A stretch of DNA of 64,000 nt. Origin: Candidatus Woesearchaeota archaeon. Its GTDB lineage: Archaea; Nanobdellota; Nanobdellia; Woesearchaeales; SM23-78. The position numbers and the translations under genes are program-made. Positions within the stretch are counted from its first letter, which is position 1; each line of letters begins with the position of its first letter. Shown piece after piece: positions 1 through 64,000 of this stretch. The stretch spans positions 1-64,000 of the forward strand of contig JAFGGS010000005.1 of the NCBI GenBank assembly GCA_016930415.1, given 5' to 3'. The notes under the pieces are model-generated. The model saw nothing but the letters and a program-made list of their open reading frames with translations. It made no database searches and was not told the origin of the DNA.

Positions 1-3000
1 AAGCAGAGCCTCACAGCGGATGAGCCTGTCTTTATAAGACAGGATGGGAAGGCAAAGCTTGTTAAGATTGGTGATTTGGTCGATGGCCAGGTCAAGGGGG
101 AAGGCGCATTCGAATGTGATGGCATTGAAGCGCTTTCATTCGATGATTCCTATAACTATTCCTTCAGGCCAGTGAGCCATCTGATAAAGCATAAGAGAGA
201 GAACGAGATTATCAAGATAAAGACAAGTTATGGTAAGAGCATAAAAGTCACTGGCTGCCATAGCATTTTTGGAATCGACAAAGAGACTCTTAAAGTCAGA
301 GAAGTGCAAGCCAGAGAGCTTAGGAGAGGTGACTTAATTATTGCTCCAAAAGTAGCCGGATTAAGCGATACGCAGTGTATAAGCGAGATTAACATCCTAG
401 AGTATATAGATGTCTCTGTCGCGAAGAAACAAGGTTGGTTCCTCTACACTGACCAGGAGTCCATCAAGAAAGCCTTTGAAAGCGCGAAGATAATCCATAA
501 GAAGAAGGCAGGGGATAAATCCAGGAAATATTACTGCCTTCTTTCCAAGGAGGGTGATGTAGTTGATGTTCTTGACGACTCGTATAAGCAGTATGTGGCA
601 AAGGGATTCATCCCTCTCTGGATTGCAAAGCTACTGGGGATCTCTGACGGGATAATAAGAACCTACTTTCATGGAAAGGAATATTCAATTCCTTCCAATA
701 TTCAGATAACCAGCGGACTTGCAAAGCTCCTGGGATTGTTTGTTGCAGAAGGCCACATTGACAACCGACAAGTGGGTTTCACGTTTTCCAGAAAAGAGCG
801 CGACCTTGTCAGGCTCGTGTGTGAACAGGCATTCCTACTCGGGTCTAGCCATACTGTTGAGGAGCGTCCGGAGAAGAACTGCGTGCGTGTAAAGATATTT
901 GGAGGACTTCTAAGCCACTTGTTTAGTACTTGGTGCGGTAAGGGGGCGCATAACAAGAGGGTTCCTGAGTTCATGTTCAGCTGTCCTTCTTCTATCAGGC
1001 AGGATTTTATTGACTACCTATATATTGGGGACGGCCACAATACAAAAGGCAGGAACCAGCTCATGCTCACAACGGTCTCTTCAGGACTGGCCAACCAGGT
1101 TTCCTACATTTGGCTGCTTCAAGGCGTGGTCGCCAGCATATCTAGCAAGATGAATGCTGGCTTGGGAAGAATTCCTGGCAGAGCGTATGTTGTGACTGTC
1201 TATGGCAATGATATCAATTTTTCAAATTACTTCTCAATAACGAATGCTTATTCTTCTAACCGGACGCGAAGGGCTCACATGACCGCAGTTGTCCTTGCAG
1301 GAAAGTTAGGCTTAAGCTTGACGCACGAAGAGGCGAACTACCTCGATATGATGTCCGCTCTGGAGCAGGGAAGAGAGTATTCCTATTCTGAAATGTCCGG
1401 CTTATTTGCCACTGATAAGCCAGGATATAAGCTAAGATACCTTTCGGACAAGGGTTTCTTGGAGAGGACTGCGCAAGATAGTTATTGTCTGACTTCCCAA
1501 CTAGTGCAAAAATGCCAGCTTTACGAGCAGTTGAAAAAACTTGCAAACTCAGGGTTCTTGTTCCTTTCAGTTAAGGAGATGGAAACAATAACGGAAGGAT
1601 ATGACTATGTTTATGACTTATCTGTTCCGGGCACAGAGAATTTCGTGGCTGGATTAGGTGGGATATCGGCCCATAACTCTCGTGGTCAGCAGGGAATCGG
1701 CATCAGCGCGAGCGTCATGTACTCTCAGCTCACGACCGGCAGGCCTGCGAAGGTGATATCGAAAATCGCGCCTGACAAGCCTGCCCACTTCATGGAGGTG
1801 GGTATCGACACCAGCAAGAACGAGCCTGTCATATACAAGGATGAGGAGAACGAGTGGGACAAGCCTCACGGTACCAGGATCGAGATGGACATGGAAGGAG
1901 CATACCTCAAGGGCGGCCAGAGCGTTGATGAGTACCTGAAGGAGACCGCCATCGTTAATCCCCACGTCCTCATCACCTACGTCAATCCTAAGGCTGAGCA
2001 GATGATATTTCCAAGGGCGACTGAGGAGCTGCCCAAGCAGCCAAAGGAGATTAAGCCTCATCCTTACGGCGTAGAGCTTGGGATGCTCCAGAAGATGATG
2101 GCAAGCACAGACTCTAGGACCTTGCAGTCATTCCTGACAAGCGACTTCTCAAGGGTCGGAGCAGAGACTGCAAAGGAGATATGCGAGGAAGCAAGAGTCC
2201 TTCCGAACATGAAGCCTAAGAACGTGTCAAGGGACGATGCTGAGAAGATAATCCAAGCCATCAAGAAGGTCAAGATCATAAGCCCGCCGACAGACTGCAT
2301 AAGCCCGCTCGGAGAGGAGATGTTCGAGAAGGGGATGAAGAAAGAGGTCAACGCAGAGTTCTACGTCGCGGTCACAAGGAAGCCATCGGTCTATCGGGGA
2401 AACCCGTTCGTGGTCGAGGTAGGGATAGCTTACGGCGGCAACCAGCGATCTGACGGCGCAGCGACTGTGCTTAGGTTCGCGAACAGGGTCGCGTTATTAT
2501 ACCAGCAAGGGGCTTGCGGGGTCACGAAGAGCATAGTCCAGACCAACTGGAAGTCTTACGGCCTGCAGCAGAGCAACGGAAGCCTGCCAGTAGGAGCGCT
2601 CACGATCGCGGTTCACATAGCAAGCGTCTGGGTCCCTTTCACGTCAGAGTCAAAAGAGGCGATCGCTCATTATCCTGAGATCATAAGCGAGATAAAGCTT
2701 GCGCTTCAAGAGGCTGGCAGGAAGCTCCAGACTTACGTCCATAAGAAGCACAAGGTGCAAAACCAGCTGGAGAGGGCAAACCTATTCGAGAGGTACATCC
2801 CTGAAGTCGCGTACTCGCTCGCCAAGCTAACAGACGGCAGCAAGGAAGCCATCGAGCGGGGCTTGAAGGACATGATCAACAAGTCAGACATCCAGGCGCA
2901 GATCCACCAGATGGAAGCCCTTAAAGGAGAGGCTGACGAGACCTTCAACAAGAAGAACGGTAAGACAAGCGAAGACGACTCTGAATCAGGAGCTGAAGAG

Positions 3001-3018
3001 CAAGAGGAAGCTGATTAA
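1..3018 (+). CDS. top6B: DNA topoisomerase VI subunit B, 5'-truncated by window edge, interrupted by an in-frame intein
   Basis: Frame is open from nt 1 (track start at 76 is an internal TTG). C-extein SRGQQGIGISASVMYSQLTTGRPAKVISK is the GHKL G2-box region of Top6B; followed directly by top6A. Confidence 0.95.
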   Translation, partial: KQSLTADEPVFIRQDGKAKLVKIGDLVDGQVKGEGAFECDGIEALSFDDSYNYSFRPVSHLIKHKRENEIIKIKTSYGKSIKVTGCHSIFGIDKETLKVREVQARELRRGDLIIAPKVAGLSDTQCISEINILEYIDVSVAKKQGWFLYTDQESIKKAFESAKIIHKKKAGDKSRKYYCLLSKEGDVVDVLDDSYKQYVAKGFIPLWIAKLLGISDGIIRTYFHGKEYSIPSNIQITSGLAKLLGLFVAEGHIDNRQVGFTFSRKERDLVRLVCEQAFLLGSSHTVEERPEKNCVRVKIFGGLLSHLFSTWCGKGAHNKRVPEFMFSCPSSIRQDFIDYLYIGDGHNTKGRNQLMLTTVSSGLANQVSYIWLLQGVVASISSKMNAGLGRIPGRAYVVTVYGNDINFSNYFSITNAYSSNRTRRAHMTAVVLAGKLGLSLTHEEANYLDMMSALEQGREYSYSEMSGLFATDKPGYKLRYLSDKGFLERTAQDSYCLTSQLVQKCQLYEQLKKLANSGFLFLSVKEMETITEGYDYVYDLSVPGTENFVAGLGGISAHNSRGQQGIGISASVMYSQLTTGRPAKVISKIAPDKPAHFMEVGIDTSKNEPVIYKDEENEWDKPHGTRIEMDMEGAYLKGGQSVDEYLKETAIVNPHVLITYVNPKAEQMIFPRATEELPKQPKEIKPHPYGVELGMLQKMMASTDSRTLQSFLTSDFSRVGAETAKEICEEARVLPNMKPKNVSRDDAEKIIQAIKKVKIISPPTDCISPLGEEMFEKGMKKEVNAEFYVAVTRKPSVYRGNPFVVEVGIAYGGNQRSDGAATVLRFANRVALLYQQGACGVTKSIVQTNWKSYGLQQSNGSLPVGALTIAVHIASVWVPFTSESKEAIAHYPEIISEIKLALQEAGRKLQTYVHKKHKVQNQLERANLFERYIPEVAYSLAKLTDGSKEAIERGLKDMINKSDIQAQIHQMEALKGEADETFNKKNGKTSEDDSESGAEEQEEAD
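7..1677 (+). mobile_element. Intein, about 557 aa, with LAGLIDADG-type endonuclease motifs, inserted between KQ and SRGQQGIG of Top6B
   Basis: Ser1 start SLTADEPVFIRQDGKAKLVKIGDLVDG; block B-like KVTGCHSIF; LAGLIDADG-like LLGLFVAEGH and YLYIGDGH; block F/G VYDLSVPGTENFVAGLGGISAHN followed by Ser+1. Confidence 0.93.
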
Positions 3019-3020
3019 CG

Positions 3021-4235
3021 ATGGCAAAGGCAAAGGCAGCAGCGGAAGGCGTCAAGAAAGAGATACAGACCGCGCTACCATTGGATAAGCAGGATAAGAA
3101 AGCAGCCAAGGAAGCTAAGGAGCGTGCGCCTGCTCCCAGGAATGGCAACGGAAAGAGTGCGGGCGGCGCAAGAGAAGAGCTGGTAAACCTTGGAGACAGT
3201 CTTGTCAAGGACATTAAGAAAGGAGAGAATCCGAAGATAGAGCTCTCAGTCCGAGGACTCTCAAACGTGGTGTACGACAAGGAATCAAAGACCCTGGGCC
3301 TCGGAGACAAGACAGCGCAGAGATTCTTCTTCAACGTGGCTCACGCCAAGAAATTCCTGCAGACAGTAGAAGTCGCTGCGATCTGCAAGACGCTCCTAGA
3401 TGCAGGAAAGCACGCAAGCCTTAGGGACGTATTCTACATGGCCAAGAGGACAATTCCCAACAGCAAAACAAACGTCGTCGACGACCAGAAAGAGAGCGAC
3501 AAGGCGATCGAGGACTTAGAGCTGATAACCACGTTCTCAAGAGAGAACCTGAACGTGAACGCGAACAAGATGGGAAGCGTCGCAGGCAAGGTCGTGATAG
3601 AGGACTCGGGAGACACAATAGACTGGAGCCGCTTAGGAAGCGGCGGATGGAGCATCCCCTCGAACGTCGAGAACATCGCATTCAAGAAAGTGGACGCGAA
3701 ATACGTCATCTACATGGAGAAAGCAGCGGTGTGGGAGCGTCTCCACGAGGACAAGTTCTGGGCGAAGCAGAACTGCATAATCATGAGCTCGCAAGGACAG
3801 ACCACTAGAGGGATAAGAAGACTATTGCAAAGGCTCTCAAGCGAGCACAACCTCCCGATATTCGTCCTAGCAGACAACGACCCTTGGGGATGGTACATCT
3901 ACTCAGTCCTAAAGTTCGGAAGCATAAGTCTCGCCCACATGGCAGACTCGATGGCTATCCCAGACGTCAAGTTCGTAGGGATCACCTGCGACGACGTACT
4001 AACATACGACCTCAAGAGGCACTTCATCAAGCTGACAGACAAAGACATCTCCAGGCTCAAGCAGATGCAAAGCTACGAGTGGTTCGCAAAGAACAAGGCT
4101 TGGCAGCGACAGTTCAAGATGATGAAAGACTTCGGAGCAAAGGTAGAGATCCAAGCTCTGAGCAGCAAAGGAATATCGTTCATCAGCGAGAGATACCTGC
4201 CAGAGAAGATCAAGAAGCAGGACTTTTTGGACTGA
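3021..4235 (+). CDS. top6A: DNA topoisomerase VI subunit A (Spo11-like)
   Basis: RDVFYMAKRTIPNSK, LGSGGWSIPSNVE, Toprim DNDPWGWYIYSVLK; immediately downstream of top6B. Confidence 0.95.
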   Translation: MAKAKAAAEGVKKEIQTALPLDKQDKKAAKEAKERAPAPRNGNGKSAGGAREELVNLGDSLVKDIKKGENPKIELSVRGLSNVVYDKESKTLGLGDKTAQRFFFNVAHAKKFLQTVEVAAICKTLLDAGKHASLRDVFYMAKRTIPNSKTNVVDDQKESDKAIEDLELITTFSRENLNVNANKMGSVAGKVVIEDSGDTIDWSRLGSGGWSIPSNVENIAFKKVDAKYVIYMEKAAVWERLHEDKFWAKQNCIIMSSQGQTTRGIRRLLQRLSSEHNLPIFVLADNDPWGWYIYSVLKFGSISLAHMADSMAIPDVKFVGITCDDVLTYDLKRHFIKLTDKDISRLKQMQSYEWFAKNKAWQRQFKMMKDFGAKVEIQALSSKGISFISERYLPEKIKKQDFLD

Positions 4236-4261
4236 TTAAAAAATATGAAAATATAATTCTC

Positions 4262-7200
4262 CTAGTACTCTTCCCACGCCTTTATCGAGATGTCCTTCTT
4301 ATCTGTATTGCACATGGCCTGAACAAACGCCTTCGCCACCCTCATGTTGGTGATCAAGGGTATGTTGTAGTCGACAGCGTTCCTCCTGATCGTGTAGTCG
4401 TTGTAGAGCTCAGATCTTGACAAGTTCTTTGGGATGTTGATGACAAGGTCTATCTTGCCGCTCTTCAGGCACTCGAGTGTATTCGGGCTCCTCTTGTCGT
4501 CAGGCCAATAAAGTGCGGTGCATTTCACCCCGCTCTCTTCCAGGAACCTCGCAGTCCCTGGAGTCGCGTAGAGCAAGAGCCCCTTACCCGCGAGAAGCCT
4601 TGCCTCCTCCACCAGCTCTGCCTTGGAGTCTACAGGACCAGTGGATAAGAGCACTCCCTTCCTAGGATAATCATACCCAACTGAGAGCATGGACTTGAGG
4701 ATGGCCTCGTCAAAGTCATCACCTATGCAGCCGACCTCGCCAGTGCTAGCCATCTCAACTCCCAGGATCGGGTCTGCGCCCTGCAGCCTGCTGAAGCTGA
4801 ACTGGGGAGCCTTTACGCCCACGTAGTCTAGCTCGAATGATGACTTCTCAGGCTTCTTCACATCCTCGCCGAGCATCACCCTCGCCGCCAAGTCTATGAG
4901 GTTCAGCTTGAGAACCTTTGACACGAACGGGAAGCTGCGCGAAGCCCGCAGGTTGCACTCGATGACCTTGATGTCGTTGTCTTTTGCAAGGTATTGGATG
5001 TTGAAAGGACCAGAGATCCCCAGCTTCTTCGCGATTCTTCTCGATATCCTCTTGATCCTCCTGATAGTCTCGACGTAGATCTTCTGAGGAGGGAATACTA
5101 TTGTCGCGTCGCCAGAGTGCACTCCAGCGAACTCGACGTGCTCGGATATCGCATAGCACAACATTTCACCATCCTTGGCGACTGCGTCGATCTCAATCTC
5201 CTTCGCCCCCTCGATGAACTTCGAGACAACGACTGGATGACTCTTTGACAAGTCACTTGCCAGCTTCAGGAACTGCTCTAGCTCTTCAGGGTTGCTCACG
5301 ACGTTCATCGCGCTTCCAGACAAGACGTACGAAGGCCTCACGAGGACTGGGAAGCCGACCTTGTCAGCGAAAGCCTTCACCTCAGAGAAGCTCCTGAGCT
5401 CCTTCCACTCGGGCTGGTCGACGCCAAGCTCGTCAAGCAATCTTGAGAACTTGTGGCGGTCCTCAGCAGAGTCGATAGACTCTGGAGACGTGCCAAGGAT
5501 CCTCGCGCCCTCCTTGTGAAGTCTCATCGCGAGGTTGTTAGGGATCTGGCCGCCAGTGCTAACAACGACACCCAAAGGATCCTCCAGGTCAATAACATCC
5601 ATCACCCTCTCGAAGGTGAGCTCGTCAAAGTAGAGCCTGTCGCACATGTCATAATCAGTGCTCACAGTCTCAGGGTTGAAGTTGATCATGATAGCCTTCC
5701 TGCCAGTCTTCCTCACAGACGCGGCAGTGTTCACGCAGCACCAATCGAACTCAACGCTGCTGCCGATCCTGTAAGCCCCGCTTCCAAGCACGACCACTGA
5801 GTCCTCGTCACCACCTTGCCTGCCAAAACCCACGTCGTGACAGGATCCGCTGTAAGTCAAGTACAAGTAGTTGGTCATCGCAGGATACTCTGCTGCGAGA
5901 GTGTCGATCTGCTTGACAAAAGGGATGATTCCCTTCTTCTTCCTATGATCACGGACCTTGAGGAGCGACTCCTCCATCTCCGCAGACCCAGGTTTCAGGA
6001 CGAGCCTCGCCACTTGGAAGTCAGAAAAGCCCCTCTTCTTGGCCTCGAGGAGCAGCTCATCAGGCAATGAGCCAAGAGAACCATGGCTTGAGAGCTCGTT
6101 TGAAATGCTCGTTATGTTCTCGAGCTTGTGCAAGAACCACTTGTCGATCCGAGTCAACTCGTGGATGCGATCCACAGAGTAGCCTTCCTCAAAAGCCTTT
6201 GCGATCGCGAATATCCTGCGGTCACTCGGGTTCTTGAGCTCGTGCTCCAGGTCAGGATACAAGATGTCCCTGTTGGCTGTGAATCCATGCATGCCATGGC
6301 CGATCATGCGAAGGCCCTTCTGGATCACCTCCTCGAAGTTCCTGCCGATAGCCATGACCTCGCCCACGCTCTTCATGCCAGTGCCTATCCTGTTAGACAC
6401 TTGGGAGAACTTGGACAAGTCCCACCTTGGGATCTTGCACACAATGTAATCGAGCGCAGGCTCAAAGCAGGAAGTCGTGACCTTGGTGATCGAGTTCCTA
6501 AGCTCGGGGAGCGAGTATCCAAGGCCTAGCTTGGCGGCGACGAACGCGAGCGGATAGCCAGTGGCCTTTGAAGCGAGGGCGCTAGACCTTGAGAGCCTCG
6601 CGTTCACCTCGATCACGCGATAATCCTCAGAGAAGGGATCGAGCGCGAACTGGATGTTACACTCACCAACCATGCCCAGGTGCCTTATCACTTTGATCGA
6701 TATCTCGCGCAGCTTGTGATACTCTGAGTTGGTGAGCGTCTGGCTCGGAGCCACGACGATGCTCTCGCCAGTGTGTATTCCTAAGGGGTCAAAGTTCTCC
6801 ATGTTGCACACGATTATGCAGTTGTCATAAGAATCCCTGACGACCTCGTATTCGACTTCCTTCCAACCCCTAAGGCTCTCCTCGACGAGTATCTGGGATG
6901 AGTGCGTGAACGCTTTGGCAGCGCGATCGACTATCTCTTCCTCTGACGAGCAGAATCCGCTCCCCTGGCCGCCGAGACTGTAAGCCGCCCTGATGATTAT
7001 AGGGTAGCCTATCTTCCTTGCAGCCTTCTTTGAGTCCTCAACGCAATTCACAGCAATGCTCCTTGGAGTCTTGACGCCTATCTCATCAAGCCTCTTGACG
7101 AACAATTCGCGGTCCTCAGTGTCTATTATAGTCTTGACAGGCGTGCCGAGCACCCTGATGCCGTGCCTCTCCAAGACCTTTGACTCGAATAACGCGACTC

Positions 7201-7549
7201 CGCAGTTCAAGGCGGTCTGCCCTCCGAACGACAAGAGGATTCCGTCAGGCTTCTCCTTCTCGATCACTCTCTCGACGAAGAAAGGAGTGACGGGCAGGAA
7301 GTATGTCTTGTCAGCCATTCCTTCGCTCGTCTGGATGGTCGCGATGTTAGGATTGATCAGGACTGTCTTCACGCCTTCCTCCTTCAAGGCCTTGATAGCC
7401 TGCGAGCCTGAATAGTCGAACTCGCCAGCCTCGCCGATCTTGAGAGCCCCGCTGCCGAGCACGAGCACCTTCCCGGGCCTGACAAGATGAGCCTTCGCCC
7501 CCGGCACTTTTTCCTTCATCGCCTCCTTTACCTTAACTCTGCTCGTCAT
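4262..7549 (-). CDS. carB: Carbamoyl-phosphate synthase large chain
   Basis: Duplicated ATP-grasp halves, VLVLGSGALKIGEAGEFDYSGSQAIKAL and VVVLGSGAYRIGSSVEFDW; start trimmed to MTSRVKVKEAM. Confidence 0.95.
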   Translation of the reverse strand: MTSRVKVKEAMKEKVPGAKAHLVRPGKVLVLGSGALKIGEAGEFDYSGSQAIKALKEEGVKTVLINPNIATIQTSEGMADKTYFLPVTPFFVERVIEKEKPDGILLSFGGQTALNCGVALFESKVLERHGIRVLGTPVKTIIDTEDRELFVKRLDEIGVKTPRSIAVNCVEDSKKAARKIGYPIIIRAAYSLGGQGSGFCSSEEEIVDRAAKAFTHSSQILVEESLRGWKEVEYEVVRDSYDNCIIVCNMENFDPLGIHTGESIVVAPSQTLTNSEYHKLREISIKVIRHLGMVGECNIQFALDPFSEDYRVIEVNARLSRSSALASKATGYPLAFVAAKLGLGYSLPELRNSITKVTTSCFEPALDYIVCKIPRWDLSKFSQVSNRIGTGMKSVGEVMAIGRNFEEVIQKGLRMIGHGMHGFTANRDILYPDLEHELKNPSDRRIFAIAKAFEEGYSVDRIHELTRIDKWFLHKLENITSISNELSSHGSLGSLPDELLLEAKKRGFSDFQVARLVLKPGSAEMEESLLKVRDHRKKKGIIPFVKQIDTLAAEYPAMTNYLYLTYSGSCHDVGFGRQGGDEDSVVVLGSGAYRIGSSVEFDWCCVNTAASVRKTGRKAIMINFNPETVSTDYDMCDRLYFDELTFERVMDVIDLEDPLGVVVSTGGQIPNNLAMRLHKEGARILGTSPESIDSAEDRHKFSRLLDELGVDQPEWKELRSFSEVKAFADKVGFPVLVRPSYVLSGSAMNVVSNPEELEQFLKLASDLSKSHPVVVSKFIEGAKEIEIDAVAKDGEMLCYAISEHVEFAGVHSGDATIVFPPQKIYVETIRRIKRISRRIAKKLGISGPFNIQYLAKDNDIKVIECNLRASRSFPFVSKVLKLNLIDLAARVMLGEDVKKPEKSSFELDYVGVKAPQFSFSRLQGADPILGVEMASTGEVGCIGDDFDEAILKSMLSVGYDYPRKGVLLSTGPVDSKAELVEEARLLAGKGLLLYATPGTARFLEESGVKCTALYWPDDKRSPNTLECLKSGKIDLVINIPKNLSRSELYNDYTIRRNAVDYNIPLITNMRVAKAFVQAMCNTDKKDISIKAWEEY

Positions 7550-7556
7550 ATGATAA

Positions 7557-8714
7557 TCACTTCCCACTCCTCCCGGATTCTCTCTTATGCTTCCTGACTT
7601 CTTCCAGGAAGTCGTCGAACAAGAACTCGGTGTCAGTAGGGCCGCAAGCAGCCTCGGGGTGGAACTGGCATGAGAAGAAAGGCTTAGAGACATGCCTTAT
7701 CCCCTCGCACGTGCCGTCGTTCGCATTAGAGAACAAGACCTCCCAACCTTCTGGCAGGCTCTCTGAGTCGACTGCGAAGCCGTGGTTTTGCGACGTGATG
7801 AAACACCTGTTATGCTTGTTATCGGTGTGCATGACCGCAGGCTGGTTCTGGCCCCGATGGCCGTACTTTAGCTTGTAAGTGTCAGCGCCGCACGCAAGGG
7901 CGAGCAGCTGGTTGCCTAGGCAGATGCCGAAGACAGGCTTAGGATCATTAGCATCAAGGGATTTCTTCAGGTTAGCGATGGTGGCCTTGCAGGCCTTAGG
8001 GTCGCCAGGCCCGTTCGATATGAACAAGCCATCATACTCTTCACCTAAGAAGTCATAATTCCAAGGGACCCTTACAATCTCCACACCTCTCTTCAAGAAG
8101 CACCTTATTATGTTATTCTTGACGCCGCAATCAACAAGCACGACCCTAAGAACGCCCCTGCCAACCACTTCTCCTCGCCCCCTGTATATCTTCTTCTCGC
8201 TGATGCTGACCTTCTTCACGAGGTTCTCCTTGTTAGGATCAAAGAACCCTTGGCCCTTCTCTTTCCTCTCATCCTTATCGAACACGATCCTGCCAAGCAT
8301 GGTCCCCTTCTCGCGCAGCATCTTGGTGAGCATCCTCGTGTCTATGTCAAAGAGCGCAGGCACCTTGTTCTCCACGAGCCACTCAGACAAGCTCTTCTTC
8401 GCATTCCAATGGCTGTGCTCAAAGCTGTAATCAGACACGACAAGCCCTGTTATGTGGGCCTTGTCAGACTCGAAGTTCTCAAGAAGGCCGCTAGCCTCAT
8501 CCTGCTCATCGCCTGGGACGCCGTAGTTGCCTATTAACGGATAAGTCAAGACGAGTATCTGGCCTGCGTAGCTAGGATCAGTCAGGCTCTCAGGATAACC
8601 AGTCATTCCAGTATTGAACACGACCTCGCCAGCGACCGAAGACTCAAAACCAAAAGACTTGCCAAAGAAAACAGAGCCGTCCTCAAGAATAAGCCTGGCC
8701 TTAGTAAGTTTCAT
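7557..8714 (-). CDS. carA: Carbamoyl-phosphate synthase small chain
   Basis: ARLILEDGSVFFGKSFG, FNTGMTGYPESLTDPSY, glutaminase FGICLGNQLLALA; adjacent to carB. Confidence 0.95.
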   Translation of the reverse strand: MKLTKARLILEDGSVFFGKSFGFESSVAGEVVFNTGMTGYPESLTDPSYAGQILVLTYPLIGNYGVPGDEQDEASGLLENFESDKAHITGLVVSDYSFEHSHWNAKKSLSEWLVENKVPALFDIDTRMLTKMLREKGTMLGRIVFDKDERKEKGQGFFDPNKENLVKKVSISEKKIYRGRGEVVGRGVLRVVLVDCGVKNNIIRCFLKRGVEIVRVPWNYDFLGEEYDGLFISNGPGDPKACKATIANLKKSLDANDPKPVFGICLGNQLLALACGADTYKLKYGHRGQNQPAVMHTDNKHNRCFITSQNHGFAVDSESLPEGWEVLFSNANDGTCEGIRHVSKPFFSCQFHPEAACGPTDTEFLFDDFLEEVRKHKRESGRSGK

Positions 8715-8785
8715 ACTAAAAAAAGAACAGAATCGCGCTTGTTTAAAAAGATTATGCAAGTGCAGTAATCAGAAGCGGATATTCG

Positions 8786-8800
8786 TCGTGAGAATCACGA
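8786..8800. promoter_or_regulatory. Perfect inverted repeat TCGTGA-GAA-TCACGA in the carA/PHP divergent intergenic region; candidate operator
   Basis: Same half-sites with a TTA spacer recur upstream of purF (26940-26954). Confidence 0.4.
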
Positions 8801-8876
8801 GGGTGCGCGCATCATGTTCTCTTGCCAGCTCATTTTTCACAACCTTTTTAACTGGCCAAGGGACTAACAGGGAATC

Positions 8877-9638
8877 ATGCTCAAGACAGACCTGCACATC
8901 CACACGTCAGAGGATTGGTACGACTGCGACAACGTATCATACAGCGCAAAGCAGCTCATACAGGAAGCCGCGAGGCAGAAGTTCGAAGTGCTCGCGATCA
9001 CTCACCATAATCACGTGTTCTTCAACCGCGAGATCCAAGGCTACGCCAAGAAGAAGGGCATACTCCTTATCTCTGGGGCAGAGGCCAGGATCGAAAGAGC
9101 AGATGTCTTATTGATCAACGTGACCAACAAGGACTTGCCGAGACTAAAGCGTCTGGGCGACCTTGAAAAGATAAAGGACCGCGCGCTCATAATCGCGCCT
9201 CACCCCTACTTCTTCCTTGGAAACTGCCTCGGAGACAAGCTCGAGCCTAACATCAGGCACTTCCACGCCATAGAGTACAGCCACTTCTACAACAAGTTCA
9301 TGCAGAACAGGCTTTTATCGTTCTTGAACGGCAACAAGAAGGCAGAGGAGGTCGCCAGGAAGTACAACAAGCCGATAATCGGGACTAGCGACGCCCACAG
9401 GATGTACTGTTTCGGCACGACCTTCTCCTGGGTCGACTCTGCCAAGACCAAGGACGCAGTCCTGGAAGCTGTCAAGAAAGGCAAGGTGAGGCTTGAGACC
9501 CACCCACTGCCCTTGCACAGCTTCGCAAGGAGGATCGCTGGCGTAGTCGTAAAGGAACGGTTCTGGCGCCTCCTCACAAGAACGGACTTCAACTCACCAG
9601 ACACCTGCGACGACCCGCATTTCAAAACATTTAAATAA
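8877..9638 (+). CDS. PHP-domain metal-dependent phosphoesterase
   Basis: LKTDLHIHTSEDW, LAITHHNHVFF, GTSDAHRMYCFG metal-binding motifs. Confidence 0.85.
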   Translation: MLKTDLHIHTSEDWYDCDNVSYSAKQLIQEAARQKFEVLAITHHNHVFFNREIQGYAKKKGILLISGAEARIERADVLLINVTNKDLPRLKRLGDLEKIKDRALIIAPHPYFFLGNCLGDKLEPNIRHFHAIEYSHFYNKFMQNRLLSFLNGNKKAEEVARKYNKPIIGTSDAHRMYCFGTTFSWVDSAKTKDAVLEAVKKGKVRLETHPLPLHSFARRIAGVVVKERFWRLLTRTDFNSPDTCDDPHFKTFK

Positions 9639-9659
9639 ATCCAAAAAAGAGGAAACCTG

Positions 9660-10268
9660 ATGGGTGACTTTCCAGTAAGGCTTAGGCCTGGCAATGAACG
9701 AGACATCTTAGCGTGCGAGTTCGAGATAGAGCACGAGGACGTGCTCCACTTGAAGAACATGTACAAGAGGATATATGACTGGCTCGTGGACGAGGGCTAC
9801 ACTGCAGCGGACGGCCCAGACCAGATCTATGAGACGCTCTACTGGGAGCGGACCAAGCCCACCGGCGCGCAAGAGCATCACATCTGGTGGCGCGCGTTCC
9901 TGACGCCGAGAGACAACCGGTATTACCGTTACTTTCTCAAGATAGACTATCAGACTCTCAACTCAAAAAAGATGGAGGTCATGCGTCACGGACAGAAATT
10001 CGGCACCAACAAGGTAGACCTCATACTCAGGATACAAGCCTGGCTCCAGCTCGACTACAACGACGAGTGGCAGAAGTCGTTCATCCTGAGCAGGTTCGAC
10101 AAGTGGTTCAGGACGAGATTCTACCTTGACAACATCTACAAGTACAAGAAAGACCTCTACAAGGACACTTATCGCCTTCACACGATGATAAAGCAATACC
10201 TGAAACTGACCTCTATAGCCGCTGACTGGGGAAGACCCTTCCACCACCCTGAGAAGGGAGTGAGCTAG
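9660..10268 (+). CDS. Conserved hypothetical protein
   Basis: 202-aa ORF just downstream of the PHP gene; no family recognised. Confidence 0.7.
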   Translation: MGDFPVRLRPGNERDILACEFEIEHEDVLHLKNMYKRIYDWLVDEGYTAADGPDQIYETLYWERTKPTGAQEHHIWWRAFLTPRDNRYYRYFLKIDYQTLNSKKMEVMRHGQKFGTNKVDLILRIQAWLQLDYNDEWQKSFILSRFDKWFRTRFYLDNIYKYKKDLYKDTYRLHTMIKQYLKLTSIAADWGRPFHHPEKGVS

Positions 10269-10318
10269 AAGAGATAAGAGATTGATCTGCGGACCAGAAA
10301 GGGAAGAGATGAACGATC

Positions 10319-11305
10319 ATGTATGACGTAATAACAGTGGGAAGCAACTACCTCGACATATTCGCGCACACCGACAAGTCGCAGCTGATAGGCATAAGGA
10401 CGCAAGACAAGACTGTAGAGTACATATCCTACCCTGTAGGCGCCAAGATCCTGGTCACCCGGCTGCTGCATAACTTCGGAGGGAACGGAGCGAATACAGG
10501 AGTGGCCTTCTCGAGGATGGGCCTCAAGACGGGCTACGTGGGAAAAGTCGGGAAAGACACGACAGGATCCCAGATACTAGCTTCTCTCAAGAAGAACAAG
10601 GTAGCATTCCTAGGAGTGCTCGGCGGCGAGTCAGGCACCTCGATAATACTGGACGCCATGGAGGAAGACAGGACAATACTCACCTTCAAGGGCTGCAACA
10701 ACGACCTGAAAGTCAAGGAATTGGGCTTCTCGAGGCTGAAGGCCAAGTGGTTCTACCTATCATCCATGCTGGGAGACAGCCTGACCACTATGAGGAGCAT
10801 AGCAGAGCACGCAAAGGAGGGCGGGATGAAGATATCATTCAACCCCTCCCAGACGATCGTAGATCACGAGAAGGAAGCAGCGCTGGCCCTCCTCAAGCAG
10901 TCAAACCTAGTGGTGCTCAACAAGGAAGAGGCCGAAAGCCTGGTAGGCGCAGGGACCATTGAAGACAACCTCCAGAAGATAGTAAGCACAGGCCCAGAGG
11001 TTGCGGTGATAACCGACGGCAAGAACGGCGCAGTCGCTTACCGCGCTGGCGAGTTCTACACAGTCAAGGCAAGGACTGACCTGAAGATCGTCGAGACTAC
11101 TGGCGCAGGCGACGCGTTCGCCTCCACGTTCACGGCCGGCATAATCCTTAAGAAGCCAGTCGAGCAATGCCTGCTCCTCGCCATAAACCAGGCAGAGAGC
11201 GTCATCCAAAACCACGGGGCGCAGAACAACCTCCTGGACAAGAAAGCCCTCCTCTCGATCGTCTCAAAAGACAGGCGGCTGCTGGAGAAGAGAAGCACCA
11301 GGTGA
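10319..11305 (+). CDS. PfkB/ribokinase-family sugar kinase
   Basis: NFGGNGANTGVAFSRMGLKTGYVGKVGKDTTG and ETTGAGDAFASTFTAGI signature motifs. Confidence 0.9.
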   Translation: MYDVITVGSNYLDIFAHTDKSQLIGIRTQDKTVEYISYPVGAKILVTRLLHNFGGNGANTGVAFSRMGLKTGYVGKVGKDTTGSQILASLKKNKVAFLGVLGGESGTSIILDAMEEDRTILTFKGCNNDLKVKELGFSRLKAKWFYLSSMLGDSLTTMRSIAEHAKEGGMKISFNPSQTIVDHEKEAALALLKQSNLVVLNKEEAESLVGAGTIEDNLQKIVSTGPEVAVITDGKNGAVAYRAGEFYTVKARTDLKIVETTGAGDAFASTFTAGIILKKPVEQCLLLAINQAESVIQNHGAQNNLLDKKALLSIVSKDRRLLEKRSTR

Positions 11306-11402
11306 CCTTCAACGCCTTTCTCGAAAACAAGCTTCTTAGGCCTTCGGCTACAGGGCTAAATTTAAATACTAGTGCAAGGAATATGAGCTTAAAGGTGCTG
11401 TG

Positions 11403-12944
11403 ATGAGATACATAATAACCCTGACCAACGTGGGGCGGAAAGAGAGTGAGACCTTAGGTTTCAGGGCCTCAGACCTGGGACTCCTCAAGGAGAAGGGATT
11501 CAACACTCCCCTAAGCTTTGTCGTGAACGACGAGGCCTTCGATGACTTCATGGCAGAGAACGGCCTGCGCGCAAAGATAGAGAAGATATACCATGAGAAC
11601 GAGGACTCCTCAAAGGCATTCCAGGAAGTCATGAGCGCGTTCATAAAAGCCTCCTTCCCAAAAGAGCTCTACTCAGAGCTATGCGAGGCTTACGAGTCCT
11701 TAGGGATCGAGCAGGGATCCTCTGCGCACAACCTAATCTCAGGAGGAGACTTGCCATACATAACGCTGATACGAAGCCCATCTTACATTCTCCACACAGA
11801 AGACGAGGAGGGGATACTGCAAAACGTCAAGGGGCAAGACCAATACCTGGCAGCCCTCAAGCTGGTGTGGGCGTCTGCCTACTCTCCAGCGTCAAGGCAT
11901 TACAGGGCAAAAGCAGCAATATCAGACCGGTTCCGGATGGGCGTCATAGTCCAGAAGATGAAGGGAACGGACGCCTCCGCAGTCACCTACTCCCGCACGG
12001 ACTTCAACGAGTACATGATAAGGGTCAAGAGTTACATAGGATTCTTAGACTACGGAGAGCCAGTGCTGGGAAAAGACGTCCACGACGTGGACGTGAACTC
12101 ACTCATGATAAGGAGCACCCAGATAAACTTGCAGGAATATGCGATCCGAAGGGACGTGGACAGCGACGAGCTGGTAAAACACCCGCTAGTCGCGGACGGG
12201 GAGCGCCAGAAGATGAACGACAAGCTCATCTCAGAAGCTGCGAGGCTGACCAAGAAGGCCAAGAGCTTCATAGCGAAAGACCTCAAGCTCTACCTCAACA
12301 TCAGGCAGGAAGCCGTTAGCGTCAACCAAGTCAACAGGATGACTTATGAGACGAAGACAGAAGTGGAGGAGAAAGACATAATCACGGTCGAGACCAAGGA
12401 AGGGGACGCGCGCGAGGTCAAGCACGAGCACACGACGACCCTGAGACAGACAGAGGACGCGGACGCAAAGCTCACCATGCCAGCAATACTCTCATGCGAC
12501 GAGGCAAGGGAGCGAGTGGTGAATGAGCTTGGCCACAAGCTATTCTCGCTGAACGGATTCGCAATGGAATCAGCCGCGAGCACACTGGTCGAGTCAGAGA
12601 GCATAAGCCAGATCCCTGTCGAGGAGGAAGGAGCTGAGAGGCTGCCAGGAGACGAGGAATCGCTGGAAGACGAGGCTGACGAGCCAGAAGTAGAAGTGAT
12701 ATGCGAATCAGCCAAGGAAGAAGACGTCGAGGAAGAGCCAAGAGTCGAGATCGTGCCTGCTGAAGGAAGCCCGGAGGCAGTCGAACAGGAAGTGGAAGAA
12801 GAAGAGACCCTCCTAGAGCAGGTCATGAAGATAAAGGACATAACAGAGCGCATGGAAAGCCACGCCCTCAACAACCACGACGAGGCCTACGAGCAAGAAG
12901 CAAGGAAGCTAAAAGAGCTCTTGTCAAAGGTGAGATCGCGGTAA
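11403..12944 (+). CDS. PEP synthase/PPDK N-terminal-domain-like protein with acidic C-terminal tail
   Basis: FRASDLGLLKEKGFNTPLSFVVNDEAFDDFMAENGL resembles the PPDK/PpsA N-terminus, but no phospho-His or PEP-binding domains; Glu/Asp-rich tail. Confidence 0.6.
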   Translation: MRYIITLTNVGRKESETLGFRASDLGLLKEKGFNTPLSFVVNDEAFDDFMAENGLRAKIEKIYHENEDSSKAFQEVMSAFIKASFPKELYSELCEAYESLGIEQGSSAHNLISGGDLPYITLIRSPSYILHTEDEEGILQNVKGQDQYLAALKLVWASAYSPASRHYRAKAAISDRFRMGVIVQKMKGTDASAVTYSRTDFNEYMIRVKSYIGFLDYGEPVLGKDVHDVDVNSLMIRSTQINLQEYAIRRDVDSDELVKHPLVADGERQKMNDKLISEAARLTKKAKSFIAKDLKLYLNIRQEAVSVNQVNRMTYETKTEVEEKDIITVETKEGDAREVKHEHTTTLRQTEDADAKLTMPAILSCDEARERVVNELGHKLFSLNGFAMESAASTLVESESISQIPVEEEGAERLPGDEESLEDEADEPEVEVICESAKEEDVEEEPRVEIVPAEGSPEAVEQEVEEEETLLEQVMKIKDITERMESHALNNHDEAYEQEARKLKELLSKVRSR

Positions 12945-13016
12945 GGATAGCCGCCTTGTCCGATCGCTTTTTCTAAACAAAACATTTTAAAACACTTGAA
13001 TCCATTAAACTAGTTG

Positions 13017-13337
13017 ATGGAAAAGAAGAGGGGGAGGCCCGCGGGAAGCAGCATACGCCAAGCGCTGGTCGAGATACTATACGCGTGCAAGAAAGCCTAC
13101 GGCTACGAGCTCTACAAGCACTACGCGAGCATATACCCTAAGGCGACTATGCGAGTCATCTACTACCACCTGAAGAAAGGGGCTGCGACTGGAGAATTCG
13201 AGGTGGAAGCGATAAAGAAAGAGGAAGGCAAATACAGCTGGGGCAGCCACGCCGAGAAGATATACTACAGGCTAGGCAAGCACGCGAAAGCAAAAGGAGA
13301 CAAGCGAGTAGACGAGTACTTCACGAAGAAGAAATAG
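13017..13337 (+). CDS. Small basic DNA-binding-like protein (AT-hook-like KKRGRPAGS N-terminus, possible winged helix)
   Basis: MEKKRGRPAGSSIRQALVEILYACKKAYGYELYKHY; ATG at 13017. Confidence 0.55.
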   Translation: MEKKRGRPAGSSIRQALVEILYACKKAYGYELYKHYASIYPKATMRVIYYHLKKGAATGEFEVEAIKKEEGKYSWGSHAEKIYYRLGKHAKAKGDKRVDEYFTKKK

Positions 13338-13338
13338 A

Positions 13339-14040
13339 TTACTTTATCTTCTTAAGAAATCCCATCAGTGCGTACGCTTCTCTTCTTGTCATGAAGCTCT
13401 TTGTTATCATCCTCTTCCACATCTTCCTCTGGGTGTCTCTCTTCTCGTCGTTTAGGAAGTCCATCTTCTGCAGTGCATATCCTAGGAGTTTCATGATCTG
13501 CTTCTTCTCAGGCTCTCCCATAGGAGTGTAGCCACTCATCATCCTGCTTGAGAACTCTGCTTTCTTCAACTCGTAGAGGAGGATTGCCAGTGCGTGGCTT
13601 ATGTTCATGGAATCATAATCCTTGCTCGTGGGGATCGAGACTACGAAGTCGCACATCTCAATCTCGTGGTTGTAGAGGCCGTCGCCCTCACGCCCCAGGA
13701 CCAAAGCGACTTCTTTCTTAGATAAATTCACTTCCTGTAGCTTCCTCGCCAGCATCTCCGGCGTGATAGGACTTCTTGTGATGTTGTAATCCCGGCCAAG
13801 CTTTGAAGTCGTTCCGACCACGTAATCATACTTGGAAAGAGCCTTCTCAATAGTAGTCTTCACGACCTTGATATTCTTCACGACACCTTGCGCGTTCTTA
13901 GCGAACCTGCGGGCATCCTCGTCAACATCGCACTTAGGCCTGATAAGGACTAGCTTGTCAAGATCAAAATTAGCCATGACACGGCATATGCTCCCGATGT
14001 TGCCAGAGGTCTCAGACTCTAATAGTACTATGCTTAACAT
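13339..14040 (-). CDS. SpoU/TrmJ-family RNA 2'-O-methyltransferase
   Basis: VLLESETSGNIGSICRVMANFDLDKLVLIRP and VALVLGREGDGLYNHEIEMCD (SPOUT). Confidence 0.88.
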   Translation of the reverse strand: MLSIVLLESETSGNIGSICRVMANFDLDKLVLIRPKCDVDEDARRFAKNAQGVVKNIKVVKTTIEKALSKYDYVVGTTSKLGRDYNITRSPITPEMLARKLQEVNLSKKEVALVLGREGDGLYNHEIEMCDFVVSIPTSKDYDSMNISHALAILLYELKKAEFSSRMMSGYTPMGEPEKKQIMKLLGYALQKMDFLNDEKRDTQRKMWKRMITKSFMTRREAYALMGFLKKIK

Positions 14041-14087
14041 AATCCTCAAGAGGAAGAACTGCTCTTTTAAAGCTTCTCAAAATAATT

Positions 14088-15260
14088 CTAGAACGTGACC
14101 CAGCTTAGCATCTCGCGCAGGATCGGGACTAGCAGTAGCACCAACAGCACGACGATGAGTACGACAGTGATCTTCATCCACACCCTTGAGCCGTCCTTGT
14201 TTCCCCACACCTTCTCAAGGCTCTCCTTGATCATCCTGCCACCATCCACAGGTCCTAACGGGAGCAGGTTTGCAAGCCCTAAGCCCAGGCTTAGCATGAA
14301 TATCCACGCGAAGAGCCCGTTGAACCAGAGTATGCCTTTAAGCCACCAAGTCTCCTCGTTCGTGAACTTCGTCTTGACGCTCACGCCGATCACGGCCTTC
14401 TCAGGATTCTCAGGCCTGGCAGTCGTGGTCACGGAATAATTATTGTCAGCGTTGCCAATGATTATGGTTTCGTTCACAGCCACTCCTTTAAGCGCCTTCT
14501 CAAAGCTCGAGAGATCCGAGACTGTGAAGTTATTGACGAACGTGTACATCACGCCAGCCTCAAGGCCGGCGGCCTTGGCAGGCATTCCATCCTCGACGAG
14601 GGTGAACTCGACACCCAAGGGCTTGGCGACTGCGTCAGTCAAGGGATTCAAGACGAACGCGGTGATCAACAGGACGATGACCGCCGTCAATATGTTAGAG
14701 AACGGCCCTGCCGCGAATATGCTATACTTGACGTAGTCAGGCTCCTTCTCGACCTTCTTCTCGTCAGGCTCGACGAACGCGCCTATGAGCGGGCCGAAGA
14801 ACACTATACCTGTGCTCTGGACCTTGACGTCGTGCGCCCGCGCGACTATGCCGTGGCTGAACTCGTGTATGACGACGACTATGAAGAGCGCGATTATGCC
14901 ATACCAGAAAGGCACGAATATAGGACTTCCAGGGATAGGAACTCCTGGCAGGACAGGGGATATCACTGGCGGCGCGCCAGGCACGAAAGCCAAGTCCCAC
15001 ACGCCCTTGACGATCATGAACATAATCAAAGCCATCCCTATGTATCCTACGCCGATGCCGCAGTAGCCAATTATCTTTATGAGCTCAGCGTGCCTGCTCC
15101 CAACCCTTTCGATCCAGTCAAGACCGAACCTGGTCCTGTAGAGGGCTATGAACTTGGCCTGGAACTCGAACTTCTTCCTATTGGCATAAATGAAGACTAC
15201 GATCGCTAGGTAGAACAATATTATGAACTTATACTCGAGGACTGACGCTAAAAGACTCAT
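14088..15260 (-). CDS. Site-2 protease family membrane metalloprotease with PDZ domain
   Basis: VVVIHEFSHGIVARAHDVKV, PDZ-like segment, NLLPLGPVDGGRM. Confidence 0.9.
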   Translation of the reverse strand: MSLLASVLEYKFIILFYLAIVVFIYANRKKFEFQAKFIALYRTRFGLDWIERVGSRHAELIKIIGYCGIGVGYIGMALIMFMIVKGVWDLAFVPGAPPVISPVLPGVPIPGSPIFVPFWYGIIALFIVVVIHEFSHGIVARAHDVKVQSTGIVFFGPLIGAFVEPDEKKVEKEPDYVKYSIFAAGPFSNILTAVIVLLITAFVLNPLTDAVAKPLGVEFTLVEDGMPAKAAGLEAGVMYTFVNNFTVSDLSSFEKALKGVAVNETIIIGNADNNYSVTTTARPENPEKAVIGVSVKTKFTNEETWWLKGILWFNGLFAWIFMLSLGLGLANLLPLGPVDGGRMIKESLEKVWGNKDGSRVWMKITVVLIVVLLVLLLVPILREMLSWVTF

Positions 15261-15353
15261 TGCAATAGACCTTGAACACGTGGCTTTTTATGTCTTTTGG
15301 TGGCTTGACATGAAAAACCATTAAAAAGATGCTTCGCTTCCCTCAAGCCTAAG

Positions 15354-15950
15354 ATGACTGCGACGAGTGAATGGCCATTAGGGATGGAGCCCGGAGCAAT
15401 AAGCGACCCTGGGCCTGACATCATACTGCCAGGCAGCATGTTTGCAAAACCCTCCATAGACTACCTGCTAAGAGGGCTTCCTGCCGGCTTCATCAGCCTG
15501 ACAGACAACCAGATGTGGTACGCCTGCTACGATGGCAGCTTCGTGGACGAGGACGGAAAAGGCACCAAAGTCCCTTTTGCCCTGGCGAGGGATCCTGGCT
15601 TTGCATATAATCTCACTGCGCGCTTCAGCCGCGCGAACAGGCTTGAAGAGGCAGGCAGGATAGAAGAGCTGTCAATAACCCTTCTTCAGGATCTCAAGGA
15701 TGACCTGTTAGAAGGAAAGGAGCCAGTCTACCTGGTCAGGGGGCTTTGCGCTGACAAGAGGCTCTTTGAAGGCCAGGCATGGCATGCCTGCTACAGCGGA
15801 GCGCACATCCTAGACGACGCAGTGCCAAAGGCTCCTTACGTCATAGTGAAGAGCTACAAGCTTGCAAGGGAGCTTACAGCGTCTGACCGCGACCTTTGCA
15901 GCTTCGAGACTGTGCTGCTAGTAGGCGCGCCGAATATGACCTGCTTCTAA
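15354..15950 (+). CDS. Hypothetical protein with internal duplication
   Basis: 198-aa ORF with two related halves: LLRGLPAG..NQMWYACYDG and LVRGLCAD..GQAWHACYSG. Confidence 0.6.
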   Translation: MTATSEWPLGMEPGAISDPGPDIILPGSMFAKPSIDYLLRGLPAGFISLTDNQMWYACYDGSFVDEDGKGTKVPFALARDPGFAYNLTARFSRANRLEEAGRIEELSITLLQDLKDDLLEGKEPVYLVRGLCADKRLFEGQAWHACYSGAHILDDAVPKAPYVIVKSYKLARELTASDRDLCSFETVLLVGAPNMTCF

Positions 15951-16025
15951 AGAAAGCCTTCCGGCAGAGGAAGAGCATCTATCACTCTATAATCAATTCT
16001 ATATCAAACTATATCAGAAAAAGCT

Positions 16026-16187
16026 TTACTTCTTCCTCTTAGGCCTGAGGACCTTGCTCGCGCACTTCCTGCACTTGATGCCGCCAGCCATGACCTTGAG
16101 CGTCGGAGCCCTGATCTTAGACTTGCATCTCCTGCAGACGAATATGTTCTTGAAGTTCCTGTTCTCAGACTCTGCGAATTTAGCCAT
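16026..16187 (-). CDS. rpl40e: 50S ribosomal protein L40e (53 aa, below the track cutoff)
   Basis: Translated by hand: MAKFAESENRNFKNIFVCRRCKSKIRAPTLKVMAGGIKCRKCASKVLRPKRKK; CxxC...CxxC zinc motif. Confidence 0.88.
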   Translation of the reverse strand: MAKFAESENRNFKNIFVCRRCKSKIRAPTLKVMAGGIKCRKCASKVLRPKRKK

Positions 16188-16235
16188 AAAAAATCACCAA
16201 AAATCATTAATCATTTTTTTTAGCCTGTCTTGATC

Positions 16236-16266
16236 CGCGCTCAGAAAAATTCTGTTTCTGGCGCAG
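16236..16266 (+). repeat. Short interspersed hairpin element CGCGCTC-N16-TGGCGCAG downstream of aIF5A
   Basis: CGCGCTCAGAAAAATTCTGTTTCTGGCGCAG; related copies at 37231-37262 and 37332-37363. Confidence 0.6.
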
Positions 16267-16280
16267 CTAAAACCAGGCTT

Positions 16281-16682
16281 TCAGCCTGTCTTTATCTGTT
16301 TCATGATCCTGTCGTTCAATATGACCCAGTAGACGACTGTCATGCCCTCTTTGAGCTCGGGCTTCAAGTCCTCCGGGATCGCCATGTCGAATGTCTCGTA
16401 AGTCTCAGAGTCCATGACGCTGGCGTGGTCGCCGTTAAGGTTTAGTACTTGGGCGTTCCTCTTCTCGATGACCGGGGTCTCGAGCTCGTCGTGACCTGGG
16501 ACTACTATCTGCCTCTTCTTGCCGTCTATCATGCCGACAGCGTCAAGCCTCACCTTTGCGTGTCCGTGCTTGCCTGGCTTTGAGATCTGGATGCTCGTGA
16601 CTGTGCACGCGGCATCCTCGACTACGATGTAGTTGCCTATCTGGAAGCTTCCTGCGCTCTTCCTCTTGACTTCTCCGCCCAT
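16281..16682 (-). CDS. Translation initiation factor aIF5A
   Basis: GNYIVVEDAACTVTSIQISKPGKHGHAKVRLDAVGMIDGKKRQ, including the hypusination loop. Confidence 0.95.
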   Translation of the reverse strand: MGGEVKRKSAGSFQIGNYIVVEDAACTVTSIQISKPGKHGHAKVRLDAVGMIDGKKRQIVVPGHDELETPVIEKRNAQVLNLNGDHASVMDSETYETFDMAIPEDLKPELKEGMTVVYWVILNDRIMKQIKTG

Positions 16683-16785
16683 CAGTTAATCACCAATCTC
16701 GATTATGTTTAAATTAGAGTACCCTTCAGAGAATTGGAGGCCTTTAAAAAGGTTTCTGTTAAAAAGGTTATTAATTCCTGTTTTT

Positions 16786-17508
16786 TCATCCGAAGAACCA
16801 GTCGAAGAGGCTCTTCACCTTCTTCTTACGGCTACGCTCCCTCTCAGGAGCCTTGGCGCTCCAACGCTTGCGGCGAAGATACCTTGAGAGCTTCTCCTCC
16901 ACGTCAGGATCCTCAAAGGCATCCTCATCCTTCCTGAACGCGGCCGTGTGGTGCCTGCTCTGGCCAGCCTTGTTAGTGTAGTACTTATGCTTCTTGTGAA
17001 GCATCTCGTGATACATGACGTAGTCCAAGAGCAGCTCGTCATCCTCCAAGACCTTGGAAATCGTAATTGTGTTGCTCGCGTAAGTATAAGTTCCGAGCTT
17101 AAAGAAGCTCTCAAGCCCCCACACAAGGTTAGGCTTCTCCATGAAGCCTCCGAAATACTTCTTGTTGACCCGCTCAAAACACTCGTCAAGCACAGGATCG
17201 ACCCTAGTCGCGGGCCGATACTCGCCGATGCCCTTGACGAAGTGATCGTAGAGGTCCATGTTGATGGTGCGTTCAGGCCGCGGAAGATCCCGGAAGACCT
17301 TGAGCATCAACGACTGGATGAGGCCGATCTTTATCTCGTCAGAGACGCTCTTCCACTCGTAAGAGAGCTTGAACTCCATCCAGTCGCGCGTGTACTTCAC
17401 GTTGGCGTTGTAGCTCTTGAACGCGCGCGAGAATTTTACCTTGAGCTCTCTTGTGCTCCTCTCGCCAGGATACAACTCGTAGAAAGCAAGCTGTGCGATG
17501 TTTCTCAT
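16786..17508 (-). CDS. SprT-like zinc metallopeptidase domain protein
   Basis: DYVMYHEMLHKKHKYYTNKAGQSRHHTAAF (HExxH-like HEMLH plus downstream His); start trimmed to MRNIAQLAF. Confidence 0.7.
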   Translation of the reverse strand: MRNIAQLAFYELYPGERSTRELKVKFSRAFKSYNANVKYTRDWMEFKLSYEWKSVSDEIKIGLIQSLMLKVFRDLPRPERTINMDLYDHFVKGIGEYRPATRVDPVLDECFERVNKKYFGGFMEKPNLVWGLESFFKLGTYTYASNTITISKVLEDDELLLDYVMYHEMLHKKHKYYTNKAGQSRHHTAAFRKDEDAFEDPDVEEKLSRYLRRKRWSAKAPERERSRKKKVKSLFDWFFG

Positions 17509-17569
17509 GGTTACTGCGGGGTGTTGAGATATTAAAAAGTTAATCTTTAAGGTTGCTTTTGTAGGTGTT

Positions 17570-18664
17570 TTGGGCTTGGGGCTGTATTGGGAGCGGGGCA
17601 GTATATGCTGGCTTGATGCCGGAGACAGGACGAGCACCGGAAAGATCAAGCTAGGGGGAGAGACGAGGTGCGGATTTTGCGGAAACAAGGATGTAACGCA
17701 AAAACTAGTCAGCCATTGGTTCTTGAAGTTTGACGCCGGGCTGGATGCCATAGCAAGATCAGTCGAGACTCAGAGCGATGAATCAGTCAGGAATTACCTG
17801 GCAAGCCAGGTAAGGCAACCCCTCTTGCCATGGGACGTATCCCGTGACAACTATCTTGGAACGAGAATGCCCAACGGAGACGGATTATTCGTATATATGT
17901 GGTACGAATCGCTTCTAGCATACGCAGTCGGGATCGGCAAGGACCTAGACGAGGTGTCATTCGACCATTTTCTGGGGAAGAACATCATATACTACCATGG
18001 CATAGTCTGGCCCTTCCTCTTGTCGCGGGCGTTAGGAAAAGATGGTTGCTCCACAGACCTAAGCGCCAGGGGCTTCCTGAGATTAGACGCTTCGGATCCT
18101 GAGATTGTTGACATAGAGACTGCGCTGAAATCATACGATGCGGATTTCCTCAGGCTTTACGCAGTATGGAAGACTCCTGACAAGATGGCTGATTTCGAGA
18201 TGAGAACAGGAGACTTGGGCTCTTTCGTGAATACGTATGCAGTTAACAAGATAGGATCCCTCCTGCATAGGACGAGATCCATACTCAGAAGAACAGGCGT
18301 CACCACGGCCATTCCCGGGACTGACAACGCTGAACTGAAAGAGTCTGCTCGCAGAATCAGTTCCGAGCTCGATAAGAAGCACGTCCGCGGAGCCCTGCTG
18401 GCTCTGTTCGACCATGTGGACGTATGCAACAGGCAGATAAGCAATGAGAAGCTTTATAATGTTAGCGGGACTTACAACCTGAACAGGATAGCCTACATGG
18501 CGCAGTCCACTTTGCACCCGCTCTATTTTTTCATGCCCGAGCGAGCCAAGGATTTTGACATCTTCAGGCTTGACAGGGCAGGGAGCCGCCAGGACACGCG
18601 CATGGGCGAATCGCCAAGAGCATACTGCCTGGTTTTCGATGATGTAAAATGGAATCGAATCTGA
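17570..18664 (+). CDS. Methionyl-tRNA synthetase-like protein lacking the HIGH half and the KMSKS motif
   Basis: SHWFLKFDAGLD, LLPWDVSRDNYLGTRMPNGDGLFVYMWYESLLAY, FLGKNIIYYHGIVWPFLL match the MetRS core; KMSKS region reads GFLRLDASDPEIVD; only about 60 nt separate it from the divergent gene. Confidence 0.75.
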   Translation: MGLGLYWERGSICWLDAGDRTSTGKIKLGGETRCGFCGNKDVTQKLVSHWFLKFDAGLDAIARSVETQSDESVRNYLASQVRQPLLPWDVSRDNYLGTRMPNGDGLFVYMWYESLLAYAVGIGKDLDEVSFDHFLGKNIIYYHGIVWPFLLSRALGKDGCSTDLSARGFLRLDASDPEIVDIETALKSYDADFLRLYAVWKTPDKMADFEMRTGDLGSFVNTYAVNKIGSLLHRTRSILRRTGVTTAIPGTDNAELKESARRISSELDKKHVRGALLALFDHVDVCNRQISNEKLYNVSGTYNLNRIAYMAQSTLHPLYFFMPERAKDFDIFRLDRAGSRQDTRMGESPRAYCLVFDDVKWNRI

Positions 18665-19734
18665 TACTGCCCGGATTGCTGAAGAAAGGGGACACGATCG
18701 CGATACTGGCCCCATCCTCAGGCCTTGGAGCAATATTCCCGCACAGGATAGAGAATGCGGCGGCGGCACTGAAAGAAATAGGCTTCAATGTGAAGAGATA
18801 CCCCTCTTGCAGCTCGATACTGCCAGACGGAAGCTCGATGAGTGCGGCTGAAAGGGCGAACGAGATCAATCAGGCATTTGCCGACAAGAAAGTAGATGCG
18901 ATAATCGCTGCGATCGGAGGACTGCAAGCGAACGCGATACTGGACCTCCTGGATTACAAGCTTATACGAGCCAACCCAAAGCCATTCATCGGATACTCAG
19001 ACATAACCCTGATCCATCACGCAATACACTGCAAGTCAGGAGTCATGACCTTCTACGGCCCCTGCGCCATGACGCAATTCGGAGAGTACCCTAAGCCCCT
19101 CGGCTATACTATCGAATACTTCAAGAAGGCGCTGATGGCAGATGCCCCGTTCGAGGTGAACGCATCCGGCTCCTGGACTGACGAGCTCCTCAATTGGGCT
19201 GAGAAAAAAGACCTGGAGAGACCAAGAAAGATGAAGAAGAACGTCGGACACGTATGGGTGCGGGAGGGAAGCTCGACAGCACCGATGGTCGGAGGATGCT
19301 TATACAGCATACTGCAGCTGAGGAAGACTGATTTCGAGATCGATTACGAAAACAAGATACTCTTCATAGAGACCCCTGAGGGTCAGGACTTCACGAAAGG
19401 AGAGCCCCTTGCATACGTGGATAGCCAGATGCAGGACCTCAAGAACTCTCACGTATTCAATAAGATAAAAGGACTGGTCGTCGGACGAGGATTCGGCTAT
19501 TCAGAGGAAGAGATCAAGACGTTCGAAGGGATCGTGAGGAAGCACACAAAAGACTTCAACTTCCCAGTCCTCTTCAACGCGAACATAGGGCATGCCGACC
19601 CGATAATCACGCTGCCTTTCGGAGCAAAGGTAACCTTGGACTCAGAAAAGAACCTGTTCCAGATATCAACACGGGCTGGACGCGCCGCAGCAAGTGCCCC
19701 TGCCAGATCAACGCAACAGAGGAGGATAAAATGA
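18649..19734 (+). CDS. S66-family peptidase (LD-carboxypeptidase / MccF-like)
   Basis: LLKKGDTIAILAPSSGLGAIFPHRIENAAAALKEIGF, AAIGGLQANAILDLLDY, FIGYSDITLIHHAI. Confidence 0.88.
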   Translation: MESNLILPGLLKKGDTIAILAPSSGLGAIFPHRIENAAAALKEIGFNVKRYPSCSSILPDGSSMSAAERANEINQAFADKKVDAIIAAIGGLQANAILDLLDYKLIRANPKPFIGYSDITLIHHAIHCKSGVMTFYGPCAMTQFGEYPKPLGYTIEYFKKALMADAPFEVNASGSWTDELLNWAEKKDLERPRKMKKNVGHVWVREGSSTAPMVGGCLYSILQLRKTDFEIDYENKILFIETPEGQDFTKGEPLAYVDSQMQDLKNSHVFNKIKGLVVGRGFGYSEEEIKTFEGIVRKHTKDFNFPVLFNANIGHADPIITLPFGAKVTLDSEKNLFQISTRAGRAAASAPARSTQQRRIK

Positions 19735-19979
19735 TGATATACCCGCCATTCCTTGAAGAACATTCTGCTATGTACCAACACGTGAGGAACTGGGAGGAGA
19801 AGAAAGAGCGTGAACTGCTAAGATTCACGAGCGTAGAACAAGCCAGCAGATACGTCCGCCAATGGAGCCTCCTGGAACGGATGCTCGCGGTATTCTGCTT
19901 CGAAGACAGCACCGCAAGGTACTCTGCTGCCAAGGAATACCTCTGGATGAACCGCGACAGGGAAACAACAAGGCAATAG
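19731..19979 (+). CDS. Small hypothetical protein, 82 aa
   Basis: ATGA overlap with the S66 gene; strong Shine-Dalgarno GGAGG before the ATG. Confidence 0.7.
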   Translation: MMIYPPFLEEHSAMYQHVRNWEEKKERELLRFTSVEQASRYVRQWSLLERMLAVFCFEDSTARYSAAKEYLWMNRDRETTRQ

Positions 19980-20031
19980 GCAGACCATAGACTTGATGAT
20001 GCTTACCCTGGCATTAAAAGGACGATTTCTC

Positions 20032-20814
20032 TCAGATGTATCTTGCCATGTCCTGCAATATCTCATAACCTGCCTGGAGCCTGGCCTCAGGCGTGGGCTG
20101 GTCGGTGATCGCCCGTCCGACGACGAGTATAGAAGAACCGGCCCTGACTGCGTTGCCAGGTGAGAAGACCCTCTTCTGGTCATCCCCTGCCGGCGTGGTC
20201 GTGCCCTTTATGCCAGGGGTCACATACATGAAATCGTGCGGAAGGTGGCTCCTGATCGCGCGAAGGTCTGCAGCAGAACACACGACGCCGTCAAGACCAG
20301 CTGACTTCGAGAGCAAAGCCAAGTGAAGCACTTGATCCTCCACGCCGCCAGGGATCCTCATCTCATCGTTCATCATCGCCTGGTCTATGCTTGTCAGGAT
20401 AGTGACGCCAACAATCTTTGGCTTACGGATATCATAATCTTCAGAAGCCTTTGTCGCGCCCTCTACAGCCGCCTCCATCATCTTCTTCCCGCCCATGGCG
20501 TGGACGTTGAACATGTAGATCCCTTGCTGGGTCGCAGCGTACGCGGCATCCCTGACGGTCGCAGGGATGTCATGGTATTTCAAGTCAAGGAATACTCCAG
20601 CGCCAAACCTGTGGACTGAGTTGATAGCATCAAATCCGAACCTCGTGAACGACCCCTTCCCGACCTTGAACAATCCTGCGACTGGGCTAAGTTCACAGAC
20701 CCTCTCCCTTAATTCAGAAATAGACGCAATCTTGTCCAATGGGAGGCAAACCTTGGATCTGGCATGCTTCATCAATTCTTCACGGGTTATTCTTTTCTCT
20801 GAAATATTGCTCAT
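20032..20814 (-). CDS. pyrF: Orotidine 5'-phosphate decarboxylase
   Basis: GVFLDLKYHDIPATVRDAA (DxKxxDIP), FMYVTPGIK, SSILVVGRAIT. Confidence 0.93.
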   Translation of the reverse strand: MSNISEKRITREELMKHARSKVCLPLDKIASISELRERVCELSPVAGLFKVGKGSFTRFGFDAINSVHRFGAGVFLDLKYHDIPATVRDAAYAATQQGIYMFNVHAMGGKKMMEAAVEGATKASEDYDIRKPKIVGVTILTSIDQAMMNDEMRIPGGVEDQVLHLALLSKSAGLDGVVCSAADLRAIRSHLPHDFMYVTPGIKGTTTPAGDDQKRVFSPGNAVRAGSSILVVGRAITDQPTPEARLQAGYEILQDMARYI

Positions 20815-20834
20815 GTCAAAACCACCTCGTATCA

Positions 20835-21542
20835 TTAGCTGAACGTTATCTGCTTTGTGCCGTAGCGCTCGAACTCACCCTCGATGGCCCTCGCTATCTC
20901 CACGCCTGGCTTTATCATCTTGTAAGCCTTAGGCAGCAAGTCAAGAGCGTTACTCATGGCATGGTAAGGAACTCCCTTAGCAGACGTGCGCATGCCTACA
21001 CTAAGACCATCCTCTCCAACCTCGTTCCTGTCAGTCAAGCCCATTGCTCCGATTACAGGCACGCCAGCCTCTGCAAGCACGTCGATCGTGCCCAAGAGAG
21101 AGCCGCCTGTCGTGGTCACGTCCTCAAGGACCAAGGTCTTGCCTCTAGGCATTCCCAGGAAGAACCTGTCCTTTGGGGCTCCGTGCTCCTTAGGCTTGCC
21201 CCTGCCCATGGGTACGACGTACCTTCCAGGAGCGTAGTCCAGGAAATCCTTAGCCAACTTATGCTGGGCTATCACCGCGGTCTTAGTCGCCCCCTCAGGC
21301 ACACCATATATCGACGCGGGAACTATGCTCCTTGAATGAATGAACCGTATCGCGAAATCAGTCAGCCGGTCAAGCAGGTATGCATCCTCAGACACAGTCC
21401 TCCAGTTGACATACCAATTAGACATCCTGCCAGACTTAAGCTTTATAGGCTCCTGGAAGAAACCGATGACGCCATGCCTCAACACGAAATCGTCAAACTC
21501 TCTCTGGCTAAAACCGCTATTGCCCAGATTACTCATAGCCAA
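20835..21542 (-). CDS. pyrE: Orotate phosphoribosyltransferase
   Basis: LKSGRMSNWYVNWR, KTLVLEDVTTTGGSLLGTIDVL PRPP motif; adjacent to pyrF. Confidence 0.92.
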   Translation of the reverse strand: MAMSNLGNSGFSQREFDDFVLRHGVIGFFQEPIKLKSGRMSNWYVNWRTVSEDAYLLDRLTDFAIRFIHSRSIVPASIYGVPEGATKTAVIAQHKLAKDFLDYAPGRYVVPMGRGKPKEHGAPKDRFFLGMPRGKTLVLEDVTTTGGSLLGTIDVLAEAGVPVIGAMGLTDRNEVGEDGLSVGMRTSAKGVPYHAMSNALDLLPKAYKMIKPGVEIARAIEGEFERYGTKQITFS

Positions 21543-21591
21543 CCCCCTCCTAATAGCTTCAAGAATAGCTTAGTGATATTTAAAACTATCC

Positions 21592-22710
21592 TCAAACCTG
21601 GACTGGGAAACGAAGGATCGCTGCGTAGCCGCCCATGTCGCGTAGCTGCACACCCTCCCTGGTCTCTGTCGATATGACCTCGACGTTGGTCGCGAACTTC
21701 AAAGCCTCCTCCTCTAATTTTTCCAGGTTGTCAGCCTTGGTCTCGCTTATGAGAAGCAAGTCAATCGCGCCCATTGCGAGGCAATCCATGACTTGCTTCT
21801 CGCCATAACTCACCATCTCAGGCTTAGTCGCGAGCAAGTGGAAGAACTTCTGCATGGCAACCTTTTCCTTCGCGACCTCGGCCTCAGCGAGGACGTCCTG
21901 GCTCCTCTCAAGAAGCTCCTGAAGCCCGAACTCGTCAGTGTAGCTCAAGTCCTTGACCGCTAGTATCTTATGCTTGATCTCAGGATTCAAGAAGTCATGG
22001 TTCACGAATTCGTTAGTAGTAGTGCTAGGACCGCCAATCAAGATGCCTTTAAGCTCCTTCATGTAGATGAACTGCTCCTGTATGTAATCAGCCACCTTCT
22101 TATAATGATCCCTGATAGCACCCTCCCTCAAACGGGCGAACCTAGGAGCTGACTGACCACCAGCTTTCATTTTGCCAGGAACCTCTGAGTGAGTACGCTG
22201 AAGAGGCACGATGGTCTTACCCTTCAAGAGGGCTATGGTCGCGTCGCGCCTATCAATGACCACCATGCCGTAAACGTCCTCGTGAGCAGCCATTTCCTTC
22301 AAAGGATCAAGCACGAACTCCTTATCACAACGATACATGCGGATGTTGAGAGGAACAGGCGGCTCCAAGCTCCAGACCTGATAATCCTGGACCCCTTCAC
22401 GCTCAGCAACGTTACCAGAGAAAACAGATAAGCCATTAGGAGGAGTTCCCTTGAAGAGCTTCAAATGCTGGATCATCTTCTCCAAAGCATTAGTCACGTT
22501 ATTCCTAGTGCTCGCGCTCTTGATATTCGAAGCAGTACCCTGCTCCTGCTGCAAGTGATTGATGATCTTGTTCAAATCATAGCCTGCAGGCACGTAAACC
22601 GACACGAGCTCAGTATGGCGGCCACGGTGCTTCTCCAAATCACCGATGAAATGCCGCAGCATGAGACGCTGCTTGCTATTCATCTTGATAGTCTCCTTAT
22701 CCTCAGTCAT
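21592..22710 (-). CDS. prf1: Peptide chain release factor aRF1
   Basis: NIKS motif (TASNIKSASTRNNV) and GGQ motif (KAGGQSAPRFARLREGA). Confidence 0.95.
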   Translation of the reverse strand: MTEDKETIKMNSKQRLMLRHFIGDLEKHRGRHTELVSVYVPAGYDLNKIINHLQQEQGTASNIKSASTRNNVTNALEKMIQHLKLFKGTPPNGLSVFSGNVAEREGVQDYQVWSLEPPVPLNIRMYRCDKEFVLDPLKEMAAHEDVYGMVVIDRRDATIALLKGKTIVPLQRTHSEVPGKMKAGGQSAPRFARLREGAIRDHYKKVADYIQEQFIYMKELKGILIGGPSTTTNEFVNHDFLNPEIKHKILAVKDLSYTDEFGLQELLERSQDVLAEAEVAKEKVAMQKFFHLLATKPEMVSYGEKQVMDCLAMGAIDLLLISETKADNLEKLEEEALKFATNVEVISTETREGVQLRDMGGYAAILRFPVQV

Positions 22711-22771
22711 AAGACTATTAGAGGAAAAGAGGGGTTTAAAAAGATTGTCTAAGAAAACAAAAAGAAAATGC

Positions 22772-23779
22772 TCACTTTCGCTGGCTTAAGAAGTACGCCA
22801 CTGCGCCCTGGACTCCGATCTCCGGAAGGTTAGTCTTCAAGATGTCTGGCTTGTTCAGCGAGGGCATCTGGAGGTCTCCTCTCTCGTATCTCCTGATGGC
22901 TGGCTTGAAGAGCAGGTCCCAGTCCTTGGTCTGGCTGCCCATGCACACGATCACGTCCAGCGGGCTGAACGCCGAGTTCATCATGCCGAATGAGTGCGCG
23001 ATGGCCTGGGCTTGGGTCTCCCTGATGGTCTTCTGCGGCTCGCCGTTGGGATCCTTGCGGAACGCCTTGTAGACATGCTTTGAGGTTATGGAGCAAATCA
23101 CTCCGGGGCACTCCTCGGGACTGACAGGAGCGTTTATCCGCTGCTCCTCTTCCCTCCCTGCGTTCAAGTCCATCAAGGCCTCGTCGATGATCTCGTGATC
23201 CCAAAGCCTGGTCATGAGCAGGTATTGCTGAGCCATGGACGCTGCGCCGTTGCCGCTGACATACGGCTCCAAGTGGCCTTGTCCACCGCAGCCGCAGAAC
23301 ATGCCTTCCGGCCTGTAGGTCTGGTGTCCGAACTCCGCGCTCGACGCGTTCACTCCATTCCTCGCGACTGCGCAGTTGTATCCTGAAGAATAAGTCGCGA
23401 CTAGGACGTTGTCTTGTCTTCTTCCTTGGCCAAACCTCGCCTCTGCCTGCACAGCTGCCCTCATGTCGTTGGTCAGCACGACGTCGCAGTCAGCCATGCT
23501 GAGCTCCTTGGCGAAGTCGATAACCCCCTTGATGGGCGAGTTCGGAGACTCTAGTATCAGCAGGTTCTTCTCATCAACGTTCCCTGCCGCGCTTATGCCT
23601 ACCTTTGAGCCTGCTGGAAGCATCGAGGTCAGGATGCTTGCTAGATGATGGTTGCTTCTTATGTCTGCCATCGGCATTGAGAAGACGTCGCTCTCAAGAG
23701 CCCCTGTCTTTGGGTTGACCTCTCCAACCCTCAGGTTAGTGCCGCCGAAATCAACTCCGAAATAATTATTCCCTGCCAT
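22772..23779 (-). CDS. ROK-family sugar kinase-like protein
   Basis: YFGVDFGGTNLRVG and FGHQTYRPEGMFCGCGGQGHLEPYVSG (ROK zinc motif). Confidence 0.85.
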   Translation of the reverse strand: MAGNNYFGVDFGGTNLRVGEVNPKTGALESDVFSMPMADIRSNHHLASILTSMLPAGSKVGISAAGNVDEKNLLILESPNSPIKGVIDFAKELSMADCDVVLTNDMRAAVQAEARFGQGRRQDNVLVATYSSGYNCAVARNGVNASSAEFGHQTYRPEGMFCGCGGQGHLEPYVSGNGAASMAQQYLLMTRLWDHEIIDEALMDLNAGREEEQRINAPVSPEECPGVICSITSKHVYKAFRKDPNGEPQKTIRETQAQAIAHSFGMMNSAFSPLDVIVCMGSQTKDWDLLFKPAIRRYERGDLQMPSLNKPDILKTNLPEIGVQGAVAYFLSQRK

Positions 23780-23919
23780 GGCTTTCCAGCTAACCACGTG
23801 AAACTTATAAATCTTTCCAAGAAGTCACCATCCTAAAATGGGGTCTTGTCGCGTTTTTGTTGTAGTCCTGGTTGATAATTGATAATATTTAAAAGCCCCA
23901 AGCCTCAACTATTGATTTA

Positions 23920-24654
23920 ATGGCTGATTATTCGAGTCTTAGGAAGAAGAACCTGCTTCTGGCGAAGAGGCTTGTCCGGGAGAGCGTGAATCCAGACCTA
24001 TTCATAATCAACGCTGTGAACAACGCTGAGGAGCTCCAGCGCGTCCAGAACAACCTGGCGAAGCGCCTTAGGGAGTGGTATTCTCTCTACTTCCCTGAGC
24101 TTGACAAGAAGATTCAGGATCATGAAGAGTACATAACACACGTCTTGAAAGGCGACAAGCACAAGCTCTTGAAGGAGTGGAAGGTTGACGAGTGCATGGG
24201 TTCTGAGCTTGACAAGAAGGAGCTAGAAGGCATAAGGCACCTTGCAGAGTCAATCAGAGGCTTGTACGAGGAGGAGAAGCGGCTCGTAGAATACCTTGAG
24301 AAGACGATGAAGGCTTACTCTCCAAACCTAAACACGCTCGCAGGCGCGGTCATAGGCGCGAAGCTACTCCGAGGCGCTGGCTCACTTAGGAAACTCGCCA
24401 TGATGAGGAGCAGCACGATCCAGCTCATAGGCGCAGAGAAAGCGCTCTTTCGCCACATAAAGACTGGCGCCAAGCCTCCGAAGTACGGCCACCTGCTCCA
24501 GCACCCGTTAGTCCAGCGAGCCAAGAAAGATGACCGGGGACGCATGGCAAGGGCTTTGGCTGACAAGATATTCGTGGCTGTCAGGATCGATTATTTCAAA
24601 GGAGAATACAAAGGGGATGAGCTATTAAAAGAGGTCGAGGTGAAGTTGAGATGA
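23920..24654 (+). CDS. nop5: Nop5/Nop56-family box C/D sRNP protein, short form
   Basis: NTLAGAVIGAKLLRGAGSLRKLAMMRSSTIQLIGAEKALFRHIKTGAKPPKYGHLLQHPLV; followed by fibrillarin. Confidence 0.9.
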   Translation: MADYSSLRKKNLLLAKRLVRESVNPDLFIINAVNNAEELQRVQNNLAKRLREWYSLYFPELDKKIQDHEEYITHVLKGDKHKLLKEWKVDECMGSELDKKELEGIRHLAESIRGLYEEEKRLVEYLEKTMKAYSPNLNTLAGAVIGAKLLRGAGSLRKLAMMRSSTIQLIGAEKALFRHIKTGAKPPKYGHLLQHPLVQRAKKDDRGRMARALADKIFVAVRIDYFKGEYKGDELLKEVEVKLR

Positions 24655-25037
24655 AGGTAGGGAAGCATGACAAGATGCTGCTCTTCGAGCAGGAATTCCT
24701 GACGTTGATACTGATAGTGCTCTTAGGATTACTGTCCTATTCCATGAGGGCGAAGCCAGAGTACTATATTGGGACGCTAGGCTTGGGTTTTGCAGTGTAC
24801 TTCTGGATGATTCACGAGGAGAAAGTGCACACGAGCGGCAAGAAGCACGACTACTTCGCCCACACCTCAAGCTACATCATGATCGCGCAGACAGCGATCG
24901 CGATCCAGCTCTTATCATACTTTTTCAGCTGGGCATACGCCTTCCTGATAAGCTCAGTCATCAGCGTGCTCATGTACAGCGTGGCCTTGAGCAGGATAAT
25001 ACTATTCAAGGTGGTCTTCAAGGGCCAGAGGCAATGA
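24651..25037 (+). CDS. Hypothetical multi-pass membrane protein
   Basis: 128-aa hydrophobic ORF with an ATGA overlap to nop5. Confidence 0.7.
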   Translation: MKVGKHDKMLLFEQEFLTLILIVLLGLLSYSMRAKPEYYIGTLGLGFAVYFWMIHEEKVHTSGKKHDYFAHTSSYIMIAQTAIAIQLLSYFFSWAYAFLISSVISVLMYSVALSRIILFKVVFKGQRQ

Positions 25038-25073
25038 ACGCCAAAGAGGCGTCTTATAAGAAACAGGTGAGTG

Positions 25074-25754
25074 ATGATGCAGCAGGTAAAGAAGTTCAAC
25101 GTGTACGAGCGTGAAAGAGACCGAAGGCTGCTCTTCACCAAGAACCTGACGCCTGGAAAGAGCTTCTTTGCAGAGATGCTGCTAAAAGACAGGGGCGCAG
25201 AGTACCGGGCTTGGGACGTCTCCAGGAGCAAGCTTGGCGCAGGCATCAAGAAGGGAGCCAGCCAGATAGGCATAAAAGAAGGAGACGCGGTATTATACCT
25301 TGGCGCCAGCCACGGATTCACTCCTAGCTACGTCTCGGACATGGTAGGCAGGGACGGATTCGTCTTCTGCCTCGACTTCGCGCCAAGAGTCGTGCGAGAC
25401 CTGGTCTTCGTGTGCGAGGAGCGGGAGAACATGGCACCGATCCTTGCAGACGCGAACCAGCCAGAGAGCTATAAGGAACTAGTCCCTGCAGAGGTCGACG
25501 TGGTCTTCCAGGACGTAGCCCAGAAGAACCAACTAGGCATATTCCTAAAGAACTGCGACTCCTACCTAAAGACAGGGGGATTCGGCCTATTGGCCCTGAA
25601 AGCCAGGAGCGTTGACGTCACGAAGAAACCAAGAGAGATATTCGAGCGCGTGAGAAAAGAGCTCGAGAAACACCCTGGAATGACAGTCGTGGACTACAGG
25701 GACCTATACCCCTTCGAGAAAGACCACGCACTCTTCATCTGCAAGAAGAAATGA
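25074..25754 (+). CDS. flpA: Fibrillarin-like rRNA/tRNA 2'-O-methyltransferase
   Basis: GDAVLYLGASHGFTPSYVSDMVGRDGFVFCLDFAPRVVRDL, DVVFQDVAQKNQ, KARSVDVTKKP. Confidence 0.93.
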   Translation: MMQQVKKFNVYERERDRRLLFTKNLTPGKSFFAEMLLKDRGAEYRAWDVSRSKLGAGIKKGASQIGIKEGDAVLYLGASHGFTPSYVSDMVGRDGFVFCLDFAPRVVRDLVFVCEERENMAPILADANQPESYKELVPAEVDVVFQDVAQKNQLGIFLKNCDSYLKTGGFGLLALKARSVDVTKKPREIFERVRKELEKHPGMTVVDYRDLYPFEKDHALFICKKK

Positions 25755-25756
25755 TT

Positions 25757-26128
25757 CTACTTCCTGAGGAAGTCCTTTATGTTCTTTATCAAATCCTTGT
25801 GGACGAATGGCTTTATGATGTGCCCTTTCAAGTCCATGTCTTCCATGAACTGGACTCCGACCTCTTCCTTCCGCAGGATTGTCAAGAACGCTATCCTCAA
25901 GTCTTTTGTAGCAGGGTCAGCCCTTATCTTCTGGCATAGCTCTTTGCCGTTCATGTCAGGCATCATGATGTCAAGCAATAACAGGTCTGGCTTTGCCTTC
26001 TTGAGCTTCTCCAGACACTCCTTTGCGCTGAAGGCAGTGACTACTTTGTAGCCCTCCATGCTGAGCACTACTTCGACTAGCTTGACTATGTGCTCCTCGT
26101 CATCAACAACCATTATTGTCTTGGGCAT
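25757..26128 (-). CDS. CheY-like single-domain response regulator
   Basis: TIMVVDDEEHIVKLVEVVLSMEGYKV, DLLLLDIMMPDMNG, IIKPFVHKDLI. Confidence 0.93.
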   Translation of the reverse strand: MPKTIMVVDDEEHIVKLVEVVLSMEGYKVVTAFSAKECLEKLKKAKPDLLLLDIMMPDMNGKELCQKIRADPATKDLRIAFLTILRKEEVGVQFMEDMDLKGHIIKPFVHKDLIKNIKDFLRK

Positions 26129-26268
26129 GCCTTCAATTATTGTCAGGCTGTTTTATAATACTTACGGTTATTGCGGGCAGCGTCTCATAGAATTACCCTG
26201 CAGAAAATCAGTCTATAGATTCTTCTTGCCCGAAAAATATATAACCATTCCTCTCGTTCAAAGGCTTG

Positions 26269-26922
26269 ATGAGAGGATTATTATTGATGAGCTCAGGCAT
26301 CGACAGCCCTGTTGCCGGCGTCATGATGAAAGAGCGAGGAGTCGAGATCATAGCGCTCCACCTGAGCCTGTTGGAAAACCCTGCTGAAGCAGACAAGGTG
26401 ACCCGCCTTGCAAGGAAGATCGGTGCCAAGAAGCTAGTCTTCGCGAGCATCCAGGAAGCACACGAAGCCTACAAGGCCAAGTGCAACCCAAGATACACCT
26501 GTCTCTTCTGCAAAAGAACCATGCTAAGAGCTGCAGAAGCGATAGCAAAGAGCGAGGGGTGCGATTTCATAATCACAGGAGAGAACATGGGGCAAGTCGC
26601 AAGCCAGACGCTCGACAGCATGAAGGTGACTGACGACGCCGTCAAGATGAAGATCCTAAGGCCTCTTCTTGGCTTTGACAAGACAGAGACCATGGCCAGG
26701 GCCAGAAAGTACGGGACATACGACCTCTCGATAGAGAAACACGAAGAGGCAAAGCCTCTAGTGCAACGGACTCAAGGAGTCCGCTTGTCGCCCGGTTGCC
26801 CCTTCCTGCCAAAAAACCCTGCGACGAGGCCAAGACTAGAAGCAGTGAAGGCAGAGGAGGCCCGCCTAGACCTGGTGAGACTGATGGAAGACGTCGTCAA
26901 GAGCGCAAAGACAGTCTACTGA
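26269..26922 (+). CDS. ThiI-like PP-loop sulfurtransferase domain without the THUMP region
   Basis: LLLMSSGIDSPVAGVMMKERGVEI, CLFCKRTMLRAAEAIAKSEGCDFIITGENMGQVASQTLDSM. Confidence 0.85.
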   Translation: MRGLLLMSSGIDSPVAGVMMKERGVEIIALHLSLLENPAEADKVTRLARKIGAKKLVFASIQEAHEAYKAKCNPRYTCLFCKRTMLRAAEAIAKSEGCDFIITGENMGQVASQTLDSMKVTDDAVKMKILRPLLGFDKTETMARARKYGTYDLSIEKHEEAKPLVQRTQGVRLSPGCPFLPKNPATRPRLEAVKAEEARLDLVRLMEDVVKSAKTVY

Positions 26923-26939
26923 GCAAGAAAAACCCTGCG

Positions 26940-26954
26940 TCGTGATTATCACGA
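26940..26954. promoter_or_regulatory. Perfect inverted repeat TCGTGA-TTA-TCACGA upstream of the purF TATA-like box
   Basis: Same half-sites as 8786-8800; just upstream of CTATATAAAAG. Confidence 0.4.
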
Positions 26955-27027
26955 GCCTGTTTTTAACAAACTATATAAAAGATGGCGCAAGGCCCTATCT
27001 TAACACAATATTTCAGGGTGGACATGA

Positions 27028-28467
27028 GTGGCGGGCATAATACGGCACAACTGCGGATTAGTCGTGGCCCACACGCTGCACGACGCTTATTCTTTCATCA
27101 AGTCGCTCCAGCACCGCGGAAGAGAAGCCACTGGGATCGCGGCGATAGGCAAGGGAAGGATCGACGTCGTGAAATGGATTGGTCCAGTGAACCGCATAAG
27201 CAACAAGACGCTCCACAAGTTCTTCAACGCAGGAGAATACCACACCTTCTTCGCACACGTCAGGTACGCGACCAGAGGCAGGAAGGACCAGATACTAAAC
27301 GACGCCCACCCGCACACGATCGGAGGGGTCAGGCATGACTATGGGTCTCACGTCCACATAAGAGATTGCGACATGGCGATAATACACAACGGCCAAGTCG
27401 ACGTCGAGCTCCTGGAGAAGGAGGGAGCTGACCTCAAAGCCTTGAGGACCGGCTGCGACACAGAAGCATTGCTCCTCGCGTTCAAGCAGGGAAAGATGGA
27501 TGAGAAAGCTCTGGTGAACCTCTTCAAAGGCGCCTACACCCTCGCGATCGCAGACAAGAACAAAGACCACGTCCTGGTCATAAGGGACAGGCTCGGCATG
27601 AAGCCAGGCGTCATCGGATGGAAAGACGGAAACTACGTCGTCGCCTCAGAAGACGTCGCGTTCATAGAATGCGGCGCAGAGCAAGAGAAGGAACTGCGGC
27701 CGGGCTCAACCTACAAGCTCTTCCCAGATGGAAGCTACGCCTCAGAGAAGCACGCAGAGCCAAAGCCAAGGCATTGCTTCTTCGAATGGAACTACCTTGC
27801 GAGCAGGAAGTCGACTCTCTCAGAAGTGCCTGTCAAGAAGCTGCGCGAAAAGCTAGGAGTGATGCTCGCAAAGGAGCACAAGCCAGAGGACGCTGACTAC
27901 GTCACGTTCCTACCACAGTCTCCGGAAGACGCTGCCAAGGCGTACAGCGAGGAATCAAGGATAAGGTTCCGGACAGTCTTCTACAAGCTTCGCGACGAGC
28001 GGTCGTTCCAGGGATCGACGACGACTGAGCGCAAGAATTCGATAAACGAGAACCTCTACCTGCGTCCGCTCATCCTGAAAGAACTCAAAGGAAAAACCCT
28101 TGTCGTGATAGATGACAGCATCGTGCGGGGCAACAACTCAAGGCACGCGATCAACATGCTCTTTGACGCTGGCGTCAAGAAGATATACTTCCTAAGCTAC
28201 ACCCCTCCTATTGGAGTGATAGGCGAAGACGGGAAACCAAGAGGCTGCACTTGGGGAGTAGACATGCCGCCAGACGACTCATTCATCGCCAGAGGAAGAA
28301 GCGAGAATGAAATCGCAAGAGAACTAGGGCAGGACAAGCCCAAAAGCGCAAAGCTAGAAGTCAAATACCTCACGACGGAATCGATGATGAAAGTCTACGA
28401 GAGCCTCAAGATGCCAAGGAACAACTTATGCACGTATTGCATCGGCGGAAAACACCCTTTTAGATAG
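27028..28467 (+). CDS. purF: Amidophosphoribosyltransferase
   Basis: CGLVVAH..LQHRGREATGIAA, RDRLGMKPGVIG, LVVIDDSIVRGNNSRHAINML; GTG start. Confidence 0.93.
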   Translation: MAGIIRHNCGLVVAHTLHDAYSFIKSLQHRGREATGIAAIGKGRIDVVKWIGPVNRISNKTLHKFFNAGEYHTFFAHVRYATRGRKDQILNDAHPHTIGGVRHDYGSHVHIRDCDMAIIHNGQVDVELLEKEGADLKALRTGCDTEALLLAFKQGKMDEKALVNLFKGAYTLAIADKNKDHVLVIRDRLGMKPGVIGWKDGNYVVASEDVAFIECGAEQEKELRPGSTYKLFPDGSYASEKHAEPKPRHCFFEWNYLASRKSTLSEVPVKKLREKLGVMLAKEHKPEDADYVTFLPQSPEDAAKAYSEESRIRFRTVFYKLRDERSFQGSTTTERKNSINENLYLRPLILKELKGKTLVVIDDSIVRGNNSRHAINMLFDAGVKKIYFLSYTPPIGVIGEDGKPRGCTWGVDMPPDDSFIARGRSENEIARELGQDKPKSAKLEVKYLTTESMMKVYESLKMPRNNLCTYCIGGKHPFR

Positions 28468-28478
28468 AATTGTTTTTC

Positions 28479-30086
28479 TTACTCCTTCTCCACGCACGCC
28501 TTCACGAGCCCGTAGAATAGCGGCCCTGGCTTCTCGAACCTGCTCTTGAGCTCAGGGTGGCCTTGCGTCGCTGTGAAGTACTTGTGCTTCTCCTTCGGCA
28601 GCTCTATGAACTCGACTAGCTTGCCATCAGGGCTTAGGCCTGAGAATATTAGTCCCTTCTCCAATAACGCCTGGTGGTATTCTGGGTTGACCTCGTAGCG
28701 GTGGCGGTGCCTCTCCCAAGCCTCCTTCTCCTTGCCATACAACATCCATACCAAAGTTCCTTCCTTCATGACAGCGGGATACGCGCCAAGCCTCATGGTG
28801 CCTCCCTTGTCAGTGATCTTCTTCTGCTCAGGCAAGATGTCGATTACAGGGTGAGGAGTGCCTGGATGAGTCTCAGTCGTGCTCGCACCTTTCAGGTCGC
28901 ACACGTTCCTCGCGAACTCGACGACCGCGAGCTGCAAGCCGTAGCATATGCCAAGGAACGGGACTCCGTGCTCCCTGCAGTAATGGATGATCTGGACCTT
29001 GCCCTCGATCCCGCGGCTTCCAAAGCCGCCAGGGACTATTACGCCGTCGATCCCCCGCAAGAGCGAGCCTGCTTCTTCAAGATTGTTCACGTCAGTAGTC
29101 TCGATCATCTTGACGCACACCTTGACCTTGAGGTTCGCGCTGCAATGCTTAAGCGCTTCTAGTATGCTCGCGTAGGAATCCTCAAGCTTAGTGTACTTGC
29201 CGCAGATCGCGATGGTCACCTTGCCCTCTGTATGGTCGAGGTTGTCAGCCAGCTTCTTCCAATCATCCTTGACGCCGGAAGCGATGCCGAGGTTCTCTTT
29301 GATGATGTCATTAATGCCCTCTTTAGAGAATACCAAAGGGATCTTGTAGACCGAATCGACGTCGACTCCGCTTATCACTGCCTTCTCCTCGATGCCACAG
29401 AAAATGCTTATCTTCTTCTTGATGCCAGAGTCGAGCAGCTCCTTGCACCGGCCGATTATTATATCGGGCTCGATCCCGCGCTCGCGCACCAAAGCCACGC
29501 TCTGCTGGGTGGGCTTGCTCTTCTGCTCGTGCACGTTGTCAGGCACAGGCACGTAAGTTAAGTGCACGTACATTATGTTCTCAGGCCCGACCTCCTTCTT
29601 AATCTGGCGGCAGGCCTCGATGAAGAGCTCGTTCTCGATGTCGCCCACTGTGCCGCCGATCTCAATCATCAAGACGTCAGCCTTTTCATCCTCTGCGATC
29701 TTGTAGAATTTCTCCTTGATGAGGTCTGTCACATGAGGGATGAGCTGGACGGTCTTGCCAAGATAATCGCCGCGCCTCTCCTTAAGCCTGATCTCCTCGT
29801 ATATCTTGCCCATGGTCAGGCTCCAAGAGAACTTGCAAGACACTCCTAGGAAGCGTTCGTAATGGCCAAAATCCATGTCGACCTCTCCGCCGTCATCAAG
29901 AACAAACACTTCTCCGTGTTCAGTCGGGTTCATAGTCCCCGGGTCCACGTTGAGGTAGCCGTCGCACTTGACAGGAACCACCTTCAGGCCTGCCTTTGTT
30001 ATGAGATTACCGATGCTGGCCGCAGCCACTCCCTTGCCAAGCCCTGAGAGAACGCCGCCCGACACGATGATGAATTTCTTCTTCAT
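28479..30086 (-). CDS. pyrG: CTP synthase
   Basis: KFIIVSGGVLSGLGKGVAAASIGNLI, VKCDGYLNVDPGTMNPTEHGEVFVLDDGGEVDMDFGHYERF, GAT domain FLGICYGLQLAVVEFARN. Confidence 0.96.
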   Translation of the reverse strand: MKKKFIIVSGGVLSGLGKGVAAASIGNLITKAGLKVVPVKCDGYLNVDPGTMNPTEHGEVFVLDDGGEVDMDFGHYERFLGVSCKFSWSLTMGKIYEEIRLKERRGDYLGKTVQLIPHVTDLIKEKFYKIAEDEKADVLMIEIGGTVGDIENELFIEACRQIKKEVGPENIMYVHLTYVPVPDNVHEQKSKPTQQSVALVRERGIEPDIIIGRCKELLDSGIKKKISIFCGIEEKAVISGVDVDSVYKIPLVFSKEGINDIIKENLGIASGVKDDWKKLADNLDHTEGKVTIAICGKYTKLEDSYASILEALKHCSANLKVKVCVKMIETTDVNNLEEAGSLLRGIDGVIVPGGFGSRGIEGKVQIIHYCREHGVPFLGICYGLQLAVVEFARNVCDLKGASTTETHPGTPHPVIDILPEQKKITDKGGTMRLGAYPAVMKEGTLVWMLYGKEKEAWERHRHRYEVNPEYHQALLEKGLIFSGLSPDGKLVEFIELPKEKHKYFTATQGHPELKSRFEKPGPLFYGLVKACVEKE

Positions 30087-30280
30087 GTCATTTCTACGCG
30101 GCATCAAAGATTCATCCCGTCACTCTTTTATAAATATTTATGCGATGCAAATATTATTATGCAGAATAATGATGCCAAGCGATCCTCTGCCTTTTCATTG
30201 TTTCATTTTTTTTCAGAAACTTTTTATAATCCAAGCTTTCTAAAAATTTCCAACGAGATCATTTCAGGATCCGGAAGCAG

Positions 30281-31246
30281 ATGATGAAAGAGATAACAGA
30301 CATAGACGGGAACGAAGAGTTCATAAGAGGCTATATCCAGCGACTCGGCTTCATGCCTGAGCATAAGTTCGAGTACTTCAAATGCCTGACAGACGAGGGC
30401 ACGCCGACCTTCCTATATGACGAGGACGTAGGTTTCGGAGTCATGTGCTTCTTCTCAAAAGAAGGCAAGAGCAGGATAGTGACTTCGCTGGTCGAGCCGC
30501 TAGCCCCGAAAGAGAAGATGATTGAGGCCCTCGAGAGATTCATAAAGTTCTGCGTGGAAGAGAAGGGAATGGACAAAGTCATCCTTGAGACCCGCTACGA
30601 GGTGAAGCTAGGGCTTGCAAAGAGGCTGAAAGAGGAAGGAAAAGGCTACGAGGTGCTCAAAGAGAGATACAGCATGACCTGGCCGGTCTTCATCATGAAG
30701 AACTTCGACGAGAACCTCTCAGGCGGGAAGTGGAAGAAGATAAGGTACTTCAAGAACAAGTTCTTCAAGGACCACGACGCGAAAGTAGACGACTTCAAGG
30801 ACGAGGACAAGGAAGTGCTGAAGGAGCTCGTCATGGACTGGGTGAAGAAGAGGACTGCGTCAGACCACGCCGCTTACAAGAGATACATCAACATGATCGA
30901 GAGCAGCTTCAAAGGATTTGACATGGTCAAGGTTATCAAAGTCAAGGACAAGCCAGTCTCTGTCTTCGGAGGATGGAAGACTGTGATGCCAGGCATGTAT
31001 TACTCCTGCGTCGGAATATACGACTACGACTACGAGAACATCGGAGAGGTCTCGAACGTGATAGACCTAAGCCTCATCAAGCAGCTAGGAGTCGAGAAGA
31101 CAGACTTGGGCGGTGGAGAGGAAGCGCTCACGAACTTCAAGAAGAAATTCTTCCCAGACGAGTTTTACAGGACCGACGTGTACACTGTGCTTCGAAGAGA
31201 CAAGGAAAAGAAGAAAGAAGAGGACGAAGAGCCATCATTGCAGTAG
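30281..31246 (+). CDS. Hypothetical protein, possibly GNAT/DUF2156-like
   Basis: 321-aa ORF with acyltransferase-like character; family uncertain. Confidence 0.6.
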   Translation: MMKEITDIDGNEEFIRGYIQRLGFMPEHKFEYFKCLTDEGTPTFLYDEDVGFGVMCFFSKEGKSRIVTSLVEPLAPKEKMIEALERFIKFCVEEKGMDKVILETRYEVKLGLAKRLKEEGKGYEVLKERYSMTWPVFIMKNFDENLSGGKWKKIRYFKNKFFKDHDAKVDDFKDEDKEVLKELVMDWVKKRTASDHAAYKRYINMIESSFKGFDMVKVIKVKDKPVSVFGGWKTVMPGMYYSCVGIYDYDYENIGEVSNVIDLSLIKQLGVEKTDLGGGEEALTNFKKKFFPDEFYRTDVYTVLRRDKEKKKEEDEEPSLQ

Positions 31247-31254
31247 AACGGATG

Positions 31255-32145
31255 TCATATGTCTATCTCGCAGAGGTTCTCCTCCTCGAGGTTCCAAAGC
31301 TTCTTCCAGCCGCAGTCGTGCGAGAGGAAGTCCACGATTATCGCGCCTTTCGAGATCGCGTTCTTGATGTGCTCGACAGTCATGAGCTTTCCGATGTTAT
31401 TCACCTTAAGGTTGTTCCCGCCAAGGATCACTGTGTAGCGCTTGTTGGACTCCGTGAATATGGCTGCCTCTGCAGCCTCCATCTTACCATCTATCAGGAT
31501 GCTGAGCATCTCAAGCTCATCCCTGCTAAGAGCCCTCTCAAGGACTTTCCTCATCCCGTTCACGAAGTGTTCCTCGTCAAAGAAGGACTCCCCCACGAAC
31601 CGATCCCTGTTAAGGGCTATCATCCGGTCGAAGTCCTCAAGCCTGTTCCTCGCGATGAGAGGATTCTTCGCAGAGAGCATCTTTAAGTCCCTGGTTATGT
31701 TCTTACGATGCTTCTTGCCGAAAGTCGAGAAGTAATTCTCCAATGAATTTGAGTGCTTGCGAAGGTCAAGGAAGAAGACGGTGTCAGTGCTACAGCCGGG
31801 GAAGAAATCAGCGTATACAGGCTCAGAATACGCGAGCCACGAATCCTCCGGTATCTTCTTGATGAACTCGGGGAGCAAAGAATAGTCCTTTAACAATATG
31901 TGGCTGTGCTCGGGAAGCTCGCCTCCGAACCACTCGTAATAATCCTTCCCCTTCTCCCTCCACAAAGGGATGACTCCCACAAGATCCTTTCCCTTGTAGC
32001 CTGCTATGAAATGAAGCTGGTGGATATTCGGGTCAAAGAAGCATACGCGATAATCCCACTCATCGAAGAGATAGTCATCATCCGGAAAAGAATTCCAAAG
32101 CTTCCTGCATTCCTCTAGGTCAGTTACGATCTTGAAATCAATCAT
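31255..32145 (-). CDS. GNAT/FemAB-like acetyltransferase
   Basis: YFSTFGKKHRKNITRDLKML and YTVILGGNNLKVNNIGKLMTVEHIKNAISKGAIIVDF. Confidence 0.65.
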   Translation of the reverse strand: MIDFKIVTDLEECRKLWNSFPDDDYLFDEWDYRVCFFDPNIHQLHFIAGYKGKDLVGVIPLWREKGKDYYEWFGGELPEHSHILLKDYSLLPEFIKKIPEDSWLAYSEPVYADFFPGCSTDTVFFLDLRKHSNSLENYFSTFGKKHRKNITRDLKMLSAKNPLIARNRLEDFDRMIALNRDRFVGESFFDEEHFVNGMRKVLERALSRDELEMLSILIDGKMEAAEAAIFTESNKRYTVILGGNNLKVNNIGKLMTVEHIKNAISKGAIIVDFLSHDCGWKKLWNLEEENLCEIDI

Positions 32146-32301
32146 CTTGTCCCTTGGCCACAAGCATCATTAGTGGGTATTTAAATCTGATGGAAGGCCA
32201 AAAACCAGCCGGCCAGACCCTCTTTCCCCTCTCAACCAGGCTAAGAAGGAAGAGCTGGCCTCCGTTAACTTTAAAAACAAGCGCTATCCTTTGGGGTTTT
32301 C

Positions 32302-32718
32302 ATGACAGTATACATCGACGCTGCGCCAGGGAAAGGAAGGGGTATGTTCGCGGCCAAGGACTTCAAGGAAGGAGAGGTCATAGAGGTCTGCCCTGTAATC
32401 CCTGTGCCGAAAGACCAGTGGGAGATAATGGACACCACAGTCCTATCTCACTACCTGTTCGAGTGGGGTGAGAACGAGGATGAAGTGGCGGTGTGCCTAG
32501 GCTACGGCTCGATATACAACCACAGCCACGAGCCAAACGCAGAGTTCGACACTGACATACCCGCCCAGACTATAGTGTTCACGGCCATAAGGAACATCAA
32601 GAAGGGAGAAGAGATCTGCACAGACTACCAATGGGAAGTGGACGACCCCTCAACCCCTGAATGGTTCAAGAACGGACACAAGAAAAACGAGGGGAAAGAA
32701 GAGGAGAAGAAAGAATAA
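32302..32718 (+). CDS. SET-domain protein (putative lysine methyltransferase)
   Basis: GKGRGMFAAKDFKEGEVIEVCPVIPV, YGSIYNHSHEPNAEF, IKKGEEICTDYQW. Confidence 0.9.
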   Translation: MTVYIDAAPGKGRGMFAAKDFKEGEVIEVCPVIPVPKDQWEIMDTTVLSHYLFEWGENEDEVAVCLGYGSIYNHSHEPNAEFDTDIPAQTIVFTAIRNIKKGEEICTDYQWEVDDPSTPEWFKNGHKKNEGKEEEKKE

Positions 32719-32754
32719 TAAGATTGCTGGTTCTCAACAACTGATGATCACAAA

Positions 32755-34095
32755 TTACCTGAGATAACCCCACGTGTGGAGCTTGTCAGACTCCTGGAAC
32801 CACTTGATCCCGATATCAGTCCTGTAGAACATGTTCTGCAATATTATGTTCTTGATCCTGGAATAAGCCTGCTTCCGGGCCTCCTCGACAGTCGAGCCGC
32901 CGCCAGTGACGATCAAGACGTAGCCAGTATCCCCTGCCACTGCCCAGACGTCGTTCACCAGCTTGACATCACCCAGGTGAACCCCTTCCCTGTTAGGCTT
33001 CTTGAAAAGGATCGATAAGTCCCGGTATATGTAAGCCTCGTTCTTGTCATCGAAAGGGAACGGAGGCACGGCTACGACGACCCCGACCTGGAAGCCTTTC
33101 TTGGCCTTGAACTCAGGGGCTTCGCCGCTCGCGATCCCATACAGGAACTCTCCCCAGTCGCTCACGATACCCTCCATCTGGATGCTTATCGTAGGATAAC
33201 CGAACCTGGAAGTGAACTCCAAAGGATAGATCCCTTTCGCGTTCGCGATGCAGTTGATGTCGATGTAGCCCACGTAGCCTGACTCCGCGAGCCTGTCCTT
33301 GATCTTTGAGAGCGTGCTGTAGAAAATCTCGTTAGGCTCAGACCAGAACATCAAGGTCCCCATCTCGCCAGTGTAAGGCCCTATGTCCCCTGGAAAGAGC
33401 TTCTTGTGCTCGAAGTTCACGTTGATAGGAAGCATGAAGTCCTTGCCGTTGAAGAATGCCCCGACAGCGATCTCGACCCCGACCGCCATCTTCTGGAGCT
33501 GGAACTTCTTTATCTTGCGGGCCCAGAGCTTCTTGTTCTGCTCAAGGATCTCGACCAAGTCCTTGCCGTCATCATCCTGGCTCATGAAGAGGATGCCCTT
33601 GCTGTCGCTAGATATCGCGCCGCAAGGCTTGAAGACATACCTTCCGGGGTTCGCCTTGATGTGCTCGACGGCCTCCTGGAAGTTGGTGAAGTCCCAGTGC
33701 GGGAGCACCTGCATGCCAGCCTCTCTCATCTCCTGCTGGCCGTACTCCCTGTCCTCTTCGAGCTTGTCAGTATAAGTCGAACCGCCGACCACGAACTTCC
33801 CCTCTTTCCGAAGCGCGTCCGCGAGCTCTCCGAAACCCACGTCATCGAACACGACGACGTCAGCCCATTCAATGTGATCCTCCCACGCATCCACTATCTC
33901 AAAGAAACCGGTATGAAGGCCGTCTTCGCTGTTGTCCTCTATGAAGACCTTGACCTCGTGTCCTTCCTTGGTTATCTGCCATGCAAGGTCTCCGCTCAGG
34001 CTCTCCATCGTGATGAACAGGAACTTCCTCACGTTCTTAGGCCCGTTCTTCCCGTCAGCATCCTTATCCTTGCCGTTTTTTCCGTTCGAATCCAT
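32755..34095 (-). CDS. ATP-grasp protein, PurD (GAR synthetase)-like
   Basis: GLHTGFFEIVDAWEDHIEWADVVVFDDVGFGELADALRKEG; VGVEIAVGAFFNG; YVGYIDINCIANAKGIYPLEFTSRFGYP. Confidence 0.75.
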   Translation of the reverse strand: MDSNGKNGKDKDADGKNGPKNVRKFLFITMESLSGDLAWQITKEGHEVKVFIEDNSEDGLHTGFFEIVDAWEDHIEWADVVVFDDVGFGELADALRKEGKFVVGGSTYTDKLEEDREYGQQEMREAGMQVLPHWDFTNFQEAVEHIKANPGRYVFKPCGAISSDSKGILFMSQDDDGKDLVEILEQNKKLWARKIKKFQLQKMAVGVEIAVGAFFNGKDFMLPINVNFEHKKLFPGDIGPYTGEMGTLMFWSEPNEIFYSTLSKIKDRLAESGYVGYIDINCIANAKGIYPLEFTSRFGYPTISIQMEGIVSDWGEFLYGIASGEAPEFKAKKGFQVGVVVAVPPFPFDDKNEAYIYRDLSILFKKPNREGVHLGDVKLVNDVWAVAGDTGYVLIVTGGGSTVEEARKQAYSRIKNIILQNMFYRTDIGIKWFQESDKLHTWGYLR

Positions 34096-34099
34096 CTAC

Positions 34100-34279
34100 T
34101 CACGCAATCCTCGCTTTTTCATCCTTGGGCTTCAGGTTCTTGTACTCTGCCTCCTCAAGGATGAGCTTAAAATGAGCGGATTCCTTCAAAGAAATCTTTC
34201 TTTTGAAAGAAAAATTGTGGATGAGTTTGCTAATCCTGCTTGTACTCTCTGTTGTTGTAGTATCAGAAGAAGTGTTCAT
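34100..34279 (-). CDS. Small hypothetical protein, 59 aa
   Basis: Translated by hand: MNTSSDTTTTESTSRISKLIHNFSFKRKISLKESAHFKLILEEAEYKNLKPKDEKARIA; stop lies 4 nt upstream of the PurD-like ATG. Confidence 0.5.
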   Translation of the reverse strand: MNTSSDTTTTESTSRISKLIHNFSFKRKISLKESAHFKLILEEAEYKNLKPKDEKARIA

Positions 34280-34584
34280 TTTTTTTATCGATCACCTGGT
34301 TCTTTCGCGTGCAGACCCTCCAAAATTTTCCTGAATTCTCATTTCAGCTCCTTTTCTTCCGGCGAAAACAAAAAAGATTTGTCGTCGGAAAATTTTTTTT
34401 ATGAAAAACAATAGGTTAATTATGTATTTAAAGATTTCGTTTCAAATTTTTTTTGAAAAATATTTTTTTCCTGCAAATTTCTTCAAGATCCTTCAAGACT
34501 TTCTGGCTTTTGCCAACGTATCTTCCACGCAAAATCAAGTGCATGAAAAGATTTAAAAGAGCCGGAAGAATACTTCAGTCCATA

Positions 34585-35979
34585 ATGCCAATCGCGTTTT
34601 TCAACACACTCACAAGGAAGAAAGAGGAACTCAAACCCATAAAGAAAGGAGAGGTAGGCATATACACCTGCGGACCCACAGTCTACTGGTACCAGCACAT
34701 AGGAAACTTCAGGGCGTACATAGCCTGGGATGTATTGAAAAGAACGCTTCTCCACCTAGGCTACAAGGTAAACCATGTCATGAACTACACTGACGTAGGA
34801 CACCTGACCTCAGACGCGGACGAGGGAGAGGATAAGATGGAGAAAGCCGCCGCCAAGGAAGGCAAGAAGGCGAGTGAGATCGCGAAGTTTTACTCAGACG
34901 CGTTCGAGAAAGACGCAGAGAAACTCAGCATCATCACGCCGACCACCGTGTGCAAGGCGACAGAGCACATAAAAGAACAGATAGCGCTAGTCCAGGCCCT
35001 CGAAAAGAATGGATTCACCTACAAGACGAGCGACGGCATATACTACGACACCTCAAAGTTCCCGGATTACGGCAAGCTCGGACGCATAAGCGCAGAAGGG
35101 CTTGAGGAAGGCAAGAGGGTCGAGATGGGCGAGAAGAAGAACAAGACAGACTTCGCGCTCTGGAAGTTCTCAGAAGAGCCAGGTAAGAGACAGCAGGAAT
35201 GGGAGAGCCCCTGGGGCCTAGGATTCCCTGGATGGCACATCGAGTGCTCAGCCATGAGCAGCAAGTACTTAGGGGAGCAGTTCGACATCCACACCGGCGG
35301 AGAAGATCACATCCAAGTCCACCACCAGAACGAGATCGCGCAGAGCGAAGGAGCCTACGGCAAGAAGCCATGGGTAAAGTACTGGCTCCACAACGCGTTC
35401 CTCACATTCAAAGGAGATAAGGTGTCAAAGAGCAAAGGAGGACTCTACACCATAAGCGAGCTTGAAGAACAAGGATTCTCAGCGCTCGACTACAGGTACT
35501 TCTGCCTAGGCACCCATTACAGGAAACCCTTGAACTTCTCCCTAGAAGCGCTTGAAGGAGCGAAGAACACCTACGCACGGCTCAAGAACATGATAATCGA
35601 GCTGAAAACCAGGACCGACTCGAAGAAGACAGCATCCTTCGAGAAGTACAAGCAAGAGTTCGACGCTGCTATGGAAGACGACCTCAACACCGCCCAAGCC
35701 CTTGCAGTCCTCTGGAACACGCTAAAAGACGAGGGGCTTGGAAGCCGCGAGAAGCTCGAACTCGCATTCGAGTTCGACAAAGTGCTAGGCCTAGGCCTCG
35801 CAGACGCAGAGGCAGAAGCGATCGAGGCGCCAGAAGAGATTATGGACTTGGTAGACGCGCGAGAAGACGCTCGCAAGAAGAAAGACTGGAAAGCCTCAGA
35901 CAGGATAAGGGACGAGATAAAAGCCAAAGGCTGGATCGTCGAAGACACGAAAGAAGGACAGAAACTCAAGAAGGGGTGA
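34585..35979 (+). CDS. cysS: Cysteinyl-tRNA synthetase
   Basis: IYTCGPTVYWYQHIGNFRAYIAWDVL, PGWHIECSAMSSKYLG, DIHTGGEDHIQVHHQNEIAQSE, KVSKSKGG. Confidence 0.95.
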   Translation: MPIAFFNTLTRKKEELKPIKKGEVGIYTCGPTVYWYQHIGNFRAYIAWDVLKRTLLHLGYKVNHVMNYTDVGHLTSDADEGEDKMEKAAAKEGKKASEIAKFYSDAFEKDAEKLSIITPTTVCKATEHIKEQIALVQALEKNGFTYKTSDGIYYDTSKFPDYGKLGRISAEGLEEGKRVEMGEKKNKTDFALWKFSEEPGKRQQEWESPWGLGFPGWHIECSAMSSKYLGEQFDIHTGGEDHIQVHHQNEIAQSEGAYGKKPWVKYWLHNAFLTFKGDKVSKSKGGLYTISELEEQGFSALDYRYFCLGTHYRKPLNFSLEALEGAKNTYARLKNMIIELKTRTDSKKTASFEKYKQEFDAAMEDDLNTAQALAVLWNTLKDEGLGSREKLELAFEFDKVLGLGLADAEAEAIEAPEEIMDLVDAREDARKKKDWKASDRIRDEIKAKGWIVEDTKEGQKLKKG

Positions 35980-35981
35980 AC

Positions 35982-36527
35982 ATGAATTCTCTCATCAGGA
36001 CAGCAGACCCTTGCGACGCACCAAGGATAATCGCGCTCCAACGAGAGGCAGGAGTCGGAAGGACAAATCCTCAGTGGCCAAGCACGGGATTCGTCAACTA
36101 CAAGATACCGACCCTCGGAGAATACGTCCGCAGGATATTTCAAAACCCTTTCTTTTACGTGACAGAGGTCGACCTTGACACCATCGGGTTCCTGGCAGCA
36201 TACGACTTCGAACGATTCAAGACGCTGGGAGACCCGATACTAGAGAACCTGACACCCCACGTGAGCCACGCCACGATCTACGCAGACCAGATACTCGTAA
36301 AAGCGCCTTACAGGGGGAACTTCGTCGGAAGAGAACTGGTGGAGAAACTAGTCGCTGACTCGCTAAGAGCAGGAAAGGAAGAAGTAGTCCTATTCACAAG
36401 CCACCATCCGAGAAGAAACGAGCAAGCCATAAGTCTCGTGCAAAACTTCGGATTCCAGGAACTCTCAGACTTCGCCCACGAAAACGCAAGGTATGGGCTC
36501 TACAAGAAGATGCTCAAAGACTCTTGA
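35982..36527 (+). CDS. GNAT-family acetyltransferase-like protein
   Basis: IYADQILVKAPYRGNFVGRELVEKLVADSLRAGKEEVVLFT; start nearly overlaps the cysS stop. Confidence 0.7.
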   Translation: MNSLIRTADPCDAPRIIALQREAGVGRTNPQWPSTGFVNYKIPTLGEYVRRIFQNPFFYVTEVDLDTIGFLAAYDFERFKTLGDPILENLTPHVSHATIYADQILVKAPYRGNFVGRELVEKLVADSLRAGKEEVVLFTSHHPRRNEQAISLVQNFGFQELSDFAHENARYGLYKKMLKDS

Positions 36528-36529
36528 CA

Positions 36530-37111
36530 TTATCTCTTCGCGCTTGGTACAGTCACTCCAAGATCAAAGACATGATACTTCCCGCTTCTTGCACTGAGCT
36601 CGTGCACCTGATAAGGGATGGACTCATCCAAAAGCATACTAAGATCAGTTCTGGTCTGGCGATATATTGCTAGTTGACTCTCACGAGTCTCCTTCTCAAA
36701 GTCGTCTCGGGAAATTATAGAATAGCTCTTGGCGCCCCTCACGCTGACAACCTCGCCTGCTTCCAAAGGCAGGTATACGCCTGCACTGAACAAGAACCTC
36801 ATCTTCCAAGGCAAGAATCTCATGACCCGCTGCTCAACAGTGAACAAGGTCTGCCGCGCCACACCATCACTACCGATCTTCGGAGAATCCTCATAATCGA
36901 GTCTCGACAAGATCCCCTGGCAGAAGACTTCCTTGCAAAGAGAGAATATGGCGAAGCCTTCAAGTTTCCCATCAACTCTTACAACCCCTGCAGTCTGTCC
37001 AAAAGAAAACCCGTCTCTTAGTATGAACGCCAGCTCTTCATTGAGCATGTGCACATAATGATCTGCCAGCGTCATCTCCCAGTCTGAGAACTGGTCTGTG
37101 TTGCTAGCCAT
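36530..37111 (-). CDS. Hypothetical protein
   Basis: 193-aa ORF on the minus strand; no family recognised. Confidence 0.6.
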   Translation of the reverse strand: MASNTDQFSDWEMTLADHYVHMLNEELAFILRDGFSFGQTAGVVRVDGKLEGFAIFSLCKEVFCQGILSRLDYEDSPKIGSDGVARQTLFTVEQRVMRFLPWKMRFLFSAGVYLPLEAGEVVSVRGAKSYSIISRDDFEKETRESQLAIYRQTRTDLSMLLDESIPYQVHELSARSGKYHVFDLGVTVPSAKR

Positions 37112-37193
37112 CAGATGAGGAAAGCCAAAATTGTTTATAAACTTTTTCGCGTAAACTTTATAAACCGCCTGGATTTCTTCCGTCTATACCCCT

Positions 37194-37298
37194 GCCTCCG
37201 TAGCTTAGCGGTGGAGCTCGCGGCTGTTACTCGCGCTCTGCAATTTAAGGAGTGGCGCAGAGACCGCGCGGTCACCAGTTCGAATCTGGTCGGAGGCG
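37194..37298 (+). tRNA. tRNA-Asn (GTT) with a 33-nt intron (about 37230-37262) at 37/38
   Basis: Acceptor GCCTCCG/CGGAGGC, anticodon stem CGCGG/CCGCG after intron removal, T-arm ACCAG-TTCGAAT-CTGGT. Confidence 0.9.
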
Positions 37299-37320
37299 TC
37301 ATATTATTTCGCTTGGTGAC

Positions 37321-37394
37321 CGGTCACCAGTTCGCGCTCAGAAGCGAAGCTTCTGGCGCAGAGGACAACGTCCTCTTGAATCTGGTCGGAGGCG
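37321..37394 (+). pseudogene. Partial tRNA-Asn copy (variable loop to acceptor) with a roughly 43-nt insert in the T-loop
   Basis: CGGTCACCAGTTCG (37321-37334) and AATCTGGTCGGAGGCG (37379-37394) repeat 37269-37298 and flank a hairpin-rich insert. Confidence 0.8.
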
Positions 37395-37426
37395 TTATAA
37401 TACTTTAGAAATTTTTTCACAAATTT

Positions 37427-37604
37427 GAGCCTGTAGCTTAGCCTGGCTGGAGCACACGACTGATAGCGGAGCACCAAAGGTGCGAGCCGCCAGGAATTCA
37501 GGGAATTCCTGAGCGCCCGTAGCGCATTTTTTAGCGCGAGGGAAGAATATGTGCGAGAAACGTCAGAGATCGTGCGGTCGGGAGTTCGAATCTCCCCGGG
37601 CTCA
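37427..37604 (+). tRNA. tRNA-Ile (GAT) with a 103-nt intron (about 37466-37568) at 37/38
   Basis: GAGCCTG/CGGGCTC acceptor, CACGA/TCGTG anticodon stem, GGGAG-TTCGAAT-CTCCC T-arm. Confidence 0.9.
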
Positions 37605-37651
37605 TCAACGATGAGGCTGGGGGCCTAAGAAACGTGAAACGTTTCTTTCTG

Positions 37652-37664
37652 TCCCCGGGCTCAT
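37652..37664 (+). repeat. Second copy of the tRNA-Ile 3' end (TCCCCGGGCTCAT)
   Basis: Matches 37593-37605; followed by a T run. Confidence 0.7.
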
Positions 37665-37791
37665 TTTTTTTTCTATCTTTCTCTTGAATCAAACAAGGGG
37701 AGTTCACTCGTTTGGCGCTTTGGCCAGACCAAAATGCGATTTTCAGGTGTAACTTTTTTAAAGCCAAGCCCACTGGCTAATCCTCGGGTGA

Positions 37792-39363
37792 GTGATCGCT
37801 GACATGAAGAAGACTCTCAAGATCGAGCAGAGGTACGCGAATTCAGTCCTTAACATAATACTAGACACGCTAGCTCTTAAGAAACAGGCGCTTGTCTTCG
37901 TGAACAGCAAGAACTCTGCAGAGGCCGAGGCTGAGAGGCTCGCCGCCAAGGTCCGTCCAGAAGGAGAGGGGAAGGCGGCGCTTGAAGAGTTGTCTGAGCA
38001 AGTCCTTGGCGCGCTTGAGAAGCCGACCAAACAGTGCAAGCGCCTGGCGCTATGCGTAAAGAGCGGGATAGCCTTCCACCACGCAGGGCTTCACTCGAAG
38101 CAGCGCGAGATCGTAGAGGATAATTTCAGGGAGGGGACGCTCAAGGTGATATGCGCGACGCCAACCCTTGCCTACGGCCTAAACCTCCCGGCTTTCCGCG
38201 TGATCGTCAGGGATTTGAAACGATTCTCAGGCCAGCGAGGCATGGCATGGATACCTGTACTTGAATACCTGCAGTTCTGCGGACGAGCAGGAAGGCCAGA
38301 CTATGGTGAGGAGTATGGAGAAGCCATCTGCATCTCAGAGACAGACTCTGAGAAGGAGAACATAATGGACCACTACGTGAACGGCGAGCCAGAGGACATA
38401 CTCTCAAAGCTCGCAGTCGAGCCGATCCTGCGAACATACGTCCTGAGCCTGATCGCGATCGAGTACTGCAACTCAGAAGAGACCTTGATGGGTTTCTTCG
38501 AGAAGACCTTCTACGCCCACCAGTTCCAGAACACTGAGCGGCTCGAAGAGATAATCGAGAAGATCCTGCGCTACCTCGAGGATTGTGGCTTCATCCAATG
38601 GAGCGAGGACGGCAAACGGGTCGAGGCCACGCTCACAGGCCACCGCGTAAGCCAATTATACCTGGATCCCTACACTGCTAACTACCTGATTAACTGCATG
38701 AAGAGGGCGGCTGAGAAGATGGTGAACGACTTCTCGCTCCTGCAGATGATATCATACACACTGGAGCTTAGGCCGCTGTTGTCAGTGCGGGTGTCAGAGT
38801 ACGAGCTGGTCGAAGCCGCCATGGCAGAGAAGTCATCGCACATATTAAGCATCGAGCTCTCGATGTACGACACAGACTACGAGGAGTACGTCAAGAGCAT
38901 AAAGACAGCCCTCTTCTTCTACGACTGGATAAACGAGGCGGACGAGGAGCAGCTGCTCGAGGGCTACAACATCAGGCCAGGAGAAGTACGGGCGAAGCTA
39001 GAGCTAGCAGACTGGCTGTTGTATGCTTCTGAGGAGCTTGCGAAGCTCTCGAAGATGCACGGCCTGCTAAAAGAGATCGCGAAGGTTCGCATCAGGCTGC
39101 GGCATGGAGCAAAAGAAGAGCTCTTGCCACTCCTTCGCCTGCAAGGCATAGGCCGTGTCAGGGCGAGAAAGCTATACCAGAACAAGATACGAGACGTCGA
39201 GGACATAAAGAAGGCAGACTTATCAGCGCTATCAGCCATGCTCGGACGGGCGATCGCCCTCTCGCTAAAGAAACAAGTAGGGCAAGACCTCTCAGAAGAA
39301 GCGATAGTCGTGCCTAAAGGCAAGAGGAAAGGACAGCTAAGCCTGGAGAAGTACAGGAAATAA
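37792..39363 (+). CDS. Hel308/Ski2-like helicase C-terminal portion without the first RecA domain
   Basis: Starts at QALVFVNSKNSAE; GIAFHHAGLHSKQREIVEDNFREGTLKVICATPTLAYGLNLPA, QFCGRAGRPDYGEEYGEA; no Walker A or DExH. Confidence 0.85.
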   Translation: MIADMKKTLKIEQRYANSVLNIILDTLALKKQALVFVNSKNSAEAEAERLAAKVRPEGEGKAALEELSEQVLGALEKPTKQCKRLALCVKSGIAFHHAGLHSKQREIVEDNFREGTLKVICATPTLAYGLNLPAFRVIVRDLKRFSGQRGMAWIPVLEYLQFCGRAGRPDYGEEYGEAICISETDSEKENIMDHYVNGEPEDILSKLAVEPILRTYVLSLIAIEYCNSEETLMGFFEKTFYAHQFQNTERLEEIIEKILRYLEDCGFIQWSEDGKRVEATLTGHRVSQLYLDPYTANYLINCMKRAAEKMVNDFSLLQMISYTLELRPLLSVRVSEYELVEAAMAEKSSHILSIELSMYDTDYEEYVKSIKTALFFYDWINEADEEQLLEGYNIRPGEVRAKLELADWLLYASEELAKLSKMHGLLKEIAKVRIRLRHGAKEELLPLLRLQGIGRVRARKLYQNKIRDVEDIKKADLSALSAMLGRAIALSLKKQVGQDLSEEAIVVPKGKRKGQLSLEKYRK

Positions 39364-39393
39364 CACTGAGAAACAAGATTCTCAGGAAAGCTC

Positions 39394-40419
39394 TTACTCC
39401 ATCAATCTGCTTATGCTAAGGCCTTTGTTGATGTTGAAGATGACCCTTGCGAAGTACCTCTCAAGAGGCACTTCTTCATACCACGGATGCTCCTTAGCGA
39501 AGTCCTTGGACCTGAAGACGACATTCGTGCCCACGACCTTGTCTAGCCAGCCGTTCTTGTAAGCGTCATCAATCCTCTCGACAACAGGCCCGTTGAAGAG
39601 CGCGAGGCTAGCCGCGAAGAAGACCCTCTTAGCGCCCTCGTCCTTTAGCTTCTTAGCCGCGTTGACAACAGTGCCTGCGGTGTCGATCATGTCATCGACC
39701 ACGAAGACATCCCTGCCCTCGACCTCACCTATGAGGCTCATGTTCTCGATGGTGCTGGTCTTAGAGTAGTCGCGCTCCTTGTGAATCAAGGCGAGCTTCA
39801 AGCCAAGCTTTTTCGCGTAGAAGTTAGCCCTTGCAGCGCCTCCTGCGTCAGGCGCGACGATCACCAAGTTGCTAATCCCTATCTTGTTATTGATGTACTT
39901 TATCAGGCTCTCAGACGCGCGTAGGTTCTCAAGAGTCGCCCTTCTGAAGAAACCAGCGATGGCCTCGTTATGAAGATCCAAGGTTATGATCCTGGAAACA
40001 CCCAGGCCCTCAAGCTCTGTAGCTACCATTGCGGCAGATATGCCCTCCCTGGTCTTTGACTTGTCCTGGCGCGCATAAGGATAGACGGGGATGACTGCTG
40101 TTATGCAGTGAGCATTAGAGAAGCGGGCGGCGTTTATCGCGGTCTTCAAGGCCATCAGGTTATCGTTCACGCTAAAGCCCTTGCTGTTGTTCTCGACGTC
40201 CTGGAAGATGTAGAGGTCCTGGTTCCTGATAGACTCGTCGATCTCAGTCTTGACCTCTGTGTTAGAGAAGCGGATCTCCCTTGAAGGCCTAAGAAGCGGG
40301 TCAGGCCTCTCACCCTCATCCTCGAGAATCTCGCGAAGACGAGCCACGACTTTCTCAGCGAAGTGCCTGCCAGACTCGCAAGCCAAGACCCCGAGCCTTC
40401 CGCGATTATAAGCATCCAA
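39394..40419 (-). CDS. prs: Ribose-phosphate pyrophosphokinase
   Basis: VIPVYPYARQDKSKTREGISA, VIVAPDAGGAARANFYAKKLG, DVFVVDDMIDTAGTVVNAAKKLKDEGA. Confidence 0.95.
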   Translation of the reverse strand: MDAYNRGRLGVLACESGRHFAEKVVARLREILEDEGERPDPLLRPSREIRFSNTEVKTEIDESIRNQDLYIFQDVENNSKGFSVNDNLMALKTAINAARFSNAHCITAVIPVYPYARQDKSKTREGISAAMVATELEGLGVSRIITLDLHNEAIAGFFRRATLENLRASESLIKYINNKIGISNLVIVAPDAGGAARANFYAKKLGLKLALIHKERDYSKTSTIENMSLIGEVEGRDVFVVDDMIDTAGTVVNAAKKLKDEGAKRVFFAASLALFNGPVVERIDDAYKNGWLDKVVGTNVVFRSKDFAKEHPWYEEVPLERYFARVIFNINKGLSISRLME

Positions 40420-40545
40420 AAGCCGAAATCACCCCCTGATACTGCCCGAGAGGAACCCTTGGTTTTTAAATTTAACCGAAGAAAACGCTGCTTTGTTTCT
40501 TTCTTAATCCTTTCTTAACTTAAGCCTTATTCCTAAACCAGCCCC

Positions 40546-40983
40546 CTAGTCCTTAAAGACCTTCTTCCTGAGTTCATAGAAGATTATGACTGGGATGAAA
40601 AAAGTCACCTCAGCAGCGACCGAGCCTAGGAGAATTGCCAAGGGATAGTTTCCGATGACGTATGGAAATGATGACAGATAAAAAGGCCTGAGCAGGAAGC
40701 TGTCAAGATACTCTGCAGGCCCAAACTCGACGAACATATTTCTCATATGCCTGAAGAGAGTCCCAAGACTCAAGCCCCGCTTCCTTCTCTTCTTCTTCAA
40801 GTCCTGGAACGAGATGTAACCATAGAACACGACGTTGTCGACCCACGTCGCAAGCACGCCAGCAACGATGTTATTGCCTGTGAGAAACTTAAATGCAGTC
40901 GCAGAGATTATGGCGGCCAAGGTCGCCAATAAGATAGGCATAGAATACCTCTTGAACCATTCCTTATACTTTTCCTTCCACAT
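40546..40983 (-). CDS. Hypothetical membrane protein
   Basis: 145-aa ORF with several hydrophobic segments. Confidence 0.65.
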   Translation of the reverse strand: MWKEKYKEWFKRYSMPILLATLAAIISATAFKFLTGNNIVAGVLATWVDNVVFYGYISFQDLKKKRRKRGLSLGTLFRHMRNMFVEFGPAEYLDSFLLRPFYLSSFPYVIGNYPLAILLGSVAAEVTFFIPVIIFYELRKKVFKD

Positions 40984-41031
40984 AGTTCACAGAGGAGAAT
41001 TAACGCTTATAAAAATTACGTTATGGCCTGC

Positions 41032-41904
41032 CTAGTCGACCGCATATATCCCTTTGTGGATAACGACGTTCGCCTTCTCGCCAAGGACCAGGTCTTTCCT
41101 TGGCTTGTTCTTTATCATGCTAGACTGGTAGTCATGAGGATTTATGACCTCGAGATGGGGATAAGTCTTCGACACGTATGCCTGCTGCCTCTTGAGCACA
41201 GAGTAGTCGAGCCCGAGGTAGTCGACTATCCTGCTTGATCCGCTCACCGCCTCGGTTATCTTGATCTTGCGACCGAGCTTGTCGACCAAGAAGACGTGGT
41301 CATCAACCACCATGTAGTCTCCCCTGGTGAATCCAGGCAGCTCTATGAACACGTTCACCCTGTAGAGCTCCTTGCTAGTCTGCTTGTTCTTGCTAAAAAG
41401 CCTGGGGCTCACCTTCAGGCCGCCTCCGAACTTGTCTAGGAGCTCGCGGCCGAGGACTTGGGCCAGCTTGTTGCTGGTGAGGTAGAGGTCAAAGCCGTCC
41501 TCGAAGCGCTCAACCTTGTTGATGAAGACCCCTCTCTGGCGAAGCCCGGATATACGCTCTTGCAGGTACTCCACACTCTCCTTCAGGACTGGCTCGCTCC
41601 TGCTCCTGATCTGCAGGATCGCCTCGAAGTACTTGGTACCCTCCCGTTCGCAGAGATTGCACTTGGCCATCTTTACGATGACTACTGGCTTGTAGACCTG
41701 TCCTTTGAACTCCACGATTGTCTGGATATCCTTCTTCTCCTTGTGCTTCTCTGGCAGAGAATAATACTCGAACTTTATCTTGGCCTTTGGCATGGTCTCC
41801 CTGATCTTCTGCATGATGACCTCGCGGACATCCTTGACAGGCCTCCAGCTATGCTTATCCAGGAACTTGCCGCAGCGGCATATCGAGATATTGATGGCTT
41901 TCAT
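41032..41904 (-). CDS. Nmd3-family 60S-export-like protein
   Basis: ICRCGKFLDKHSW, CNLCEREGTKYFEAILQIRSR and extended Nmd3-like body. Confidence 0.85.
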   Translation of the reverse strand: MKAINISICRCGKFLDKHSWRPVKDVREVIMQKIRETMPKAKIKFEYYSLPEKHKEKKDIQTIVEFKGQVYKPVVIVKMAKCNLCEREGTKYFEAILQIRSRSEPVLKESVEYLQERISGLRQRGVFINKVERFEDGFDLYLTSNKLAQVLGRELLDKFGGGLKVSPRLFSKNKQTSKELYRVNVFIELPGFTRGDYMVVDDHVFLVDKLGRKIKITEAVSGSSRIVDYLGLDYSVLKRQQAYVSKTYPHLEVINPHDYQSSMIKNKPRKDLVLGEKANVVIHKGIYAVD

Positions 41905-42076
41905 ATACTATCATTGCCCCCGAAACCTTGTACTTCGTAATCCCCCTCTTTTTTCAGGAGCCAGGCTACCAAAGAAGAGGGGTGTTTCCGTGATATTTAA
42001 ACCTTTGGCCAGGCATTTAAAAAGGAGGTGTAAAACCACAACCTTTTTAATCATTCCTGCTTTCGAGGATTTGATT

Positions 42077-42712
42077 ATGTTCAGGAAAAAGAAGCGCGTC
42101 GTGGAGCAGTCTGCCTGGAAGCCTAAGTCTTTCTGGGGAAGGCTCTGGTATTTCATCTGGTACGATGACTCTGCCTGGAGTTGGCTTGCGAACGTAGTCC
42201 TGGCCTATATCATAATCAAGTTCCTGTTCTATCCTGCGATCGGATTCTTGCTAGGCACTAATTTCCCGATCGTCGCAGTGGTCAGCACCAGCATGGTGCA
42301 TGACCAGCCCTTTGACGCTTGGTGGACTGCTCACGAGGATGATTACCTGGCCCTGGGGATTACGAAGGCTAACTTTTCAGGCTATGATTTCAGGAACGGC
42401 TTTAACAAGGGAGACTTGATGCTCTTGATAGGAAAGGATCCTGAGGATGTCGAAGTGGGCGACGTCATAGTGTTCCAGTCAAAGAAACCTTACCCGATCA
42501 TCCACAGGGTGATACGAAAGGAGGATAAGGGCATGTGGGTCTTCCAGACCAAGGGCGACAACAACGCAGCCCAGATAAGGGACTCTGAGCTTGACGAGAC
42601 TTACGTCCTTGAGAAGGTCATCTTGGGAAAGGCTGTCGGTAGGATTCCTTGGCTTGGCTACATCAAGATTTGGTTCGTGGATGGCCTGCGGATGGTGGGG
42701 GTGCGTGTATGA
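42077..42712 (+). CDS. Signal peptidase I (archaeal/ER type)
   Basis: VAVVSTSMVHDQPFD, FNKGDLMLLIGKDPEDVEVGDVIVFQSKKPYPIIHRVIR, TKGDNNA. Confidence 0.92.
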   Translation: MFRKKKRVVEQSAWKPKSFWGRLWYFIWYDDSAWSWLANVVLAYIIIKFLFYPAIGFLLGTNFPIVAVVSTSMVHDQPFDAWWTAHEDDYLALGITKANFSGYDFRNGFNKGDLMLLIGKDPEDVEVGDVIVFQSKKPYPIIHRVIRKEDKGMWVFQTKGDNNAAQIRDSELDETYVLEKVILGKAVGRIPWLGYIKIWFVDGLRMVGVRV

Positions 42713-43278
42713 TCCTGCGAGACACCATCAAGAAGACAGAGGAGAGCCAAGCCTACAAGGAATGGAAGAAGAAAAATCCTGACTACTACTTGGCGCATGC
42801 CTTCACCATGCTAGACGAGAAGGAGAAGAGGTATCGCTGGGAGCTAGGCTACTACTCGCCGACCAAAGATAAGCTGACAGTGATCGAGACCGAGCCAGAG
42901 ATACGCGCCAAGGCAGAAGAAGATGTCTTCAAGAAAGACGGCACAGTCCAGGCCCTTGACATGAAGAAAGTCAAGATAAGCGTGACGCGCGCGATGGAGA
43001 TCTGCGACGAGTTGCTTAAGGAGAAATACAAGAACCAGATGGTATCCAAGAGGATAATCCTGCTCCAGAAGGCGACTGCCCAGATGTACAACATCACCCT
43101 GGTCACTCACACCTTCAGCATCCTGAACATAAGGATCGACGCGGGGAGCGGAGAGGTCATCTCGCATAACCTGCAAAGCATAATGAACCTCGGCTCCTGG
43201 GAGCGGGGCGGAGGCGGGAAGAAGGAGCCTGCAGGAAGCACTCCAAGCACACCAACGGATGAGAGGACCCCTGACTGA
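42709..43278 (+). CDS. Hypothetical protein
   Basis: ATGA overlap with the signal peptidase stop; C-terminal VTHTFSILNIRIDAGSGEVISHNL is PepSY-like. Confidence 0.65.
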   Translation: MILRDTIKKTEESQAYKEWKKKNPDYYLAHAFTMLDEKEKRYRWELGYYSPTKDKLTVIETEPEIRAKAEEDVFKKDGTVQALDMKKVKISVTRAMEICDELLKEKYKNQMVSKRIILLQKATAQMYNITLVTHTFSILNIRIDAGSGEVISHNLQSIMNLGSWERGGGGKKEPAGSTPSTPTDERTPD

Positions 43279-43450
43279 GGCTTTTGTCGTACATCCCGAT
43301 TTCTTTTCCATCACCTTTTACTATTCACTCGTACACCTATGACTTCGGAATATATTACTGAAAGATGTGTTTCAAAGAATGTTTTTCAAAGTTATAGTTT
43401 ACGCGTTAATCATCTTTATAAACAACAATCCCCCAAAAAACAATTAAACA

Positions 43451-43564
43451 ATGGTTATTGACGGCAAGACAACAATAAGCTACGAGGCGATGATCAAGAA
43501 CAGAAGCCTAAACTCATTCTTCGACGAAGACGACGCCGCGCCGGAAAAAGAAGAAGAGGAATAA
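43451..43564 (+). CDS. Candidate microprotein, 37 aa, acidic C-terminus
   Basis: MVIDGKTTISYEAMIKNRSLNSFFDEDDAAPEKEEEE; preceded by TATA-like CTTTATAAAC. Confidence 0.45.
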   Translation: MVIDGKTTISYEAMIKNRSLNSFFDEDDAAPEKEEEE

Positions 43565-43688
43565 TCCTCACTTCTTGCGTTGCATCAAGATACCTAATGA
43601 TGATTTCGCTAAGTTATCTCTTTCCTCATTCCAGAATGGTAACCTTTAAATAACTCCTTTCTCTCCCCAGAGTCAAGGGTGATATTGG

Positions 43689-45473
43689 TTGGCTGAAGAA
43701 CGAGAACAAGTGATGAAAAATTTCTCTTACAAAGAGCAAGAGATGATTCGCGCCTTCATCTTCACCAATCCGCACGGGAACACGAGCTTCATCTATCCGC
43801 AGTCATTGCTTGCAGGAGAAGAATTGCCGCCGCTGGTATCAGCATACAGCAGAACGCATGTCCCTATGCAGACAAGAAGCCTACAATTCCTGGACCAGGA
43901 GAAAAGAGAACAGACAAGGGAGTTCCTCTCGCACATCGCTCCATTGATGGACATCTTCAGGCTTTCTGACGGCACGCTCAAGGTAAGCCCAAAGACCCAA
44001 GTATTCAGTAGCCAATGGATACTCGGCCACGGTCATGATAGCATAAAGGAAGAAGCCCAAGTCGTAGGAGTGGTCGAGCAGGTCTCGGACATTACAGGCA
44101 AGAAGATCACAGGACACCCTCTGAACCGCCCGCAGGTGAAGAGCACAAGATACATAGACTTCTCAACAGTCCTGCCGCTCATGCTGGGAGACCCTGACAT
44201 CGCAGGGCTTCCAAGTGTAGATAAGGCCCTGTCATATATCGAACGTATGGGACGCCAATACGTCCGCTTCACCAACCTGATAACAGACGGACTGCTAGCC
44301 CAGCCAGTCAACCAGCGAGGGATAGAATACCTCAAGAGACCTGAAGAGGTACAGAAAGCAGCGCTTGCATGGGCTAAAGGACAGAAAAGGATAGATCCAT
44401 CCTTCGAGGCGACGCCTGAGATGCTTGAGCGCCAAGAACAAAAGATTCTCGAGAGCCTCACAGGAGACAGCCTTCGCGCAACAGTCGAGAAGTCAGTGCT
44501 TGACTACTCAAGATTATACCTTCTCGCCCTCAACAGGACCAGCGTAGGATTCTCAACAGACGCAAGAACCCTTGAGAGGATAATAACCGACATGATCTCA
44601 AGCAACCGCGTAGAGGACAGGACTAGAGGCCAAGAACTATGGGATGAGGCAAAGAAGATAGCGCCGATAATCCTCGGGCCAAAGAGCCACATTGAGATCG
44701 ACCAGTGGCAGATAGAGACTGACAAGGCCATGAGGGAATACTTGGCAAGGACCCACCTAGGATCCCTGCATGAGAGGAACTTGTTGAAGAACGGCACAGC
44801 AAACCTGCTCTCACCAAGGGACATAGAAATGTACACTGACAGATTCAACGCGGCTCTCGTAGTCTTCCCATACTGTGGAGCAGCTCTCCAGGATATCTTC
44901 TCAGCCCTCACAGACAAAGATGTGGATCAAGTTCTTGAGATTGCTCACGCTCATAGGGGGAAGAAAGGAGTGATACATCCTGCAATCTCCCATGGAGGTC
45001 TCACAGTAGAGTTCGTGATGGGATACCACGGCTATCGCGACCTTTTCAGGCACAGAAGGGGAAGCAGGAGCACGCAGCTGCTCACTACAAGGCTGGGATT
45101 CGAGGTCCCGCCACTATACGATTCCCTTGGCATAACTCAAGAATACCTTGCTGACATGAAGCAGGCTTCAGACCTATTCGAGGAGGCTGCGAGCGTGAAT
45201 CCGCAAGTGGCTGAGAAGCTGGTGCCGTTCGGAGCCAACATAAGGGCTATGCACTCCTGGCAGACAGACCAGATGGGATACGTAGGAGACCTAAGGACTG
45301 ACATAACCAAGGGAAACTTCTCGTACGTAAGCACTGTAAGGGAGCTTCTGTCAAAGGTTTCGGCTCTCATGCCGAAAACAAGCAAGTACTTCAAGGTAGA
45401 CCGGAGAGAGTTCCCGCCAGAGGTGTGGAAGAAGATCTACTCTTGGTATGATGCTCATGAAAGAAACAGGTGA
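43689..45473 (+). CDS. Two-domain ThyX-like protein (FAD-dependent thymidylate synthase-related)
   Basis: Domain 1 ILGHGHDSIKEEAQVVGVVEQVSD..NRPQVKSTRYIDFS; domain 2 MGYHGYRDLFRHRRGSRSTQLLTTRLGFE. Confidence 0.75.
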   Translation: MAEEREQVMKNFSYKEQEMIRAFIFTNPHGNTSFIYPQSLLAGEELPPLVSAYSRTHVPMQTRSLQFLDQEKREQTREFLSHIAPLMDIFRLSDGTLKVSPKTQVFSSQWILGHGHDSIKEEAQVVGVVEQVSDITGKKITGHPLNRPQVKSTRYIDFSTVLPLMLGDPDIAGLPSVDKALSYIERMGRQYVRFTNLITDGLLAQPVNQRGIEYLKRPEEVQKAALAWAKGQKRIDPSFEATPEMLERQEQKILESLTGDSLRATVEKSVLDYSRLYLLALNRTSVGFSTDARTLERIITDMISSNRVEDRTRGQELWDEAKKIAPIILGPKSHIEIDQWQIETDKAMREYLARTHLGSLHERNLLKNGTANLLSPRDIEMYTDRFNAALVVFPYCGAALQDIFSALTDKDVDQVLEIAHAHRGKKGVIHPAISHGGLTVEFVMGYHGYRDLFRHRRGSRSTQLLTTRLGFEVPPLYDSLGITQEYLADMKQASDLFEEAASVNPQVAEKLVPFGANIRAMHSWQTDQMGYVGDLRTDITKGNFSYVSTVRELLSKVSALMPKTSKYFKVDRREFPPEVWKKIYSWYDAHERNR

Positions 45474-45511
45474 GATAAAATGAAAGGATGGGTGCGTGAG
45501 GTGATGTTTTT

Positions 45512-46165
45512 TTGACGAGATTCCAATTGCTGAAGAGTATTCCTCTAGATGAGCTTGTCACCAGCGTGAGAAGAGTGCCTCTGGTCCAGAAGGCACCGGA
45601 CGGGTCAGACATACTAGTCTACAAGGATGCAAACATCTCGCTGCATTCTCTCAAGCCCGAAGAGGTCAATCCAACGACGTTCTACCTGATCAAGCGAGGG
45701 CTCCAGCTGCAAAGGGACTTGAGGACATACCTGATGGGTGAGCACGGCATAGACTCTCTGAACCTGGACGGCGCGCTAGAGATAAGCAACAGCGAAGGAG
45801 AAATATGGACGCTCACCCCTCCCATAATAGAATTGGCCCACCGTGAAGTCGCCTTCATCCCGGGACAGGGAGAGATACGTTACGGCAGTACGTTCGGCGT
45901 CGAGATACCGATAATAAACGACGGGGCTCACAGGGTCCAAGTCGCAAGGGAGCGAGGGACTAAGTTTACAGGGCTCGTGATCTCAGGCATACCGCGAGAG
46001 CACCCGTTCTACGCTCACCCCAACTCATGGGATCTAGTCAGAGTCGTTGATGAAACGCCCAAGACGAAGGCCGAGAAGAAACTCTACTTGAGAGAGGACT
46101 GCTACGCCCTCTACAGGGACTTCGGAGTCCTGGGATGCGGAAAGCCCAGGCATCTGGGAAAGTGA
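45512..46165 (+). CDS. Hypothetical protein with a ParB/sulfiredoxin-like motif
   Basis: VEIPIINDGAHRVQVARERGTKFTGLVISGIP; likely TTG start. Confidence 0.55.
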   Translation: MTRFQLLKSIPLDELVTSVRRVPLVQKAPDGSDILVYKDANISLHSLKPEEVNPTTFYLIKRGLQLQRDLRTYLMGEHGIDSLNLDGALEISNSEGEIWTLTPPIIELAHREVAFIPGQGEIRYGSTFGVEIPIINDGAHRVQVARERGTKFTGLVISGIPREHPFYAHPNSWDLVRVVDETPKTKAEKKLYLREDCYALYRDFGVLGCGKPRHLGK

Positions 46166-46204
46166 AGTGAATGACAAGCGAATGACAAAGGAAGTTGATG
46201 ATAG

Positions 46205-47359
46205 ATGAAAAGAAGCGGATTGATATTCCTTGAGGGGATAAGCGGGGCAGGAAAGGACAGCTACGACGACTGGATAACCGGCTACTTCGCGAACCTTGGA
46301 ATCCAGACCCGATTCTTCACAGAGCCGTCAGTCTTCAGGCACGTGACAGAAGCATACAAGCGCCTGCCGCAGTCAGAGAGGGATCCTGAAGTCGAGGCGA
46401 TGCTCTTCACAGCTGACCGGAAACAGCAGTTCAACACTTCGATAAAGCCGCTGATCGGCTCAAGTCATGGCGTCGTCGTCATGAAGAGGAGCTTCCTATC
46501 ATCGTTAGCCTACCAGGCGAAGACAGATGATGAAGTGGCGAAGATACGGGCGATGAACCATTTCTTCCCGGATCCGGACCTGTCAGCAGTCTTTCTCTGC
46601 GACCCGCAGACAGCCCTCTCAAGGATACAAGGAAGGGACAAGGAAGTCTCTCCTGACGAGACCCTGAAGAAGATCACCATGCTAAAAGGCAGGTACGAGC
46701 ACCTGGCGACCGCCCTTCCGGATCTCAATATCAAGCTGATAAGCGCAGACGCGTCCTTCGGGGCAGTGCAATACCAGCTTCGTTCGCACTTCAACAAATT
46801 GATGGGAGTGCCCATGGAGCGCGCAGTCTTCCTGGATAAGGACGGCACTCTTGTAGATAATTCAGAGTATCCTGCAATCGTGCCTACTGACAAGATATAC
46901 TTCGACCAGACAGTCGAAGGCCTCAGATCCCTGCAGGGAGCAGGGTATAAGCTGATAATAATCTCGAGCCAACCATGGGTCGGAAGAGGAAGGCTTTCTC
47001 CGGTGCAAGTCGAGGACGCTTTCAAGAGCGTAGCGGCGCAGTACGCTGAGAAAGGCATAATCATAGACGCCTATTATTACTGCCCGCACCAACGGCCTGA
47101 AGAGGGCGGAGTGGACTGCGAATGCAAGAAGCCAAAGACCGGCCTACTGGAACAGGCAGCCGAGAGGTTCAACATCGACACCTCGCGGAGCTACTTCGTA
47201 GGGGACCGATCAGACGACATACTCACAGGAAGAAACTTCGGCCTCGAGACTTGCCTCGTCACGATGTCTAAAGGAGACATATCAGGCCTTGGAGACGTGA
47301 AGCCGACATACTTGCACAGGGATGTCAACGCGTTCGCAAGAGCCTTGAAGAAGGATTAA
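46205..47359 (+). CDS. Thymidylate kinase-like domain fused to a HAD-IIIA (GmhB-like) phosphatase
   Basis: N-term GLIFLEGISGAGKDSYDDWITGYF; C-term RAVFLDKDGTLVDNSEYPAIVP, YYCPHQRPEEGGVDCECKKPKTGLL, YFVGDRSDDILTGRNFGL. Confidence 0.85.
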   Translation: MKRSGLIFLEGISGAGKDSYDDWITGYFANLGIQTRFFTEPSVFRHVTEAYKRLPQSERDPEVEAMLFTADRKQQFNTSIKPLIGSSHGVVVMKRSFLSSLAYQAKTDDEVAKIRAMNHFFPDPDLSAVFLCDPQTALSRIQGRDKEVSPDETLKKITMLKGRYEHLATALPDLNIKLISADASFGAVQYQLRSHFNKLMGVPMERAVFLDKDGTLVDNSEYPAIVPTDKIYFDQTVEGLRSLQGAGYKLIIISSQPWVGRGRLSPVQVEDAFKSVAAQYAEKGIIIDAYYYCPHQRPEEGGVDCECKKPKTGLLEQAAERFNIDTSRSYFVGDRSDDILTGRNFGLETCLVTMSKGDISGLGDVKPTYLHRDVNAFARALKKD

Positions 47360-47363
47360 AAAC

Positions 47364-47773
47364 TTATCTCGGATGAGCAAGCGCCGCCTTTAAGGCTTCA
47401 TCATGGGCCTTCTTGACCTTGATGTCATCTTTTGACGGTAGCCATACCCACTCCATCTCCTCGATCTCGTCGTTCCCCTCGACTGACGGCAGTCTCTCTT
47501 CTGCTTCCTTCGCGACGCTTCCCTTGTAGAACTTCATCCTAGAGTCATATTACTCGCCTATGTCGTCTGCGTAGTACTTCGCTTTCCTAGTCGCAAATGG
47601 TTTTTCGTCAACTCGCTCAAGCCTCAGCCTGGTCTCTTTTTCTTCTCGTCGCGGCTTTAAGGACTGGCGCGTAGGCTGGCATCCTTTCCTTGACGAGCTT
47701 GCCCTCTGGCTTCTCTGCCTCGCGCCTCTTTTTTTTGAAAAGCTTTATTAGGCAGAAGCCTAATTCTTCCATA
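47364..47773 (-). pseudogene. Degraded NUDIX-like gene remnant (one in-frame stop, probable frameshift)
   Basis: Reads RLRLERVDEKPFATRKAKYYADDIGE*YDSRMKFYKGSVAKEAEERLPSVEGNDEIEEMEWVWLPSKDDIKVKKAHDEALKAALAHPR*, upstream part in another frame. Confidence 0.5.
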
Positions 47774-47794
47774 AAAACGGGGGTTTTTACAGCC

Positions 47795-48373
47795 TTGAAC
47801 AAGTTCATAGCCTTAGTCGGGATGTGCGGATCAGGCAAGAGTGTTATCGCTGACGAGCTAGTCAGGAGAGGATACTCTTTCTTCAGATTCGGACAGATAA
47901 CCCTAGACATAGTCAAGGAGCGAGGCCTCGAGCCGACAGAAGCCAACGAGAAGATAATCCGCGAGTCTGTGCGAAAAGAGCATGGCATGGGAGCCTACGC
48001 GACCCTCAACATACCTAAGATAGATGCTTTCCTGAAAGAAGGAAACGTAGTCGGAGACGGCCTCTACAGCTGGAGCGAGTATAAGATCCTAAAAAAGAAG
48101 TATGGCAAGCAGCTAGTCGTGATTGCGGTGTACGCGCCGCCAGAGATGAGATACGAGCGCCTCGAGAAGAGGAAGCTCGCAAAGGACGACAAGGACTTGA
48201 GGAACAGGCCATTCACGGTTGAAGAGGCAAGGAAACGCGACTTTGCAGAGATCGAGAACATCGAGAAAGGCGGGCCGATAGCGATGGCAGACCACACCCT
48301 GATAAATGAGGGTACCGTGGCAGAGCTGCTCGTCCAATTCGAGAAAGTGATGAAGAAGATCGGGGGAGAATGA
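47795..48373 (+). CDS. UPF0200 / dephospho-CoA kinase-like P-loop kinase
   Basis: FIALVGMCGSGKSVIADELVRRGYSFFRFGQITLDIVKERGLEPTEANEK; likely TTG start. Confidence 0.85.
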   Translation: MNKFIALVGMCGSGKSVIADELVRRGYSFFRFGQITLDIVKERGLEPTEANEKIIRESVRKEHGMGAYATLNIPKIDAFLKEGNVVGDGLYSWSEYKILKKKYGKQLVVIAVYAPPEMRYERLEKRKLAKDDKDLRNRPFTVEEARKRDFAEIENIEKGGPIAMADHTLINEGTVAELLVQFEKVMKKIGGE

Positions 48374-48374
48374 C

Positions 48375-48944
48375 ATGGCAAAGGCTAAAGATGCGAAATG
48401 CTCAAGCGATAACGTGACTAAGCGTAAGAACTACATCTCCTGGGATGAGTACTTCATGGGCGTGGCCTTGCTCTCAGCGCACAGGAGTAAGGACCCCAAC
48501 ACCCAGCTTGGAGCATGCATAGTATCGCCCCAAAAAAAGATAATGGGCGTCGGCTACAATGGATTTCCCTCAGGATGCTCTGATGACGTCCTTCCATGGG
48601 CGCGCGAAGGCCCCTTCCTTGAGACTAAGTACGCCTACGTCTGCCACGCAGAGCTCAACGCCATAATGAACAGCAGGGACACAAACCTAAAAGGATGCGT
48701 GATATACATCGGCCTCTTTCCCTGCAACGAGTGCGCAAAGCTCATAATACAATCAGGGATAAATGAAGTGGTGTACTTGTCAGACAAGTATGCGCAAGTG
48801 GACGCGTTCAAGGCCGGAAGGAAGCTTCTCGAGACTGCTGGAGTGAAGATGCGTCAGCTCATAATCCCTAAGAAGAGCATAACCATTGATTTTTCAATCC
48901 CCGAGATGACCCTCGGAACGCTCACCCGCAGGAAGAAACTATGA
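48375..48944 (+). CDS. dCMP deaminase
   Basis: DPNTQLGACIV, CHAELNAIMNS, PCNECAKLIIQSGI. Confidence 0.93.
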   Translation: MAKAKDAKCSSDNVTKRKNYISWDEYFMGVALLSAHRSKDPNTQLGACIVSPQKKIMGVGYNGFPSGCSDDVLPWAREGPFLETKYAYVCHAELNAIMNSRDTNLKGCVIYIGLFPCNECAKLIIQSGINEVVYLSDKYAQVDAFKAGRKLLETAGVKMRQLIIPKKSITIDFSIPEMTLGTLTRRKKL

Positions 48945-48960
48945 TCTTCTCTTAGGGATT

Positions 48961-49227
48961 TCAGCCTAAGATGAGGAGCTTGTCCTTGCCGGTAAAGCCA
49001 CTCTTCAGCACAACCGGCCTCTTCAGCCCTTTAGACAAGAACTTGACTAGCTCGACGTTCGCCTTGTTATCTTCAGCCCTGGCGCCGACCTCGACTACTA
49101 ACGCATTCTTAGAATCATCAAATCCTATTATCCTAGTCTTCTTCTTGCCAGGCTTCGCATGCACACGAAGAACTCCATCCTTCACGTGATCCAACAAGTC
49201 AGATGAGGCTATATTCTTAATTGCCAT
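48961..49227 (-). CDS. DUF167 (UPF0235/YggU) family protein
   Basis: LRVHAKPGKKKTRIIGFD..VEVGARAEDNKANVELVKFLSK. Confidence 0.85.
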   Translation of the reverse strand: MAIKNIASSDLLDHVKDGVLRVHAKPGKKKTRIIGFDDSKNALVVEVGARAEDNKANVELVKFLSKGLKRPVVLKSGFTGKDKLLILG

Positions 49228-49545
49228 CTAGTCGTAGTCTCTCCAGACATGCTTGCACTTGGTGCACTTCAAGAACTTGGTTTCTGGCTCGTCGCCCGCC
49301 CTCATCTGCTGGAGCCAGTACCGCGCACGGCCGTTCCCGCACTCAGGGCACTCAGCGTCAGTCTCAGGCAGCTGGTCATCGTTCTCCTCGACGACAGCGA
49401 CTTCCCGCTCATCCTTGACCACCTGCTCCTTGATGGTGGCCGACTCGACCTCCTTGCTGGTGTAGCCGCAGCTGCACGCAAGGACCTTCTTCTTCTTATC
49501 TGACTTTGGCCTGAGCAACGAACCGCACTTCGGGCAAAACATCAT
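49228..49545 (-). CDS. Transcription factor S (TFIIS-like)
   Basis: MMFCPKCGSLLRP and AECPECGNGRARYWLQQMRAGDEPETKFLKCTKCKHVWRDYD. Confidence 0.93.
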   Translation of the reverse strand: MMFCPKCGSLLRPKSDKKKKVLACSCGYTSKEVESATIKEQVVKDEREVAVVEENDDQLPETDAECPECGNGRARYWLQQMRAGDEPETKFLKCTKCKHVWRDYD

Positions 49546-49659
49546 CTTCGCATCACACCCTCCAACGACCAGCGACAAAGCAATGATCTAACCAATAAGA
49601 ATTCATTCCGAACGAGCCGCTTTAAATATTTTTTGAAAAGGATTGCTGAAACCAACCCC

Positions 49660-50076
49660 TTAGTTTACATTAATATCCTCTCCCTCCTTCCGGATGACGT
49701 TTAGGCCCTTCTGGAAGCTTCCGCCAACGCCGCTTGGCAAGAAGACTATGTGAGCTGCTCCAGAATCCATCTTGAGAACCACGCTCCCATCCCCAGAACT
49801 CTCAATAAGGTAATCCTTACCCTCGACGAGCTGAGGCAGCGTGAACTCGTGATAATACTCTCCTCGCACGCTCTCAGCCAGCGCGACTTCAGCCCTAATG
49901 ACCTCGCCAAGGCTCTCAAGCAAGCGGACATCCCTGTCAGCGTCAGCCTTGCGAAGCTGCCCAAGCAAGACCCCCGCCACGACCAGTACCAACAAGACCA
50001 CGACGCCGATTATCACGACGAGCTCGAAACTGCTCTGACCCTTCTCACCCTTTTCGTTTCCATTGGCCGCCTTCAT
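49660..50076 (-). CDS. Class III signal peptide (type IV pilin-like) protein
   Basis: KGQSSFELVVIIGVVVLLVLVV processing motif and transmembrane segment. Confidence 0.8.
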   Translation of the reverse strand: MKAANGNEKGEKGQSSFELVVIIGVVVLLVLVVAGVLLGQLRKADADRDVRLLESLGEVIRAEVALAESVRGEYYHEFTLPQLVEGKDYLIESSGDGSVVLKMDSGAAHIVFLPSGVGGSFQKGLNVIRKEGEDINVN

Positions 50077-50108
50077 GATCATCATCTCTTTCTTGCGCAC
50101 GCATCGCT

Positions 50109-51851
50109 CTATCGCTCCTTCTTGATAAACACCCTGCCAGCGTTGAACGTGCTGTTGACCAAGACGTTCTTGTAGAATATCTTGACTGTGCCGCCATTGA
50201 TCACGTTCGCTCCTCCGCCGCGAGCGTCGCTACTGGAACTGTTGAAGTAGACCTCATTAGCCTTGAGCAAGAGCCCGCCGCCAGCGCCAGCCTCGCCCCT
50301 GCCGCCGACTCCGCCATGGTAATGAAGAGACGCGCCATACATCCCGCCCACCATCGAGCTAAGAGTGGAGTTAAAGCCTCCAAGGCCCCCTGCGCCGTAC
50401 TGGTCATCACCAGAGCCGCTGTCATCGCCCCTGCTGCCATTGCCAGAGCGATTCTCGCCCGTAGTGTAAATCATTCCTGTAATGTTTATTATTTGGGACG
50501 CGTAGAGCTTGACGTAGCCTCCGCCTGCTGCGCCTGCCCCGCCTCCCCCTCCGCCGCTTCCAGGAGTGGCTCCATAATCAATATAGACTGCGCCTCCAGC
50601 GCCTCCCCCGCCTCCTCCTCCACCGCTACCCATGAACACAGTCTCATCCTCTGAGATGTCTCCCTGGGATTGGGGCGCGGCGTATCCTCCTTTGGTACCA
50701 TTCCAGCCGGGAAGGCCGTCGACGTTGGTGAACAAGCCCCTGAATCCGCCGGCTCCGCCGAAAGGACCGCTGCCATTCACTCCTGAAAAGCCAGAGCTCA
50801 CCGTCGGGCTTCCATCTGAGTCTCCGCCGTTGCCACCAGCACCACCATTTCCGCCATCATATCCCTTTCCACTGGCATTTATGAGGCCCATGACTGTTAT
50901 GTTTCTCGCATGGATCTCCAGGAATCCGGTGTTAGCGCTCCCATTATACTTCCGGACAGAGACGTTCGCCCCAGGCGCTATGACAAGATTGTTGATACGG
51001 TCATACACTCCGAAGAGCTCGACGTTGCCAGTGATTATCCACTCGAAGAGCTGGGTGCACACGCACCCCTCGCAGGCGTCGATAGTCATGGGGTCGCCGT
51101 CCTCACAAATAGCATCAGACTCGCAGTCAGCCCCGCAAGACCCATACATACAGGCATAATCGAACTGGTCGTACCCGCACGCGCACGTGACCTCGCAATC
51201 ACCATAAGCATCCCTGGTCCCGGTCATGTTGCCCATGCAAGTGCTGGTTGACTGGGAACAATTAGTGTTGTTGTAAGTGTTTGCCGGCTCGCACATCTCA
51301 GGCGGGTCAAGCACGAAGTTGCCGCAAGAAGGAAGGGACTGGTTCTCGCACCTGCAAAGAGGAGTGCACACGTCAATAGTCCAAGGGTTGCCGTCGTCGC
51401 ACATGCTCGACTGGTCACACTCGACCCCTGGAAACCCCAACCTGCACTGGTAGTTGACGATGATCTGGCCATCCATCTTCCTGATGATGTTGGAGCCCTT
51501 CTTCAGGAAACCAGTCATGTTCTCGCTCAAGAGAAGCAGGTGCTCTGAGTCGTCCATCTTCAGAAGGGCATCTGCACTGCTCTCCATCGTGACTGAGTAA
51601 TTATTACCCTCCAGGACGAAAGGGATGATGAACTCCCTGCTATACTCGCCGTCCACGCTCTCGGCAATGGCGAGCTCGATGCGGATCATGTTGGCGACGC
51701 TTGAGAGAAGCGCGTCGTTGCGATCCTTCGCGATGGTGTATATCTTTCCTTGGATGAAACCCATCGCGCCTATGAGGATCATGAATAATATTCCCACTAT
51801 TACGATGAACTCGAAACTGCTCTGGGCGCGCGTTCTTGATCTAGGCCTCAT
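50109..51851 (-). CDS. Large class III signal-peptide surface protein with Cys-rich repeats and Gly-rich domain
   Basis: RAQSSFEFIVIVGILF; CDDGNPWTIDVCTPLCRC and CEDGDPMTIDACEGCVC; long Gly-rich tracts. Confidence 0.85.
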   Translation of the reverse strand: MRPRSRTRAQSSFEFIVIVGILFMILIGAMGFIQGKIYTIAKDRNDALLSSVANMIRIELAIAESVDGEYSREFIIPFVLEGNNYSVTMESSADALLKMDDSEHLLLLSENMTGFLKKGSNIIRKMDGQIIVNYQCRLGFPGVECDQSSMCDDGNPWTIDVCTPLCRCENQSLPSCGNFVLDPPEMCEPANTYNNTNCSQSTSTCMGNMTGTRDAYGDCEVTCACGYDQFDYACMYGSCGADCESDAICEDGDPMTIDACEGCVCTQLFEWIITGNVELFGVYDRINNLVIAPGANVSVRKYNGSANTGFLEIHARNITVMGLINASGKGYDGGNGGAGGNGGDSDGSPTVSSGFSGVNGSGPFGGAGGFRGLFTNVDGLPGWNGTKGGYAAPQSQGDISEDETVFMGSGGGGGGGGAGGAVYIDYGATPGSGGGGGGAGAAGGGYVKLYASQIINITGMIYTTGENRSGNGSRGDDSGSGDDQYGAGGLGGFNSTLSSMVGGMYGASLHYHGGVGGRGEAGAGGGLLLKANEVYFNSSSSDARGGGANVINGGTVKIFYKNVLVNSTFNAGRVFIKKER

Positions 51852-52300
51852 TTTAACTCGCTTATGTTCACGTAACCGCCTGAAGACACGACGCGGATGA
51901 GGTTGATCCCTGAATGCGCGAAGTCACTCAGGTTGGCCCTGTTGCCGCTCACGTAAGGCGTCGTCAGGTTGACGTCAGAGAAGAACACTGCCTCGCTGAT
52001 CCCGCCGTACGAATCATATTCTATAATGAGTTCCTGGTTGTCCAGGACGTAGACCCCCTTCACGTTCTTAGGGATGTTGAGCCTGATAGTCTCCCAAGAG
52101 TCTCCCCCTATGAAGTAGACCTTCTCCACGGTGTCCAGGATGTCAGTCCCGATCTTCTCGATAGTCGCGGTCTGCACGTCCTCAGTAGACCTCTGGGAGT
52201 AATGATAGACCACCCCCACTCCTGAGACCACGAACAAGAGCACTATCGCAATCAGCATGATGTACTCGAAAGATGACTGCGCCCGGATCGAAAATACCAT
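51848..52300 (-). CDS. Class III signal peptide (type IV pilin-like) protein
   Basis: RAQSSFEYIMLIAIVLLFVV; overlaps the next gene by 4 nt. Confidence 0.8.
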   Translation of the reverse strand: MVFSIRAQSSFEYIMLIAIVLLFVVSGVGVVYHYSQRSTEDVQTATIEKIGTDILDTVEKVYFIGGDSWETIRLNIPKNVKGVYVLDNQELIIEYDSYGGISEAVFFSDVNLTTPYVSGNRANLSDFAHSGINLIRVVSSGGYVNISELK

Positions 52301-52425
52301 CTGAAAAACCTCATCCACCTCTTATGGGAATAATCCATGAAACTAGCAATATATAAATTATGCGCAAATGGATGTGCTTTCAAGAACGCCTAAGCCACCA
52401 AAACCAGCAAGACTGTCGTCTTGAA

Positions 52426-52470
52426 GTTTCTATGCTTCCGCCCTAAAGTACTGCCCTAAAGCATAGAAAC
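52426..52470. promoter_or_regulatory. 12-bp perfect inverted repeat GTTTCTATGCTT-N21-AAGCATAGAAAC upstream of secF
   Basis: Read directly; loop carries a GCCCTAAAG repeat; sits just upstream of TATA-like CATTTATTAATG. Confidence 0.5.
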
Positions 52471-52506
52471 ATTTATTAATGAACCCGAAGAACACCCACC
52501 TATCAG

Positions 52507-53613
52507 ATGGCATTGTCAAGAAGGGAGCGGCGAGAGCAGCGATGGAAAGCCAATAAGGAGACCAGGCTCGAGCAGCTCAAGAACATAGGCCATGGAAGCC
52601 ACGTCCTGGAGAAGAAGGAATACAAAGGCATCCTGGGGATATACGACAGGCACTACCTGAAGCTCCTATGGATACCCATGATACTCCTGGTGATAGCACT
52701 AGGACTCTTCGTCTACCAGATCGCGACGACAGGCGACTTCATCAACAAAGGAGTCAGCCTTAAAGGAGGGGTCGTGATAACAGTCCCGGTCGAGACGCCA
52801 GTGGACCTGACGCAGGTATCATCCCTGCTCAAAGCCAAGTTTTCAGGAGACGAGATAGACGTCCGAAGCACTAACGAGTTCGGAGTCCAGAAAGCCTTAA
52901 TCGTCCTGACTGACAACATAGACGCGAACGACGCCATATTAGAAGAGCTGGATACGATAATACCAGGCGCATCTGAGAATGCGTCGTCAGAGACGACAGG
53001 CGCGGCCCTCGGCGGAAGCTTCTTTAGCGAGACAATCAAAGCCATGATATTCGCGTTCGTATTCATGGGGATAGTGGTATTCTTCTCATTCCGGGCATTC
53101 ATGCCAAGCCTCATGGTGATCCTCTCGGTCTTCGCAGACATCATAGAGACGATAGTCGTGGTCAACCTCTTAGGCATGAAGATAAGCGGCGCAGGGATCG
53201 CGGCCCTTCTCATGCTCATAGGATACAGCGTAGACACAGACATCCTGCTCACGACAAGAGTGCTCAAGAGCAAGGAAGGGACAGTCTTCCAAAGGACTCT
53301 CAACGCGGCAAACACAGGGATAATGCTCACCACCACTGCCCTCATCGCAGTGACTGTCAGCCTGTTCTTCACCCAGTCTGAAGTGATAAAGGAGATCATG
53401 ATAATAATGCTGATAGGACTCTTGTTCGACCTGGTGAACACCTGGCTCCAGAACACGGCCCTGCTCAGGTACTACATGGAGAGGATCCTGCCAAGAAGGA
53501 TGGCTGCAAGAGAAGGCCGCGAAGAGGCGCACGAGCGGCGCGTGGACAAGGTCGCTGAGGAAGTGGAAGACGAGATGGAAGCAGAAGAGAACGAGGAGGG
53601 TGGGAGGAGATGA
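52507..53613 (+). CDS. secF: Protein-export membrane protein SecF
   Basis: FINKGVSLKGGVVITV; VFADIIETIVVVNLLGMKISGAGIAALLMLIGYSVDTDILLTTRV. Confidence 0.93.
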   Translation: MALSRRERREQRWKANKETRLEQLKNIGHGSHVLEKKEYKGILGIYDRHYLKLLWIPMILLVIALGLFVYQIATTGDFINKGVSLKGGVVITVPVETPVDLTQVSSLLKAKFSGDEIDVRSTNEFGVQKALIVLTDNIDANDAILEELDTIIPGASENASSETTGAALGGSFFSETIKAMIFAFVFMGIVVFFSFRAFMPSLMVILSVFADIIETIVVVNLLGMKISGAGIAALLMLIGYSVDTDILLTTRVLKSKEGTVFQRTLNAANTGIMLTTTALIAVTVSLFFTQSEVIKEIMIIMLIGLLFDLVNTWLQNTALLRYYMERILPRRMAAREGREEAHERRVDKVAEEVEDEMEAEENEEGGRR

Positions 53614-55328
53614 GGCTCAAGAAGATACTCACCACCTGGCAAGTCATACTCATGCTAGCATGCCTGGCGATGGCCATAATCGCGATACACCCAAACCCTT
53701 GGGCAGACGGCCTGGCCATAAGAGGAGTGCTCAAGAACAGCTCTGCAAGCGAGGCAGGGATCCAGAGTCCAGGACCAGAAGTCAGGCCCATGTCACGCGA
53801 AGTCCTCTTATCCATAAACAACATCCCTGTGAAGTCGCTTCAGGACTACCACTTATTCACGCAGAGCCTGATGCCCAACATGACCTTCACAGTCAAGACG
53901 AACAAGAACATCTATCGATTGACAGCCATGCCAGAGTACAGCATCACAGACACCGGCGAGACAAAGACGGAATATTATGCTGAAGAGGTATTCGACGAGG
54001 ACCTGAACAGGACAGTCAACCTGACAAGGACCCGCGAAGTGCCGATAATAATCACTGAGGTGATAGGGGTAAAAGACGTAGGCCTCCAGCTATACGAGGC
54101 TCCGACCACTAATCTTAAGAAAGGACTGGACCTGAGCGGCGGAAGCAGGATCGTGCTAAAGCCAGTCTCAAGGATCAGCCAGCAAGACCTGGACCTGACA
54201 ATAGAGAGCATCAACCAAAGGCTGAACGTGTTCGGGCTCACAGACATAACTGTGCGGCCAGCCTCGAACTTCCAAGGAGATGAGCAGTATATAATAATAG
54301 AGATCGCAGGCGCGACCAAGGAAGAGCTCTCAGAGCTAGCCAAGCAAGGACACTTCGAAGCCAAGATAGGAAACTCTTCAGTATTCAAAGGAGGATCCCA
54401 GGACATCACATACATATGCAAGACTCCTGAATGCTCAGGCATAGACCCGCAGGCAGGATGCAGCCAGGCGCAAGGAGGCGGATGGTTCTGCAGGTTCAGG
54501 TTCAGCATCTCGTTAAGCCCTGAAGCCGCCCAAAGGCAAGCAGACCTCACAAAGAACCTTGAGATCGTGATAGAGAACGACCAGAACTACTTGTCCCAAT
54601 CACTAGAACTATTCCTGGACAACGAGTCAGTAGACGTCCTAAGGATAGGAGCCGAGCTAAAGGGGAACGCAGTGACCCAGATCAGCATCTCAGGAAGCGG
54701 AACAGGCCTCACACAGCAGGCCGCCATGACAGACTCGCTCCAGAACATGAAGCGCCTCCAGGCGATCCTGGCCACAGGAAGCCTGCCAGTAGACCTAGAG
54801 ATAGTGAAGGCAGACAACATAAGCCCAAGCCTAGGAGACGAGTTCGTACGAAACGCCCTCCTCATGGGACTAGTCGCCCTGATAGCAGTCACGCTCGCAG
54901 TATCCATAAGATACTGGAGCCTGGTAATCAGCCTGCCAATGATAATAATCATGCTCTCAGAGCTGGTCATCTTCATGGGGATAGCCGCAGTCATAGGCTG
55001 GAACTTAGACATCGCAGCCATTGCAGGGATCATAATAGCGATAGGAACCGGCGTGAACGACCAGATAGTAATAGCAGACGAGACCATCAGGGGAAGCAAG
55101 AGCGGAAACCAATACACCAACTGGAAGGAACGCCTGAAAAAAGCCTTCTTCATAATATTCACAGCCTACCTGACGATCATAGTCGCGATGATACCGCTAT
55201 GGTTTGCAGGAGCAGGCCTGCTCAAAGGCTTTGCCGTGACCACGATCCTAGGAGTTAGCGTCGGAGTCTTCATAACAAGACCAGCCTACGCCAAGATAGT
55301 CGAGATCCTCCACGAGAAAGGGAACTGA
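53610..55328 (+). CDS. secD: Protein-export membrane protein SecD
   Basis: GLDLSGGSRIVLKPV; LDIAAIAGIIIAIGTGVNDQIVIADE; ATGA overlap with secF. Confidence 0.93.
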   Translation: MRLKKILTTWQVILMLACLAMAIIAIHPNPWADGLAIRGVLKNSSASEAGIQSPGPEVRPMSREVLLSINNIPVKSLQDYHLFTQSLMPNMTFTVKTNKNIYRLTAMPEYSITDTGETKTEYYAEEVFDEDLNRTVNLTRTREVPIIITEVIGVKDVGLQLYEAPTTNLKKGLDLSGGSRIVLKPVSRISQQDLDLTIESINQRLNVFGLTDITVRPASNFQGDEQYIIIEIAGATKEELSELAKQGHFEAKIGNSSVFKGGSQDITYICKTPECSGIDPQAGCSQAQGGGWFCRFRFSISLSPEAAQRQADLTKNLEIVIENDQNYLSQSLELFLDNESVDVLRIGAELKGNAVTQISISGSGTGLTQQAAMTDSLQNMKRLQAILATGSLPVDLEIVKADNISPSLGDEFVRNALLMGLVALIAVTLAVSIRYWSLVISLPMIIIMLSELVIFMGIAAVIGWNLDIAAIAGIIIAIGTGVNDQIVIADETIRGSKSGNQYTNWKERLKKAFFIIFTAYLTIIVAMIPLWFAGAGLLKGFAVTTILGVSVGVFITRPAYAKIVEILHEKGN

Positions 55329-55372
55329 ACAGCAACCTTTTTAAGCAAACCACTATTTCATTCAAAAGATTC

Positions 55373-55539
55373 GGGCCCGTAGTCTAGTGGCTATGACGTC
55401 GCTTTGACGCAAACGCGCTAGGCGCTTGCAAAAAAACGCCTCGCGTTTTCAATATAGCGAAGGTCGCCAGTTCGAACGAGAATTCAGGGAGTCCTGGTGT
55501 TCCAGAACCCTGGGTCCTGCGACAATCTGGCCGGGCCCA
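55373..55539 (+). tRNA. tRNA-Val (GAC) with an anticodon-loop intron (about 45 nt) and a second insert of about 49 nt in the T-loop
   Basis: GGGCCCG/CGGGCCC acceptor, TCGCT/AGCGA anticodon stem, GCCAG/CTGGC T-stem split by the insert; exact boundaries ambiguous by a few nt. Confidence 0.8.
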
Positions 55540-55592
55540 TTCTTTCTTTTATTTACGAAAACATTTTATATGATGATGGCCTACTCGCATCC

Positions 55593-56135
55593 ATGGGAGA
55601 CGAGCTGGTAGACATCTGCGATGAGAATGACACTTTGACTGGAGAGCAGAGGATGAAGAGCGAGGCACACAGGCTTGGTCTTTGGCATAGGGTTGCGCAC
55701 ATATGGATAGCTAATCTGAAAGGCGAGATTCTTTTCCAGAGAAGATCAAAAGATAAAGATATCTTTCCTGATCGGTGGGACGTCGCGGTTACAGGTCACA
55801 TCGATGCAGGAGAGGACCCTGTTGATGCAGGGATTCGGGAGGCTGCCGAGGAGCTGGGATTGTCTGTCCGGAAAGAGAGGCTTGATTTCCTGATCAAGAA
55901 GAAGATTAGTGCCGCATTCAAGGATATAAGGGATAATCATTTCATCTACGTCTTCCTGCTAAAGTCAGACGTCTCTCTTGATGAGCTCTCGTTGCAGGCG
56001 GAAGAGGTCCAGGACGCCCGTTTCATGCCACTTAAAGACCTGAGAAAAGACATCTTGGAGCATCCTGAGGATTATATAGTCATATCTGATTATCACATGA
56101 AGATACTTGGCTTGATCGAGAAGAAGCTTGGCTGA
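55593..56135 (+). CDS. NUDIX hydrolase (IPP isomerase-like)
   Basis: WDVAVTGHIDAGEDPVDAGIREAAEELGLSV is a NUDIX box. Confidence 0.9.
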   Translation: MGDELVDICDENDTLTGEQRMKSEAHRLGLWHRVAHIWIANLKGEILFQRRSKDKDIFPDRWDVAVTGHIDAGEDPVDAGIREAAEELGLSVRKERLDFLIKKKISAAFKDIRDNHFIYVFLLKSDVSLDELSLQAEEVQDARFMPLKDLRKDILEHPEDYIVISDYHMKILGLIEKKLG

Positions 56136-56190
56136 GGAATCCTTTTTCTCATGACAATTTTTATAAACTCCACAATCCAAGGAGCTCTTT

Positions 56191-57048
56191 ATGAAGGATA
56201 AGCTTTCTAAGTTCGCGCTTGGGTCACAGCGCTCTGAGATAACAGAGTCGAAGGTCTACGCCAACCTGGCTAAGAGGGTTAGGGGGCATAACAAGAAGAT
56301 CCTCCAGCGGATATCCCAGGACGAACTTAAGCACTACAACTTCTGGAAGAAGTTCACTGCAAAAGACGTGAAGCCCAGCAGGCTCAGGGTTGCATGGTAC
56401 GGGTTCCTCGCAAGATTCCTTGGCATCACGTTCGTGCTCCGCATGATGGAGATGGGCGAGGACAAGGCGCAGAGCGCCTACAACGACTACCGCCACGTGA
56501 AGGGAGTCACTAATATAATGCGGGATGAGAAGATCCACGAAGCCAAGCTCATATCCCTGCTCCAGGACGAGGGTCTTGACTATGCTGGAAGCGTGGTCCT
56601 AGGCTTGAACGACGCGCTAGTCGAGCTGACAGGGGCCTTGGCAGGCATGACCTTCGCGCTCAAGGACGCGACGATCGTCGCGATCGCAGGCATGGTCATG
56701 GGACTTGCCGCGGCCCTCTCGATGGGCGCCTCGAACTACCTCGCGACAAAAGAGGACGAGTCAAGCGACAAGAGCCCCATGAAATCAGCCCTTTACACAG
56801 GGATAACCTACCTCGTCGTTGTAGCCATACTGATATCGCCTTACTTCCTGCTGAATAATATATTGGCGTCGCTTGCGCTCACCCTCACCTTCGCAATCCT
56901 GGTGATAGCGGCGTACACGTTCTACATAACAGTCGCCAAGATGAAGAGGTTTTGGCCGCAGTTCCTGGAGATGGCTGCGATATCGATCGTGACCGCGATA
57001 ATAAGCTTCGGATTCGGAACCCTGCTCCACGCCTGGTTTGGGATATGA
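56191..57048 (+). CDS. VIT1/CCC1-family transporter with N-terminal ferritin-like domain
   Basis: ISQDELKHYNFWKKF; GSVVLGLNDALVELTGALAGMTFALKD, AAALSMGASNYLATKEDES. Confidence 0.88.
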   Translation: MKDKLSKFALGSQRSEITESKVYANLAKRVRGHNKKILQRISQDELKHYNFWKKFTAKDVKPSRLRVAWYGFLARFLGITFVLRMMEMGEDKAQSAYNDYRHVKGVTNIMRDEKIHEAKLISLLQDEGLDYAGSVVLGLNDALVELTGALAGMTFALKDATIVAIAGMVMGLAAALSMGASNYLATKEDESSDKSPMKSALYTGITYLVVVAILISPYFLLNNILASLALTLTFAILVIAAYTFYITVAKMKRFWPQFLEMAAISIVTAIISFGFGTLLHAWFGI

Positions 57049-57121
57049 GCTAAGACAGAGAAAAGTATTTAAACAACCATCGCCAGGCTTTTCTTTTAAT
57101 AAAAGAGGTGCTGGTGGAGAG

Positions 57122-57637
57122 ATGTTTTTGGATCTTGTCCTAGGAGTAGTCACTGTAGCCAACGCTTTCATAGCGCTCTTCATAGTGGTCTACGCATTCC
57201 TCTTCCTGAACAAGACCAAGAGTCACATCGACCGCAGGCCCTGGGACTACTTGTTCTTATCAAGCATAATCTACCTATTATATACTATGTTCCTGATGAT
57301 GCTTGAGATCTACGGGGTCAAGATCTTGTTCGGCACGATACACGTCTATGAGCTGAGCGTGTTCTTCCAGTTCATATACACTGGCTTGATTCTGCTCTCA
57401 TTCATCAGCCAGACCGACCTGATAGTCAACAACGAGCTGATAGTCATCGTGAAGAAGCAATCCGGGAAGGATGACGTGAAGCGCATGGTCGAAGGGGCAG
57501 GAGTGGCTAAGCTGGAGAGGGATCTCTCAAAACAGAAGCCTGCCAGGCAGGCAGCCAACGTCAGGGCAGCAGAGGACAAGATGGTCGCAAAAGCCGCTTC
57601 CTCTGCAAAGAGGAAGGGCTCCAAGAAGAAAAAGTAA
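57122..57637 (+). CDS. Hypothetical membrane protein with Lys/Ala-rich tail
   Basis: 171 aa from ATG 57122; three hydrophobic segments; C-terminal KRKGSKKKK. Confidence 0.65.
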   Translation: MFLDLVLGVVTVANAFIALFIVVYAFLFLNKTKSHIDRRPWDYLFLSSIIYLLYTMFLMMLEIYGVKILFGTIHVYELSVFFQFIYTGLILLSFISQTDLIVNNELIVIVKKQSGKDDVKRMVEGAGVAKLERDLSKQKPARQAANVRAAEDKMVAKAASSAKRKGSKKKK

Positions 57638-57685
57638 ACTTTAAATACCCTTGCCAGATGCCGAGTTCTATATATAGTGTGTGAC

Positions 57686-57796
57686 GCGCCGATGGTTTAG
57701 TGGTTAGAATGCGGCCTTGCCACAGGTTTTTGCCGGGAAAACAGGCAGATGCCCTGCAAAGAGGCTGCGACCCGAGTTCGAATCTCGGTCGGCGCA
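57686..57796 (+). tRNA. tRNA-Gly (GCC) with a 39-nt intron (about 57723-57761)
   Basis: GCGCCGA/TCGGCGC acceptor, CGGCC/GGCTG anticodon stem, CCGAG-TTCGAAT-CTCGG T-arm. Confidence 0.88.
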
Positions 57797-57840
57797 TGCG
57801 AAGCAGAGACGACTGGGCTAGAAACCCAATGGTTTCTACT

Positions 57841-57932
57841 CTCGGTCGGCGCATCTTGATTTATCAAGATAACGGCGAGCGACCCAAAAACGCTTTTTTT
57901 TTTTTTAAGCGTTTTTGCCTGTCGGTCGGCGC
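57841..57932 (+). repeat. Two further copies of the tRNA-Gly 3' end separated by a hairpin spacer
   Basis: CTCGGTCGGCGCAT at 57784 and 57841, TCGGTCGGCGC at 57922; last copy followed by a T run. Confidence 0.75.
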
Positions 57933-57984
57933 TTTTTTTTTTTTTTTGAAAATCTTTATAAAATGTTCTGGATTATCTAAACTC

Positions 57985-58653
57985 ATGGTTAGCGTTAGCA
58001 AAAGAAGCGTCCTAGTTCTCGATGGGTCTAATTATGTCGGGAAATCAGAAGCCATGAGTCCTCTTATGGAGGTATTCTCAGGTGCGACTGTGATTGCGCA
58101 TCATGGCTGTTATCGGTTGCCTGTCCTGCGATCCCTGGGTGATGATGCTCCAGTGACTGATTTTTCCATAAGATATTCTAAGGTTCCTGGCGAAACCCTG
58201 AAAAACACGAGGCGCTCCCATCTTGAGAGGTTGTTTGAGTCTGTGAGGCTTGCAGATGCCTGCCAAGGCCATGATGTCCTGATCGAAAGGCTCCATCCTT
58301 CAGACTATGTGTATTGGGGGATGATTGCCAGGGGTTGCGGCCTAAGGAATGGGGTGTCTGACTATTCCCGGCTGGAAGAGGAGCTGAACCGCATGGGCGC
58401 TGTCCTTGTGATGCTGACACTTAGCGATGAGGCTTTGAGGCAGAGGATGAGGGCTGATTCCAGGACTGAGAGGAAGGGTGGGCCATCAGAGGCCTTGACT
58501 CCGCTTTGGAATTCACTTGACTTTAACCTGAGAAAGCGGGATTTGTATGAACAGTTCTATGACGAGTCTGGCATGGCTCAGAAGATGATGATTGATACGT
58601 CAGTCCATTGCCCTGAGCAAGTGGCTCAGATGATAATCTCTAGCCTCAGATGA
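57985..58653 (+). CDS. P-loop deoxynucleoside / thymidylate kinase-like protein
   Basis: VLVLDGSNYVGKSEAMSPLMEVF P-loop; HDVLIERLHPSDYVYWG. Confidence 0.65.
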   Translation: MVSVSKRSVLVLDGSNYVGKSEAMSPLMEVFSGATVIAHHGCYRLPVLRSLGDDAPVTDFSIRYSKVPGETLKNTRRSHLERLFESVRLADACQGHDVLIERLHPSDYVYWGMIARGCGLRNGVSDYSRLEEELNRMGAVLVMLTLSDEALRQRMRADSRTERKGGPSEALTPLWNSLDFNLRKRDLYEQFYDESGMAQKMMIDTSVHCPEQVAQMIISSLR

Positions 58654-58733
58654 GATTCTGGTCTTCCAGGATCTTACAGTAATCTTTTTAAAGGGTCTTG
58701 TTGTTCTTTGGATTGCGGCAATAAGTTCTCTTC

Positions 58734-58817
58734 GTGGGCGTGCCGGAGTGGTCAAACGGGATAGGCTTAGGACCTATTGGTTTAGTACCTACGCAGGTTC
58801 GAACCCTGCCGCCCACA
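58734..58817 (+). tRNA. tRNA-Leu (TAG), no intron
   Basis: GTGGGCG/CGCCCAC acceptor, ATAGG-CTTAGGA-CCTAT anticodon arm, GCAGG-TTCGAAC-CCTGC T-arm, long variable arm. Confidence 0.92.
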
Positions 58818-59259
58818 GACGAACTCAGTGAGACTGTGGGCTCAGAGGCGGTTGCCTCTGACAGTCCACCTTTCTTTGAGAACACGCACACTTTTTTGTT
58901 TCTGGCGGCTTCTTGCGAAACATTAATAAAGTGCCTGGGCGGTTTTCTTGTTTTGAGTTGTTTTGACCCTGTCAGGGGCTCGTTGCTACTCGCAAGTTAA
59001 AGGCAGCTGATTCAATAGCTACCTGCGTTTTTAAGCCTTAAAAACGCTCATATCTGGTGATATAGCCGTTCTCTGCGAAAACTTTATAAACAAAACTTAT
59101 TGTTAGAGGCTCACATAGGCAACTCCATAGTCCAAGACAGCGTATGGGGGCTTAAGAATGCGGTTGGTAAAACAACTGCATGAGGCAAACCCCATGGACT
59201 GTATGAGGACCATGGAACAGAGAGGTTACATGTCAAAGAACATGTTTACCAACAAGAGT

Positions 59260-59279
59260 TAAACACGGAGGTGTGTTTA
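59260..59279 (+). promoter_or_regulatory. Hairpin TAAACAC-GGAGGT-GTGTTTA with Shine-Dalgarno in the loop, 1 nt before the S-layer ATG
   Basis: Seven perfect base pairs read directly. Confidence 0.75.
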
Positions 59280-59280
59280 A

Positions 59281-61782
59281 ATGGATATGAAGAAGACAGC
59301 GAAAAAGATAGCAGCTCTGGTTGCAGGAACCACCATGCTGGGCGCCACCATCATGGGAGCAACCGCACTTGACCTGAGCAACTACCCCGCGCCTTTCGTA
59401 TCAGATGGCGTCTTTAGCGGTAAGATCGTAGTAGGAGCGAATGCCGCAACATCAGACGTCGTCGGTGCGATAGACTTGGCGGCTAGCTTGCAGGCAGCGG
59501 CGACCTCCTCAATGGAAGTCGAAGTTCCAGGAGCAGCAGGAGAAGCATCAGTCAGCGGAGACTCAGCAGAGTTCAAGGTAGGATCCGACGTCGTCACGCT
59601 CGGCGAGACCATCGGAAGCGTCAAGTCGACCTTTACATCAAGCGACCTGGCAGCCCTGAAATCAGGAGTCTTAGACACCGGACTTGGCTCAACGCCAGTC
59701 AAGCAGTACATGAAGTTCGACAACACGACGATGTACGTCAAGTACGATGAGAACGACGATGACCAGGTATCAGACTACCTGTACATAGCGTCAGACTCAA
59801 CGCTCTTCGAGTACCACGTTGAGTTCACTGAAGGAGCAGAGTCAGAAGTCGAGACCGACAATGACATGGCAGACCTTCACGGCGAAGTGCTTACCCTCCT
59901 GGGTGCGCCTTTCACCATAGTGGACACCAACAGGAACGCGGCTTCTATCAGCCTGACCCTCCTAGGAGGACAGGTAGCTGACGTACTCAGGGACGGAGAG
60001 ACAAAGACCTACACCATCGACGGAGTAGACTACGAAGTGACCGCAGTCTTCATCTCAAGCACTGGCTCAGCAAAGCTCCAGGTAAACGGAGTGATGTCAA
60101 GAGAGCTAACTGAAGGGAAGACCCAGGTTCTCGGAACTGACGTCACAGTAGGAGTCCAGAGCATCCTGACCAACAACAGGGAAGGAATGGTAGAGTTCTA
60201 CCTCGGAGCAAACAAGCTCGAGCTGACAGACTCGAACCACGAGGACTCAGACTACGCGGCAGGAACCGTCAAGGTGAAGGGAAACAGCGTTGCCAACAAC
60301 CAGCTCATCATAAAGGCGACCAACACGTCGGACAACATAAAGCTGAATTACATCAAGTACAAGGTGTCCAACGATGAGGACCTCTTCATCATGCCAGAAC
60401 ACGGCATGAGAGAAGCGCTTGATGACGACGCAAAGGCAATGCTGGCCGACACCTGGGACCTGAAGTACGCGGGCCTTGTCAAGACCGGCTCGAGCGAGTT
60501 CAAGCTGGACGCAGTGAGCGACCACAGCTACAAGATTGACTTCGAGAACATCAACGGCGACAAGATCAGCTTCCCGTACTTGACCAAGAAGGGCGGAGTC
60601 TTCAAGTTTGGTGATGACGATGACGACCTCATCTTCGAGGAGTCATCTGCTCCAAATGGCGGCACTGCTTGGACAGTCAACGGGACCTTCGTCTCTGACA
60701 ACGACTACTTCATAGTTGCTGACAGGGCGACTGGCGCAGACGAGACAAAGGCAGCGACAAAGGTCTTGAGGTACTCAAGCATCAACGCAGCTGACAACAC
60801 AGTCACCTTCAATGACTTGTCAGGCGGAGAGCTAGTCGTATCCTTCACAGGAGACGAGGGTAGCAGCGCGACAGGAGACCTCATCGTTGACGGAGCATCC
60901 CACACGTTCTACGTGGGCGCATCCGGAACAGACCCTGAGGACTACGCCTTGTCAATAGACCTGGACGGAACCGGCGGAATCGCTAACAACACCGTCATCA
61001 GGCTAGTGACCAAGGGAGGCGCAGTCGTCGACCTAGGCTCAGCAGCGTTGAATTTCGACGCAGCCGGTCCAGTCACAGGACTTGACCTGGTCAACCTGAC
61101 CATCAGGACCACTGCATCCAAGTTCGACGAGTCAAGCGAAGGCGCAGAGACCAGCACTGTGGCAATAGACGAAAGCACAGGAAACACTGTGGACATCTCC
61201 TCAGTTACCCTGGGCGGAACAGTCGCAAGCCTAGTGCAGGACCCAGACAACGACGACTACAGCAGGGGATACACCGACTACGGAGCGCTGTTTGAGCTCT
61301 ACAACCCAAGCAGCTCAACCTCTGCAAGCGAGTTGACAATAAACTACCCAGACACCCAGAGGTACGCGCAGGTGTTCCTCACTGCTGGAACAGTTGAAGT
61401 CAAGGAAGGGGCGATCGGCGAGTCAGGAAAGCTGACCTCAACGACCCTCAACCCAATCGCAGTCGGCCTTGCAGTGCTTGACACAGAAGCCCCTGACGTA
61501 GGATCAGCAAAGATGATCGTCGTCGGTGGACCTTGCGTCAACGTTAAGGCAGCTGAATTGATGGGCAACCCCGCAGACTGTGCAGAAGGATTCACCCCAG
61601 GTAAGGCAGTAATCAAGCTCTTCGAGAGCCAGAACGCCTTGCTTGTCGCTGGATACAGTGCACAGGACACGCTCGGAGCATGCTACGTCCTCGCAGACGC
61701 GGCAGACTACGACTTGTCAGGCGACGAGGTTGAAGTAGTCGTTGCAGACCTGAACACGATAACCGTCAACACGGTTGAGTAA
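59281..61782 (+). CDS. S-layer protein
   Basis: Signal peptide then ALDLSNYPAPFVSDGVFSGKIVVGANAATSDVVGAIDLAASLQ, the archaeal S-layer N-terminal pattern. Confidence 0.9.
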   Translation: MDMKKTAKKIAALVAGTTMLGATIMGATALDLSNYPAPFVSDGVFSGKIVVGANAATSDVVGAIDLAASLQAAATSSMEVEVPGAAGEASVSGDSAEFKVGSDVVTLGETIGSVKSTFTSSDLAALKSGVLDTGLGSTPVKQYMKFDNTTMYVKYDENDDDQVSDYLYIASDSTLFEYHVEFTEGAESEVETDNDMADLHGEVLTLLGAPFTIVDTNRNAASISLTLLGGQVADVLRDGETKTYTIDGVDYEVTAVFISSTGSAKLQVNGVMSRELTEGKTQVLGTDVTVGVQSILTNNREGMVEFYLGANKLELTDSNHEDSDYAAGTVKVKGNSVANNQLIIKATNTSDNIKLNYIKYKVSNDEDLFIMPEHGMREALDDDAKAMLADTWDLKYAGLVKTGSSEFKLDAVSDHSYKIDFENINGDKISFPYLTKKGGVFKFGDDDDDLIFEESSAPNGGTAWTVNGTFVSDNDYFIVADRATGADETKAATKVLRYSSINAADNTVTFNDLSGGELVVSFTGDEGSSATGDLIVDGASHTFYVGASGTDPEDYALSIDLDGTGGIANNTVIRLVTKGGAVVDLGSAALNFDAAGPVTGLDLVNLTIRTTASKFDESSEGAETSTVAIDESTGNTVDISSVTLGGTVASLVQDPDNDDYSRGYTDYGALFELYNPSSSTSASELTINYPDTQRYAQVFLTAGTVEVKEGAIGESGKLTSTTLNPIAVGLAVLDTEAPDVGSAKMIVVGGPCVNVKAAELMGNPADCAEGFTPGKAVIKLFESQNALLVAGYSAQDTLGACYVLADAADYDLSGDEVEVVVADLNTITVNTVE

Positions 61783-61925
61783 ACAGGTCGCTTAGACGCT
61801 AGAACCAAAACAAATTTTTTGATTTTTTCTTTTTTTTCTTCTTCCCTTTTCTCTTTCATAATCATCCATCTCACTCTCAAGGCTATCGAAACATTTATAT
61901 TTCTGGGATTGAGATGGTTAAGTCA

Positions 61926-63833
61926 ATGGTTTCCAGAAAAAGAGGTGTGATGCTAGCAGCAGCACTGGCTGCCTTTCTCCTGTCCATATCCTTAACCTTG
62001 GCGGCAGACACCAAGATATACGACGCCTGGCACTACTCAGGCGACACGTTCACGCTGGACGGACAGGTCTTCCTGGTCACCCACATGAAGCTGGACGACG
62101 ACAGGATAATCCTGCGCGCAGACGACCAGTCATTCGTCATCATGAACGGCACCTGTGAGATGACGAGCGAGAAGAGATACTGCCTAAACAGGATATTCAG
62201 GGACATAGACAACGCAGAGGCAGGGGATCCTATAAAGTTCGAGGCCGGCAGGTTTGTCTACGCAGGCCTGCAGATCCAGATATACAAGAGAGGGGACGTC
62301 CTGACCATGAAGCGGACACTCACGCCCGGAACTCCGATCAAGGACGAGGAAGTCTCTGTGACAGTCACTATAGAGAATCCGACTGACTTCTCAACAGACT
62401 CCTTCAGGTACGAGGACACTTATCCCGAAGGGGTGAGGATAACCTCTGGTGGAGGATACCTTGACAAGACCCTCCACGGAGTCGTCTTTGACGAGAACAT
62501 CCCTCCAAGGACGACCAAGACCCTGGTCTATGGCTTCACAGTAGACTCCTACATCGCGTTCAAGAACTACGCCTCCATGTACTACACCCTGGAAGGCAAG
62601 CAGAGAGGAGCCAACACCTCGACCCTCTCAGTGGACCTTGCAGCTACCAGGCCTTACCTGCTAAGCGCGAGCATCTCCCCTGGAACCGTCGAGACAGGCG
62701 GTGAAGCCACTCTCTCGCTCACAGTCCAGAACAAGAAATGGGACTTGCTCGAGGTGGAGAGCCTGGAGGTTGATGTCCCGCCGCAATACGTCTCCTTCAA
62801 TTATGATCCTGGAACCTTCACTAGGAAGGGCTCCACCTATTCCTGGTCAGGAGCGATCGATGGTGGAGTCTCAAAAAGCCTAAGCGCAAAGCTCAGGCCC
62901 AGCAAGTCAGGGACTTACTCATTCCCAGTCCGCCTCAAGGTGAAGGACTCCAGCGTGAAGTCATACACTGAGAACCGGAACCTCTCATTCACGGCGAGCT
63001 ACAAGGCTCCTGAGCTCATACTCTCAGTCAGGGAGAAGGTGGTGTCTGAGGGAGGGCCTTTCAGGGTCGCTTTCTCAGTGAAGAACAGCAACAAGTACAC
63101 TGGCTTCAAGAACGTGAACGCAATCCTGAATAGCAACATCACGATCGAGGAGAGCGGGATGATAAGCGAAATACTTCCAGGCCAGACCAAGACCCTCTTG
63201 GTCAAGGAGGATTTGGTCGCTCCGAGCGTCGACGCTCAGACCGACTACCTGTTCCGCGCATCAGGCCATTACTATACTACTTTTGGGGAAGAAGGCGACT
63301 TCGAGAAGAGCGACAAGATAACTGTAAAGCCGGTCAACAAGTCAATCTCCCTGACCCAGACCCTGGATAAGACAACTGGATTGAGGGTTGGAGATAACGT
63401 CACAGTGACTGTCAAGGTCGCTCACGCGACAGATGAGATAATAACAGTAGACGTTGGAGACGCTTACTCTCCAGGCCTGCTCTTGAAGGGCGGAAAGGCG
63501 TCTGATAGCATCTCATTCGACAAGTCAGGCACCAAGCAAGCCTACATATACAGCCTGGTGATACCTGAGAACTTCACGACTCCCGAGCTCTATGTCAAGA
63601 CAGAAGCCACCATCAGGGGCAAACCAGGGTTGGTGTGGAAGATGACCGTCCTGCCAGTCAACCTCACGAAGCTGGTGGCAGACTCCCCTGACAGCGCAAG
63701 CACTGGAAGTGGGGACAGCTCTGAACCAGCGGCGCCGCTCAAGCCGACAGTGACCCCTAAGGAGGAAGGCGTCCTGACGAAGATTGTGAATGGCGTGACA
63801 GGCTTCTTCAAGAGACTGTTCGGAGTGGACTGA
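61926..63833 (+). CDS. Secreted/membrane-anchored surface protein with Ig-like (CARDB-type) repeats
   Basis: Signal peptide; repeated VTVTIENPTDFSTDSF / LSLTVQNKKWDLLEV / VAFSVKNSNKYTGFKNV motifs. Confidence 0.75.
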   Translation: MVSRKRGVMLAAALAAFLLSISLTLAADTKIYDAWHYSGDTFTLDGQVFLVTHMKLDDDRIILRADDQSFVIMNGTCEMTSEKRYCLNRIFRDIDNAEAGDPIKFEAGRFVYAGLQIQIYKRGDVLTMKRTLTPGTPIKDEEVSVTVTIENPTDFSTDSFRYEDTYPEGVRITSGGGYLDKTLHGVVFDENIPPRTTKTLVYGFTVDSYIAFKNYASMYYTLEGKQRGANTSTLSVDLAATRPYLLSASISPGTVETGGEATLSLTVQNKKWDLLEVESLEVDVPPQYVSFNYDPGTFTRKGSTYSWSGAIDGGVSKSLSAKLRPSKSGTYSFPVRLKVKDSSVKSYTENRNLSFTASYKAPELILSVREKVVSEGGPFRVAFSVKNSNKYTGFKNVNAILNSNITIEESGMISEILPGQTKTLLVKEDLVAPSVDAQTDYLFRASGHYYTTFGEEGDFEKSDKITVKPVNKSISLTQTLDKTTGLRVGDNVTVTVKVAHATDEIITVDVGDAYSPGLLLKGGKASDSISFDKSGTKQAYIYSLVIPENFTTPELYVKTEATIRGKPGLVWKMTVLPVNLTKLVADSPDSASTGSGDSSEPAAPLKPTVTPKEEGVLTKIVNGVTGFFKRLFGVD

Positions 63834-63876
63834 TAAAGAACAAGGCTAAGGCAAGGGCATTTAGGCCTATTAATCC

Positions 63877-64000
63877 TCATTCTACCTTAAAGGAGCTTAG
63901 CCAGGGTTTCTTGAAGAGGGTTGACTGGGCATCCCTGATGGAGTCCCTACTGCCCTCGATCTGGTAGAGTATCGAGAACGTGTTCTCCTTCTTGTTGAAC
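63877..64000 (-). CDS. 3' end of a CDS truncated by the window edge, product unknown
   Basis: Reads ..FNKKENTFSILYQIEGSRDSIRDAQSTLFKKPWLSSFKVE*. Confidence 0.45.
   Translation of the reverse strand, partial: FNKKENTFSILYQIEGSRDSIRDAQSTLFKKPWLSSFKVE

Follow-up and report, generated by a model that had tools for sequence, protein, structure and literature searches.

Hairpin repeats and duplicated tRNA 3' ends at a tRNA-Asn gene of a Woesearchaeota archaeon and in its relatives

The tRNA-Asn locus and its two similar sites

The window, by which we mean the whole stretch of 64,000 nucleotides analysed here from a Candidatus Woesearchaeota archaeon (contig JAFGGS010000005.1), carries on its plus strand an intact tRNA-Asn(GTT) gene at 37194..37298 (exons 37194-37229 and 37263-37298). 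This gene is recovered by the Rfam tRNA model RF00005 with 51.2 bits over 71/71 positions, has 7/7 acceptor pairs, and is interrupted at position 37/38 by a 33-nt intron (37230..37262, plus strand), possibly a degenerate hairpin element, with a predicted fold of -17.5 kcal/mol (z -0.8). Folded by hand, the intron forms a relaxed bulge-helix-bulge (BHB), with an outer helix CGCGG/CCGCG, a central helix CTGT/GCAG, a 3' bulge AG^A and an irregular 5' bulge. Indeed, this site (site 1) behaves as an archaeal BHB tRNA intron should, in that its removal yields a normal tRNA and the junction lies in a BHB as judged by hand and by predicted fold.

A truncated second copy of the gene begins 23 nt past the end of the first, after a spacer (37299..37321, plus strand) that ends in GGTGACC, inverted with respect to the GGTCACC that follows. 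Of the tRNA, the copy retains the T-arm and the 3' strand of the acceptor stem; the D arm and the anticodon arm are missing. In particular, the 5' side of its T-arm (GGTCACCAGTTCG, 37322..37334, plus strand) is an exact match to the intact gene, as is the 3' side of the T-arm together with the acceptor strand (AATCTGGTCGGAGGCG, 37379..37394, plus strand), and between the two, in the T-loop, lies a 44-nt insert (37335..37378, plus strand; fold z -3.0). The insert folds into two perfect hairpins, CGCTCAG..CTGGCG (matched by the hairpin model described below at 37333-37359) and AGAGGAC-AAC-GTCCTCT (37360-37376); the prediction places them on a lengthened T-stem and reveals no clear BHB. In Rfam, tRNA was the sole family matched apart from tmRNA, whose weak match corresponds to the 3' end of the neighbouring tRNA-Ile.

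The initial annotation had proposed that the anticodon intron and the T-loop insert are one tiny intron-like unit occupying two positions of the same tRNA. The identity on which this rested holds base for base: TCGCGCTC and TGGCGCAGAG lie at 37231-37238 and 37253-37262 in site 1 and at 37332-37339 and 37354-37363 in site 2, with a centre of 14 nt in each. The genome-wide pattern search suggested at the time has now been run and yielded no further copies; TCGCGCTC-N14-TGGCGCAGAG occurs only at 37231 and 37332 in the whole 1.3-Mb genome, and the looser GCGCTC-N8-30-GGCGCAGAG has two matches genome-wide, both of them the window sites. (Note that copy numbers in the genome rest on model and pattern searches.) As to the intron-like character of the two sites, folding bears it out for site 1, by its relaxed BHB; site 2 lies not within a complete tRNA gene but in an extra, truncated 3' half behind an intact one, and shows no obvious BHB.

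Irrespective of the nature of the T-loop insert, we regard it as quite possible, if short of probable, that the two sites resemble each other by coincidence together with constraint on the splice site. The leading TCG of site 2 is tRNA T-loop sequence (GTTCG) outside the insert, so the identity is in part coincidental and the sequence common to the insert proper is reduced to CGCTC and TGGCGCAGAG; moreover, the CAGAG end of site 1 is constrained by the splice helix of the anticodon arm, and among 6358 other pieces of the window, 28 do as well as the best ungapped local match between the sites, which is 10 nt long. Against coincidence stands the fact that the two blocks at this spacing are unique in the genome; even with up to 3 mismatches allowed the two sites are the sole matches in the window, where 0.12 would be expected. 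By itself, the similarity falls short of overwhelming. The hairpin model gives the T-loop insert 35.9 bits (E 7.4e-8) and the anticodon intron 9.6 bits; because the E value of the latter is only 4.2, homology of the sites is not demonstrated, and their common descent from one insertion stays unproven. The Asn anticodon intron may be a degenerate copy from the hairpin family to which the T-loop insert belongs.

A dispersed family of short hairpins

The family has the consensus RYGC-U-CARAAA..UUUYUG-GCRY, with one bulged U. We searched for it by pattern in 193 genomes of the order, where near-exact matches were found to GCTCAGAAA-N-TTTCTGGC (the GC type, with an outer stem RYGC/GCRY and one bulged T) in 43 genomes and to CTCAGAAA-N-TTTCTGTTG (the TTG type) in 23, while reversed patterns used as a control gave 0 matches in all 193. 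Most matches are perfect hairpins with free loops. A covariance model, R1, built from 37 of the hairpins found by pattern, matched at least 12 loci in the genome studied here and at least 63 and 53 in two sister genomes, counts that are lower bounds because scoring was limited to the first 150 candidates of each genome; within the same limit it matched none at E 1 in several other members of the order.

Two further members lie in the window. One, at 16236..16264 on the plus strand (33.7 bits, E 3.3e-7), sits in a spacer about 17 nt past the 3' end of a gene that resembles, by eye, translation initiation factor 5A (16281-16682, minus strand). The other, at 37487..37517 (31.7 bits, E 1.3e-6), lies in the opposite orientation, on the minus strand, within the intron (about 37466-37568) of a tRNA-Ile(GAT) gene recognised from sequence at 37427..37604 (plus strand; exons 37427-37465 and 37569-37604; fold z -4.4), which the Rfam tRNA model recovers in part. 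ARAGORN finds one of the four tRNA genes in the window; tRNAs of this genus are very rich in introns and are largely missed by that program. The neighbouring gene for cysteinyl-tRNA synthetase (CysRS) has its best matches, at no more than 67% identity, in Woesearchaeota, Pacearchaeota and other Nanoarchaeota, and 78 public contig stretches around CysRS relatives gave no model matches at E 0.01.

Across genomes, both orientations are present in tRNA introns, 23S rRNA-like sequence, coding linkers and spacers. The anticodon introns of tRNA-Asn in sister genomes hold the reverse complement of the T-loop hairpin of the window, as does the window tRNA-Ile intron. The unit is not strictly a BHB intron: it is a palindromic repeat dispersed widely beyond tRNAs, and to this extent the earlier proposal is not borne out. 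The idea that one small unit can occupy different tRNA positions does have support, from a congeneric sister genome (G003). There, a 70-nt unit is shared, with 64/70 columns identical, by the T-loop insertion of tRNA-Lys and the D-loop region of a second, probable tRNA, one absent from the list returned by the Rfam tRNA model; the core hairpin of this unit recurs in the anticodon introns of tRNA-Asn, tRNA-Ile and tRNA-Pro. One genome (G037) has five near-identical units of about 130 nt on different contigs, and another (G005) has four fold-back units on different contigs. These last (L342-L345) are about 200 nt long, have ends like AAAAAGTCGCC..GGCGACTTTTT and enclose the hairpin as one of their internal blocks.

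At six loci (L030, L037, L214, L226, L230 and L239) the hairpins fall within open frames of 197-652 aa, in charged, linker-like stretches. At two loci from different families (L213 and L252) the hairpins lie in 23S rRNA-like sequence, recognised by eye, near GGGTGTTCACCC..GGGATCGTGAGCTGGGTT. In addition, a longer conserved spacer element, CGCTCAGTAGG..CCTACTGGCGC..GCGCCTAGCGAGCC..GAGCGCGCTACGAAA, is found in two sister genomes (L027, L028 and L040) and may be an uncharacterised structured RNA. Viral contigs were considered as carriers of the family and set aside: of 35 exact-pattern matches in them, nearly all represent a single repeated context that looks like phage coding sequence.

Copies of tRNA 3' ends downstream of tRNA genes

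The truncated tRNA-Asn copy has counterparts behind the other tRNA genes of the window, all on the plus strand. The tail of tRNA-Ile (37605..37663) consists of a hairpin and, ahead of a T run, a 13/14 copy of tRNA nt 60-73 (37650-37663); that of tRNA-Gly (57686-57796) consists of a hairpin and a 14/14 copy of the same segment (57840-57853) within 57797..57853; and tRNA-Leu is followed by a decayed tail (58818..58870) with a hairpin, CTCAGAGGC..GCCTCTG, in which the 3'-end copy falls under our threshold. Genome-wide, at an identity of at least 10/14, the final 14 nt of the tRNA (nt 60-73) recur within 150 nt downstream for 19 of 34 genes and upstream for 0. At 11/14 identity and within 160 nt, in four families (genomes G000, which is the one studied here, G083, G166 and G156), 49/103 tRNA genes have a downstream copy compared with 1/103 with an upstream one (p 6e-17), and in two hairpin-poor genomes the downstream figure is 2/54 (p 2e-9 against 49/103). 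(Note that the tRNA sets are incomplete, as a search with a single model misses tRNAs with multiple introns.) Tails at 11/14 number 3/11 in G005, 2/19 in G003 and 0 in both G002 and G006, differences which suggest that tails are gained and lost within the genus. Most of the genomes are drafts; the presence of tails in many separate genomes and contigs disfavours an assembly artefact.

The copies lie about 30-142 nt from the tRNA end. Of the 54 tails that reach 11/14, 44 include a perfect hairpin with 6 bp or more; the core CTCAR..YTG is present in 21, and the remainder carry other hairpins. In several tails, namely that of the window tRNA-Asn, that of tRNA-Pro in the same genome and a number from G083 and G166, the duplication extends to the 5' half of the T-arm, which in some is preceded by an inverted T-arm. 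In 6 of the 54, the trailer after the second copy repeats that after the first, as in a tandem duplication. Where the second copy is not identical to the first, acceptor pairs average 6.93/7 with copy 1 and 6.51 with copy 2; copy 1 keeps its pairs and copy 2 is slightly degraded, so that copy 1 is probably the working 3' end of the tRNA. Two loci in G156 (L325 and L335) have entire tail modules in tandem behind single tRNA genes. In G025, hairpins of other kinds accompany an inverted T-arm in the tails of two tRNA-Ser-like genes (L367, G025:C1:520968, and L381, G025:C3:278970). This genome lacks the family hairpins, and the process that makes tails may accordingly not require the family.

Might the tails be functional RNAs, that is, mimics of an acceptor and T-arm minihelix, or terminator-like hairpins, selected for 3' processing or termination? 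Many tails of the genome studied here do fold as acceptor/T-arm hairpins, several of them ahead of T runs, and the copy pairs with its own insert at 8.6 of 14 positions compared with 7.5 for shuffled inserts (p 0.002). However, co-evolution of insert and copy 2 was not seen: when copy 1 was swapped in, the change in energy was small and not significant (p 0.21), which leaves a selected RNA function unsupported. The number of tails, moreover, is very uneven between sister genomes (16/34 compared with 0/10 at 11/14). We therefore think a selected function unlikely.

Somewhat less likely still is that the tails are footprints of elements that entered tRNA T-loops or 3' ends by means of a tyrosine recombinase and were later deleted, leaving a displaced 3' end. 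Archaeal integrases do often act on the T-loops and 3' ends of tRNAs, leaving behind a restored tRNA and a displaced fragment. Displaced 3' ends at kilobase distances are known as integrase footprints (PMC8371274, PMC9897764), and the arrangement described here likewise has a displaced copy downstream of a restored tRNA. Here, however, the copies are tens of bases rather than kilobases away, the 30-142 nt or so between them hold no integrase gene or element and are usually filled by T-loop hairpins, and an integration followed by a clean deletion would have to be assumed separately for roughly every second tRNA in four families. The tails caution against reading every tRNA 3' fragment as the relic of a large integrated element.

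Origin of the insert and of the tails

Transposition of tRNA introns is known in Thermoproteales (PMC4033280), where, as here, similar introns occur in different tRNAs and at different positions; that the anticodon intron was copied in this classical manner into the T-loop of the same tRNA is nonetheless the least likely of the explanations we considered, for although the window sites agree in ends and spacing, the tRNAs of the genus are rich in introns and the G003 unit occupies two tRNA loops, the T-loop insert lies in a truncated duplicate outside any tRNA and folds into two hairpins with no obvious BHB, the anticodon intron is no significant member of the family, and the family is common outside tRNAs.

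We favour, with moderate confidence, the view that the T-loop insert is a dispersed palindromic mobile repeat and that duplication of the tRNA 3' end spares the gene. The repeat would be a hairpin of about 26-30 nt with one bulged U, often accompanied by a second hairpin or embedded in fold-back units of 130-200 nt, and would have spread through an order of Woesearchaeota-like DPANN archaea into sites where it is harmless to RNA and protein, such as spliced tRNA introns, rRNA, charged linkers, spacers and the T-loop of a redundant tRNA 3' half. Insertion at or near tRNA nt 57-60 would be accompanied by duplication of the 3' segment of the tRNA, such that the 3' end of the working tRNA stays intact, and the copy that is displaced together with the insert persists as a slowly decaying tail.

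The presence of near-identical units at separate loci and in separate contexts (in G003, G037 and G005) is what gives the family the look of a mobile repeat. Its distribution in these sequences resembles that of mobile palindromic repeats, and from it we infer active mobility; the order of events, the mechanism of duplication and the lack of function are presumed. Since only 21/54 tails hold the CTCAR..YTG core, the tails may come from a separate process of their own, and the sharing of trailers, a mark of tandem duplication, is seen in 6/54 only; both points speak against the mobile-repeat explanation, as does the low score of the Asn anticodon intron with model R1. No mobilising enzyme came to light. 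In particular, the Y1 transposase domain (PF01797) is absent from the genome studied here (a draft, 91% complete) and from G001, G004, G005 and G006, and its absence from the first of these led us to reject a Y1/RAYT transposase as the mover.

Among known repeats, the Rickettsia palindromic elements (PMC3767692) are likewise palindromes scattered through the reduced genomes of cells that depend on a host (a life style we presume for this archaeon), and lie in spacers as well as in frame within protein genes. Those elements, however, are bacterial and 100-150 bp long, whereas the repeats described here are archaeal, have a bulged-U hairpin core of 26-30 nt and are strongly represented in tRNA introns and tails; the likeness is one of description. 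REP sequences (PMC3733652) and the BIMEs associated with RAYT are, like the present family, repeated imperfect palindromes of 20-40 nt, sometimes in inverted pairs. They differ from it in having a cognate RAYT and in their restriction to extragenic sequence, the hairpins described here also lying in coding sequence and RNA genes, and no consistent GTAG/CGTC tag was evident by eye. With respect to transposed tRNA introns, the family differs in that its hairpin also occurs outside tRNAs and in that site 2 of the window is not an intron.

A published proposal for Caldiarchaeum attributes the disruption of tRNAs to mobile elements (PMC3293823). The occurrence of one hairpin family in tRNA introns, in tRNA loops and genome-wide ties the gain of tRNA introns to a dispersed palindromic repeat, a link that can be tested in many related genomes and that bears on how archaeal tRNA genes gain introns and get broken. 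We raise, as a tentative idea that is on balance doubtful, the possibility that a DPANN family of palindromic elements, of DNA or derived from RNA, targets tRNA T-loops, restores its target by duplicating nt 60-73, makes the tails found on about half of tRNA genes and feeds new introns into such genes. If so, it would be a tRNA-directed element of a kind not previously described. Searches of the open-access literature turned up no account of the hairpin family or of tRNA tails in Woesearchaeota, which is no proof of novelty. As a separate observation, the tRNA-Ile region of G006 (L004) carries, besides an anticodon intron, a D-loop insertion of more than 100 nt.
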